From assembly GCA_029259185.1 (NCBI GenBank), contig JAPDJF010000030.1, positions 1-45,601 of the forward strand: a DNA stretch of 45,601 nucleotides. Reading direction: 5' to 3'. Position numbers and translations under genes: made by a program. This document shows, one piece after another, positions 1 through 45,601 of the stretch (within the stretch, counting starts at the first letter, position 1; every line of letters begins with the position of its first letter). The notes under the pieces were generated by a model, which ran no database searches, was not told the DNA's origin, and saw only the letters and a program-made list of their open reading frames with translations. Origin of the DNA: Hadesarchaea archaeon. Its GTDB lineage: Archaea; Hadarchaeota; Hadarchaeia; Hadarchaeales; WYZ-LMO6.

Positions 1-400
1 CCAAGTACGGAATCCTGGTGGGGGGGACTAGGAGGATGTACTCCGACCCCAGCACCTCGGCCCCGAGCAAGCAAGCGAAGAAGACCGCGGGGAGGTAGAG
101 GGGGAAGGCCCAGAAACCCAAAGGCTTGGAATCGGGAAAGATCCGGGTGAAGTGAACGAACACGGGGAAGAGGAGGATCAGACCCCCTTCCGCGAACCTC
201 CCCAGCAGGAAGGCGAGATACCCCGAGGTCACGTCCTCCCCGGACTTCCCCAAACACCACACCATCCCCAAGAACGCGAGCAAGGCAGCCATCCGGTGGG
301 TGGGGTACCAGAACCCAGCCCTCAGGATGTACAGACCGAAGGAGAACAGCAAGAAAGAGGAGACGAATCCGCCTAGGGTGTAAGCGCTTGCATCAATCAT
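1..400 (-). CDS. N-terminal 7TM sensor-type membrane protein (partial)
   Basis: The gene runs off the left edge; 133 residues are visible. Translation from the ATG at 400 gives a very hydrophobic chain with about four membrane helices and a motif close to FPVFVHFTRIFPD, which resembles the membrane sensor region found at the N-terminus of many archaeal and bacterial histidine kinases (HisKA_7TM type). The kinase part would lie outside the window, so that assignment is inference. Its ATG overlaps the TGA of the winged-helix gene upstream by four bases (ATGA), which points to translational coupling and a shared transcript. A membrane sensor paired with a small DNA-binding protein would make sense, but a plain membrane protein is also possible. 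Confidence 0.6.
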   Translation of the reverse strand, partial: MIDASAYTLGGFVSSFLLFSFGLYILRAGFWYPTHRMAALLAFLGMVWCLGKSGEDVTSGYLAFLLGRFAEGGLILLFPVFVHFTRIFPDSKPLGFWAFPLYLPAVFFACLLGAEVLGSEYILLVPPTRIPYL

Positions 401-708
401 CTCTTTGACCGAGGTATGCGATGCTTCGCTCTCAAAAAGCTCCTGATCCACCGCTCACATGCGCTCTTCCCCTCCGGGGTGAGCTGATACTTCTTCAGAG
501 ATTCATTAAACTCGACGAACTCTTCCTTCGTCATTCGCTCGAGTGCCTCGTTCAGGAGACCGGGGGGCACTATGTTCTCTTCCACCGGGATCGAGAAGAT
601 GCTGATGCCGAGGGCGTTGGGTTCACGCTTGTTGAGTTCGTATAAAATAAGGACCTCGGCCCCGGATACGGTCTTCAACCCTCTGTTTTTTCCCACGACC
701 CCCACCAA
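397..708 (-). CDS. Small winged-helix protein, probable transcription regulator
   Basis: This 103-residue protein has the pattern of an archaeal winged-helix domain: an N-terminal helix (about residues 15-30), a middle helical pair (50-70) and a wing strand ending KYQLTPEGK near residue 80, followed by a basic C-terminal helix. No metal-binding cysteine pattern is seen. The likely start is TTG at 708, with GTG one codon later as alternative. Upstream (about 710-745, minus strand) is AT-rich and can hold a TATA box. It couples by ATGA overlap to the membrane protein gene downstream. The exact family (ArsR, PadR or an archaea-specific group) cannot be fixed by eye. Confidence 0.6.
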   Translation of the reverse strand: MVGVVGKNRGLKTVSGAEVLILYELNKREPNALGISIFSIPVEENIVPPGLLNEALERMTKEEFVEFNESLKKYQLTPEGKSACERWIRSFLRAKHRIPRSKR

Positions 709-953
709 TTTTTATTTATTACATCTATTTAAGTTCTGTTTATTGAACTTGGTTCACTAATCTGGTTTACTAATTTATTACCTAGAATCTCCATTTTTTT
801 GTAAGTTAATCCACTAAGGCATGGCTTCGCAGGTGATTCGATGATCGATACGGCCCCCATCAAGCCGGTAGACAGAGTTGCTCGGGGGAAGAGAGCTGTC
901 TCCCACCTCGCGGGCCCACCTCCGCCTATCTCCAGACCGAACAAAAATTTGGG

Positions 954-1229
954 GTGGTCGGGATGAAAATCTGGAACATCTTGGAGACCCCATGTGCTCG
1001 GATAATTTTTTTCCTCTCGGAACAGGGGGAGGTGAGGTATTCGAAGCTGACTAAACTTGTTCCGAGTCGTGGTACCCTATCATCGAATCTCAGGGACCTA
1101 GAGCAAGAAGGGTTGATCAAGAGAAGGGTCACAACAACAAAACCAATCCAATCAATTTATTCCCTGACCGAAAAGGGAACGATCATCGCAGAAAATCTCC
1201 TCCAGATGAGGAAAACCCTCCGGTCTTAG
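954..1229 (+). CDS. Winged-helix DNA-binding protein
   Basis: The 91-residue product has the order helix, helix, recognition helix, wing typical of HxlR/MarR-like archaeal regulators: VRYSKLTKLVPSRGTLSSNL (about residues 27-46) is the helix-turn-helix, EQEGLIKRR precedes the wing, and SIYSLTEKG closes it. Start is GTG at 954 or ATG at 963; the latter gives a protein three residues shorter and looks equally good. It stands alone, with 245 bases of AT-rich non-coding DNA before it (710-953, where no other gene was found) and the tRNA-Leu gene in the opposite orientation after it. The target is unknown. Confidence 0.65.
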   Translation: MVGMKIWNILETPCARIIFFLSEQGEVRYSKLTKLVPSRGTLSSNLRDLEQEGLIKRRVTTTKPIQSIYSLTEKGTIIAENLLQMRKTLRS

Positions 1230-1328
1230 TTCAATCTCAACGGGAACGAAGGCGACTACCGGATTCCACGCGAAGTCTGTTTAACGGGCTTGGATCGCGA
1301 GTGGTTAGAATCCTCCGAGCAAACACCT

Positions 1329-1445
1329 TGGTGCGGGGGAGGGGATTTGAACCCCCGAACTCCTTCGAGACCAGATCTCCCACCCAACAGACTTGAGTAT
1401 CGCCCAAAAAGTCTGGCGCCTTTGACCTGGCTCGGCAACCCCCGC
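1329..1445 (-). tRNA. tRNA-Leu(CAA) with two probable BHB introns
   Basis: Acceptor GCGGGGG (1445-1439) pairs with CCCCCGC (1339-1333), A73 and an encoded CCA follow. The D-arm, the 14-nt class II variable arm (TCTCGAAGGAGTTC) and the T-arm match archaeal tRNA-Leu. The anticodon arm only makes sense if two pieces are removed. Intron 1 is 14 nt (1399-1412) after position 30: CGCC (25-28) pairs with GGCG in the intron, leaving 3-nt bulges at both cuts. Intron 2 is 15 nt (1377-1391) at the usual 37/38 site: CTCA (32-35) pairs with TGGG. The spliced arm reads CCAGA CTCAAGA TCTGG, anticodon CAA. No single intron gives a Leu anticodon. A TATA-like TTAAAAAT lies about 26 nt upstream (1469-1476). Confidence 0.9.
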
Positions 1446-1514
1446 ACTATTCATTTTCTCTTTTCGGATTTTTAACGAATGTGTCTTTTCAAGACTTTGA
1501 AAGAACCAGCACCC

Positions 1515-2921
1515 TCACCTGTACCAGGGGAGACATCGGGTCAAATATTCCGAAAGAAACGTCGCTACCCCTTCGTACCTGCACAGCCTTAATACTCCCT
1601 TCCCCTCGTACACACGGTATCCCTCAGATACGGCCTCCTTCACATGTTTCCCGAACCCCTCTCGCCGATCGAGGAGTTGCCTGAGGACGTCCCCCACTCT
1701 TCGTTTTTCTCGTTCAACTTCAAAGACCACTCTCCCTTCCGAATTGACATAGGGGCCACTCCACGATTTCCCTGAGTGGAGATGCCTTCCGATGAAATTC
1801 GACGCGGACACGGTGATCGGGGGACCAACCCTCATCCGAAGACCGGGCAGGCACGAATGGGCTACCTCCAGCAGAATAACAGATATCCCATCAGACCACA
1901 CATCGCTCCTCAGGACTTCAAATCCCTCCCGCGCCAGTGCCGCCGAAATAGTCCGTTCGGTCTTTCGAAGCTGGGGGTACAAAACATCCTCCACCACATC
2001 AGGGGTTTTAAAAGTGATGCAGAACAACCCCGTTCCCCTCCGCTCTATCAATCGACTCAACTCCCGGCGACTAATTTTCCGTGCGGGATTTGGGAAAAAG
2101 AATTTTTCGTGCGGTTCTTTGAGGAAATCTCTACAAGCGAGGACAAAAGTAGCAAAGCTTTGGAGAGAGACCGCTGCCGCAACGTTCCGGCTGCGATCCA
2201 CCGGATCCACCACGACTAGAGGACGATCCCCGAACAGCAAGCGAACTTCGGATGGATCCGCATAAACTCCCTCTATGTCTATGATGATCCCAGGCTTCCA
2301 GCTGGCCGCCCTCCCCACCAGCCCCTGAAAAGACCCATAATGGAGGATCAATAGCTCGCAGAGGTAGCCCGAAAAACCTCCGACTTTGAACTCCGATCCG
2401 TAACATCCGGTTCCCATCATGAACCTCTTGAGGAGCCGAATTTCCCGCTTGAGGCCGTCGTTCAAACGTCGTGATACATACTGGGTGTGGAAAGGTGTTC
2501 TGTCCACCGCCGAGCGCAACTCGGTTGGACTCCTGAGCCTGAAACAAGGGACAACTTCGACTCTGTACCCCCTGAACTCGATCTCCAAGTATGGATGCTC
2601 GGCGTACTTCAGCCTCCGCTTTCCACCAAGCCTCTGCGCAACTTCTAAAACCTCTGTGAAGAGTTCTCTAGGAGAGTCTTCGGGAAGGAGAACGAACAGA
2701 TCTAGATCGTTCTCCCCAGCGAGCCATGTGTCCTTTGCAAAAGAACCCTCCACTCTGACCTCCGCTTCTATCCCTCTCCTACTCAATCCTTCCGACAACT
2801 TGGCCATCAGCCTGTTTATCACTTCCCGCGATTTCCTCCTGTCCTCCTCGGTTGGTTGGATTCTAGCTAATACCGCTGAACAAATTTCTGAGATCTTCCT
2901 CTCACTTCCTCTCGGCTCCAT
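1515..2921 (-). CDS. cca: CCA-adding enzyme (tRNA nucleotidyltransferase, class I)
   Basis: The 468-residue protein fits the archaeal class I CCA-adding enzyme, which builds or repairs the CCA end of tRNAs from CTP and ATP without a template. The nucleotidyltransferase motif GSFAKDTWLAGENDLDLFV starts at residue 59, with catalytic Asp72 and Asp74; a third acidic residue lies in YRVEVVPCF near residue 118. Central and tail domains follow at normal length. Start is the ATG at 2921. It lies 50 bases after the HDAC-fold gene on the same strand, so the two may share a transcript. The neighbouring tRNA-Leu gene already encodes its CCA, while the tRNA-Arg gene in this window does not and would need this enzyme. 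Confidence 0.95.
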   Translation of the reverse strand: MEPRGSERKISEICSAVLARIQPTEEDRRKSREVINRLMAKLSEGLSRRGIEAEVRVEGSFAKDTWLAGENDLDLFVLLPEDSPRELFTEVLEVAQRLGGKRRLKYAEHPYLEIEFRGYRVEVVPCFRLRSPTELRSAVDRTPFHTQYVSRRLNDGLKREIRLLKRFMMGTGCYGSEFKVGGFSGYLCELLILHYGSFQGLVGRAASWKPGIIIDIEGVYADPSEVRLLFGDRPLVVVDPVDRSRNVAAAVSLQSFATFVLACRDFLKEPHEKFFFPNPARKISRRELSRLIERRGTGLFCITFKTPDVVEDVLYPQLRKTERTISAALAREGFEVLRSDVWSDGISVILLEVAHSCLPGLRMRVGPPITVSASNFIGRHLHSGKSWSGPYVNSEGRVVFEVEREKRRVGDVLRQLLDRREGFGKHVKEAVSEGYRVYEGKGVLRLCRYEGVATFLSEYLTRCLPWYR

Positions 2922-2971
2922 CGAACTCCAAGCTCATATTAAACTTCATTCCAATAAATCCCATCAGAAGG

Positions 2972-3997
2972 TCACATGCTCCAATACTTGGCTAACAGTC
3001 TCTTGAGTTCACCTATTACCGGAAGCCGCCGATGTTCCGGAGGTGAAGCAAATTCCCTACCAACCAAAGCCTTCGTGAGATTTGCCGCCGCCTCACCTAT
3101 GACCTCCAGGGCGTAACCTCCCTCCAGCACGAAAACGACCTTTCCACCGCACAAGTGTTCTGCCTGTTTCACCACATGCCCGGTTAACCACCCATATGCG
3201 GAGGGGGAGAGCTGGAGCTGAGTTAGTGGATCCTCCGCCAACGGATCGAATCCCACCGACACCGCTATGAATTCAGGTTTGAATATCTCGCTTAACGGCA
3301 AGAAGATTTCTTCGATGGCAAAAGCGTAGTCGGGATCTCCACTCCCTGGGGGGAATGGCACGTTCACATTAAATCCCTCCCCATCACCAGATCCGAGCTC
3401 ATGGATGAACCCACAACCTGGATAAAGCGTCCTGGGATCTTGATGGAACGAGAGATAGAGAACCGAGGGATCCTCATAGAATATGTCTTGCGTGCCATTT
3501 CCGTGATGGGCATCCAGATCCAAAATCATTATCCTCTTCATGTTGAAGTTCTGCTTCAGCTTTTCAACCATCACGGCCACATTGTTGAAATAACAAAATC
3601 CACCACCCCTCACCCTACACGCATGGTGCCCAGGAGGTCTGAGGAGGGCAAATGCATTATTCCACTTTCCCGAGACCACACCCTCACCAGCGTCGATCGC
3701 TCCCCCAACCGCCAGCAGGGCAATCCCAAACGTGCCCGGAGGCGTTGGAGTGTCCAAATCTAACGGTGTTCCCGATTCACTCATCTTCTCAACCAACCGG
3801 ACGTAAGAGGGATCGTGGACCAACTGGAGATCCTCCACCGACGCCGGAGACGGAGGAGTCACCTGAACTTCGGGCGAATACCACATCTTCTCCTTCTTCA
3901 ATGTTTCAACTATCGCCCTTAATCGCCAAGGGTTCTCCGGATGGCTCCTTCCGGGATCGTGTTTCATGAACTCTTCTGAGTATATCAACGCGGTCAT
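2972..3997 (-). CDS. Histone deacetylase-fold amidohydrolase
   Basis: This is a 341-residue member of the HDAC/acetoin-utilisation/acetylpolyamine amidohydrolase superfamily, Zn-dependent enzymes that remove acyl groups from amines. Visible motifs: RPPGHHA with tandem His124-His125, GGGFCYFNNVAV (131-142), the metal-binding LDLDAHHGNG (159-168), SVGFDPLAEDPL, and LEGGYAL near the C-terminus. The chosen ATG at 3997 overlaps the TGA of dph6 by four bases and follows a GGAGA ribosome site; an in-frame start further upstream would lie inside dph6. The substrate in archaea is not established; acetylated polyamines or protein lysines are both possible. The AMP-forming acetyl-CoA synthetase at 19687-21633 is another acetyl-metabolism gene in the window, but no direct link is shown. 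Confidence 0.9.
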   Translation of the reverse strand: MTALIYSEEFMKHDPGRSHPENPWRLRAIVETLKKEKMWYSPEVQVTPPSPASVEDLQLVHDPSYVRLVEKMSESGTPLDLDTPTPPGTFGIALLAVGGAIDAGEGVVSGKWNNAFALLRPPGHHACRVRGGGFCYFNNVAVMVEKLKQNFNMKRIMILDLDAHHGNGTQDIFYEDPSVLYLSFHQDPRTLYPGCGFIHELGSGDGEGFNVNVPFPPGSGDPDYAFAIEEIFLPLSEIFKPEFIAVSVGFDPLAEDPLTQLQLSPSAYGWLTGHVVKQAEHLCGGKVVFVLEGGYALEVIGEAAANLTKALVGREFASPPEHRRLPVIGELKRLLAKYWSM

Positions 3998-4668
3998 ATC
4001 TTCTCCACCGTTTTGACTCTTTTTATCGATAGATACCCCCTCACCCCATCCCACACCCGATCAGCTTCAAGCAATTCGATGCGTCTGGAAAAGAAGGGTG
4101 CATCCAGCACTAACGTCTCGTACTCCCCCCCTTCCGCGACTAGGTTGATTCCATATTTTTCCTTTACCCTGACCAAATCCTCTACGCACCTCCTATCTAG
4201 CGTTCTCCCGAGCCACTCCTCTCCCAAACCCTCAGAAGAGACCGATGTTATGATCACTTTAAAACCTTCCCCTAGGAGTTCGAACAAGAGCCGGAGGGGA
4301 TCTTCTCCCCACAAGGGGGCGACTACTTCAAGACCCAGTTTTTCACAAATTTTGTCTATCCGGGTTTTCTGGTAGGTCGAAGCTATCGCTCCGCTCACCA
4401 CACCTTCAACGTCCAATCCTCTAAGCACCCTCTCCAGATCACCCACCTCTTTCTCTTTTTCCCCACTCGTCTCCGCCTCCAGCGAGGGAATATCTGAACA
4501 TTCGGCGAAAACTCTGGCCAAACGTATGTTGGGGTGATGGTACATCCAAGAATCCGCTCTCTGAGGGATCATGATGATCGCCTCTGAGATCTCATGGCCA
4601 CTCCGCATGGCTCGCCAGATGGCCAGTGCGGAGTCCTTTCCACCTGAACAGAGAGCTGCGAGTCTCAC
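3994..4668 (-). CDS. dph6: Diphthine-ammonia ligase (ATP pyrophosphatase family)
   Basis: The 224-residue protein starts with the N-type ATP pyrophosphatase loop SGGKDSA (residues 8-14) and carries the family's later signatures VEGVVSGAI, LWGEDP and AEGGEYETLVLDAP. Dph6 performs the last step of diphthamide formation on elongation factor aEF2, amidating diphthine with ammonium and ATP. Length matches archaeal homologues. The start is GTG at 4668; nothing further upstream fits. It leads a two-gene coupled unit with the HDAC-fold hydrolase (ATGA overlap). Its promoter appears to be one arm of the symmetric divergent promoter at 4672-4704, giving an almost leaderless mRNA. Confidence 0.9.
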   Translation of the reverse strand: MRLAALCSGGKDSALAIWRAMRSGHEISEAIIMIPQRADSWMYHHPNIRLARVFAECSDIPSLEAETSGEKEKEVGDLERVLRGLDVEGVVSGAIASTYQKTRIDKICEKLGLEVVAPLWGEDPLRLLFELLGEGFKVIITSVSSEGLGEEWLGRTLDRRCVEDLVRVKEKYGINLVAEGGEYETLVLDAPFFSRRIELLEADRVWDGVRGYLSIKRVKTVEKI

Positions 4669-4671
4669 GCA

Positions 4672-4704
4672 CTAGTATTTAGCTTCAAAATGTAAAAATA
4701 CTAG
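4672..4704. promoter_or_regulatory. Symmetric divergent promoter
   Basis: CTAGTATTT (4672-4680) and its exact complement AAATACTAG (4696-4704) are separated by 15 bases between two divergent genes. Each arm contains a TATTT core placed 24-32 bases upstream of one start codon: GTG 4668 on the minus strand and ATG 4706 on the plus strand. The simplest reading is a bidirectional promoter with leaderless transcripts in both directions. A dimeric repressor operator would have the same symmetry. Confidence 0.55.
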
Positions 4705-4705
4705 A

Positions 4706-5053
4706 ATGAACTTGCTGAGGACAACCGCATCCATCCTAGGTGTGGTAGGTGTCTTCATCATCTTTGAGGCGGGCACCCCTCAACCCCGCAGCATGATAGA
4801 TTACTCGATGATAAGTTTAGGAGTCGCGTTTTCTCTTACTTATTTCCTGCTGGTAGTCGAAGACTCACCGAGCGGTGCTCGGGTCTCTGTCCTCTTCGCA
4901 CCCATCATGCTCGGAGCGGGGATCTCCTCACTCTACCAAGTTGCGACGCATTCGTTCTCCGAAACTGCTTTTTCATGCCTGACCGTGCTCGCAATATTTT
5001 TTATACTCGTAGGCATCGCCATGGTCTACAAAGTGTTTTCTACCTCAGCCTAG
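4706..5053 (+). CDS. Small integral membrane protein, unknown function
   Basis: The 115-residue product is mostly membrane: four hydrophobic stretches at about residues 7-23, 33-51, 60-78 and 88-110, with short polar links and no conserved catalytic pattern that can be recognised. The ATG at 4706 sits directly after the divergent promoter, so the mRNA is probably leaderless. It precedes the transglutaminase-fold gene by 70 bases on the same strand and could be co-transcribed with it, which would make both surface or membrane functions. No family was recognised. Confidence 0.6.
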   Translation: MNLLRTTASILGVVGVFIIFEAGTPQPRSMIDYSMISLGVAFSLTYFLLVVEDSPSGARVSVLFAPIMLGAGISSLYQVATHSFSETAFSCLTVLAIFFILVGIAMVYKVFSTSA

Positions 5054-5123
5054 ATGTTTCGAATATCAGCACTGAGAAAATCCCGTTACGGTTTGCTACG
5101 GATTCCCGACCAATCCATCGAGC

Positions 5124-6530
5124 ATGGGGTATAATTTTTTAAAAAGAAAGAAAACTTCTCTAGTGTTAGCCCGGTTGATTTCCGTCATTACACTCTCCAT
5201 CGTGCTGTCCTTGATTTTCCTCCCACCAGTTACTGGAGACTCAGTGGTTTATAGGATCCAAAAGACCTACGAGGTCTCCAACGAGAGTTCCACAACCGCA
5301 ACCAATGTGCAGGTGTTCATTTTCATCTTCGACAACGGTTATTTCGGATGGAACAACCAAACAATCCTCAACGAAGACATTCTACCCCTCGACTACACGA
5401 TCGAAGAGTGTGACGACAACCGAGTGTTGGAATTCTCACTCGGAACGCTTCGCCCGAATGAATCCCAGCTCATCTCCATAGAGCAAATCATCCGCGTCGA
5501 TGATGTGGAATTGACCATCGACCCATCAAAGGTGGGGGGTACTGTTCCTCCAGAGTTGTTTCCACTCACCCAGCCGGTTCCACACCTGTGGGAAAGTGAT
5601 GCCCCCGAGCTTGTGGAGAGGGTCAGAGAACTCACTGAGAACGAGAGTAACCTATACTGGAGCGCGAAAACCGTATTTGACTTCGTGAACGGATATCTCA
5701 CCTACCAACCCAGCGAGGCGGAACACAGCGCCCTTGAAGCATATCGTACTAGGGTGGGAGACTGTAGCGAATTCGCCCACCTCCTTATCGCCTTGATCAG
5801 GGCGATGGGTTTGCCTGCCAAACTCATCGTTGGATACGGATATCAACATGATAGGGAGACCGATCTCGAAGACATGGGGCATGCGTTTGCCTCCATCTAT
5901 CTACCAAGCGTTGGATGGCTCCCGGCCGACGAGACTTGGGGCTTGGGAGGGGAGTTCGGGGAGCTAAGCTGCGACCACCTGATCCTGTTCACGAGTGATG
6001 GATCCAACCTAGTGAGCAACGGACGGATCCGTATTCCGGGAGACAGCATAACCTACTCGTACATCGGTACGGATCCGCGAATCTCCCTCCACTTGCGAAG
6101 ATCGGAAATAACCCGCGAGGTTGCCCTTGAGACACAGCTCAGGACAGCGCCCGGATTAGAGGGAAAGACCCTCCATCTTTACGTAACGGTTAAGAACTCG
6201 GGGACAAGGAAGGTGGAAAACCTATGGATCTCGATTCATGCCGATGAGAACCATTTTGTCGTTCCCCCAGAGCATGTCCTGCCAAGTCTGGCTCCGAAGA
6301 GTGAGCAGACGATCACCTTCGAACTCGAGGTGAAAGAGAGTGTCAGGAGCGACCCGATTATGGTGAGGGTAGACTACGATACGTGCTATGGAAAATTTTC
6401 GTCTGAGAGTGAAGAGGTTCTGATCACCGTGAATATGCCCCAACTGCCCTCGGGAGGCGTGATGAGGTTACTCATTATCATGGGATTGATAGGGATCGTG
6501 GGTGCCATTGTAGCCCTGTTACGGCGGTAA
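5124..6530 (+). CDS. Secreted, membrane-anchored transglutaminase-fold protein
   Basis: The 468-residue protein has an N-terminal signal or anchor (basic KRKK, then hydrophobic residues 14-36), a beta-rich region (40-150), a transglutaminase/cysteine-protease core (about 165-275), a CARDB-like beta domain (about 320-440) and a C-terminal membrane helix (447-465) ending RR. The catalytic triad is visible: Cys214 in GDCSEF, His253 in GHAFASIY, Asp269 in LPADETW. The layout places the catalytic core outside the cell, tethered at the C-terminus. Archaeal members of this superfamily are of unknown substrate; peptide-bond hydrolysis or crosslinking of surface proteins is plausible. Start ATG 5124 is the only one that keeps the signal sequence. 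Confidence 0.8.
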   Translation: MGYNFLKRKKTSLVLARLISVITLSIVLSLIFLPPVTGDSVVYRIQKTYEVSNESSTTATNVQVFIFIFDNGYFGWNNQTILNEDILPLDYTIEECDDNRVLEFSLGTLRPNESQLISIEQIIRVDDVELTIDPSKVGGTVPPELFPLTQPVPHLWESDAPELVERVRELTENESNLYWSAKTVFDFVNGYLTYQPSEAEHSALEAYRTRVGDCSEFAHLLIALIRAMGLPAKLIVGYGYQHDRETDLEDMGHAFASIYLPSVGWLPADETWGLGGEFGELSCDHLILFTSDGSNLVSNGRIRIPGDSITYSYIGTDPRISLHLRRSEITREVALETQLRTAPGLEGKTLHLYVTVKNSGTRKVENLWISIHADENHFVVPPEHVLPSLAPKSEQTITFELEVKESVRSDPIMVRVDYDTCYGKFSSESEEVLITVNMPQLPSGGVMRLLIIMGLIGIVGAIVALLRR

Positions 6531-6594
6531 AAGCCCGATGACCCACTCCCCCTGCCCTCGGAGGTGGATTCGACGATAGGGTGACCTCCTCCCC

Positions 6595-6874
6595 TCGCTT
6601 TCGCAGGGGGGCTTCCGCTTTTCCCTCGCGCTTCGCGGAAGCTTTCCCCGCTTTAGCGGTGCTCTAGCCCCTGCTTCATCCACCGACCCGATCCCATCCC
6701 ATTAGGCGGTTACGGAGATCCAATGTCCATCCTACCTGCGCTGTGCAGGTCCACAGGCGTTGGGTTCGGGGTGGCCCTCTCCACCTCCCGGAAGAAATTG
6801 GAGGGGAAATAACGTGGTTTTCGGCTTTCATCCCCCAGCTCTCGCATGGAGGCTCCCCGCCGACAGAGTTAAAT
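6595..6874 (-). mobile_element. Short non-coding IS605-derived element (MITE-like)
   Basis: This 280-bp stretch has no gene but shares both ends with the decayed IS605 element at 41494-42477. Left side: CTGCTTCATCCACC (6671-6684) is identical to 41517-41530, GGTTACGGAG (6708-6717) to 41589-41598, and CACAGGCGTT (6752-6761) to 41609-41618, in the same order. Right side: 6823-6874 aligns with 42424-42475 over some 50 bases at roughly three quarters identity. In the transposase orientation these are the right end (with the omega-RNA-like tail of tnpB) and the left end. Long hairpins occur near 6612-6642 (GCTTCCGC / GCGGAAGC). It ends about 30 bases before the proteasome gene and brings the GTTAAAT that serves as its likely TATA box. 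Confidence 0.7.
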
Positions 6875-6904
6875 CTGAGGGAGCTGGAATTGAAAGTGAT
6901 CGGC

Positions 6905-7516
6905 ATGGAGTACTTCGCAGGCACGGTAGTGGGGTTGCGGGCTAAAGAGGGAATCGCCCTGGCCTCAGACACGCGTGGGGTCTCGTATTACATGGTGTTG
7001 AGCAAGCGAGCACGCAAACTCTTCAAATTGGATGAAAAAATAGGTGCTGCCTTCTCTGGAGCTCCGGGGGATATCCAGAGTCTGGTGAACTTCCTCAGAG
7101 TGGAGGCCAACATCTATCGACTGCAACATGGACGCACCATCTCCATCCGAGGATTGGCCCAAGTGGCATCGAACATCCTTCAAGGTCGAAGGTTGTTCCC
7201 ATACGTGCTTGAAGGGGTGATATCCGGAGTCGAGAGAGATGGGCCCCACCTTATCCTCATCGACCCTGCCGGCGGAAGGATCGAAGAGGAGGATTTCGCA
7301 AGCGGAGGTACGGGTGCTATGGTAGCATACGGGGTCTTGGAGAGAAATTACCGAAAAGGGATGAGCCTCCAAGAATGCGAGAAACTCGCCGCGGAGGCTA
7401 TTAAAACCGCTATAGAGCGGGATGCCGCGACTGGGGATAAGATAGTAGTCTCGATCATCGACGAAGGGGGGTACCGCGAGCTGTCCGATGAAGAGGTCGA
7501 GCGACTCCTCAAGTGA
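6905..7516 (+). CDS. psmB: Proteasome beta-type subunit, probably non-catalytic
   Basis: The 203-residue protein is a 20S proteasome beta-type subunit: GIALASDTR, KLFKLDEKIGAAFSG, NFLRVEANIYRLQHGR, LEGVISGVE and a C-terminal region of normal length. In active beta subunits a G-T-T-T-V-G start gives the catalytic Thr1. Here the sequence is F-A-G-T-V-V-G; anchoring on the conserved V4-G5, Lys9, Asp17 and Lys33 puts Gly, not Thr, at position 1, as in the inactive crenarchaeal beta1 type (P-A-T-A-V-G). A one-residue gap would instead leave a Thr1, so activity is unresolved. ATG 6905 is preferred; GTG 6896 is possible. The TATA-like GTTAAAT at 6869-6875 comes from the element upstream. Confidence 0.85.
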   Translation: MEYFAGTVVGLRAKEGIALASDTRGVSYYMVLSKRARKLFKLDEKIGAAFSGAPGDIQSLVNFLRVEANIYRLQHGRTISIRGLAQVASNILQGRRLFPYVLEGVISGVERDGPHLILIDPAGGRIEEEDFASGGTGAMVAYGVLERNYRKGMSLQECEKLAAEAIKTAIERDAATGDKIVVSIIDEGGYRELSDEEVERLLK

Positions 7517-7519
7517 GCA

Positions 7520-7852
7520 TTAATTGAGTTTCTTGAGGACCTCCAATATCGTTTCCATCTCCTTGAGAAGTTGCATGACCCGCTCGTGATCCTTTTCCCT
7601 CTCAAGTTCGGATCTTACCTTATCGAGCTTTGCTTCTAAGACCTTCCCGAGTTCCGATTTCTTAGAGGTTTTTTCCGCGGGCTTCTCGGCCAACAGTTTT
7701 TCCCCACATATTGGACAGAAGATTTTGCCATCCTTTTCGAAAAGCGGTCCTTTACACTCAGCACAATGGATTGAAAGCATTTTCGCCCCAGAAAAGAGGG
7801 TTTCTACTGCCTTGGTCAGTTTCTCGTCTTTCATTCCCTCGTCCAAATTCAT
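7520..7852 (-). CDS. Zinc-ribbon protein of the Sjogren/scleroderma autoantigen 1 (p27) family
   Basis: The 110-residue protein has an N-terminal helix (KLTKAVETLFSGAKML), a four-cysteine zinc ribbon (HCAECKGPLF then FCPICG, about residues 29-50) and a C-terminal charged coiled coil (about 60-110). This matches the archaeal family with the autoantigen p27 domain, whose role is not known. The ATG at 7852 is chosen because a TATA-like TTAATTAAAG sits 15-25 bases upstream (7867-7877) and because longer forms would run into the divergent UPF0147 gene. It ends three bases after psmB, tail to tail. Confidence 0.75.
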   Translation of the reverse strand: MNLDEGMKDEKLTKAVETLFSGAKMLSIHCAECKGPLFEKDGKIFCPICGEKLLAEKPAEKTSKKSELGKVLEAKLDKVRSELEREKDHERVMQLLKEMETILEVLKKLN

Positions 7853-7879
7853 TTTTATCGGTTTTTCTTTAATTAATGC

Positions 7880-8155
7880 GTGGTGATGCACGTGTCCTCA
7901 GGTGCAGAGGCTAAGCTAAAACAGGCGGGGGAGATATTAGCGAGCATCGTGGGGGACACCTCGGTTCCTAGAAACATCAGGAGGGTAGCCAATGAAGCTA
8001 GAGAAACTCTGCTCGAGGAGAATAAGGAGCCATCGGTCAGAGCGGCGTTCGCTGCGAGCATGCTCGATGAGGTGAGCAACGATCCTAACATGCCTATGCA
8101 CACGAGGACCACGATATGGAATGTCCTGAGCATCCTGGAGACCATACGTGAGTAG
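7880..8155 (+). CDS. UPF0147 family protein
   Basis: The 91-residue helical protein carries the family signature GDTSVPRNIRR (about 26-36) and the second repeat SNDPNMPMHTRT (about 66-77), a pattern of the archaeal UPF0147 family with unknown function. The start is uncertain: GTG 7880, ATG 7886 and GTG 7892 are in frame. A TATA-like TTTTTATC at 7852-7860 would place transcription near 7882 and favour ATG 7886. It is divergent from the zinc-ribbon gene with under 30 bases between the starts, so the two promoters overlap. Confidence 0.8.
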   Translation: MVMHVSSGAEAKLKQAGEILASIVGDTSVPRNIRRVANEARETLLEENKEPSVRAAFAASMLDEVSNDPNMPMHTRTTIWNVLSILETIRE

Positions 8156-8199
8156 CGAACCCGAGTTCAGGCTTTCGGTAGGCTGGTAGGCTGGAATGT

Positions 8200-8811
8200 C
8201 TAGGGGTATCTCTCCTCCTCAGACCGTCTAGACGGAGGCCTGACAAAAATCCTGTACTTGTCCAATCCCTGAAGCTCTTTCATTATCCTCTCAACGATCA
8301 TCGTAGTGATATCTCCAAGTCCCTTCACCCTGTTCTTGAGATCCTCAAAACTTGAGAACGGTGCTCTCTCCCTCTCGTTTATGATGGTCCACATCAGCTT
8401 CTTCCCTATACCCGGGATCAGCTCCAGCTGATGAAAGCGTGTTGTTATTGGCCCGGCTGTGTTGAAGAACTCCAAGAACCTACCTGGAGACTCATTCACC
8501 AAACGCTGGATTACGGAGGAGAGTTCCGCTTTGGCCGCTGCCGTGAGCTCCTCGTATCCGATCCGCCGTTTGACACGATTCACTTTCGCCCTCTCTCCCC
8601 TTCCTATGAACACCTTCTCCTGGGGTTCGAACTTAACCCCCTTTTTAGGAACCACCTCCAAGAGGGTGAAGAAGGTATCACCTATTATTTGGGCTACGGG
8701 CTCGCGGAGGTGTATGGGCCTCGAATCGTTCGGATGACCCTGAGGCAGGAAATCCAGCACTATACCGTAATCTTCAAACTTCTTTTGAACCAAGTTCTGA
8801 CCCCATATCAA
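8200..8811 (-). CDS. DUF655 family helix-hairpin-helix protein
   Basis: The 203-residue protein begins with a small beta domain (YGIVLDFLPQG, then a VAQIIGDTFFTLLEVV strand pair) and ends with a tandem helix-hairpin-helix region (LELIPGIGKKLMWTI about 138-152, LKNRVKGLGDIT about 166-177), as in the archaeal DUF655 family of putative nucleic-acid-binding proteins. It follows rpoF by four bases and starts at TTG 8811. The order L21e-rpoF-DUF655 is a conserved archaeal block, linking it to transcription or rRNA work, but no direct function is known. Confidence 0.9.
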   Translation of the reverse strand: MIWGQNLVQKKFEDYGIVLDFLPQGHPNDSRPIHLREPVAQIIGDTFFTLLEVVPKKGVKFEPQEKVFIGRGERAKVNRVKRRIGYEELTAAAKAELSSVIQRLVNESPGRFLEFFNTAGPITTRFHQLELIPGIGKKLMWTIINERERAPFSSFEDLKNRVKGLGDITTMIVERIMKELQGLDKYRIFVRPPSRRSEEERYP

Positions 8812-8815
8812 GAAT

Positions 8816-9157
8816 TCATTCGCGGCGCTTGTTCAGGAGATCCAAGACTTTTTTTATCTCCTCATCCGAGAGTTTTCTCCTCTCCTTAGCCAGGATAAGC
8901 TCTACCTCCTCCTTGGTTTCGGGCATGAGATCCACCAACAGGACAGCTTGGTTCTCCCTCAGATCGACCGCCCCCATGAGTTCGCTCACGAGTTCCCTAG
9001 CTTCCTTTCCCTTGAGCTTAGAGAACTTCTGAGCGTAATCGTAAGCCAGCCTCTGCTCATACCCGAGTTCCTCCCTCTCCTTTTTCATCTTCTCCAGTAT
9101 CTCCAACACTTCTGCTAGAGTGACCGGCCTCTCAGAAACTGTTCCCCGCCCTATCAT
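8816..9157 (-). CDS. rpoF: RNA polymerase subunit F (Rpb4)
   Basis: The 113-residue protein is the archaeal Rpb4 homologue, which forms the stalk of RNA polymerase together with subunit E (Rpb7). It shows the HRDC-like helical fold: VTLAEVLEILEKM at the N-terminus, YEQRLAYDYAQKFSKL in the middle and VDLMPETKEEVELILAKE near the C-terminus. ATG 9157 overlaps the TGA of L21e by four bases, so translation is coupled. The rpoE partner is not in the window. Confidence 0.93.
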   Translation of the reverse strand: MIGRGTVSERPVTLAEVLEILEKMKKEREELGYEQRLAYDYAQKFSKLKGKEARELVSELMGAVDLRENQAVLLVDLMPETKEEVELILAKERRKLSDEEIKKVLDLLNKRRE

Positions 9158-9426
9158 CCAGCTACCCTCTTAAGATGCTCTGGAGTGATAATAACCTTTT
9201 TGATTTTCCCCCCATCTTTGAACTCGACCTCGTAGGCCCGTCCCACCCTTCCTCTAACCACCCCCACCCTCCCATGGTACCTCGGGTGAGGCCTCCCTCC
9301 TGGGACACTCGGCTCTATCAGGAGGACCACCTTTTCCCCCAACCCGAACTTCTGGACCACCTTACTCACTTGGAAAAGCCCCCTCCTCCTCGACCCCTTG
9401 GCCAACTTCTTACGCGCCTTGACCAT
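9154..9426 (-). CDS. rpl21e: Ribosomal protein L21e
   Basis: The 90-residue basic protein is L21e of the large ribosomal subunit. Recognisable parts are the N-terminal SRRRGLFQVSKVVQKF, the GEKVVLLIEPSVPGGRPHPRYHGR core and the SH3-like GRVGVVRGRVGRAYEVEFKDGGK, typical in both length and order. It is the first gene of the L21e-rpoF-DUF655 block. ATG 9426 fits; about 50 bases separate it from the srp54 stop, so read-through from srp54 is possible. Confidence 0.95.
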   Translation of the reverse strand: MVKARKKLAKGSRRRGLFQVSKVVQKFGLGEKVVLLIEPSVPGGRPHPRYHGRVGVVRGRVGRAYEVEFKDGGKIKKVIITPEHLKRVAG

Positions 9427-9477
9427 TCTCCTACTTTCCCCCCTCTCGATTAAGAGCTTTGCCCCCCCCAGAGAAAA

Positions 9478-10839
9478 TTATCTTAGACCCTTTCTTTCCA
9501 TCTCCCTCACAAATTTCGCGAGCGGTCCAACCCTTGGCAACCTGCGCTTGCTAAAACTCTTCACGAGCTTCTTCATCAGTTCGTACTGTTTCAGCAGCTC
9601 TCTCACCTCCACCTCACTCGTTCCCGAACCGAGTGCGATCCTCCTTATCCTAGAAGCGTTCAAGACTTCCGGATTTTCAAGTTCCTGAGGTGTCATCGAC
9701 TGCATTATCACTTTAAAGCGCTTCAATTTCTCCTCCCCGAGCTTCATCTGATCCTCAGGAATCGATACCCCTAACCCGGGGATGAGCTGGACGAGCTTCT
9801 TGAGGGGACCCATCTTGCCTACCATCTCAAGCTGCTCGTACACCATTTTCAGCGTCAACTTACCTTTGAAGACATCCTTGAGATCCTCCTTCTTCACTTC
9901 CTCGGACCTTACCACTTCCTCAACTCGCCTCAGCAGGGTTTCCAAGTCACCCATTCCAAGCAACCTAGCGACAAAGCGCGGAGGGGAGAAAAGCTCGATA
10001 TCGTCCATATGCTCACCCGTTCCTATGAACTTGATCGGTGCCCCCGTGGCGGCCACGGCCGAGAGGGCACCCCCACCCTTTGCCGTCCCGTCGAGCTTGG
10101 TCACCATTATTGAGCCAATGGGAGTGGCCCTCGTGAAAGCCGCCGCCTGATCCCTGACCTGTTGGCCTAGGGTCCCATCCACCACCAACATTATCTCGTC
10201 CGGTTTTATGGCCTCTGCTATCCTCTTCATCTCCACCATGAGATCCTCTTCCCTCTTGTGCCTTCCAGCGGAGTCCACTACTATGAGATCGTATCGCTTG
10301 AGCTTCATCTCCTCCACTCCCCTCTTGGCGAGTTCGACTGGATCCTTGGCCCCCGGATCTCCTATCACCTCGATACCCACTTTTTGACCCAGTTGGCTCA
10401 ACTGCTCATAGGCTCCCGCACGGAACGTATCCGCACACACGGCCCCGACCTTGAACCCTTTCTTTTTGAAGTAGTTTGCCAGCTTCGCCGCCGAAGTCGT
10501 CTTCCCACTCCCCTGAAGCCCGACCATCAGTAACACCGTGGATCTGTCTGGTTTGAGTTCCAAAGTGGCGGGCTTTCCAAGCAGCGAGGAGAGCTCCTCG
10601 TAAACCACCCTCAACACGTGCTCCCTCCTGGTTACACCGACCGGAAGTTTTTCCTTGAGCACGCGGTTTTGAATTCGTTTAGTGAGATCCGACACGAGTT
10701 GAACGTTCACGTCAGCTTGGAGGAGAGCCCGCTGGATGTCTCTCACGAGTTCCTTAACGATTCCCTCGTCCACATGAGGAGCCTTGGCTATCTTCTGAAG
10801 AGCTCCGTAGAGGGCCTTTCCCAGCTTTTCTAGAACCAT
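9478..10839 (-). CDS. srp54: Signal recognition particle GTPase
   Basis: The 453-residue protein is SRP54, which binds SRP RNA and signal sequences and delivers ribosomes to the membrane receptor FtsY. The N domain covers about residues 1-95; the G domain shows the P-loop GLQGSGKTTSAAKLA (about 108), VDSAGRHKREEDL (about 190) and TKLDGTAKGGGAL (about 245). The M domain follows from about 300 with helical, methionine-containing segments such as DQMKLGEEKLKRFKVIMQSM and the basic KSFSKRRLPRVG tail. Start is ATG 10839. The SRP RNA gene was looked for and not found here. Confidence 0.96.
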   Translation of the reverse strand: MVLEKLGKALYGALQKIAKAPHVDEGIVKELVRDIQRALLQADVNVQLVSDLTKRIQNRVLKEKLPVGVTRREHVLRVVYEELSSLLGKPATLELKPDRSTVLLMVGLQGSGKTTSAAKLANYFKKKGFKVGAVCADTFRAGAYEQLSQLGQKVGIEVIGDPGAKDPVELAKRGVEEMKLKRYDLIVVDSAGRHKREEDLMVEMKRIAEAIKPDEIMLVVDGTLGQQVRDQAAAFTRATPIGSIMVTKLDGTAKGGGALSAVAATGAPIKFIGTGEHMDDIELFSPPRFVARLLGMGDLETLLRRVEEVVRSEEVKKEDLKDVFKGKLTLKMVYEQLEMVGKMGPLKKLVQLIPGLGVSIPEDQMKLGEEKLKRFKVIMQSMTPQELENPEVLNASRIRRIALGSGTSEVEVRELLKQYELMKKLVKSFSKRRLPRVGPLAKFVREMERKGLR

Positions 10840-10977
10840 CCGATTCCTCTCCAGAGGTTTCCCTTGGAGACATTAAATCTGTATCGAAGTCATGCCCAAA
10901 ACTTTCAGAACTTTCTGACAAAGGTTCTGGTAAATATTCGTGGCTTAAGGATTTAGGGGGAACGCCAAGTTACTCTG

Positions 10978-11241
10978 ATGCTGGTCTCCAAAACCGTGAG
11001 GGCTGAACCGCACGGCCTCACGAGAAGCGAGCTGAGGGGACTGGAAGACCTCCAAGCGTGGGATCGCGCCCAAGAGGGACTACAAGAAGCTGAGGGAGCA
11101 GACTAGGCTATCCTCCTACTATAGGTCGCTCAGTTGGAAGGCAAAAGACGGGCGCAAATCCCCTATTCTCCTCGATAAGGACGCATTCAAGATCGTGGAG
11201 ATTGACAATAAATTTGCCCGGTTTTTCATCTCGATCCCTTA
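10978..11241 (+). pseudogene. tnpB (IS605 family) relic
   Basis: Reading from ATG 10978 gives MLVSKTVRAE, a classical TnpB beginning, then after about 42 residues a stop; the next frame continues with DYKKLREQTRLSSYYRSLSW, KDGRKSPILLDKDAFKIVEI and ARFFISIP up to a stop at 11241. This is the order of the N-terminal third of TnpB/IS1341 nucleases (wedge region), with at least one frameshift and no RuvC part. It fills the space between srp54 and tmk. No transposon ends were recognised beside it. Confidence 0.6.
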
Positions 11242-11251
11242 ACTAGTTCCT

Positions 11252-11839
11252 TCAAAGTATCTTCTCCACAAGTTTCCTTATCTGCTGATGCACGTCCCCC
11301 ACCGATCCCGTGCCATCGACCAGCTCAAGTCTTCCCTTCCTGACGAGTTCCAGATATTTCATCCGAACGGTGCGCTGGAGTTCGAGGTCGCTCTCGAATT
11401 TATCTAACTTCCTCCTCCCTCTTATCCTCCTAACACACATCTCAGGAGGCACATCTATGAGAATTGCGAAATCCGGGAGCGGTGCGAACACGTTTATTCC
11501 TTCTATCCACTCCATCGGCAACCCACGGGCTGACTGGTAAGCAAGTGACGAGTATACGCAACGCTCACTCACCACGATCTTCCCCTCGCGGAGTGATGGG
11601 ATGATGAGCGACTCCGCGTGTTCCAAACGATCTGCAGCGAAGAGAAGGGCTTCCACCCGAGCTCGAAGACCCGCTCTCCTGAGCGAGCGCTTGATGATGC
11701 GTCCCAAGGTGCCACGGGTTGGTTCTGCTGTCCGTAAGACCTCGTATCCTTCAGAACGGAGCCACCTAACCAAGAGTTTGACTTGGGTGGTTTTACCGCA
11801 CCCATCGAGACCCTCAACGCAGATGAACTTTCCACCCAT
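11252..11839 (-). CDS. tmk: Thymidylate kinase
   Basis: The 195-residue enzyme phosphorylates dTMP to dTDP with ATP. It shows the P-loop VEGLDGCGKTTQ (about residues 8-19), the substrate motif SERCVYSSLAYQ with the DR-like ERC (about 91-102), a lid region rich in Arg (RRIRGRRKLDKFE) and the C-terminal EKIL. Length is typical. ATG 11839 lies directly after the stop of the site-2 protease gene on the same strand, so the two are probably one transcript. Confidence 0.94.
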   Translation of the reverse strand: MGGKFICVEGLDGCGKTTQVKLLVRWLRSEGYEVLRTAEPTRGTLGRIIKRSLRRAGLRARVEALLFAADRLEHAESLIIPSLREGKIVVSERCVYSSLAYQSARGLPMEWIEGINVFAPLPDFAILIDVPPEMCVRRIRGRRKLDKFESDLELQRTVRMKYLELVRKGRLELVDGTGSVGDVHQQIRKLVEKIL

Positions 11840-12991
11840 TCATCCACCCCAAGGAATAGGAAAACACAAGAGGAAAACCGCAAACGTTAAAAACGCTAGA
11901 TGCTTGTGGAAAGGGGAAAGCTCAGAGATATCATCTAACACCCCCCCATGCGGTTGGTTAAAGATCAAAATTATGAGAAGACCCCATAGCCAAAACGGAT
12001 ACCCTGGAAATATGAATCCCGAAAAAAGTAAGAGAAAACCGACTGCCCTCGTGATCATGTAGTGACTCTCCCTGCTCAGTAGCCCCCTAGCCACGTGGCC
12101 CCCATCCAGCTGACCCGCGGGGAAGAGGTTCAAAGAAGTTATGACCATCATCACCGAACCTGAAAAAACCAGGGGACTCTGCTCAAGCCCAGATGGAATC
12201 CTGCCGTAGAACAACAACTGAAGCACCATCAACATCGGGCACGTGAAAATGAGGGGCTCACCCCCGGGCTCGGAAAACATCAATCCTATGGAAGTGAGTA
12301 AGACCGCCACCAAGAACCCCAAGAGCGGACCACTCGCGCCTATCTCCACGAGGGCATTCCGGTTTGGGATCGGACCCTTGAGCCTTATCAAGGCCCCCAA
12401 CGTTCCAAGAAAAGTAGGCGCGGGAATGAAGTATGGTAAAGAGGCCTCCACCCTGTTCCTGCTAGCCGCTAACTTGTGGCCCATCTCATGGGCCCCAAGC
12501 ATTGCCAGAAGACTGGATGAAAAAAGCGCAGCATAGGGCACGCTCCGCTCGAAGATCAAGAAATAGCTGAAGCCGAAGGTCGTAATCACCGTAGTGAGTA
12601 GAAGCAAGATGTTCAAGTGAGGTTTGTCCCTCGCCGACCTAGGCGATCTGAACACCTGTAGTTTGAGACAGTCCCCCCTTTTCCTCAGGACGCCAACGAA
12701 ACCGTTCTTCTGGAGTTTCGAAAGCACCCTTGAGAACGAACGTCCTGGATTCTCAGCCTCCACCTCGAACTCCGCACGGTCTTCGTACGCTATGAGATCA
12801 ACCACCGAAAATTCGTTTTCCACCACCGACCCCACACGTGCCCACGAGGAGGGGAGTCCTCTATCCACGACCGCCATATCCCCTCCACACCTCGGACAGC
12901 TCTCCACGAGCAGTTCTCCCAAACCCAGCGTGGACATACAGTACTCCGTATGCTTGCATGCCAAACACTGGAGCTTGGCTATCGGGCCCAA
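11840..12991 (-). CDS. Site-2 protease family zinc metalloprotease with N-terminal zinc ribbon
   Basis: The 383-residue membrane protein belongs to peptidase family M50. The catalytic HEMGH is at residues 168-172 inside a membrane helix, and the second metal motif FPAGQLDGGH lies near residue 300. About six to seven membrane helices are visible from residue 127 on. Ahead of the protease is a cytosolic part with a zinc ribbon (Cys9-x2-Cys12 and Cys32-x2-Cys35) and a mixed domain up to about 115, which could sense or bind a partner. M50 proteases cut membrane-bound regulators; the substrate here is unknown. Start is TTG 12991, supported by a GAGGTGG site just upstream. Confidence 0.85.
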   Translation of the reverse strand: MGPIAKLQCLACKHTEYCMSTLGLGELLVESCPRCGGDMAVVDRGLPSSWARVGSVVENEFSVVDLIAYEDRAEFEVEAENPGRSFSRVLSKLQKNGFVGVLRKRGDCLKLQVFRSPRSARDKPHLNILLLLTTVITTFGFSYFLIFERSVPYAALFSSSLLAMLGAHEMGHKLAASRNRVEASLPYFIPAPTFLGTLGALIRLKGPIPNRNALVEIGASGPLLGFLVAVLLTSIGLMFSEPGGEPLIFTCPMLMVLQLLFYGRIPSGLEQSPLVFSGSVMMVITSLNLFPAGQLDGGHVARGLLSRESHYMITRAVGFLLLFSGFIFPGYPFWLWGLLIILIFNQPHGGVLDDISELSPFHKHLAFLTFAVFLLCFPIPWGG

Positions 12992-13054
12992 CCCACCACC
13001 TCAACGGTGGAGATTTGAACTTACCACTTAATAAGTAAGATGGCGGAAAACCCC

Positions 13055-13074
13055 ACCGAGTATCCTAACTCGGT
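13055..13074. promoter_or_regulatory. Inverted repeat upstream of thrS
   Basis: ACCGAGT (13055-13061) and ACTCGGT (13068-13074) form a perfect 7-bp hairpin with a 6-base loop, 70 bases before the thrS start and 64 bases from the start of the divergent protease gene. It could be an operator, a terminator-like hairpin or chance. A TATA-like GAATTAATAC follows at about 13104-13113. Confidence 0.35.
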
Positions 13075-13143
13075 AGAAGATAAGACATGAAACCCAACAG
13101 TAAGAATTAATACTTCAAGCACACAACTCCTGCCGGTGTCCGA

Positions 13144-14994
13144 GTGCGCCTGTTACTGATCCATGCTGATTACCTCGAGTTCGAAGCCATCCAGCCGACC
13201 CCCGCGGCAGAGGAGGTGGGGGAGGACAGAAAGTCCGGGAGGATAGAAGAGGCTCTAGTCGCATTCACCGCGGTAGAGGAGGACGATGAAAGGGATCAAG
13301 CGAACGTGGTTTCAAAGGCTCTCAAGGAAATTCTAGATTATTGTGAACGGGTTCGAGTGAGAAAGGTCGCTGTGTATCCCTATGCCCACTTGAGTCCCAA
13401 CCTTTCATCCCCCACCGCAGCAATAAAGATCTTGAAGGACCTGAGGGAAAGGTTATCGAAAGAAGGTCTTGAGGTTCTCCACGTCCCCTTCGGATGGTAT
13501 AAATCTTTCACCCTGAGATGCAAAGGACATCCGCTCAGTGAACTCTCTAGAACTATAACAGCAGAACCTGAGATCACCCGGGTTGAGGAAGAAAAGCCGA
13601 GTGAATTCATCGTGATCAACCCCGAAGGGGAGGAGGAGAAGCTCGATCTCAGGGATTTAGACTCATGTGAAGCCATTAGGAGTGACCCACTCATGAAGCA
13701 ATTCATCCTCAGCGAGGAACTCAAACATAAGCCCCGTGCGGAGCCTGCCCACATAAAGCTCATGCGCAGGCTGGAACTCGTGGATTATGAGCCATCGAGT
13801 GACATCGGACATTTCCGGTTTTACCCGAAAGGTGCCATGATGAAATCCCTGCTCGAGGATTTCGCACTCCAACTGGCGAGGGAGATCGGTGCTATAATCA
13901 TCGAAACCCCCCTCCTCTACCGGGTGGACGAACCCGACATACGTGAGCAGGCCTCCAAATTCCTCGCCAAAGACTACCGAGTGAAAATTCCTGGCCGAAC
14001 CCTTCTGCTCAGGTTCGCGGGAGACTTCGGGCTGTTTCGAATGATGAAGGAGACACACGTTAGTTACAAACAGATGCCGATCAGGGTCTTCGAACTTTCA
14101 CCATCGTTCAGATTAGAGCAGAGCGGTGAGTGTGTGGGACTGAAAAGATTACGTGCATTCACTATGCCTGATCTCCACTGCTTTTGTTTGGATCTCAGTC
14201 AAGGACTGGAGGAATACGATCGTCTCTTCCATTTGTTCCTCAGACCCTTCGAGCTGATGGGTATTCCATACGTTATAGTGTTCAGAGTAGTGAAGGAATT
14301 CTACGATAAACACCGAGATTTCATTGGGGGGCTACTAAGGAAGGTTCGAAAGCCAGCTCTCGTGGAACTCCTCCCCGAAAGGAAGCATTACTGGGTGATG
14401 AAACACGAACTTCAAATCCTAGACTCCACCGGGGGGAACTCCCAACTCGCAACCGTACAGCTCGATCTCGAAGACTCCGAGCGATACGGGATATCCTACG
14501 TGGACGAGAACGGAAAAAAGAGGGGATGCATCATCTTGCACTCGTCCATGGGATCCATTGAGAGGTGGATGTACGCGTTGCTAGAAAACGCGGAGAAGCT
14601 CAAGAAAGCCGGAAGGTCCCCCTCCCTCCCCTTGTGGCTCTCTCCTACCCAAGTGAGGCTGATACCCGTAAGTGATCGTCACCTGAAGCTCTGCATACAA
14701 CACTCGGAAGAGCTGGAGAGATATGGAGTACGCGTTGACATCGATGACAGGAACGAGACGGTGGCGAAGAGGATAAGGTATGCGGAGCGTGAGTGGATTC
14801 CGTACGTGGTTGTGGTAGGGGATGAGGAGGAGAAGAGCCGCAGGTTGCCGGTCAGGGTGAGGGAACTCGGAAAACTCGTCTCGCTTGAGATAGGCGAACT
14901 CGGGGAGGAAATCAGGAAGAAGTGCGAAGGCACGCCGCGCGCGCCCTTACCTCTTCCAAAGTTATTATCTATGCGTCCGATATTTGTGGGATAA
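13144..14994 (+). CDS. thrS: Threonyl-tRNA synthetase, archaeal type
   Basis: The 616-residue enzyme charges tRNA-Thr. Residues 1-145 form the archaeal editing domain (D-aminoacyl-tRNA deacylase-like; LLIHADYLEFEA at the start, VAVYPYAHLSPNLS about 76-89) that removes serine. The class II catalytic core follows (motif 1 around IGHFRFYPKGAMMKSLLEDF, motif 2 around FELSPSFRLEQSGECVGLKR, motif 3 around HSSMGSIERWMYALLEN). The anticodon-binding domain occupies about 495-605. Start is GTG 13144; no better start precedes it. It is transcribed alone, divergent from the site-2 protease gene, tail to tail with porB. Confidence 0.95.
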   Translation: MRLLLIHADYLEFEAIQPTPAAEEVGEDRKSGRIEEALVAFTAVEEDDERDQANVVSKALKEILDYCERVRVRKVAVYPYAHLSPNLSSPTAAIKILKDLRERLSKEGLEVLHVPFGWYKSFTLRCKGHPLSELSRTITAEPEITRVEEEKPSEFIVINPEGEEEKLDLRDLDSCEAIRSDPLMKQFILSEELKHKPRAEPAHIKLMRRLELVDYEPSSDIGHFRFYPKGAMMKSLLEDFALQLAREIGAIIIETPLLYRVDEPDIREQASKFLAKDYRVKIPGRTLLLRFAGDFGLFRMMKETHVSYKQMPIRVFELSPSFRLEQSGECVGLKRLRAFTMPDLHCFCLDLSQGLEEYDRLFHLFLRPFELMGIPYVIVFRVVKEFYDKHRDFIGGLLRKVRKPALVELLPERKHYWVMKHELQILDSTGGNSQLATVQLDLEDSERYGISYVDENGKKRGCIILHSSMGSIERWMYALLENAEKLKKAGRSPSLPLWLSPTQVRLIPVSDRHLKLCIQHSEELERYGVRVDIDDRNETVAKRIRYAEREWIPYVVVVGDEEEKSRRLPVRVRELGKLVSLEIGELGEEIRKKCEGTPRAPLPLPKLLSMRPIFVG

Positions 14995-14997
14995 TGA

Positions 14998-15879
14998 TTA
15001 GTACCACCCGATACCCAGTTTCCTGCAGTTGGAGTCTACCTCCCTCTGGATCTCATCTATCTCCGTCTCCGAGAGATGAGCGAACCTACCTTGAAGCTTT
15101 AGATACTCCCTCACGGGCCTGCGTTTCTCAGGCTTAAAAGTCACCCTAATCTTTCCCCCCTCCATCTCGTAGAGGATCCACGCCCCCGTATCCACCGCAA
15201 GCCTCGCTAGCTTGATCGTGAGTTTTGGATCGTACCTCCACCCGGTCGGACAAGGGCAATGCACATGAATGTAACATGGGCCATTTATCTCCATCGCCTT
15301 TTTGACCTTCTCCACGTAGTCCCAAGGGTAGCCCACCGATGCGGTCGCCACATACGGAACGTGGTGGGCAGCAACTATTGCGGGCATATCTTTCTTGCTC
15401 CTGTCCTCCCCCCGTTTCACCCTACCTACTGGGGTCGTGGTCGTCCAAGCTGTAAAGGGTGTGGTTCCGCTTCGCTGGATACCGGTGTTCATGTACGCCT
15501 CGTTATCGAGACATATGTAGAGGAAGTTATGGCCGCGCTCAAGTGCTCCCGAGAGCGCTTGCAAGCCTATATCCGCCGTGCCACCATCGCCGGCGAAGGC
15601 CACCGGCTTTATGTCCTTCCCCAAAACTTTCAGGGCGACCTCGATTCCCGATGCGATAGCGGCCGCGTTCTCGAAGGCGCCATGGATCCAGGGAACTTTC
15701 CAAGCGGTTTGAGGATATGGGGTGCTCACTACTTCCATACAGCCCGTAGCCTCGGCCACGATTACGTTCTTCCCGGTCGCCTTAAGTGCTAGACGGATGG
15801 CGAGAGCCTCTGCACAACCAGCACAAGCCCTGTGACCCTGTGCGAAAAACTCTTCCTCCTTGAGCTCAAGCCCTCCCAT
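14998..15879 (-). CDS. porB: Pyruvate:ferredoxin oxidoreductase, beta subunit
   Basis: The 293-residue beta subunit binds thiamine diphosphate. It begins with the cluster-binding [17 protein letters not shown], has the ThDP/Mg motif [37 protein letters not shown] shortened here to its order GDGG...DNEAYMN, and the later cysteine in [10 protein letters not shown]. Length and motifs fit PorB of four-subunit archaeal enzymes that turn pyruvate, CoA and ferredoxin into acetyl-CoA, CO2 and reduced ferredoxin. Start ATG 15879 follows the porA stop without a gap. It is the last gene of porC-D-A-B. Confidence 0.92.
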
Positions 15880-17055
15880 TCACCTCACCTTCTCAACGTC
15901 CAGCCCTATCCAGTGAAGCACTTTCCCCACCTCTCCGCTCGAGGCCGCACCAGAGGTGATTTCGATCACCTCATCCAGATCGGAGAACTTGACGTCCCTT
16001 CCCCCCAAGCCCATCACGAAATCGAGGAAAAGGGGTCTCCGCTTGACATTGGCGAACGCTGCCACAACATCCGTGTACAATGCCCCAACCCATCCCATCG
16101 AGATATCCTTCTCCACCACCCCTACTGCTTTTGCCCCCATCAAGACTTCTGCAAGCTCCTCGGCCGGAAATGGTCTGTAGAGCCTCAGCTTCACCAGCCC
16201 AACTTTCTCCCCACGTCCTCTCCATCTGTCGACCACCTCTTTGATGGTTCCGGCCAGCGAACCCATGGTGAGCAAAATTATATCGGCATCGTCGGTGCGG
16301 TACTCCTCCATCATCCCGTACTTCCTCCCAAACCGTTTACCGAACTCCTCATCTACCTCCACCAATTTTTTCTTCGCGAGTTCGGTAGCCTCATGCTGCT
16401 GATACCTGAACTCCTGATACACCTCCGGAACTCCTACCGCTCCCATCGTGATGGGATGTTCAGGATCGAGCTTAAACTTCGGGGAATAGGGGGGAAGGAA
16501 AGAATCCACTTCATCCTGCTCTGGAACATCCACCGGCTCAACCGTGTGGGAAAGGATGTAACCATCATAACACACCATCACGGGGAGAAAGACCTGTTCG
16601 GCCAAACGAAAGGCCTGAAGTACCGAATCCAATATCTCTTGGTTGTTCTCACAGTACAGCTGCACCCAACCCGAATCCCTGACCGCCATCGAATCTTGCT
16701 GATCGTTCCATATACTCAGGGGAGCCGAGAGTGACCGATTAGCGTTGGTCATCACGATAGGCAATCTCATCCCCGAGACCACGTATAGGATCTCGCTCAT
16801 CAGCATCAATCCCTGTGAAGAAGTGGCCGTGAATGCTCTCGCTCCCGTGGCCGAGGCCCCCAAGCAAACACTCAGTGCGCTGTGCTCCGACTCTACCTTA
16901 ACGAATTCCGCATCCAGTTCACCGTCTGCCACGAACTTCGCCAACGTCTCCACTACCACGGTCTGGGGGGTGATAGGATAAGCTGAGATGACCTGAACCC
17001 TAGCTAATTTAGCCGCCATCGCGGCCGCCTCATTTCCATTCAACACCCGTCTCAA
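15880..17055 (-). CDS. porA: Pyruvate:ferredoxin oxidoreductase, alpha subunit
   Basis: The 391-residue alpha subunit shows LNGNEAAAMAAKLARVQVIS, AYPITPQTVVVETLAKF and VKVESEHSALSVCLGASATGAR split over residues 5-75, the usual pyrimidine-binding half of the ThDP site, then RAFTATSSQGL and a C-terminal transketolase-like domain. It joins PorB to form the catalytic centre. Start TTG 17055 is two bases after the stop of the delta-fusion gene and has a GGAGGG site about eight bases upstream. Pyruvate as substrate is inferred from the gene order and the nearby acs; another 2-oxoacid cannot be excluded. Confidence 0.9.
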   Translation of the reverse strand: MRRVLNGNEAAAMAAKLARVQVISAYPITPQTVVVETLAKFVADGELDAEFVKVESEHSALSVCLGASATGARAFTATSSQGLMLMSEILYVVSGMRLPIVMTNANRSLSAPLSIWNDQQDSMAVRDSGWVQLYCENNQEILDSVLQAFRLAEQVFLPVMVCYDGYILSHTVEPVDVPEQDEVDSFLPPYSPKFKLDPEHPITMGAVGVPEVYQEFRYQQHEATELAKKKLVEVDEEFGKRFGRKYGMMEEYRTDDADIILLTMGSLAGTIKEVVDRWRGRGEKVGLVKLRLYRPFPAEELAEVLMGAKAVGVVEKDISMGWVGALYTDVVAAFANVKRRPLFLDFVMGLGGRDVKFSDLDEVIEITSGAASSGEVGKVLHWIGLDVEKVR

Positions 17056-17056
17056 C

Positions 17057-18229
17057 TCATCCCTCCTCCACCATCCTTATCACTCCCCTCGGACACTCGT
17101 TCGCACATATCCCGCACCCCTTACAGTAATCGTAGTTCACCTCGTACTCGATCTCACCGAGCTTCACGATCGAAGCATCGGGACAGTAGAACCAACAGTT
17201 GTTGCACCCATTGCACACACCACAACTGAAACACCTCTCAGCCTCTATCTCCACCATTCGTCCCACAGCCTCCGAGATGCTTCCCTCGGGTATCGAAACC
17301 CGAGGGGAAAACGTGAAATAATCGAGATTTATTTCCTCAAATTTCACAGGTTGAGGCTCCAACACTTGGGGCAAACTTTCGTCCCGGAGGTATTTGTCAA
17401 TGGCGATGGCGGCTTTTCTCCCGGATCCTATGGCCCAAGCCACCCCGCGTCTCGCCCCCACAGCCGCATCTCCGCCCACAAACAGCTCCTTCCTTCCGGT
17501 TCTCCCCCACCGGTCAATCTTCACTCGTCCATGCTCTACGGCTACCCCTTGGGGCAACTGAGGGAGGCCGAACATCCTGCCAGGTGCTAGGAAAACTGCA
17601 TCATACTCCCTCAGCTCATCTAGATTTTCGATGCGGTGCCCGGTTCGGATCTCCATTCCAAGATTCAAGATCGAAGATAGCTCACGTCTCAGGATCTCTC
17701 TGGGCAAACGCTCCTCGGCAATCCCCACCGCCATCATCCCCCCCGTTACCTCCAGTGCCTCGAAAATCGTGACCCTGTGACCCAACAGGGTGAGGTGGTA
17801 AGCACAAGCTATCCCTGCCGGACCCGATCCCACCACAGCTACCTTTTTCCCCGTGGGAGGGCTCGAACTTTTTTTGATCCACCCTTCCCTTAACCCCAAA
17901 TCACCGAGAAATCGCTCGATCTCGTGGATCGCCAAGGGTTCATCGAATTTCCTTCGGTTACACACCCTCTCACACGGATGATAGCATATCCTCCCACACA
18001 CCGAGGGCAAGGGATTCGTCTCCTTGAGAACTTCCCAAGCCTCTCTGAACTTCCCATCCTTGACGAGGTACAAGATGCGCTGAACATCGTTCCCAACCGG
18101 ACAGCCAACATTGCATGGAGGCGTCCTGTTCTCATAAATAGGGCGTAAGTGTCTCCACCCTCCCGTTAGGTAGTCTACGCTACTGCCGGGTTTATCTATA
18201 ACCGCACCAGGCAGCAATTTTGAGCTCAT
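17057..18229 (-). CDS. porD: POR delta subunit fused to a GltD-like flavoprotein half
   Basis: The 390-residue protein joins two modules. Residues 35-110 are the N-terminal iron-sulfur domain of GltD/NfnB-type proteins (Cys39, 43, 78, 82, 86, 90). The FAD-binding fold follows with GSGPAG at 134-139. In GltD an NAD(P)H-binding domain is inserted next, but here the chain passes within about 30 residues from [10 protein letters not shown] to ELFVGGDAA, so that domain is missing. Residues about 320-390 are a PorD-type 2[4Fe-4S] ferredoxin ([13 protein letters not shown]...CP and [12 protein letters not shown]). The gene lies between porC (4-base overlap) and porA, so it is the delta subunit of the complex. 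It may add a flavin to the electron path or bind a partner. Confidence 0.85.
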
Positions 18230-18762
18230 CCCATCTCCCTCGACTTTTCGTACGCAGCCCTGACGGCGGCCACGTTTCTCTCTGCCACCCTTTCTTTGAA
18301 ATAACTTCTGATCACTTTTAACACCGACTCCAAGTTAACCATCTCCGTAGCCTTTACGTACGCCCCCAACATCGCCATGTTGGTTATAGGTACCCCTATT
18401 TTCTCGATCGCGATCGAAGTGGCATCGACCGTTACTATCCTTTTAGCCTTGAGTCCTCGCGGAACTTCTCGGGTGTTGAGTATGAGAATGCCGTCTCGTT
18501 TCAAACCCTCTGACACGTTCACCACACCCAAGAGTGTCGGATCCAAGACAACCACGTGATCCGGGGTGTATATCTGGGTTCGAACCCTGATCGGTTTCTC
18601 GTCGATCCTAGCGAAAGCCACCACCGGCGCCCCCCTCCTCTCTGCACCAAAAAAAGGAAAGGCCTGACAGTACTTCCCTTCTAGAAAAGCTGCTTCTGCT
18701 AACAGCCTCGCGGCTGTAACCGCACCCTGACCACCGCGACCGTGAAACCTTATCTCAATCAT
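18226..18762 (-). CDS. porC: Pyruvate:ferredoxin oxidoreductase, gamma subunit
   Basis: The 178-residue gamma subunit starts [24 protein letters not shown] cut here to its core [10 protein letters not shown] (residues 5-14), then [12 protein letters not shown] and NMAMLGAY, all typical for the domain that binds CoA in POR enzymes. ATG 18762 is preferred because a TATA-like ATTTAAAT at about 18785-18793 would start transcription near 18764; ATG 18771 and 18786 are in frame but lie at or before that point. It leads the operon porC-D-A-B. Confidence 0.9.
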
Positions 18763-18879
18763 TTTTACCATCTTGACAACTCTCATTTAAATCATTTTAC
18801 ATCTTGATAACCCAACAACTCTTAAGAATTGATTTATATCCATACCGGTCCAAAATTCCATCACGTATTCTGGTGCCCT

Positions 18880-19620
18880 TCAAGGTGATCTGCGCACTCC
18901 TCTCTTCCTCAGGTATTCCCTCGCCAACATCCTTACCTGCTCATCGCGCATCTTTATAGTCAACATCTGCTGAACCACGAGAGTCAAGAAAACGAAGAAC
19001 ACTAGGATCCCGCCGAATCCACCCGTGATGTTCGCGACCTTCGTGAGAAGTGACTCCCCTCCGAAGACGGTCAACGTGAGCCCGACCACCATCGCCTTGT
19101 ACACGGATCCAAACAACAGAGAGGAGAGAACCAAAAGCGAGATTCCTGCGAAGAGTGTGTACCTCACGATGTCATGCTCCCGGAGGAATTTGAACAAGTC
19201 TGCTAAAGTTGATGATTTTTGACCCAAGAATCGCTTGAACCCCACGTTCTTCCAAAGCCTCACCCTTTCCCCCCTCTGGTATATCTCCTTTTCCTTCCCC
19301 CCAGCATCCAGTTCCTCGTAGACCTGTCCCTGAAGATCTCTCTTCACGTCTCCCGCCACATCCTCCTCCACCAAAACGGGAAGGGCTCTGTAACAGTCTT
19401 TCGTGCTCATCCTCGTTTCCTTGGCTATGTTCTCAACAAGCTCACTCACCAAATCGTCAAATCCTTCCTCCCTCAGCGTTTGTTCGATGGCGCTCCTCAG
19501 ATCCAAACCGCTCGTCCCCTCGACGCTTATGCGCTCCATCAAACTGTCTATGAAGGCTCGTCTGAACTTGTCGAACCTCGCCCTCCTCAGGATCTCCTTT
19601 CCCTTGGTATCGATCGTCAT
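18880..19620 (-). CDS. Membrane protein of unknown function
   Basis: The 246-residue protein has a long charged, helical N-terminal half (1-150, with LRSAIEQTLREEGF and many Lys/Glu), then two or three membrane helices (about 152-172, 174-192, 203-225) and a basic C-terminal tail (RMLAREYLRKRG). No catalytic motif or known family was recognised. ATG 19620 is the start. It is monocistronic between acs and porC. The 90 bases between it and porC hold only AT-rich promoter-like sequence. Confidence 0.55.
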   Translation of the reverse strand: MTIDTKGKEILRRARFDKFRRAFIDSLMERISVEGTSGLDLRSAIEQTLREEGFDDLVSELVENIAKETRMSTKDCYRALPVLVEEDVAGDVKRDLQGQVYEELDAGGKEKEIYQRGERVRLWKNVGFKRFLGQKSSTLADLFKFLREHDIVRYTLFAGISLLVLSSLLFGSVYKAMVVGLTLTVFGGESLLTKVANITGGFGGILVFFVFLTLVVQQMLTIKMRDEQVRMLAREYLRKRGVRRSP

Positions 19621-19686
19621 GAAAGCTTCTATCCCCTAACGCATTTCTGCGTCCCCAAATAAAACTCCCTCTAAAACGGTGACCGA

Positions 19687-21633
19687 TCAGCCACTGTAGC
19701 CTACCCTTTCTTTTAAGATCTCAACGACCTCTGGATTGAAGAGAGTTGAGGTATCCCCTATCGGGGCGTTGATCAAGAGAGATTTGAGGATCCTCCGCAT
19801 TATCTTCCCGCTTCGAGTCTTGGGCAAATCTGGAACGAACAGTATCCGCTCGGGTGTCGCGGTGGGGCCTATCTTCTCCCTGACCAAGGATTTGAGTTCC
19901 TTCTCGAGTTCGGGGGATGGAGAAACCCCCTTTCTAAGCACGACATATGCCACGGGTGTTTCTCCTTTCACCTCGTGGGGTTTTGAGACCACAGCACTCT
20001 CGGTCACTGCTTCGTGGGCGTTTATCACGTCCTCCACCTCAGCCGTTGAAAGACGATGGCCGGACACTTTCATCACATCATCCACCCTTCCCGTTACCCT
20101 TATACACCCGTAGAGTGCCCGAACTGCCCCATCCGATGGGAAGTAGTATCTGTAGTCGAACTTAGCCCAATAAGTTTCCCTGTATTTTTCATCTGCCTTA
20201 TACAGTCCTCGGAGCATGCCGGGCGCGAGGGGGGGGACCTGAACTAAGTAACCGGAGTCGGTAGGGTTTCCGTCCTCATCAACTATGGTCAGCTCCGTCC
20301 CTGGAAATGGACGCCCGGCCACGGTGGGGATAAACGGCCCTATTCCAGGAAGGGACATTATGAGCGTCCCACCCGTCTCCGTTTGCCACCAAGTATCGGT
20401 AATCGGACACCTCCCCCCGCCCACGACTTTAAAGTACCATAACCACGTCTCCCGATCTATCGGTTCACCGACGGTGCCCAAAAGTCTAAGACTGCTCAGG
20501 TCGTGCTTTTTAACCCACTCTTCGCCGAACCTAACGAACATCCTTATCGCAGTTGGTGCTGTGTAAAATATGGTTACCCTTTGTTTCTCTATGATCTCCC
20601 ACCACCGATCGGGGGCAGGGTAGTCTGGCGCTCCCTCGTAAATTAGGAGGGTGGAATTGTTCAAGAGCGGACCGTAGCAAGCATACGTGTGACCGGTAAC
20701 CCACCCGATATCCGAGGTGCACCAGAATACGTCGTCGTCGTGGAGATCAAACACCCACTTGGCGGTCCAGTACGCTTGGGTGAGATATCCTCCAGTGGTA
20801 TGCATCACCCCTTTCGGCTTCCCGGTCGTGCCGCTCGTGTAGAGGAGGAAGAGGAGATCCTCACTGTCCATCTCCTCCGGCTGGCACCATCCTCCCGCCT
20901 CCTCCGTTACCTCATGCCACCACACATCCCGCCCCTCCTGCATTTTCACCTCGTTTCCGGCTCGTCTGACCACCACCACTTTCTCCACACACGTTCCTTT
21001 GACAGCCTCATCGGCATTTGACTTCAAATTCACACACTTACCCCTCCGGTAGTACCCATCACACGTGACAAGCACTTTGGCTTCCGCATCCTCCAATCTC
21101 ACCCTCAAGGCTTGGGGGGCGAAAGCCGAGAAAACGACGGTGTGGGGGGCTCCCAAGCGGGCACATGCGAGTATGGTGGGATAGAGCTCAGGGATCATCG
21201 GGAGGTAAATACCCACCCGATCTCCCTTCTTGACCCCCAGCTTCCTCAACGCGTTGGCAAACTTATTCACTTGGAGAAAGAGATCGTTATAGGTCAAAAC
21301 CCTCACGGGCTCGTTTGGGGGCTCAGGGATCCAGATCACGGCCCTTTTGTTTCCCTTCCCCTGTCTAACATGCCTATCGACGGCGTTGTAGCTCGCGTTA
21401 ATTTTTCCGCCCACAAACCATCTCACGTAAGGCGGATTCCACTCATACGTCTTGTCCCATCTCCTGAACCACTCCAATCCTTCTGAAGCGAGTTTCTCCC
21501 AGAAGGCCACCCTATCCTTGGAGGCTTCCTCATAGATTTTTGGATCGTTGACCCATGCCCTCTTCTTCATTTCCTCGGAGGGCCAGTAAATGTTCTTCTC
21601 TTTCGGGTCCTCGACCACCCAACTCAAAGGCAT
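19687..21633 (-). CDS. acs: Acetyl-CoA synthetase (AMP-forming)
   Basis: The 648-residue enzyme makes acetyl-CoA from acetate, ATP and CoA via acetyl-AMP. Motifs in order: LYTSGTTGKPKGVMHTTGGY (about 266-285, the AMP-loop), WCTSDIGWVTGH, TDTWWQTETGG (the adenylate motif), YYFPSDGAVR in place of the usual YFTGDGA, and the acetylatable lysine in PKTRSGKIMRR. Full length and a clean ATG at 21633. It could assimilate acetate or run with POR around the acetyl-CoA node. YFPSD rather than YFTGD is a small departure from the norm. Confidence 0.95.
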   Translation of the reverse strand: MPLSWVVEDPKEKNIYWPSEEMKKRAWVNDPKIYEEASKDRVAFWEKLASEGLEWFRRWDKTYEWNPPYVRWFVGGKINASYNAVDRHVRQGKGNKRAVIWIPEPPNEPVRVLTYNDLFLQVNKFANALRKLGVKKGDRVGIYLPMIPELYPTILACARLGAPHTVVFSAFAPQALRVRLEDAEAKVLVTCDGYYRRGKCVNLKSNADEAVKGTCVEKVVVVRRAGNEVKMQEGRDVWWHEVTEEAGGWCQPEEMDSEDLLFLLYTSGTTGKPKGVMHTTGGYLTQAYWTAKWVFDLHDDDVFWCTSDIGWVTGHTYACYGPLLNNSTLLIYEGAPDYPAPDRWWEIIEKQRVTIFYTAPTAIRMFVRFGEEWVKKHDLSSLRLLGTVGEPIDRETWLWYFKVVGGGRCPITDTWWQTETGGTLIMSLPGIGPFIPTVAGRPFPGTELTIVDEDGNPTDSGYLVQVPPLAPGMLRGLYKADEKYRETYWAKFDYRYYFPSDGAVRALYGCIRVTGRVDDVMKVSGHRLSTAEVEDVINAHEAVTESAVVSKPHEVKGETPVAYVVLRKGVSPSPELEKELKSLVREKIGPTATPERILFVPDLPKTRSGKIMRRILKSLLINAPIGDTSTLFNPEVVEILKERVGYSG

Positions 21634-21688
21634 CTACAGTTCATGTCGATCCTCTCATAAAAGCTTTTTCCCCGGAGGATGGCTAGAA

Positions 21689-22010
21689 ATATGGGGGTAC
21701 CGGCGAGCTGGTGGGCAGCTGCCGGGCGACTCCGTCGCCTGAGGAAATTCCATCCATCAAGTAGGCACCGCGAGCCCGTGAGGGCTAGACCGAGAGGTCT
21801 GACCCTGGCACAGAAACGACACCCACCGGTCCGTGGGCGATGATGCGGAAACGCTGAGGTCGGATCGGAGAGGGATGAAACGGCCAATCCGCGGGATGCA
21901 AGGGCAAGTTTCCATCGATGAGCGCCTACTCGAGATGGGTGGTGGCCCGCTGAGCCCAATGCTGCCTAAAACAGAAGATGGATTACGGCCAGCACGCCGG
22001 TGCCCCATAT
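21689..22010 (+). ncRNA. rnpB: RNase P RNA
   Basis: The RNA has the conserved P4 5' strand CTGAGGAAATTCCATCC (about 21739-21755) and the 3' conserved region ACAGAAGATGGATTACGGCC (21971-21990), which pair in RNase P. The ends ATATGGGG (21689-21696) and CCCCATAT (22003-22010) form P1, followed by TACCGGC against GCCGGTG. Size is about 322 nt, normal for archaeal type A RNase P RNA, the ribozyme that removes the 5' leader of pre-tRNAs. It sits between acs and the S26e-like gene. Confidence 0.95.
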
Positions 22011-22046
22011 CGTTTTAAGCCGGCTGGCTGTTAAGTAGATGGTGCT

Positions 22047-22268
22047 ATGGGAAAGAAGTGGGGACGCTACGCGATCGGAGGGAGAAGCCAACCTGTCTCT
22101 TGTGTGTATTGTGGTCGCCTGGTCCCACGGATAAAAGCCGTACCCGTGAAGAGGGGCTCATGGCTGGACCCAAAAGCTATCCCGGGAATAGACAGGAGAA
22201 AAATATTCATTCCCGCTAGAAAGGGCTACGCGTGCATCTCATGCGCAAAACATCGAGGACTACTATGA
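22047..22268 (+). CDS. Ribosomal protein S26e-like zinc-ribbon protein
   Basis: The 73-residue basic protein has two zinc-ribbon knuckles, VSCVYCGRLVPRIKA (17-31) and YACISCAKHRGL (61-72), in the arrangement of S26e (C-x2-C-GxLVPxDKA ... Y-C-x2-C-A). The N-terminus is shorter and the middle (GSWLDPKAIPGIDRRK) differs from the usual form, so this is S26e or a diverged relative. The ATG at 22047 follows the RNase P RNA by 36 bases. The gene ends exactly where L40e, on the other strand, ends. Confidence 0.7.
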   Translation: MGKKWGRYAIGGRSQPVSCVYCGRLVPRIKAVPVKRGSWLDPKAIPGIDRRKIFIPARKGYACISCAKHRGLL

Positions 22269-22415
22269 TCACGCCCTCCTCTCTTTGGCCTTGGGCCTCA
22301 GTTTGGTGTACCCACACTTCCTGCACTTGACTGCCCTCCAAGCATTGTGAGCGTTGCATCGCATACATATCTTCACCCGGAATAAGCGCTTCTCGGCCAC
22401 CTCGAACCTAGCCAT
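22269..22415 (-). CDS. rpl40e: Ribosomal protein L40e
   Basis: This 48-residue protein reads [20 protein letters not shown] and then a second knuckle [18 protein letters not shown]. The C-x2-C-x10-C-x2-C zinc ribbon (Cys17, 20, 31, 34) and the basic tail are diagnostic for archaeal L40e of the large subunit. ATG 22415 has a strong ribosome site GGAGGTGA that also contains the stop of nnrD, so the two genes are coupled. Confidence 0.95.
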
Positions 22416-22419
22416 CCGA

Positions 22420-23289
22420 TCACCTCCTAAGCGACCTCAATACATCCGGTATCTTCTCGATTAAATCTGACGCCGTGAAACCATACCCCCTTTCCCTCAT
22501 ACACATATCGCCTGCCATACCGTTTATGAACGCGCCCCCCCAGGCTGCTTCAAAAGCTTTGACACCTTGGGCTAGGAGTGCTCCCACCACACCCGAAAGG
22601 ACATCGCCCGTCCCCCCAACCGTCATGCCTGGATTCCCGGTTCGATTCACTATCACGCGACCCTGGGGGGAGGAAATGACATCCGTCCAACCCTTCAACA
22701 GGATCACGCACCCGAGCCTCTTGGCGAGTTCAGAAACCTGTTTCACACGCTTCCCCAAATCGTTTGACACTTCTTCACCCCCGAGGAGTTTAAACTCGCC
22801 CGCATGAGGGGTGAGCACGACCTCTGTACCCTCCAACACATCCGGTTCGCCCACCACGGCTTTCACCCCATCCGCATCCACGAGCACGGGCAGATGGTGT
22901 TCTCTGACCCGCTTTAGGAAAGAAGTGATCGCCTTCAACGTCCTGTCAAGCGTTCCGAGTCCCGGCCCTACGACCACCGCATCGCACCTCTCGAGTTCGG
23001 GATCGAGTTCACGCAGGACCTTGGGCTCTAGATTCTCGCACGGGAGCTTTATGGTTATAAGATCTGGAGCGAATGAATTGATGATCCTAGCCGTTTCAAA
23101 AGGAGCCGCCACCGTGGCGAGATCCACCCCAGTCCTCAATGCTGCAAGGGCGGTTAGGGCTGGGGCCCCGACGTAGCGTGAGGATCCTCCCAGCACCAGC
23201 AACCTCCCGTTGTCCCCTTTACGCGAGTCCCGTCTCCTCCTCGGAATTAGCCCTTTCACATCCGATACGCGTACGTACTTGAACCCCAT
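22420..23289 (-). CDS. nnrD: ADP/ATP-dependent NAD(P)H-hydrate dehydratase
   Basis: The 289-residue enzyme repairs damaged NAD(P)HX. Ribokinase-like motifs are present: [13 protein letters not shown] near the N-terminus, [34 protein letters not shown] and the nucleotide-binding [16 protein letters not shown] with the catalytic Asp. Many archaea fuse this to an epimerase domain; here the dehydratase stands alone. ATG 23289 is preferred over ATG 23310 because a TATA-like TATTTA at 23314-23319 would start transcription near 23290. It is co-transcribed with L40e and divergent from lysA. Confidence 0.9.
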
Positions 23290-23391
23290 CCTACTCTTGT
23301 CCACTCCCATGAGTAAATACGTGATGGCCCTCCAGCCCCATCCAACACGACGAACCCTCTGCTTTTTAACCCATCCCAGAAAAGTAAGAGC

Positions 23392-24708
23392 TTGGAAAAA
23401 GTGTTTAAGGAACACTTCCGGGTTGACGAAAACGGGAACCTCTACGTGGGAGGCGTGAAGGCATCGGATCTAGCCGAGAGGTTCGGCACCCCGCTTTTCG
23501 TGATGGATGAGGTGAGGATAAGGAATAACTACAGGAGGTTCTACAACGCCTTCGCCACCAGGTGGGAGAGGGTGCTCATCGCTTACGCCTATAAGGCGAA
23601 TTCGAACTTAGCCGTCTGTAAGGTGTTGCACGAAGAAGGAGCGGGGGCCGAGGTTGTCTCGATGTGCGAACTCAAAGCCGCCCTAGGGCTAGGCGTGCCA
23701 GCGGAGAAAATAGTCTTCAACGGAAACAACAAAAGTGAAAGGGAGATCGAACTCGCCGCTCGAAAAGGAGTGCTGATCAACGTTGATAGCCTCGAGGAAC
23801 TCGAGCTCATCAACGAACTCTCTACCGGGCTTGGGAGAAAAGTTAGGATTGGGATAAGAGTCAACCCGAACATAGAGGTGCCAACCCATCCCTACATCGC
23901 CACGGGTCTCAGGGAGAGCAAGTTCGGACTCGACATGGAAAGTGGTGAAGCCTTGGAGGGATTCTCAAAGGCGATGGGATACAAAAACTTGGAGGTGGTA
24001 GGAATCCACTGCCACGTGGGATCGCAAATCCTGGACACTGCCCCGTTCGAGGAAGAGGCCAAGCGGGTGATGGACTTCGTGGGCAAACTCAAGGAGGAAT
24101 TGAGACTCCAACTCGAATTCGTAGACTTGGGGGGCGGACTGGGAGTACCGAGGAAGCCCGGAGAGAGAGGAGCATCTCCGGAGGAAGTTGCATCTAGGGT
24201 AATTCCTGTGCTGAGGGAATCCGTGCGGGAGAGGGGTGTGAAACCTTTTACCCTGATATTGGAGCCCGGGAGATACCTAGTCGGGGACGCGGGAGTGCTC
24301 CTCCTCAGGGTAGGATGTTTTAAACCGAGAGACAGGACGCCCTCATGGGTATGCGTGGATGGGGGGATAAACATACTGATCCGCCCCGCCCTGCTTGGGA
24401 CCTACTACCACATGGAAGTAGCGAACCGGATGAAGTCAGAACACACGGAGCTGGTGAACATCGCTGGCCCCCTCTGCCAATCGGGAGACGTGATAGGGAG
24501 GGAGAGGAAAATCCCTAAGGTGAGGAGGGGGGATCTCATAGCCGTTTTCGATGCCGGGGCATACACGCTTGTTATGTCGAGCCAATACAACTCCCAGCCC
24601 AGACCGGCTGTGGTGATGGTGAGAGAAGGGGAGGCTGAGGTCGTAAGGTATAGGGAGGACTGCGAGGACGTGCTGAGATACGAAAGGATCCCGAGCTGGT
24701 TACGATGA
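23392..24708 (+). CDS. lysA: Diaminopimelate decarboxylase
   Basis: The 438-residue PLP enzyme makes lysine from meso-diaminopimelate. The PLP lysine is in IAYAYKANSNLAV (about residue 67), GIHCHVGSQI binds phosphate/substrate, LDLGGGLG is seen as VDLGGGLGVPR, and EPGRYLVGDAG and the substrate cysteine in GPLCQSGD follow. Start TTG 23392 fits a TATA-like TTTTTAA at about 23361-23367 and gives a near-leaderless mRNA. First gene of lysA-lysC-dapA; its TGA overlaps the lysC ATG by four bases. Confidence 0.94.
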   Translation: MEKVFKEHFRVDENGNLYVGGVKASDLAERFGTPLFVMDEVRIRNNYRRFYNAFATRWERVLIAYAYKANSNLAVCKVLHEEGAGAEVVSMCELKAALGLGVPAEKIVFNGNNKSEREIELAARKGVLINVDSLEELELINELSTGLGRKVRIGIRVNPNIEVPTHPYIATGLRESKFGLDMESGEALEGFSKAMGYKNLEVVGIHCHVGSQILDTAPFEEEAKRVMDFVGKLKEELRLQLEFVDLGGGLGVPRKPGERGASPEEVASRVIPVLRESVRERGVKPFTLILEPGRYLVGDAGVLLLRVGCFKPRDRTPSWVCVDGGINILIRPALLGTYYHMEVANRMKSEHTELVNIAGPLCQSGDVIGRERKIPKVRRGDLIAVFDAGAYTLVMSSQYNSQPRPAVVMVREGEAEVVRYREDCEDVLRYERIPSWLR

Positions 24709-25940
24709 GGAAAAGAATCGTTGTGAAATTCGGAGGAACTTCGTTGGGTAGTGGTGAGCGCGTGAGGTTAGCCGCCAAATCGGTGCGAAGGGAGCACGAA
24801 AAAGGAACTCAGGTGATCGTTACGGTATCGGCGATGGGACACACGACCGACGAACTCGTGGCCGTGGCTAAAGTTGTATCCGGTGGAAAGATTTCACCCC
24901 ACGAGATGGACGATATAATGGCTATGGGGGAGAGGACGAGCGCTAGAGTGTTCGCAGTCGCCCTCCGCAGCCTTGGAGTGAAAGCCAAGGCGGTGGATCC
25001 TTCCAGCGAGGAGTGGCCCATCATAACCGACAGTGAATTCTCGAGAGCCAAAGTGGATCAAAAGGAAACCGCGAAGAGGATCAAGAAGTACCTCCTCCCC
25101 ATGGTGGAGAGGGGGATCGTCCCCGTCATCTGCGGTTTTTTGGGAAAGGATCTGAAAGGCAACATCACCACCTTGGGAAGGGGTGGCAGCGACATAACCG
25201 CATTCATCCTCGGGAAGTTCCTGAAGGCTTCAGAGGTGATCATCGTCACCGACGTTGAGGGAGTAATGACCGCAGACGTGAACGAAGTCCGAGGAGCGGA
25301 ACTACTGGACTCCATCACGGCCACGGAACTCAGAGAACTTGGAAGATTCGGTGCGAAAGTGATGCACCCCAGAGCAATGAACTACAAGATCCCAGAGGTC
25401 GATGCGAAAGTGATACACTTCAAGCATGGAGATTTATCAGCGAAGGGTACTAGGATAACTGGAGGGATAGTGGAGGGAGAGACCACGGGGATAAAGCTGC
25501 ACGACAGGCCAATAGGGATGATAACCGTCGTCGGAGAGGACATGCAACAGACACCGGGGATACTGGTCAAGACGATAAAGCCCCTGAGCGAGAAGGATGT
25601 GAACATCCTGGGGGTATCGATTGGACCTCGATCCTTTTCGATCTACGTTTGGCAAGACGATTTGAGGAAAGCCCTAGAACTCGTCCACATGAAAGTCAAG
25701 AGAGACGAGGTGATGAAATCCGTCACGAGCGAGAAGGATTTGGCCATGATAGTGGTGGAGAGCGAGAAGTTCATAGAGACCCCCGGGATGATAGCCACAC
25801 TCACCGCCCCGATAGCGAAAGCGAAGATAAACATAGTGGAGATCCTGTCGAGCAGGGCATCGATAAGCTTCTTCGTTGACTGGGAGAACAGGAAGAGGGC
25901 ATTTATGTTGTTGAAGAAGAGGATGGAAGAGGTGGGATGA
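24705..25940 (+). CDS. lysC: Aspartate kinase
   Basis: The 411-residue enzyme phosphorylates aspartate, opening the lysine/threonine/methionine branch. N-terminal VVKFGGTSLGSGERV (4-18), the GRGGSDITAFILG catalytic motif (about 159-171), and VTDVEGVMTADV are visible; the C-terminal 145 residues hold two ACT domains (start around TVVGEDMQQTPGI) that usually carry lysine or threonine feedback. ATG 24705 is coupled to lysA. Together with lysA and dapA it marks the DAP route to lysine. Confidence 0.94.
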   Translation: MRKRIVVKFGGTSLGSGERVRLAAKSVRREHEKGTQVIVTVSAMGHTTDELVAVAKVVSGGKISPHEMDDIMAMGERTSARVFAVALRSLGVKAKAVDPSSEEWPIITDSEFSRAKVDQKETAKRIKKYLLPMVERGIVPVICGFLGKDLKGNITTLGRGGSDITAFILGKFLKASEVIIVTDVEGVMTADVNEVRGAELLDSITATELRELGRFGAKVMHPRAMNYKIPEVDAKVIHFKHGDLSAKGTRITGGIVEGETTGIKLHDRPIGMITVVGEDMQQTPGILVKTIKPLSEKDVNILGVSIGPRSFSIYVWQDDLRKALELVHMKVKRDEVMKSVTSEKDLAMIVVESEKFIETPGMIATLTAPIAKAKINIVEILSSRASISFFVDWENRKRAFMLLKKRMEEVG

Positions 25941-26822
25941 GTGTTCGAGGGAGCCCTGACCGCCATGGTCACGCCCTTTACCCGAAGTGGCGAACTGGAC
26001 GAAGAGGGATTGAGGAAGAACGTCGAGTTCCAGATAAGGAACGGGATCGACGGCCTAGTACCCGTGGGAACGACTGGGGAGTGCGCTACCCTGACCTACG
26101 AGGAACACGAGAAAGTGATTGAGACCGTGCTGAACGCGGCAAAAGGGAAGGTTCCCGTGATAGCCGGCACGGGGAGCAACAGCACCCAAGAAGCGATAAT
26201 GCTTACCGAGTATGCGAAGGAAGTGGGGGTAGAAGGGGTGCTGCTTGTGGTTCCCTATTACAACAAGCCAACTCAGGCGGGCCTCTACCAACACTTCAAA
26301 CGTATCGCCGAGGAGGTGGACATACCCCAAATCCTCTACAACGTCCCCTCCAGGACTGGACTCAACATGTCTCCCGAGACCGTCGCAAAACTCGCAAAGC
26401 TTAAGAACGTAGTGGGGATCAAGGAAGCGAGTGGGAACTTCGACCAGATCTCAAAGATCTTCCAGCTCACCCGTGGTGAAGACTTCGCGCTGCTCTCGGG
26501 AAACGACTCCCACACCCTCCCCATCCTAGCCCTAGGAGGAGTTGGCGTCATCTCGGTGGCATCCAACATCGTCCCTGGAGAAGTCGCCCGCCTGGTAAAA
26601 GCTTACCGCGAAGGAAAGATCGAGGAGGCCAGGAAGATCCACTACGAACTCGCACCGCTTTTCGAGACCCTCTTCATCGAAACGAATCCCGCTCCGGTGA
26701 AGGAGGCTATGAACATGATGGGTCTCGCGGCGGGAGAACCGAGGCTCCCACTGGTCAGGGTGAGCGAAAGCACGAGGGAGAAACTCAGAGGAGTCTTGTC
26801 TCGGCTCGGGATACTGAAGTGA
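25941..26822 (+). CDS. dapA: 4-hydroxy-tetrahydrodipicolinate synthase
   Basis: The 293-residue TIM-barrel aldolase condenses pyruvate with aspartate semialdehyde. It has VPVGTTGECATLTYEEH (about 41-57), VVPYYNKPTQAGLYQHF (about 103-119), the YNVPSRTGLN tyrosine motif (about 133-142) and the Schiff-base lysine in VGIKEASGN (about 161). Start GTG 25941 follows the lysC stop with no gap. Last gene of the operon; the next gene is on the other strand, tail to tail. Confidence 0.95.
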   Translation: MFEGALTAMVTPFTRSGELDEEGLRKNVEFQIRNGIDGLVPVGTTGECATLTYEEHEKVIETVLNAAKGKVPVIAGTGSNSTQEAIMLTEYAKEVGVEGVLLVVPYYNKPTQAGLYQHFKRIAEEVDIPQILYNVPSRTGLNMSPETVAKLAKLKNVVGIKEASGNFDQISKIFQLTRGEDFALLSGNDSHTLPILALGGVGVISVASNIVPGEVARLVKAYREGKIEEARKIHYELAPLFETLFIETNPAPVKEAMNMMGLAAGEPRLPLVRVSESTREKLRGVLSRLGILK

Positions 26823-26824
26823 AC

Positions 26825-27115
26825 TCATGACTCCACCAAGTACATCACCGTGGAGAGCACAGCCAAGATGCCGAGCATCACCACCGACATCAGAAAGGTT
26901 TTGCGAAATCCCAAGAACTCGAGTGCCCTTTTCGAGATAACATAGATGGCCGAGAACGAACTGAAACAGAACCAGAGAACGATCATCGCAACGAGCGGGA
27001 GGGGGAATTTCAGGAGGAGCATCAGGAACGCTATGAACCCCCCGACCATCATGGCGAGCGTAAAGGGGTAGAACAAGAGGAGCAAAGCACGGGTCCTTCC
27101 CTCCACAAACTTCAC
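26825..27115 (-). CDS. Small membrane protein of unknown function
   Basis: The 96-residue product has three hydrophobic helices (about residues 10-33, 36-58 and 72-93) with a basic N-terminus and KRALEFLGFRK between the second and third. No family was recognised. GTG 27115 overlaps the UPF0216 stop (GTGA), so it is translated with UPF0216 and lies at the end of the minus-strand ATP synthase transcript. Confidence 0.6.
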   Translation of the reverse strand: MKFVEGRTRALLLLFYPFTLAMMVGGFIAFLMLLLKFPLPLVAMIVLWFCFSSFSAIYVISKRALEFLGFRKTFLMSVVMLGILAVLSTVMYLVES

Positions 27116-27514
27116 GCCCCCAAGAAAAGGTACTGGGTGGTGGTGGGAAGCTTTCTCCGGAGAACGGCAACCTCTGGGCGGTATATTATCAATTCTAACT
27201 CATCGTTTCTCCCTCTCTTGTTCAGGAAGTGGGAGACCACCTTCACCTCGGTCTTTCCGGTCACCCTCGCTGTTCCCCTCCCCAACCTACGATCCACCTG
27301 AATGAATATGGGAAGCTGGAGCATTTTCCACTCCCCCTCGGGAAGCACCTTCGCGAGCTCTCTCAACTCATCCCGCCTGAAAGAGTGAACCCCCCCACCC
27401 CGCGTCAGAACATGAGGTCTGGAGGACTTCAGCGCGTCCGCGAGGGAGATCCTCTGCTTTGGAAGATGGATGTTCAGTCTACCAAGCTCAAGTTTTATAA
27501 CCCTGTCCGTTCAC
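27112..27514 (-). CDS. UPF0216 (DUF61) protein, N-terminus out of frame by one base
   Basis: From TTG 27366 an 84-residue frame reads RELAKVLPEGEWKMLQLPI ... LIIYRPEVAVLRRKLPTTTQY, the hallmark of UPF0216. The same frame stays open upstream and gives LELGRLNIHLPKQRISLADA, the family's conserved N-terminus, but contains no ATG, GTG or TTG. A GTG at 27514, directly behind GGAGG and overlapping the atpD end, begins MNGQ in a frame that is off by one base; removing one G of the run near 27500-27502 would give MNGQVIKLELGRLN. So the gene probably spans 27112-27514 with a one-base frameshift, real or from assembly. Function of the family is unknown. Confidence 0.7.
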
Positions 27515-28168
27515 TCACCCTCCCGCTTCCTCGGCTCGTCTCTCAAGCATCAATTTGATACGCTTCATCCGGACGAAGTTCTCCCTCTCCATCTCATCCA
27601 GCCGGAGAACGATGAACTTAATTGTCTCCTCAAGCCTCGGTATGAGGATGTACTCGAGTGCATTCACCCTACGCTTCGTCTTCTCAAGTTCCCTCCCCAC
27701 CGCCCGCGCTGCCTCCTCTAGTTCCGCGAGTTGAACTAGAACCTCAAAAGCCCTCTCGAAATCGCGAGAAGCCTCATCGAGGAGTGAAGAAGTGGTGTGA
27801 ACGCTGTACCCCCTACCCAGCGGGTCCCTCTCGACTGACTTGATCTCCACCGTGGGAACCGAGACCCCCATAACGAAACGGGTAGAGAGATCTACCTGGA
27901 GTTCCTTCCTCGTCTCCCTAGATGCCTGCTCCGTCTCGACCGTCCCCATGCTCGCCAAACACTTGCTCAAGCTCCGGTGGGCCACCGAGAGGAGCTCAAA
28001 CGCCCTCCGCTTCGTCCTCCCTATTTTCCGCAAGATCTCCACGAACTCCATAACGAGGGCATCCATCTTCTCCTTTAACAACTCATGTCCCTTCCGTGCT
28101 AGTGCCACCCGTTTCTTGAGTCTGAGGAGCTCCATCCTAGTAGGAGCAACACCGGACATCGTCTTCAA
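27515..28168 (-). CDS. atpD: A-type ATP synthase subunit D
   Basis: The 217-residue protein is subunit D, part of the central rotor shaft inside the A3B3 hexamer. It starts with the typical SGVAPTRMELLRLKKRVALA and forms two long coiled-coil helices (about 10-80 and 140-205, the latter with RRVNALEYILIPRLEETIKF). TTG 28168 overlaps the atpF stop and has GGAGG seven bases upstream; ATG 28159 is an alternative. It closes the HIKECFD unit rather than following atpA-atpB as in most archaea. Confidence 0.92.
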   Translation of the reverse strand: MKTMSGVAPTRMELLRLKKRVALARKGHELLKEKMDALVMEFVEILRKIGRTKRRAFELLSVAHRSLSKCLASMGTVETEQASRETRKELQVDLSTRFVMGVSVPTVEIKSVERDPLGRGYSVHTTSSLLDEASRDFERAFEVLVQLAELEEAARAVGRELEKTKRRVNALEYILIPRLEETIKFIVLRLDEMERENFVRMKRIKLMLERRAEEAGG

Positions 28169-28503
28169 GTCTCTTCCTCCTTTATCACTATCTTGGCCCC
28201 AACGGTCCGCTCGACCATCCTCATCAGCTCATCCACCGGAGGCACGTATCCTGTCCGGTCGGGTATCGACAAAACAACGGGGATCGGGTCCTTTCCGGCC
28301 ACGAGTTTTTCGAACTCCTCCCCCAGCTCTTCTCTCACCCTGTAGGTTATCATTATCACCCCCATCCGCTCGCTCGAAAGGAACTCGGAGAGTTTCGAAA
28401 GGGTTTCAGACCTGTCTGAGTGGATGTGGGCGTACTTCACTCCCGCTAGGGAGAACCCTATCACAGTTTCTCTCTCCCCTATGACCGCCACTTCATGCTC
28501 CAA
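28165..28503 (-). CDS. atpF: A-type ATP synthase subunit F
   Basis: The 112-residue protein is subunit F, which binds the D shaft and regulates rotation. VAVIGERETVIGFSLAGVKY at the N-terminus, the MGVIMITYRVREEL strand-helix and the VLSIPDRTGY loop fit the Rossmann-like fold of the family. Start is probably TTG 28503, overlapping the end of atpC by 11 bases; its stop overlaps the atpD start. Confidence 0.88.
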   Translation of the reverse strand: MEHEVAVIGERETVIGFSLAGVKYAHIHSDRSETLSKLSEFLSSERMGVIMITYRVREELGEEFEKLVAGKDPIPVVLSIPDRTGYVPPVDELMRMVERTVGAKIVIKEEET

Positions 28504-29629
28504 GCTTGGGAACCCCCACCAACATTCCTTTTATTTCACCGGGCTCGACTCCATCGGCCTTCAATCTCACTATCGTGCGCAGGTTCCTCACCTCCATCTC
28601 TTTGCAGTAAAAGTAGCTCACGATCGGCGCCAAGCTGAAGAACTTCGCTAACGAAAGCCACTTGCACAGCTTCAAGTGATTCTCTTCGAGCGTCCTTTCG
28701 AGCTCGAAGAGCGATCCCGTGCTCTCTACCTTTGGAAGGACCTCCAGCAACGCACGGCCATAGGGGACGTGAGATATCACTTCTAGAGCTGAGCGGAGGT
28801 CTTCTGAGGTTATCATGGATCGGAGCATCGCCTCCGTTAGCATGTGGGATGGTCTAACTATCAACTCCTCGATTTCTTCGGGTGGTCTGCCCGCCATTTT
28901 CATCCGGGCTATCGTCTTGATGTTGACGGCATCTATCTCATAACCCACCATCTCCCGGAGGACCTCCCGCTGAGGTTTCTTGCTCAGAACCTCCCGCCAC
29001 AGGGTTGAGTAGTAATGCTTGTCTAGAGCGAAGAGGATCCGCTGGAGACCAGCTTTTTCGTATTCACTCATCACCTCCGAAAGCACCTGGTAGTACTCAC
29101 TTCCTTTCAGGTACTCGAGCAACACCTCCAAGCTCTCGGCCCTAGCGAGCAGCTCCAATCTCTCTCTGGGAGTCGTGGGAGAGGGCTGGAGACGCTCCAC
29201 CACTTTCTCGAAGGGCAGCCTTTCCTCAATAGAGGTGATCAATATTTTGAGATTCAGTAAGTCTACCCTCCCGATGAGCTTCTCGATGACCTCCTTCCTT
29301 TCCTCAGGCACCATTTGGAGGAGCTCCACATAGTGTGAATTCGCATTTTCCCTCAGGGCTCTCTCGATCTGCACCACATCCACCCCGTCCTCCCTCGGTA
29401 TCCCCGCTAGGTATGGGCGGTATTCCGTGTTTTCTAGGAGGGAAAGAACGCTGGCCAAGTTCGGTGCATCGGCGAGTTCCATCAAGTTCTGCTCACGCAA
29501 GAGCCTCCCCTCCCACGCGCTGACGGCTGCATTGCCGTAAACGTAAGGCATCGTCCGCTTGGTATGCCAGATCACGGCCGTGAACAAACCTCCTATCAGG
29601 GATGTTATTAAGAGAGGGATCTCGATCAT
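28493..29629 (-). CDS. atpC: A-type ATP synthase subunit C
   Basis: The 378-residue all-helical protein is subunit C (V-ATPase d-like), the socket joining the D/F shaft to the membrane ring. Three repeats of helical bundles are visible, with family motifs such as EVVGYEIDAVNIKTIARMK represented here by GYEIDAVNIKTI and the C-terminal EMEVRNLRTIVRLKADGV. ATG 29629 overlaps the atpE stop by four bases. An N-terminal hydrophobic stretch (1-20) is present, longer than in some homologues. Confidence 0.9.
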   Translation of the reverse strand: MIEIPLLITSLIGGLFTAVIWHTKRTMPYVYGNAAVSAWEGRLLREQNLMELADAPNLASVLSLLENTEYRPYLAGIPREDGVDVVQIERALRENANSHYVELLQMVPEERKEVIEKLIGRVDLLNLKILITSIEERLPFEKVVERLQPSPTTPRERLELLARAESLEVLLEYLKGSEYYQVLSEVMSEYEKAGLQRILFALDKHYYSTLWREVLSKKPQREVLREMVGYEIDAVNIKTIARMKMAGRPPEEIEELIVRPSHMLTEAMLRSMITSEDLRSALEVISHVPYGRALLEVLPKVESTGSLFELERTLEENHLKLCKWLSLAKFFSLAPIVSYFYCKEMEVRNLRTIVRLKADGVEPGEIKGMLVGVPKLGA

Positions 29630-30240
29630 CTGAGCCCTTCGAACAGAATTTTGGCTACCTTAGTTCTGAGATCCTCAAAGTTTCTTTTCATCCTCCCCTC
29701 GAGAGTGTCGTCCACCTCGATTTTCCCGTCCGATGTGCTCACCCTCACCCCTCCCACCGTCTCTATCGGGTCTCCGAAGGAGATCCTTTTTCCGACCTTC
29801 CCGGCTATCTCATCCCTATACTTCTGGAGGAGTCTCAGATCCTTGGGGTTGGCCCTCACGATCACCTCATCGGCTCCTAACTTGTTGCATGCGTCGCACG
29901 CTATCCGCACCAAATCTTTCTCGTACACCTTCGACGATACGCGCTTTTTGAGTCTCTCCTCCACCTCTTTGAACACCCGATCGATCAGCTCCTCCCTCTT
30001 CTCGAGCAACATGTTTTTCGTTCTCATCCTTCCCTTGGCCAGGATCTCTTCGTACGCATACCTAGCCCGATCGCGGGCTTCGCTCACCTTCCTCTCAGCT
30101 TCCTGTTTCGAGATCCGCTTGGCCTCCTCCAAGATTCTACGGGCTTCCTGCTCAGCCTCTTCGATAATCCTGGAGGCCTCTCTCTTGGCCCCCTTCACAA
30201 TATCCTCAGCTATCAGTCTCGCGCCCTCTTGAGCCGGCAA
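29626..30240 (-). CDS. atpE: A-type ATP synthase subunit E
   Basis: The 204-residue protein is subunit E of the peripheral stalk. Residues 1-100 form a long charged coiled coil (ASRIIEEAEQEARRILEEAK), which pairs with subunit H, and the C-terminal half is the globular domain that caps A3B3 (IVRANPKDLRLL, GGVRVSTSDGKIEVDDTLEG). TTG 30240 is the likely start, ten bases after atpK. Confidence 0.92.
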   Translation of the reverse strand: MPAQEGARLIAEDIVKGAKREASRIIEEAEQEARRILEEAKRISKQEAERKVSEARDRARYAYEEILAKGRMRTKNMLLEKREELIDRVFKEVEERLKKRVSSKVYEKDLVRIACDACNKLGADEVIVRANPKDLRLLQKYRDEIAGKVGKRISFGDPIETVGGVRVSTSDGKIEVDDTLEGRMKRNFEDLRTKVAKILFEGLR

Positions 30241-30250
30241 ACAGTCCCTC

Positions 30251-30730
30251 CTACAGGGCTCCAGTGAACGTCAGCATCAGGATAGTCCCCAGCAGACCCA
30301 AGATAGCGTACAGCTCCACCATTACCGTGTACATTATGGACGGTGCGAACACCTCCGGCCTCTTGGCGAAAGCCGCTATACCCGCGGCCGCCACCCTTCC
30401 CTGCGCGTATGATGTAAAGCCTTGGAGTATCGCTGGCAGTGCCGCACAGAGAACCGCCAGCCCCACTATTCCCTCCTTAACCGTTATTCCCCCTGCTCCT
30501 CCAGAAAGCGCTGAACCTACGAGGATCAAGAATCCCGCGACGAAGCCGTAGATACCTTGGGTACCCGGTAGCACCTCCATGACGAATGCCGTGTACGCCT
30601 TCTTTGGATCCTCGCTTGCCACCGCCGCAGCTGCAACCCCGGCCAGACCTACCCCGAGGGCTGACATTATCCCTGGGATGCCCATGCTGAGGCCTACCGC
30701 CAATGCTACCCATACTCCCTCCGCTACCAT
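30251..30730 (-). CDS. atpK: A-type ATP synthase proteolipid subunit K, Na+-type binding site
   Basis: The 159-residue rotor subunit has four membrane helices, from a duplicated hairpin. The first hairpin carries LPGTQGIYGF (Leu54, Thr57, Gln58, Tyr61), the second YAQGRVAAAG (Gln110) and VMVELYAILG (Glu139). These are exactly the residues that bind Na+ in the Enterococcus hirae K ring (Leu61, Thr64, Gln65, Tyr68, Gln110, Glu139), with one working carboxylate per four helices. Na+ coupling is therefore inferred. The ATG at 30730 overlaps the atpI stop by seven bases. Confidence 0.92.
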   Translation of the reverse strand: MVAEGVWVALAVGLSMGIPGIMSALGVGLAGVAAAAVASEDPKKAYTAFVMEVLPGTQGIYGFVAGFLILVGSALSGGAGGITVKEGIVGLAVLCAALPAILQGFTSYAQGRVAAAGIAAFAKRPEVFAPSIMYTVMVELYAILGLLGTILMLTFTGAL

Positions 30731-32748
30731 TTTCCGCCTCCTTTCCTTTTCGTGAACTTCCTTTTAACTTTAAAGGGTTCGAAACCGATCCCCCCTCCCT
30801 CGAAAAACTTGCTGAAAAACTCTACGAAATGCAAACGCATGGTGTGGATGAACGCTCCCAAGCTCTGGATGAATATGTTGAAGCAATGGGCTAGGAAGAG
30901 ACCGAAGACCAGGAGGGCCCCCAACGGGGCTGCGATGAAGATGGGCAACCCCGCTACCCCCCCGTACATCGAACCCACGATGTGGTTTATGGCAAAAGCT
31001 ATGACCCCTGTGGCCATTCCCAACGCCATCAGTCTGCTGTAAGAGGCGGCATCCGCCACCAGTCCTGTGAGACTGTATATCACCCCAATCGGTCCCCCGA
31101 TTTTCTCCCTCAGACCCTTCCCGGAGAGAGCCGCCCCCAACATCGCCAGTGCGAGTCCGAGATAGAAAATACCCCTTGACACGCTCACTACGAGCGGAGC
31201 TTGAACCGTGGGGATGAAAACCTCAAAAATGCCCATCTTGGGGAATCTGAAGTTTATTCCGAACTCCAAGAGTCCAACTCCCAATGCGCTGAACGTTAAA
31301 CCGAAGAATCCGATCGTTGTGAGGATTCGTGGCAAGTGCCCCAGTCCTAACTCTCTCCAGTCCCTCCGAAACACATCTTTGACCGCTCCCCCTAGACCAA
31401 ATCCCCACAGGATATGGAATATCCCCACGAACACCGCAAGCTTCAGGAAGGGTATGGGATTTTCGATGGGATCTATCCACACCGGACCAACCCCGAACCA
31501 TCCCCCAAGCATCGCCCCGATCGGTATCGTCGTAAGAGAACACGCCACCATCGCCTTCCGCAGGGATGGAGATAGCGCCTTAGCGAACCAGAGTCCAAAC
31601 CCCATGAAGGTGGCTAGGAGTAGTCCATACCCAGCATCGGTGAGACAAAACGCAAAGAACAGTGGAAAAGTTATGGAAATGAAGAGGGTGGGATCGACCT
31701 CATCGTATTTCGGTAAGCTGTACATCCGGGTGATGAACTCGAAGTCCTTGACGTAACGAGGGTTATCCAACTCTACCGGTGTCTCCTCCACTTCCGAGGG
31801 GCTAGGCTCCTCCACGCGAAGGATGTACCTCCCCCTCGTCACCCCGGCGATCGTTTTCTCCAGCCTCGACAGGTCCCTCTCAGGCACCCAGCCTTCTACC
31901 ACCACGGTGGCGTACGTGTAACCGAAGAGCCTTCCGCTCTCTACCCTCTCCCTGTGGATCTCAAGGAGTTCGAGAACGACGTTCAGCTCTCCGAGCCAAC
32001 GCTTGGCCAAAGCCCCCATCTTTTTAGAGAGGGACTTCTCCCCCCTCTCGAGCCTTTTCATCTCATCATCTATCGAGCTTAGTGCCTCAACCGGGAGCTG
32101 GGGAATTGGTGGGATCTCAAACGGCTCGACCCCGTACCTGTAGAAGAGGGGCATGAGCTTCCCCTGATCCTCCCGTTTGCACATCACCAAGAGGACCCTC
32201 TCCCGCCCTCTACCAAACGTGTGGATGAGCACCTTTCCCTCGAGCACGCGCTCAGCTTCCTCTGAGAAACCCTTCACCACATCCTCCGCCACCTTACCGG
32301 TGGCGACATGGACCCTCTCGGTGGGGCGCAAACGATCCAGCGAAAGCTGAAACTCCTTCAGCTCTTCGATGATCAAGCGCTGAATGCTGAGCTCCTCTCT
32401 TCTCTCATCTAACTCCTTTCTCTTCGCGCGGAGTTCGTTCACCTTGGGTTCGAGCTCTTCAATCAACCTCTTGGCCTTCCGCCGAAGGAGTAGGGGGCTC
32501 ATCTCAACCTCCACGGGTTTGAACTTCCCAGCCCCCAGAAACCCTTGGATGTTCCTTAACTTCGTGATGAGAGAGGAGAGTTCGAGCAACTCCTCTCCCG
32601 CCGTCTTCCTCGAAACCCTAGCATCCGAGACTTCGCGTAGCTGGGTGAGACCAAGTTCATGCAACTCGGAAACAAGCCTATCCTGCATCCGTTGCAAAAA
32701 GACGACCCTGAACTTCTTCATTCTCATCGTTTTAAGCAAAAAGCTCAC
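30724..32748 (-). CDS. atpI: A-type ATP synthase subunit I (a)
   Basis: The 674-residue protein is the membrane stator. Its N-terminal half is soluble with coiled coils (about 30-130 and 210-260), which holds the peripheral stalks; the C-terminal half has about eight membrane helices starting near residue 365 (FISITFPLFFAFCLTDAGYG). The essential Arg is probably in YSRLMALGMATGVIAFAINH, near residue 580, opposite Glu139 of K. GTG 32748 overlaps the atpH stop; ATG 32727 is an alternative that starts at the usual MKK-type N-terminus. Confidence 0.93.
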   Translation of the reverse strand: MSFLLKTMRMKKFRVVFLQRMQDRLVSELHELGLTQLREVSDARVSRKTAGEELLELSSLITKLRNIQGFLGAGKFKPVEVEMSPLLLRRKAKRLIEELEPKVNELRAKRKELDERREELSIQRLIIEELKEFQLSLDRLRPTERVHVATGKVAEDVVKGFSEEAERVLEGKVLIHTFGRGRERVLLVMCKREDQGKLMPLFYRYGVEPFEIPPIPQLPVEALSSIDDEMKRLERGEKSLSKKMGALAKRWLGELNVVLELLEIHRERVESGRLFGYTYATVVVEGWVPERDLSRLEKTIAGVTRGRYILRVEEPSPSEVEETPVELDNPRYVKDFEFITRMYSLPKYDEVDPTLFISITFPLFFAFCLTDAGYGLLLATFMGFGLWFAKALSPSLRKAMVACSLTTIPIGAMLGGWFGVGPVWIDPIENPIPFLKLAVFVGIFHILWGFGLGGAVKDVFRRDWRELGLGHLPRILTTIGFFGLTFSALGVGLLEFGINFRFPKMGIFEVFIPTVQAPLVVSVSRGIFYLGLALAMLGAALSGKGLREKIGGPIGVIYSLTGLVADAASYSRLMALGMATGVIAFAINHIVGSMYGGVAGLPIFIAAPLGALLVFGLFLAHCFNIFIQSLGAFIHTMRLHFVEFFSKFFEGGGIGFEPFKVKRKFTKRKGGGKW

Positions 32749-33077
32749 CGGAGGATGGTCTTGATCAAAAACTCAATTGCCTCTTCGGATTTCTCTTCGG
32801 CCCTTTTCTCCATGAGCTTTATCTTCCTCTCTGCCTCCTTGACTATCCGTTGCACCTCGGCCTCTGCCTTGGCCCTCTCCTCCTCTATTCTAACCCTGGC
32901 CCTCTCATCCGCCTCCCCCCTCTTCTCTTCCCTTAGACTCTCAGCATCCCTCCTAGCTTTTTCCAGGATCGTTGAGGCCCTCGTCCTAGCCTCTTCGATT
33001 ATTTTTTTCGCCTCATCCTCGGCGATCAGTATCGTTTGAATTCGCTCCTCTATCCCCTCTGATCCCATCCAAGTCAC
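32745..33077 (-). CDS. atpH: A-type ATP synthase subunit H
   Basis: The 110-residue protein is a nearly continuous charged coiled coil (AEDEAKKIIEEARTRASTIL, EAEVQRIVKEAERKIKLMEK), as in subunit H, the peripheral-stalk partner of E. Start GTG 33077 or ATG 33068. A TATA-like TTTATAAAA at 33102-33110 is 25-33 bases upstream of GTG 33077, consistent with a leaderless mRNA. First gene of H-I-K-E-C-F-D. Confidence 0.85.
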   Translation of the reverse strand: MTWMGSEGIEERIQTILIAEDEAKKIIEEARTRASTILEKARRDAESLREEKRGEADERARVRIEEERAKAEAEVQRIVKEAERKIKLMEKRAEEKSEEAIEFLIKTILR

Positions 33078-33079
33078 TT

Positions 33080-33112
33080 ATCTAGAACCTTTATTAAAAA
33101 AGATTTTATAAA
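33080..33112. promoter_or_regulatory. Divergent promoter region of the two ATP synthase operons
   Basis: Only 37 bases separate the atpH and atpA start codons. On the minus strand TTTATAAAA (33110-33102) serves atpH; on the plus strand CTTTATTAAAA (about 33088-33098) lies roughly 20-27 bases before atpA. The two TATA elements are so close that one pre-initiation complex would exclude the other. Confidence 0.6.
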
Positions 33113-33114
33113 GA

Positions 33115-34899
33115 ATGAGGCGGAAGATGGGAAAAATCATACGCATCACCGGACCCGCGATCATCGCCGATGGGATGAGGGGCTCGGAAATGTACGAGCT
33201 CGTGCGGGTCGGGGAAGAGGGATTGATGGGCGAGATCATAGGGCTGAAGGGGGATCAAGCCATTATCCAAGTGTATGAGGAAACCTCTGGAATAAAACCT
33301 GGAGAGAAGGTCGAGGGAACTGGAAGACCCCTCTCCGTGGAGTTGGGACCTGGACTAATAGGATCGATCTACGATGGAACCCAGCGCCCCCTGACGGTCA
33401 TCAGATCGAAGGTAGGAGATATGATAAAGAGGGGGGTTTTCGCCCAAGCTTTGGATCGGAGTAAGAAGTGGAAGTTCGTCCCAAGGGTCGAAAAGGGAAA
33501 GGAGGTAGTCGAAGGGGATATTCTTGGAACCGTGCGGGAGACCAAAGTGGTTGAACACAGGATCCTGGTGCCACCCGGTATACGGGGGAAGGTCGCGGAT
33601 ATATCGGAGGGATCCTTCACCGTAGACGAACCGGTCGTCACCCTAGAAACGGATGGACAGAAGAGAAGTCTCTCCCTCATGCAAGTGTGGCCGGTTCGGA
33701 GGGCTAGACCGATCAAGAAGAAACTCGATCCCTCCCAGCCGCTCATCTCGGGCCAAAGAGTCATAGATTCATTCTTCCCTGTAGCCAAGGGGGGAACCGC
33801 CGCCATCCCCGGTGGATTCGGAACTGGAAAAACGGTGATGCTCCATCAGCTCGCGAAGTGGACCGACGCGGACATCGTGGTCTACATCGGGTGCGGTGAG
33901 AGGGGAAACGAGATGTGCGATGTCCTCGTCCACTTCCCTGAACTCAAGGATCCACGTACGGGTGAGTCTATAATGAAGAGAACAGTCCTGATAGCCAACA
34001 CCTCTAACATGCCGGTTGCGGCGAGGGAGGCTGGAGTGTACTCAGGGATTACCATCGCCGAGTACTTCAGGGACATGGGGTACGATGTCGCCCTCATGGC
34101 CGATTCAACCTCGAGGTGGGCCGAAGCCATGAGGGAGATTTCGGGGAGGTTGGAGGAGATGCCAGGTGAAGAAGGATTTCCCGCTTACCTCGCCTCAAGA
34201 CTCGCTGAGTTTTACGAGCGGGCCGGATACGTGCAGACACTGGGGAGCGATGAGCGTTATGGCTCGGTCACGGTCTTGGGCGCGGTTTCTCCTCCTGGAG
34301 GGGACTTCTACGAACCCGTGACCCAGAACACCCTTCGGATAGTGAAAGTATTTTGGGCTCTCGATACCGGACTCGCGGATCGCCGCCACTTCCCTGCCAT
34401 CCATTGGTTGAACAGTTATTCCCTCTACCTCGACGCGGTGGAAGGATGGTGGAAGGAGAACTTTGGAGAAAATTGGAAAGCGTTTAGGAATGAGGCGGTG
34501 GGGATGCTTCAACAGGAGGCCGAGCTCGAGGAGATAGTGAAGCTCGTCGGACCAGATGCCCTCCCCGAACCCGAGAAAGCCGTGCTGGAAGCGGCGAGGA
34601 TGATGAGGGAAGACTTTCTACAACAGTTCGCTTTTCACGAGGTGGATACTTACTGCCCCGCCAAAAAGCAGCTGAACATGCTCAAGCTCGTCCTGAAGTT
34701 CTATAGAAAAGCCGTCGAAGCCGCCAAAGCGGGAGTCCCCGTAAGTGAGATTGGGAAGATACCTGTGAAGGAGAAGATAGCCAACATGAAGCGCATGCCC
34801 GAAGAAGAGTTCGAGCGGGAATATCCCAGAATGGAGAAGGAACTCGATGAGCAGTTCGCGTCCTTGCTCGAGAAGATAAAGGCTGAGGTGAGCGCTTGA
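33115..34899 (+). CDS. atpA: A-type ATP synthase catalytic subunit A
   Basis: The 594-residue catalytic subunit shows the N-terminal beta-barrel ([14 protein letters not shown]), the family's extra non-homologous region (about 110-190), the P-loop [17 protein letters not shown] (about 232-248) where most homologues read [19 protein letters not shown] with the catalytic Glu, and [21 protein letters not shown] split across Walker B. No intein. ATG 33115 or ATG 33127 could start it. It forms its own two-gene operon with atpB, divergent from the rest of the complex. Confidence 0.95.
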
Positions 34900-36299
34900 A
34901 GAGCCGAGAATACCTGACGGTCGCCGAGGTCTCCGGACCCCTAATGGTGGTCGAGGGGGTGAAGGGTGTCGCCTACGGAGAAGTGGTGGAGATCGTGACG
35001 CCCGATGGTGAGCCCAAACGTGGGCAGGTCCTCGACGCTTACCAGGATCGTGCTATCGTCCAGGTATACGAGGGAACTGGTGGGATAGATACCTCGAAAA
35101 CGAGGGTGAGGTTCACGGGGGAGACCGTGAAGTTCGGGGTCGGGATGGAACTCGTGGGAAGGATATTCAACGGAAAGGGGGAACCGATCGACGGAGGACC
35201 AAAACCTATATTCGAGGACGTGTGGGATGTGCATGGGGCCCCGATCAATCCTGCGGCGAGAGAATACCCGAGTGAATTCATTCAAACCGGCATATCTGCC
35301 ATCGATGGGATGAACACGCTCGTCCGGGGACAGAAGCTCCCCATCTTCTCGGGAGCTGGGTTACCCCACAGCGAACTCGCGGCTCAGATAGCGAGACAAG
35401 CGAAAGTGTTGGGTGAGGAGGAGAGGTTCGGAGTGGTGTTCTGCGGGATGGGTATAACCCATGAAGAAGCTGCGTTCTTCATCAGAGACTTCGAGCGGAC
35501 GGGTGCTCTCGAGAGAGCCATCCTCTTCCTAAACTTGGCCAACGATCCCGCGATCGAGCGCATCTTGACCCCGAGACTCGCACTGACCGCATCCGAATAT
35601 CTCGCCTTCGTCCAAGGGATGCACATTCTAACCATCCTGATAGACATGACGAATTATGCGGAGGCGCTCCGGGAGATCTCCGCGGCTAAGAACGAGGTTC
35701 CGGGGAGGAGAGGCTACCCCGGATACATGTACACAGACCTAGCGACGATCTACGAACGGGCGGGGAGGATAAAGGGTAAGAAGGGATCGGTTACCCAGAT
35801 GCCGATCCTGACGATGCCCGGAGACGACATCACCCACCCCGTTCCCGACCTCAGCGGGTACATCACAGAGGGTCAGCTCATTTTGGACAGGGAACTACAC
35901 CGGAAGGGGATCTACCCCCCGCTGAACGTGCTTCCCTCTCTCTCCAGGCTTATGAAAGATGGGATAGGACCTGGGCGAACGAGGGAGGATCACATGGAGC
36001 TTTCTAACCAGCTGTACGCGGCATACGCGGAGGGTAGGGATCTGAGGGCCCTCGTGGCGGTGGTGGGGGAAGAAGCCTTGACCGAGAGGGACAGAAACTA
36101 CCTCGACTTCGCCGACAAGTTCGAGCGCGAGTTCATAAACCAGGCGAGGGACGAAGACCGATCGATCGAACAAACGTTAGACCTCGGATGGGATTTGCTC
36201 AAAACCCTCCCGAGGCAAGAACTCAAACGCATAGACCCCAAACTCATAGAGAGATATATGGAACCCAAGAGCGCTCGGAACTCAACATCCTCATCATGA
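34896..36299 (+). CDS. atpB: A-type ATP synthase subunit B
   Basis: The 467-residue subunit B alternates with A in the hexamer and does not hydrolyse ATP. Typical parts: [20 protein letters not shown] at the N-terminus, [35 protein letters not shown] in place of a P-loop, [16 protein letters not shown] and [23 protein letters not shown] 34896 overlaps the atpA TGA (TTGA). Unlike the common archaeal order, atpD does not follow; the operon ends here. Confidence 0.95.
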
Positions 36300-36412
36300 A
36301 GTCAGCTGTCTAATCCCTCATCGCGCATTTTCACTTAAACGTTTCTAAGCTTTTAAACCGATCCTCCCCGATTCTGCGGTAAGGTTAAATCTACCCATTT
36401 GGACTCTCTTGG

Positions 36413-38002
36413 ATGTTCGGTCTTAAGAATCGGAGAACTTCGAGAGGAGAAGACTGTGGAAAAACCGTGGTGCTCACCTCCTCGGCAATCGAGATGAGCG
36501 ACTTCAACCTCAATCCCTTCATCGCGTTTACAGGGGGATTTCCAAAGGTAGCACCGCTGAGGGTGCTAAGGAAGTACTTGTATCCCGTAACCCCAGACAA
36601 CGACGACGGGAGCGCACGCTTCGCCCCGTACGGGCTGAGAAAAATCGAGTCTTTACTCGTGGACGAGTTCGGGGAAGATCGTGTCGTGACCTGCACGCCA
36701 CACAACCTCCCCAAGTTCATTGGACGCGAGACCAAGGTGGTAGGGATCTCCACGATGGATCCGCTTGGCATGGGGTTCGTAAGCAGGACTTACACTTCCC
36801 TCGTGGGGCTGAGCGGTGAACCGATCGCGGCCGCTGAGTTCAGGCTGTTGATGAGACACCCCATTTGGAAAAGGTATCGTCCCAAGATTGTGGTCGGAGG
36901 GTCTGGTGCGTGGCAGATCGTGGAAATGGGGGTACAAGACCACTACGGGATAACCACGGTGGTGATCGGAGAAGGTGAGCACTCAATCCTCGAGGTGTTC
37001 AGAAAGGCCGTGAACGATGAGCCTTTACCCAAAATCATTCGCACGGAGAAGCCGAGGATGGAGGAAATCCCAACCATAAAGAATCCATCCCTCTTTGGAG
37101 TAGTGGAAATAACGAGGGGCTGTGGGAAGGGGTGCCAGTTCTGTTCTCCCACCATGCGAACCCGATACTCGTTCCCCCTCGAAAAGATAAAGAAGGAAGT
37201 CGAACTCAACGCCAAAGCTGGCTCCAGGATGATCATCCTCCAGACCGACGACGTTTTCCTCTACGAGTGCGGAGAGAGATTCACGCCTAACCGCGAAGCG
37301 ATCATCGAGTTAATAGAAACTATAAACCGCGTTCCCGGAGTCGAGTTCATCCAGCTGGCTCACGCCGCACTACCCCCGATCGCATACGACCCCCGGACCT
37401 TGGAAGAGATAGCACCCACACTCGTGGAGAAAAGCAGGTGGAGGTGCAGGGGGAAGAGGGTGGCCTCGATTGAGGTCGGTATCGAAACCGGAAGCGTCAG
37501 GTTGATCAAGCGATACATGCGGGGAAAACCTTTACCATACGAACCGGAGGACTGGCGTGAGGTGGTGGTGCAAGCGATCGGCATCCTCAACGATTGTGAT
37601 GTTTATCCGCTCGCAACCCTCGTCGTTGGGCTACCAGGTGAAAAGGAAGAGGATACGCTCATGACGATCGAACTCATCGACGAGTTGAAGGATGCCAAGC
37701 TCTTTTACGTCCCCCTCCTCTTCACGTCTGAAGAGGAGTGTTTGCTCAGCAACGCACGGCACGCGAATCTTCGCCATCTCACGGAGCTCCACTGGGAATT
37801 TTTCTCAACCTGCTGGGCGCACAACGTGAAGGTGTGGGCACCCGAAAACCACCGAAAGTTGGCCATAGGATCCATGCTCATGTACATGCTCTACTACAGG
37901 TGGAGACATGGGAGCTGGGTGATCCGGCACTTGATGAAGCTTGCGGACTTCCCGAATTCCATCATCGGGAAGAACCTCTCCGAGGGCAATCGATTAAAAT
38001 AG
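36413..38002 (+). CDS. B12-binding-domain radical SAM protein
   Basis: The 529-residue protein has an N-terminal cobalamin-binding-like fold (about 80-205, KVVGISTMDPLG and KIVVGGSGAWQI) and a radical SAM core with CGKGCQFC at 237-244 holding the [4Fe-4S] cluster. GEGEH precedes the core and VGLPGEKEEDT follows (about 405). It belongs to the large group that modifies lipids, cofactors or RNA; the substrate cannot be told from sequence. A TATA-like GTTAAATCT at about 36384-36392 lies 26 bases before ATG 36413. adk follows six bases after its stop. Confidence 0.85.
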   Translation: MFGLKNRRTSRGEDCGKTVVLTSSAIEMSDFNLNPFIAFTGGFPKVAPLRVLRKYLYPVTPDNDDGSARFAPYGLRKIESLLVDEFGEDRVVTCTPHNLPKFIGRETKVVGISTMDPLGMGFVSRTYTSLVGLSGEPIAAAEFRLLMRHPIWKRYRPKIVVGGSGAWQIVEMGVQDHYGITTVVIGEGEHSILEVFRKAVNDEPLPKIIRTEKPRMEEIPTIKNPSLFGVVEITRGCGKGCQFCSPTMRTRYSFPLEKIKKEVELNAKAGSRMIILQTDDVFLYECGERFTPNREAIIELIETINRVPGVEFIQLAHAALPPIAYDPRTLEEIAPTLVEKSRWRCRGKRVASIEVGIETGSVRLIKRYMRGKPLPYEPEDWREVVVQAIGILNDCDVYPLATLVVGLPGEKEEDTLMTIELIDELKDAKLFYVPLLFTSEEECLLSNARHANLRHLTELHWEFFSTCWAHNVKVWAPENHRKLAIGSMLMYMLYYRWRHGSWVIRHLMKLADFPNSIIGKNLSEGNRLK

Positions 38003-38008
38003 GACAAA

Positions 38009-38665
38009 ATGAGTCGTGTTTTGATGAAACTCGTGATATTCGGACCTCCGGGAGCTGGAAAGGGAACCTATAGTGAGATGATATCCACTAGGTACGGGAT
38101 TCCCCACATAGCCACAGGGGATATCATCCGGGAAGAAATTCACAAGGGGACTGAACTCGGGAAGAGATTCAAGGAGTATGTGGGAAGGGGCACCCTGGTT
38201 CCCGATGAGGTGGTGATCGAGATCGTGAAGAAACGCATATCCCAACCCGACTGTGGAAGGGGCTTCATCCTAGACGGCTTTCCCCGTACCATTCCACAGG
38301 CGGAAGCACTAGACGAACTCACCAGCGTGGATTCGGTTATCAATCTCCAAGTGAGCGAGGAGATCATAGTCAAAAGGCTTTCAACGAGGAGGGTGTGCAA
38401 ACGGTGCGGGGCCATCTATAACCTCGTGAGTCTACCTCCAAAAAAGCCAGGAGTGTGTGACAAGTGCGAAGGAGAGCTCTACCAGAGGGAGGACGACAAA
38501 CCCGAGGTGATAAGAAGAAGGCTCAAGGAGTACGAAATTCAAACCAAACCACTTTTGGAATTTTACGAAAAGAAATCTGTGGTGAAGACGATCTCCCTCG
38601 AGAAGGAGGAGAGGATCGAAGTCGTTGCAGAAAAGATTTTCAAACTGATCGAAAGACCGATGTGA
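38009..38665 (+). CDS. adk: Adenylate kinase
   Basis: The 218-residue enzyme interconverts ATP, AMP and ADP. It is of the long-lid, bacterial-type family rather than the archaeal AdkA: P-loop FGPPGAGKGTYSEMI (about 11-25), GDIIREEI, DGFPRTIPQAEALD, and a zinc-type lid with two Cys pairs (VCKRCGAIYN and VCDKCEGELYQR). Start ATG 38009 or ATG 38024. It is close behind the radical SAM gene and probably co-transcribed with it. Confidence 0.93.
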   Translation: MSRVLMKLVIFGPPGAGKGTYSEMISTRYGIPHIATGDIIREEIHKGTELGKRFKEYVGRGTLVPDEVVIEIVKKRISQPDCGRGFILDGFPRTIPQAEALDELTSVDSVINLQVSEEIIVKRLSTRRVCKRCGAIYNLVSLPPKKPGVCDKCEGELYQREDDKPEVIRRRLKEYEIQTKPLLEFYEKKSVVKTISLEKEERIEVVAEKIFKLIERPM

Positions 38666-38746
38666 ATTGAAGCTGACCATCCGGAGCCCAAATCGATGGG
38701 TCCGCTCATCCTACAAGCAAATAAGGACTAGGAACTAAAAATCAGT

Positions 38747-38835
38747 GGGCCCGTAGTCTAGCCTGGATAGGACACTAGCCTGCGGGCAAAACCGGCAGAT
38801 AGCTAGTGGCTCGGGTTCGAATCCCGACGGGCCCG
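38747..38835 (+). tRNA. tRNA-Arg(GCG) with a 15-nt BHB intron
   Basis: Acceptor GGGCCCG (38747-38753) pairs with CGGGCCC (38828-38834), G73 follows, and CCA is not encoded (CCT). The anticodon stem is CTAGC/GCTAG. The loop holds 15 extra bases, 38786-38800, at position 37/38: CTGC (32-35) pairs perfectly with GCAG of the intron, with 3-nt bulges at both cuts, a canonical bulge-helix-bulge. The spliced loop reads CTGCGGA, anticodon GCG for CGC/CGU codons. An integrase relic starts three bases after it. Confidence 0.93.
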
Positions 38836-38837
38836 CC

Positions 38838-39398
38838 TTGATTTTAGAGTCGGAACCAAAAGAAGGATACCCTTCTGGACCTCGTAAAGCAGGAGTGATG
38901 AAGAACTATCGTGGATTGCTGAACGATCCGGAGGTCAAGCGGTGGTACGAGAACTTAAAAGCGGGATCGAAGATAACGGCCGACGTTTACCTTCGGAGGG
39001 TGGGGAACTTCTGTAAGATCCACAACACTACCCCCTCAGGACTGGCAACGATGCCCCCGAGAGAACTTGAAAATCTGCTCCTCGACTTCACGCGCTCCCG
39101 AGAAGGTGAGGGCAAGTTTGGGGGGTATATCGCATCGATCCTGAAAGCGATCAGGTCTTGGCTCGCACACAACCACCGTAAGCTCGATGTTAAAATAAAG
39201 ATCAGGGGGGCACAGCAAACCCCTTCGCTCAAAAATGAAAGGATCCGGACCAAATTCGGGCCGGCACGAATCCTCCTGGCGGGGGGCGAGAGAACTCGCG
39301 TCGCTTCGGTGCTCTTGGCGATGCAGTTGACAATATCGCGTTGCAATCCAAGCAAGTTTCATGTAGCTACACCTTTCCTTCAAGCCAGCCAATTTTAA
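38838..39398 (+). pseudogene. Tyrosine recombinase (integrase) N-terminal relic
   Basis: An open frame begins at TTG 38838 (ATG 38898 is more natural). Residues from 38898 on, NDPEVKRWYENLKAGSKITA and ITADVYLRRVGNFCKIHNTT, form the core-binding domain of archaeal XerC/D-like integrases, and KNERI ... RILLAGGERTRVASVLLA is the start of the catalytic domain. The homology ends before the first catalytic Arg; His, Arg and Tyr are absent and the frame closes inside trmO. Its position at the 3' end of tRNA-Arg is what an integrated element leaves behind. Confidence 0.65.
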
Positions 39399-39810
39399 CG
39401 TTATTTTTTCGATCGAACGTCGGGACGTACGGCTTGATATCCAAAAGAGGGGTGCCGTCGAGCATGTCGATACCCCGTACCTTCAAGATATTCCCCTTTC
39501 GTTCCAACAGCTCCACTACGGTGAGCCCTATTGGATTTGGCCTATTTGGAGACCTCGTGGCGAAAAGCCCGCGTGGAGCATCGTCCAGATAAGGTTTTAC
39601 CAGAAGGCCCGGCGAATCCAAGTTGATGGACTTGTGGAACTCGTACAAAATTATAAGGTGGGAGAAACCCTCGATGTCTTTTAGCCCTTCCTCGTATTTT
39701 TTGAAAACCTCGATCTCGCCGACTTCATTCGATCTGTAAGCTTGGTAGGGCGCGTCTCTGGGTTTTTTGTATGGTGTGTGGATTATCCCTATTGGTTTTA
39801 ATTTTCTCAT
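39367..39810 (-). CDS. trmO: TrmO/TsaA family tRNA methyltransferase
   Basis: The 147-residue protein shows KPIGIIHTPYKKPRDAPYQ, EGFSHLIILYEFHKS, and RGLFATRSPNRPNPIGL, the beta-barrel SAM-dependent family that N6-methylates t6A37 in tRNAs. ATG 39810 has a GGTGAT site and overlaps the out-of-frame natural stop of the MBL gene upstream, so they were built as a coupled pair. Its 3' end overlaps the integrase relic on the other strand by about 30 bases. Confidence 0.9.
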   Translation of the reverse strand: MRKLKPIGIIHTPYKKPRDAPYQAYRSNEVGEIEVFKKYEEGLKDIEGFSHLIILYEFHKSINLDSPGLLVKPYLDDAPRGLFATRSPNRPNPIGLTVVELLERKGNILKVRGIDMLDGTPLLDIKPYVPTFDRKNNVKIGWLEGKV

Positions 39811-39835
39811 TCTATCACCATCCCCACCCCGCACC

Positions 39836-40453
39836 TCACGTATTGTTCCGGGAATGTGCGCGCCAACTTCTTTTTGTATGATGTACAGTGGCAGGGGAAA
39901 TCAATCTAACGCCTTTTAGAACGTCGAAATCACTAAATCCGTGAAAACCTCCAACGATGCCGTATATCTTGCCAAATTTGGATGCCGTATTTATGATGTT
40001 GTGCACTCCGGAATGAGCGCAGTCTGTGATTACTCCAAATACGCCTCTTTTGTCCAAACCAATTAACGATTGTTCTTTATAAGCACCTAACTCGCCTGTT
40101 GTAAATACATCTTTGTGTATTTGCATTGGTCCGCGAACTTCAACCAACTTTGTTTTTGCTGGGATCTCGTTTTTTAACCATTTGGAAAACGATGCCAGAG
40201 CGTACACAGAAAGATTTTGATTTTCTTCAAGTAGCTCTGATAGACCACCAGTGTGATCCCCATGCCCGTGCGACAATACAACGAATTTTATGTTGCTCGG
40301 ATTTATGCCTAATTTTTCCAGGTTATGCAACAAAGCTACGCCATCGTTATCCGTGTCAAATAAAATATCATCATCGATTAAACAGGAGAAACCCCAACCC
40401 GCTGTTAATCCTTTCTTTAACACTTCGTTGTCATAAACTACTGTTATTTTCAT
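39836..40453 (-). CDS. MBL-fold metallohydrolase (COG1237 type), C-terminus frameshifted
   Basis: The 205-residue frame from ATG 40453 starts MKITVVYDNEVLKKGL and has the metal motif SHGHGDHTGGL and CAHSG, close to the family annotated as ribofuranosyl-aminobenzene 5'-phosphate synthase-like. The frame ends with PATVHHTKRSW, but one extra base in the GGGG run at 39894-39897 would continue ISPCHCTSYKKKLARTFPEQ to a stop at 39807 that overlaps the trmO ATG. That is the family's normal ending, so a single-base deletion, real or technical, has changed the tail. The substrate is unknown. Confidence 0.8.
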   Translation of the reverse strand: MKITVVYDNEVLKKGLTAGWGFSCLIDDDILFDTDNDGVALLHNLEKLGINPSNIKFVVLSHGHGDHTGGLSELLEENQNLSVYALASFSKWLKNEIPAKTKLVEVRGPMQIHKDVFTTGELGAYKEQSLIGLDKRGVFGVITDCAHSGVHNIINTASKFGKIYGIVGGFHGFSDFDVLKGVRLISPATVHHTKRSWRAHSRNNT

Positions 40454-40549
40454 CGCTGCCAGCTTCCGATTAGGGATCTTTCGTAATTCAATGAACACAG
40501 GTAGTTTATATGTGTTTATGTGCATATGCTTATAATAGGAGATGGGAAA

Positions 40550-40990
40550 ATGGCTTATGGTCAAGGAGGTTGGAGAAGAAGAAACATGTATTACCTCACC
40601 GGTCTGCCAGGATGGATGAGGTTCGGATATTTGACACAGACCGGACAAGTGCTTCAGCCTTCTCCAGCCCAAGTACCAGCGCAAATTTCAGTTCCCACTC
40701 ATGGGGACTGCGCTAATTTCAGGGATGGATTCTGCGCATTAAACGGTGCTGCTGTGGATCCTAGTGCCCCCGCGTGTCCAAGCTTCATACCGAAAAGTTC
40801 CACTCCAGCACCACAGACACCTTCAACGCACCCTATGTTTCAAGCATCAGCTGGTTTTCCTCCAGCACAAATGCCCCAGATACCTAAAGAGCAGGAAATC
40901 CAGATGTTGGAGTGGCAAGCAAGAATGGTGGAGCAACAATTAGAACAAATCAAAAAAAGGCTCGAAGAACTCAAAAAGGGGGTGAGATGA
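40550..40990 (+). CDS. Small Cys-containing protein with C-terminal coiled coil
   Basis: The 146-residue protein starts MAYGQGGWRRRNMYYLTGLP, a Gly/aromatic-rich motif seen in DUF5320-like archaeal proteins. Residues about 50-75 hold a four-Cys pattern (DCANFRDGFCALNGAAVDPS then ACPSF) that could bind a metal, then a Pro-rich linker and a C-terminal coiled coil (PKEQEIQMLEWQA to LEELKKG). ATG 40550 has a clear GGAG site; earlier starts do not. It is divergent from the MBL gene, with a TATA-like GTTTATATG at about 40503 usable in both directions. AT-richer than neighbours. Confidence 0.7.
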   Translation: MAYGQGGWRRRNMYYLTGLPGWMRFGYLTQTGQVLQPSPAQVPAQISVPTHGDCANFRDGFCALNGAAVDPSAPACPSFIPKSSTPAPQTPSTHPMFQASAGFPPAQMPQIPKEQEIQMLEWQARMVEQQLEQIKKRLEELKKGVR

Positions 40991-41419
40991 ATGCTGTTTG
41001 GAATGGATCCCTATGGCTGGATGGGTATGTACGGATATCCATACTGGGATTGGAGATATAGGTGGTTCCCATGGTTGCCCACATGGTGGTGGACGGGAAT
41101 GTACGATCTCATAACACCTTTTACGGGAACACCAGGAATGCCCTACGGCCAACATAGCATGTACGCTCTAACGGCTGCACCATGGACAACCTATACACCG
41201 TACTACGCGCCACCCTACAGCACGTACGCACCACCGGCAACAGCAATGCCGAGCATGACCTACCCATCGCCATATGCACCGCCACCTTACCCAACTAGCA
41301 TGGAGATCCCTCAAATTCCGAAGGAACAAGAAATACAAATGCTTGAAAGCCAGGCGGCGGTGCTCCAGCAACAATTAGATCAGATCAAGAAGAGGCTTGA
41401 AGAACTCAGCAAAATGTAG
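40991..41419 (+). CDS. Pro/Tyr-rich protein sharing the coiled coil of its neighbour
   Basis: The 142-residue protein has an N-terminal Trp/Tyr/Gly-rich part (WMGMYGYPYWDWRYRWFP), a low-complexity middle rich in Tyr, Pro, Thr and Ala (about 55-105) and a C-terminal coiled coil almost identical to the upstream gene (PQIPKEQEIQMLE, QQLDQIKKRLEEL). It starts at the ATG directly after that gene's stop with GGTGA upstream, so the two are made together and may pair through the shared coil. Function unknown; no cysteines remain. Confidence 0.65.
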   Translation: MLFGMDPYGWMGMYGYPYWDWRYRWFPWLPTWWWTGMYDLITPFTGTPGMPYGQHSMYALTAAPWTTYTPYYAPPYSTYAPPATAMPSMTYPSPYAPPPYPTSMEIPQIPKEQEIQMLESQAAVLQQQLDQIKKRLEELSKM

Positions 41420-41493
41420 GCCCCAATAGCTTGTCAACGAGTTCGACAAGTAGGGCGAAGGATGCTATGATACATATGAGCCCTCAGTGAACT

Positions 41494-42039
41494 ACCCAGC
41501 TCTCGCAGGGGGCTTCCTGCTTCATCCACCAGACTCGATTCCCTTCACAGGTGCGGTCATCCGCTTTCAGCCTTGCGGATCTGCGGGAGGTTACGGAGGT
41601 CTTGACCTCACAGGCGTTCGCTCGGGCCGTTCCAGCTCCCTATCGAATCCCTCAGGGACGTTCTGCGAAGTACCTCTCCTTCCCGCTTGACGATAACCCC
41701 CTTCACTTTTTCCTTAATCTTTCGGTGAAGCTTGATGGGGATCTACCGATTTTCGAGAGCACGAGCTTTCCGCTCTCAAGCTTGAAGCCCGACTGGTTGT
41801 AGTTCAGCGTCTTGAACCAGCCCCTTCCCTTGAACCGCAACTTCCCGATTTTTTTACCGCTCCGCTTTAGCCCAGCCAGAGCAAGCTTGGGTGTCCCCTT
41901 GCTTCAGCCTTATCCCCTTCTCATGCACAAAATTGAGTTCGGAGAGCAGGCGGTTGTAGAGCCACCTGCAAAGTGCCATGTGGTTCAGCTTCCGCTCGGC
42001 TGGCTTTGAAGGATACAGGCGGAACCTGTGGCTAAGCAC
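41494..42039 (-). pseudogene. tnpB relic
   Basis: From GTG 42039 the frame gives RFRLYPSKPAERKLNHMALC and RWLYNRLLSELN, the TnpB N-terminus. After a shift, KLRFKGRGWFKTLNYNQSGF and LESGKLVLSKIGR appear, then in a third frame IPIKLHRKIKEKVKGVIVKR. The RuvC and zinc-finger region is deleted; the final piece VDEAGSPLRELG, the usual TnpB tail that overlaps the right end, is still there. About 550 bases remain of some 1,200. Confidence 0.8.
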
Positions 42040-42413
42040 GCCCTTGTCCTTCCACATACCTTTTCAGCACATCGAGTGTTACCTGTCCAGTTGTGGCGAG
42101 AAAAATACGATGGAGACCAGAAAAACCATTTCCAGAGCTTTCTTTTTATCTACGCCGAGTTTCTCTCGATGCTATCGTTTTTATTGCAGACCTGGGTATG
42201 TCCAAGGTTGGCTTCGCCTTGAAGATCATGTGGAAGTGATCTTTGTCGCACTCCAAGTTTAGAACCTCGACTTGGAAACTCTCGCTTATCTCTCTCACTT
42301 TCTGCTTCAGCAAATCCACCACCTCGTTTTCAAGCACCTTTCTTCGGTATTTTACGACTTGAACTAGATGATACTGCAGGGCATGACTGAGTGTGCCCCC
42401 TTGTCCAACTCAT
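42032..42413 (-). pseudogene. tnpA (Y1/HUH transposase) relic
   Basis: From ATG 42413 pieces in three frames read HALQYHLVQVVKYRRKVLEN, ISESFQVEVLNLECDKDHFH (with the HUH motif HFH), PTLDIPRSAIKTIASRETRR, WKWFFWSPSYF and LATTGQVTLDVLKRYVEGQG with the catalytic Tyr. Order and size match IS200-type TnpA, broken by at least two or three frameshifts. It overlaps the tnpB start by eight bases. Confidence 0.8.
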
Positions 42414-42505
42414 TATATCCTGCGGCTCTCATCCCCTAGCTCACGCGAGGGGACTTCTCGCCGCAGAAGTTAAAAACCCCGTCGTTGAGTTTCTCCTCTG
42501 GGATC

Positions 42506-43582
42506 ATGCGACTAGCATACCCCCTGACTTTCTTCGCCAACATGAGCATAGCCCTTTCTTCTATGATCATTCCCCTCTTGGCCGAGGACTTGGACATCTC
42601 CTACTTCTACTTGGGTCTCGTGGTCATGGCTTACGGCATTGCTTCCTCCCTCTCCTACTTCCTGTTCGGGAGACTCTCGGATTCGTTCGGGAAGAGAGTA
42701 GTTTTCGTTCGGGTGGGGTTCGCGGCCGGTTTCTTGACTTTCCTCTTCCAAGTCTTGATGCACGACTGGGGATCTATGATGGTCGTGAGGAGCTTAGCCG
42801 GGTTTTCAGTGGGAATATCCTCTTTCCCCCTTCTCGCTTACCTCTCAGAGTTCTCGGGTTACGAGGGAAGGGTTTGGGTGTATTCAGGATTCGGTTCATT
42901 GGGATGGTTTGTAGGGTACATGGGTGCGGGGGTGATCCCCAGCTATGATCCTGTTTTCATTTTGGCCGCCTTGATGTTTCTCCTCGGATTTTTGCTTTCC
43001 CTCCGGATGCATGAGGTAAGGGGGGCGAGGAGAAAACTCTCACCCTCATGGGACATAGTTAAAAAGAACTATGCAGTGTACTTCTCATATCTCCTCAGAC
43101 ACACAGGGGCTTACTGCGTCTGGACGATATTCCCCCTCTACTTGATCGAGTTGGGCGCGACGCGGTTCTGGGTTGGGGTAATCTATTCGTTGAACTGCGT
43201 CCTTCAGTTTTTTGTGATGAGCTCGCTGGGACGCTTGGGTAGGAAGCTTGACGAGAGGTTTCTCATAAGGGTGGGACTTCTCCTCTCCAGCTTGGTCTTC
43301 TTGGGTTACTCGCTTGCCACCTCTTACCTTCAGATAGTTCCTATCCAAGTCATGTTGGCATTCGCTTGGAGCACCCTCTACGTCGGTTCTCTCCTCTACC
43401 TGCTCGCACGTAACGTGGAGAAGGCTACTTCCACAGGAATCTTGGGCTCGACCATAAGCTTGGCTGGGGTCGTGGGTCCCTTCGTGGGTGGAACGATTTC
43501 CGAACTCTTCGGTTTGAGGGCGGTTATGTATGTGGCATTCGTCCTCACGGCCCTAGCGACCATTTTATCCGGGAAAGCGTGA
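42506..43582 (+). CDS. MFS transporter
   Basis: The 358-residue protein has about eleven to twelve membrane helices and the major facilitator loop motif FGRLSDSFGKRVVF (about residues 60-73) after helix 2; a weaker repeat lies at LGRLGRKLDERFL. Substrate not determinable. ATG 42506 is chosen over TTG 42485: the TATA-like GTTAAAAA at 42469-42476, part of the left end of the IS605 relic, would start transcription near 42498. It is slightly shorter than the usual 380-420 residues. Confidence 0.85.
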   Translation: MRLAYPLTFFANMSIALSSMIIPLLAEDLDISYFYLGLVVMAYGIASSLSYFLFGRLSDSFGKRVVFVRVGFAAGFLTFLFQVLMHDWGSMMVVRSLAGFSVGISSFPLLAYLSEFSGYEGRVWVYSGFGSLGWFVGYMGAGVIPSYDPVFILAALMFLLGFLLSLRMHEVRGARRKLSPSWDIVKKNYAVYFSYLLRHTGAYCVWTIFPLYLIELGATRFWVGVIYSLNCVLQFFVMSSLGRLGRKLDERFLIRVGLLLSSLVFLGYSLATSYLQIVPIQVMLAFAWSTLYVGSLLYLLARNVEKATSTGILGSTISLAGVVGPFVGGTISELFGLRAVMYVAFVLTALATILSGKA

Positions 43583-43979
43583 GTCAGTGGTAGGGCTGTA
43601 AAACCGCGCTTGTCACTACGGTGCCTGATCTCAAAGTTCAGACTCAAAACGTGGCGGGCCGGAGATTCATACTCAAATGGGTTCGGGTTCCAACTCCGGG
43701 CGTGCTGTATTTAATACCCAATTTTGGGCAAATGGCTGACGGTGGGCTGGGTTCTGAAAAACGGTAACTGCGGCTTAGACCGCTTTGATTAGATTGAGGC
43801 GCTCCCTCACGCTCGGCTGAAAGCCGAGATGTGGCCCAGACCGCTGATAGGAGAATGTCGTCCCGGGGTAAAAGGTATATGCCCGCCAGACAAAAACTAC
43901 CCAGAGGTTGTCGGGAGCGGGCCTTCATAGAAGTCTAAATAAGTCAACAAATCTGAGGGAAGCCTCTTCCGGTGGGAGT
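43583..43979. other. 397-bp intergenic stretch with hairpins, no assigned gene
   Basis: No convincing protein is encoded; open frames on either strand are low-complexity and look like shadows. Several hairpins occur: CCGGAG/CTCCGG around 43658-43699, CTCGGC/GCCGAG at about 43813-43829, GCGG/CCGC at about 43771-43784, and TGTC/GACA around 43857-43895. A phrase AGACCGCT occurs twice. This could be a structured RNA (for example an H/ACA guide), but no class was recognised. Confidence 0.35.
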
Positions 43980-45601
43980 TCAGTAGGAGATCTGGAGGGG
44001 TGTCAGCTTTATTTCTCCTCTTCCTTCCCTCAGCAGCTCCCTAGCCGTCCTGAGGGCGTACTCTAGGCCGTACACCCCCTTCCCAGCCAGCCTAGCCCTA
44101 CGGAGGATTTCCTTCTCCGTTTTGTTTTTGAGCCTGCCCACCGCCAGTGCGCCTATCCCGAAGCTTCCCGGACGAAACTCCTTTAGGTCATAGTCGGGTC
44201 TCAGTCCCGCGATCCCGCTCGGGGGTACGGCGTTGACGTCTACCATGATCCTCCTCCCCTCCGCCAGTCTCTCCAAGGTCTGCTCGGAGACCAGCTCCAC
44301 TCCTGGTGTGCCGCTCGCCACCACCACCGAAGCGTCCTTGAGCACTTCGAAGGTCTTCTCCTGATCGTTGACCTGAATTCCCTCCACTCTGGCCCCCCAC
44401 CTCTGGAGGATCTCCTGAGCGCTCTTTTTGGCCCTCTCTTCCTTTCTGGAGGTGAGGTAAACCCGGAGGCCCAGTTGGCTCAGGAGGGAGGCCGAAGCCA
44501 TCCCCACGGGTCCTGTCCCCGCGAGCACCACCGCTTTCACGTCCCCCTTCATCCCCAGCCTCTTCATTCCTTCTTCCACCTTGGCCACCAGCGCCGCCGA
44601 GGTGGTGTAAGCCCCATGTGGATCTATCACCACTGAGGCTTCGAAGGGGGGAAACATGCATTCCTTCACCACTGCCAGAATCCTTTCGGCCTCTTCCAGG
44701 GACTTTCCCCCTATCAAGAAGGTGGAGCGTTTCACCCCCCTAGGTCCCCTGGAAAAGAGGGCATCCTGTGTGATACCCCTAGCGTCATCGACCTTGACCC
44801 CTCCGTAAGGAATGACCGCGTCAAATCCAACGTCGTAGGCTAGGGAGATGTCAAAGGGACTTACGTGGGGCTCCGTATCGAGGAAAAAAAGCAGGAAGGG
44901 CATCTCCCCTTCCTCCAAGGCCCTCACCTGGGGAACGACTTCGAAGCCAGGGAGTTCAAGGTTCCTCCCCAACCTAGTAGGGGGAAAATTTATCTTCAGG
45001 TTGGGGAGGGCCTTCTTCTCCAGCTTCACGTGGGTGAGGTTGGCCCCCATCGCTTTCAGGAGCTTCGCCACCCCCTCCACATGTCTTGGGCTGGTAAGGT
45101 GCACCACCAGAATCCCGTCTTTTTCCAGCTTCCTCGCCCTCTCCAAGATGCCCATGGTGATCCAGGCCTCCCTGACTTCGAACTCAGCCTTTCTGACCTC
45201 CTCTTCCAACTCCTGGTGGAGGTACTGGGCATAGACCTTCAGGTAATCGAGCTGGTGGGACGTGAGCTTCTCTCCCCTCCTCTTGCGGGTGAGCACCTTC
45301 AGGATCTCATCCCTCTTCTCCCTGAGTTCTCCCGCCCTCCCTTCTAGGTAGTATCTGGCGTTTTCGTCCACATCAGCAGGGTAGAGGGGGATTCCTTTCT
45401 CAGCGCATATCTGGGCCACGGGGTTTTCCTCGTAGAACTCTTTGTCGGTTCTCTTCCCTCTCTCCTCCGTCACGAAGTCCGGCCTCTCTTTGGTGAGGAG
45501 CTCCCAAAGGAATTCCCTGAAAGCTGCGGAGGGGGTTCGAACCACTTCCAGAGCCTTTGGGAAACGGGGAAACAGCACCTCGTCGTAATCCCAGAGGGGT
45601 T
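43980..45601 (-). CDS. NAD(P)-dependent methylene-H4MPT dehydrogenase with unknown N-terminal domain (partial)
   Basis: The C-terminal 300 residues match MtdA/MtdB: FLLFFLDTEPHVSPFDISLA, YGGVKVDDA, IDPHGAYTTSAALVAKVEEG, the Rossmann motif VLAGTGPVGMASASLLSQLG and DVNAVPPSGIAGL. The enzyme oxidises methylene- to methenyl-tetrahydromethanopterin with NAD(P). Ahead of it lie at least 240 residues not found in MtdB: ERPDFVTEERGKR and GIPLYPADVDENARYYLEGR, then a charged coiled coil and a small domain. The frame is still open at the right edge (PLWDYDEVLFPRF), so the true start is outside the window; GTG 45578 is only the first in-frame start visible. Confidence 0.8.
   Translation of the reverse strand, partial: PLWDYDEVLFPRFPKALEVVRTPSAAFREFLWELLTKERPDFVTEERGKRTDKEFYEENPVAQICAEKGIPLYPADVDENARYYLEGRAGELREKRDEILKVLTRKRRGEKLTSHQLDYLKVYAQYLHQELEEEVRKAEFEVREAWITMGILERARKLEKDGILVVHLTSPRHVEGVAKLLKAMGANLTHVKLEKKALPNLKINFPPTRLGRNLELPGFEVVPQVRALEEGEMPFLLFFLDTEPHVSPFDISLAYDVGFDAVIPYGGVKVDDARGITQDALFSRGPRGVKRSTFLIGGKSLEEAERILAVVKECMFPPFEASVVIDPHGAYTTSAALVAKVEEGMKRLGMKGDVKAVVLAGTGPVGMASASLLSQLGLRVYLTSRKEERAKKSAQEILQRWGARVEGIQVNDQEKTFEVLKDASVVVASGTPGVELVSEQTLERLAEGRRIMVDVNAVPPSGIAGLRPDYDLKEFRPGSFGIGALAVGRLKNKTEKEILRRARLAGKGVYGLEYALRTARELLREGRGEIKLTPLQISY

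Follow-up and report, generated by a model that had tools for sequence, protein, structure and literature searches.

Genes and features at the psmB locus

The window, which refers here to the whole 45,601 nt stretch of DNA that was analysed, is contig C9 of an archaeal genome of 1.27 Mb (54 contigs, 95% complete; hereafter the source genome). A proteasome beta subunit gene, psmB, is preceded by a non-coding element and a gene for a transglutaminase-domain protein. A second, larger relic of the IS605 type lies further along the same contig. The features are as follows.

5124–6530, plus strand: transglutaminase/CARDB-domain protein, upstream neighbour of psmB (Pfam PF01841, E = 1.7e-20)
6581–6867, minus strand: non-autonomous IS605-type element (PATE, "type A"), 287 bp, non-coding, delimited by the boundaries common to aligned copies; 5' end (left end) at 6867 and 3' end (right end) at 6581
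6581–6584, minus strand: terminal TCAC
6581–6673, minus strand: right-end domain resembling the 3' region of an omega/re-RNA (covarying stems, match to model R1)
6591–6610, minus strand: right-end hairpin
6635–6642 paired with 6611–6618, minus strand: right-end stem (GCTTCCGC/GCGGAAGC)
6674–6759, minus strand: decayed tnpB 3'-end block, ending in GGTGGATGAAGCAGG and reading VDEAG in one frame, with no open frame
6822–6862, minus strand: left-end subterminal stem-loop, with an outer stem (6859–6862/6822–6825) and a hairpin (6832–6852), from RNAalifold and compensatory changes
6868–6874, plus strand: GTTAAAT, the IS605 target site outside the element and the psmB TATA box
6896–7516, plus strand: psmB, proteasome beta subunit (Pfam PF00227, E = 1.1e-49; orthologue comparison)
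41487–42468, minus strand: IS605-type relic with a broken Y1 tnpA and tnpB remnants, bearing the same kind of ends

Read on the minus strand, the order is TTTAAC, a left-end hairpin, a decayed tnpB 3' end, right-end stem-loops and TCAC. The minus-strand reading of GTTAAAT is (A)TTTAAC, the IS605 target and left cleavage site. A sequence-only reading of the window had recognized a non-coding segment before psmB and set its limits at 6595–6874. The segment stands; however, these limits cut off 14 nt of the right end and count GTTAAAT (6868–6874) as part of the element, where it is better regarded as a host target site outside 6581–6867.

A dispersed family of short elements

The limits, TTTAAC on the left and TCAC on the right, are near-uniform among aligned copies in the source genome and in other genomes. 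Almost every family copy, in at least five genomes, is flanked by TTTAAC or TTAAC on the left and has TCAC at the right end. A genome-wide search, as the sequence-only reading had proposed, did find further copies. Six copies of the psmB-side element are present in the source genome, three of which have both ends and the core, and the best other copies match at E values down to 3.5e-118. The copy at C2:71787–72089 is 91% identical to the psmB-side element and the copy at C29:2547–2821 is 81% identical; the remaining ones are without a right end (C2:62686–62917), reduced to the left half (C6:51545) or deleted for the core (C6:45666–45807). In the psmB copy, the left end has decayed, with GGGGAGCCTCC in place of GGGAAGTCCCC. 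A sister type of ~235 bp, whose right end is different (ending in GTAGTTCAC), occurs in the source genome and in G004. The psmB-side segment is real and non-random, and it belongs to this dispersed family.

The PATE copies are typically 138–332 bp in length, occur in multiple copies, are too short for a transposase and have no open frame of their own. The aligned family copies showed no terminal inverted repeats, target duplication or repeated flanks. They do not fit a classical MITE, which would have DDE-type terminal inverted repeats and usually a target duplication.

Related full-length copies are carried by other Hadesarchaea, and homologous elements were also found in genomes G022, G023 and G011. 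The Hadesarchaea isolate AUK037 (G004) contains 40 matches in a genome of 0.8 Mb, the best pair being 90% identical. The relative G015 contains two complete IS605 elements with an intact TnpA and a 398-aa TnpB, and their left ends are of the same type as those of the family. IS605-derived PATEs now extend to the Hadesarchaea, where they constitute a large repeat load in some genomes. A full-length family element was also observed in a contig titled Methanomethylicota (VGLU01000014.1), either from a cross-phylum transfer or from mis-binning.

Relation to IS605

The left end of the psmB element (6823–6873) aligns with the window relic at 42423–42474 (79% identity, E = 3e-5), and the tnpB 3'-end block aligns with the relic at 41516–41542 (89% across 27 nt, E = 0.004). 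When a family profile was compared with the relic, the two matches had E values of 7e-8 and 1.5e-7, respectively. The intact tnpB genes at L146 and L152 end in VIEAGSPAL and VVEAGSPAL at the position of the decayed tnpB block of the psmB element. The family therefore has ends in common with coding IS605 elements, at both blocks in the case of the window relic and as a left-end type in the case of the intact G015 elements. The psmB element and the relic do not share the ~90 nt that form the outermost part of the right end (6581–6673). Of the suggestion that both IS605 ends had been kept, the left end and the tnpB 3' block are upheld by the relic while the outermost ~90 nt are not.

The relic contains a Y1_Tnp match (42044–42385) with one internal stop. 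It is the best Y1 TnpA match in the source genome, and the two others are fragments. The last ~45 nt of the psmB element are also found in a second non-coding element of the source genome (C19:3603 and C8:47454). An IS607-like tnpA located beside the C8 element was considered as a parent and dropped, since the ends, the target and the Y1 TnpA neighbours fit IS605.

Stem-loops and the right-end domain

An RNAalifold analysis of ten full-length copies recovered the hairpins at both ends. Among the aligned copies, 92.8% of the cells in the named stems were paired compared to 41–51% when the stems were slid, and double changes were present in 12 cells compared to 4.8 in shuffles. Subterminal palindromes with compensatory changes are thus present at both the left and right ends. 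Another stem of the right-end domain, GCTTCCRC/GYGGAAGC, keeps its pairing across copies that have no TnpB. All ten A1 copies carry GGAAG at the 5' foot of the right-end hairpin; at the left-end hairpin, most have GAAG or a sequence close to it.

A covariance model of the right end of the family (R1) was searched in 150 archaeal genomes. Matches were found in Hadesarchaea, including the psmB copy, and at two places in the distant archaeon G135 (E = 1e-4). At one of these two places (L180), the match coincides with the 3' end of a TnpB gene that is intact (421 aa), and its hairpin overlaps the tnpB stop codon. Among the type-A right ends of Hadesarchaea, no adjacent tnpB was found; the distant match at L180 is the only one with such a neighbour. 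Both the tnpB 3' end and the right end contribute to re-RNAs (PMC8612924). Since the R1 match at L180 closes a tnpB gene that is intact, the right end of the psmB element is predicted to be a homologue of an omega/re-RNA region, and L180 provides independent support. The structured region is homologous to the tnpB 3' end together with the right end. The covariance modelling that had been called for has thus yielded stems that covary and that match an intact tnpB 3' end. As for the omega-RNA scaffold proposed from the sequence, the homology of the 3' half and the covarying stems agree with it, while the RNA itself is a prediction.

The TATA box and start codon of psmB

The GTG at 6896 sits 28 nt after the start of GTTAAAT. 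A GTG or TTG positioned 9 nt before the ATG (6905) is conserved in most f3 relatives. Since the pattern GTGATnnnATG downstream of the box is also common to psmB orthologues, GTG 6896 is probably the psmB start, and the message is likely to be leaderless from this codon.

For comparison, psmB orthologues were taken from 20 relatives in which the element is absent at that place. These share 59–74% protein identity and none is a near-identical empty site. An AT-rich box is present in 20/20, starting 28–41 nt before the ATG, as compared to 38 nt in the window. From a tblastn search, a transglutaminase-domain gene lies directly before psmB in 13 of the 20; in relatives of the same family, the gene upstream of psmB differs. 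Because every element-free orthologue has the box and 13 have the same upstream gene, the GTTAAAT box at psmB is judged to be older than the insertion. A same-genus empty site was also sought for the copy in G003, with no convincing flank match in G001 or G002.

The family mechanism leads to a similar view. Elements of the IS200/IS605 family, IS608 included, insert 3' of a target (TTAC for IS608) that stays in the left flank, and a guide on the 5' side of each hairpin serves IS608 in selecting its target (PMC5934647). By the IS608 rule, TTTAAC (GTTAAA on the plus strand) would be host DNA since the target remains in the left flank.

The window relic has its target, GTTAAA, at 42469–42474 before an MFS gene. 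In the best-matching MFS orthologue, from G003, the sequence GTTTAAG is found where the window has GTTAAAA, and GGGTTTAAGCCC instead of GTTAAAAACCCC at an equal distance. Judged on this orthologue, the situation looks the same as at psmB, with a box that would have pre-existed. The proposal that the left end of the relic furnished the MFS promoter is at odds with the comparable box already in place in G003.

The sequence-only reading had also treated the outer GTTAAAT as part of the element and as the source of the psmB TATA box; on such a view, the box would come along wherever the element inserts. This is very improbable. While 21 of 42 left ends have GTTAAA facing a possible start codon (ORF of at least 80 aa, 20–55 nt away), the same is true of 37% (43/117) of general GTTAA sites and 28% of random positions, amounting to no clear excess. 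Furthermore, the box is already present in the element-free psmB orthologues and in the G003 MFS orthologue, and the family mechanism keeps the target outside the element (PMC5934647). A promoter-donating element, which would carry the box within its own limits into a site that had none, was rejected from the psmB and MFS orthologue comparisons. What looks like a promoter brought by a transposon can stem from the choice of insertion site, when the transposase target is a TATA box on the opposite strand. A regulatory by-effect of the insertion, either by replacement of the BRE-position sequence with the purine-rich end of the element (GACAGA) or by stem-loops between the upstream gene and psmB that alter expression or uncouple read-through, is quite unlikely to have changed psmB expression. 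It draws on the last bases of the element, which adjoin the box, and on a gap of 374 nt to the upstream gene, compared to f3 relatives in which the box comes almost directly after the upstream stop codon; however, the box and its spacing to the psmB start are unaltered. The element may nonetheless have altered the BRE-position sequence and the distance to the upstream gene.

Origin and mobility

The preferred reading, to which we assign a probability of about 0.88, is that the psmB-side element is a PATE descended from a TnpB-bearing IS605 that lost its core, and that this PATE spread and inserted beside a pre-existing psmB TATA box. A TnpB-bearing IS605 would have lost its coding core to become a non-autonomous element of the IS200/IS605 family, keeping the requirements of a Y1 transposase (a subterminal hairpin at each end and the TTTAAC and TCAC cleavage sites) and retaining the tnpB 3' end with its omega/re-RNA-type stem-loops. 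The short element would then have spread to at least six places in the source genome, presumably as a single strand with Y1 TnpA supplied in trans. At psmB, insertion would have occurred 3' of TTTAAC, the minus strand of the pre-existing GTTAAAT TATA box, parting the box from the upstream gene with no change to the box or to its 28-nt distance from the start codon.

No intact Y1 TnpA was found in the source genome (95% complete), and none was detectable in the copy-rich genome G004. Current mobility is doubtful since a functional Y1 TnpA was found in neither genome; relatives or missing contigs could be the suppliers of TnpA and TnpB. There are 29 TnpB zinc-domain matches in the source genome, and among those inspected there was no intact TnpB with matching ends. 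The TnpB of contig C5 is frameshifted, that of C34 is missing half of the zinc-ribbon domain, and those of C1 and C11 have active-site motifs that appear changed by eye. In short, the family-type TnpBs inspected are broken and an intact cognate was not among them. Service in trans by TnpA or TnpB of the source genome is hypothetical.

With these observations, two other histories may be weighed. A full IS605 before psmB that lost its core by deletion in place, and was never mobile when short, would suit the decayed left end of the window copy (GGGGAGCCTCC for GGGAAGTCCCC), yet it is hardly credible given the colinear short copies with unrelated flanks in the source genome and in other genomes. 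An unlikely history is that transcription of the copies runs on the minus strand and that the resulting RNA is taken up by a TnpB made elsewhere, which cuts empty donor sites such that PATE copies are copied back. The right-end structure is homologous to the tnpB 3' end, the GCTTCCRC/GYGGAAGC pairing is kept in TnpB-less copies where TnpA would not be expected to need the stem, and HgcC, a weak match of the second element, is transcribed from T. kodakarensis transposase genes (PMC4247193). Against this, the source genome yielded no TnpB that is both intact and matched in its ends, with C34 and C5 as described above, and the right-end stems can be explained by inheritance from the parents or by upkeep for TnpA alone. 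It is rather unlikely that selection has kept the omega-RNA of a TnpB-less element, that TnpB protects the element and that TTTAAC settles it upstream of intact TATA boxes. If true, a TnpB-less element protected by the TnpB of other elements would parasitize TnpA as well as TnpB. Should the omega-RNA half be functional, the copies would provide a natural test of TnpB guides acting for elements without tnpB.

Two TnpB-like genes of the source genome were observed in passing. On contig C1 (L156:1923–3008), a 361-aa TnpB has VIVIGDLKG at the expected catalytic glutamate and is possibly nuclease-dead. On contig C11 (25523–26956; L157:1024–2457), a 477-aa TnpB-like ORF lies between Nop5-like and fibrillarin genes, and its RuvC motifs seem altered by eye (GVGINERS). 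Homologues of the latter with 60–75% identity occur in four other Hadesarchaea genera, and the flanks that were fetched contained no fibrillarin or Nop match.

Comparison with known elements

The segment at 6581–6867 is best classed as a new PATE, sharing every structural feature tested with the Haloquadratum PATEs. Like those of Haloquadratum walsbyi (PMC3119063), it is non-coding, has near-terminal palindromes and no terminal inverted repeats, has a short conserved targeting sequence outside one end, and probably derives from an IS605-type element by core deletion. The H. walsbyi PATE HqIRS71 also retains part of the transposase C-terminal coding region (PMC3119063). In contrast, the psmB element belongs to another archaeal phylum, has other sequences and uses the target TTTAAC, and an omega-RNA aspect is absent from the H. 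walsbyi PATE account (PMC3119063).

As in IS608 and ISDra2, insertion is 3' of a short target that remains in the left flank, a hairpin lies close to each end, the right cleavage site is of the TCAA/TCAC type, and the right hairpin has a GAAT/GAAG-type guide at its foot. The psmB element differs in having neither tnpA nor tnpB and in its target, TTTAAC as opposed to TTAC or TTGAT. Its 3' half is the counterpart of the tnpB 3' end and right end, as in the ISDra2 TnpB re-RNA/omega-RNA (PMC8612924); unlike the ISDra2 re-RNA locus, tnpB is absent and the RNA is predicted. In kind, the element is ordinary. Its twists are an insertion directly upstream of TATA boxes and an omega-RNA-type structure kept without tnpB.

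A second non-coding element and other features

The second dispersed non-coding element of the source genome is found at C19:3603–~3985 (L025) and C8:~47120–47493 (L026). Both are full-length matches to Rfam HgcC (RF00062), with E values of 0.0017 and 0.022 that fall below the gathering score. The psmB-type copies matched no Rfam family, HgcC included, although the last ~45 nt are shared with the C19/C8 element. Transposase genes of T. kodakarensis give rise to HgcC RNA (PMC4247193), so that HgcC may represent the RNA of a tnpB right end. Beside the C8 element (L026:1037–1441) is an IS607-type serine-recombinase-like frame that is apparently frameshifted, as judged by eye.

Elsewhere in the window, a 103-nt direct repeat (40871–40973 and 41306–41408, 72% identity) is shared by two adjacent ORFs, in which it encodes similar helical tails, and an archaeal RNase P RNA (Rfam RF00373, 223 bits) is located at 21703–21997.
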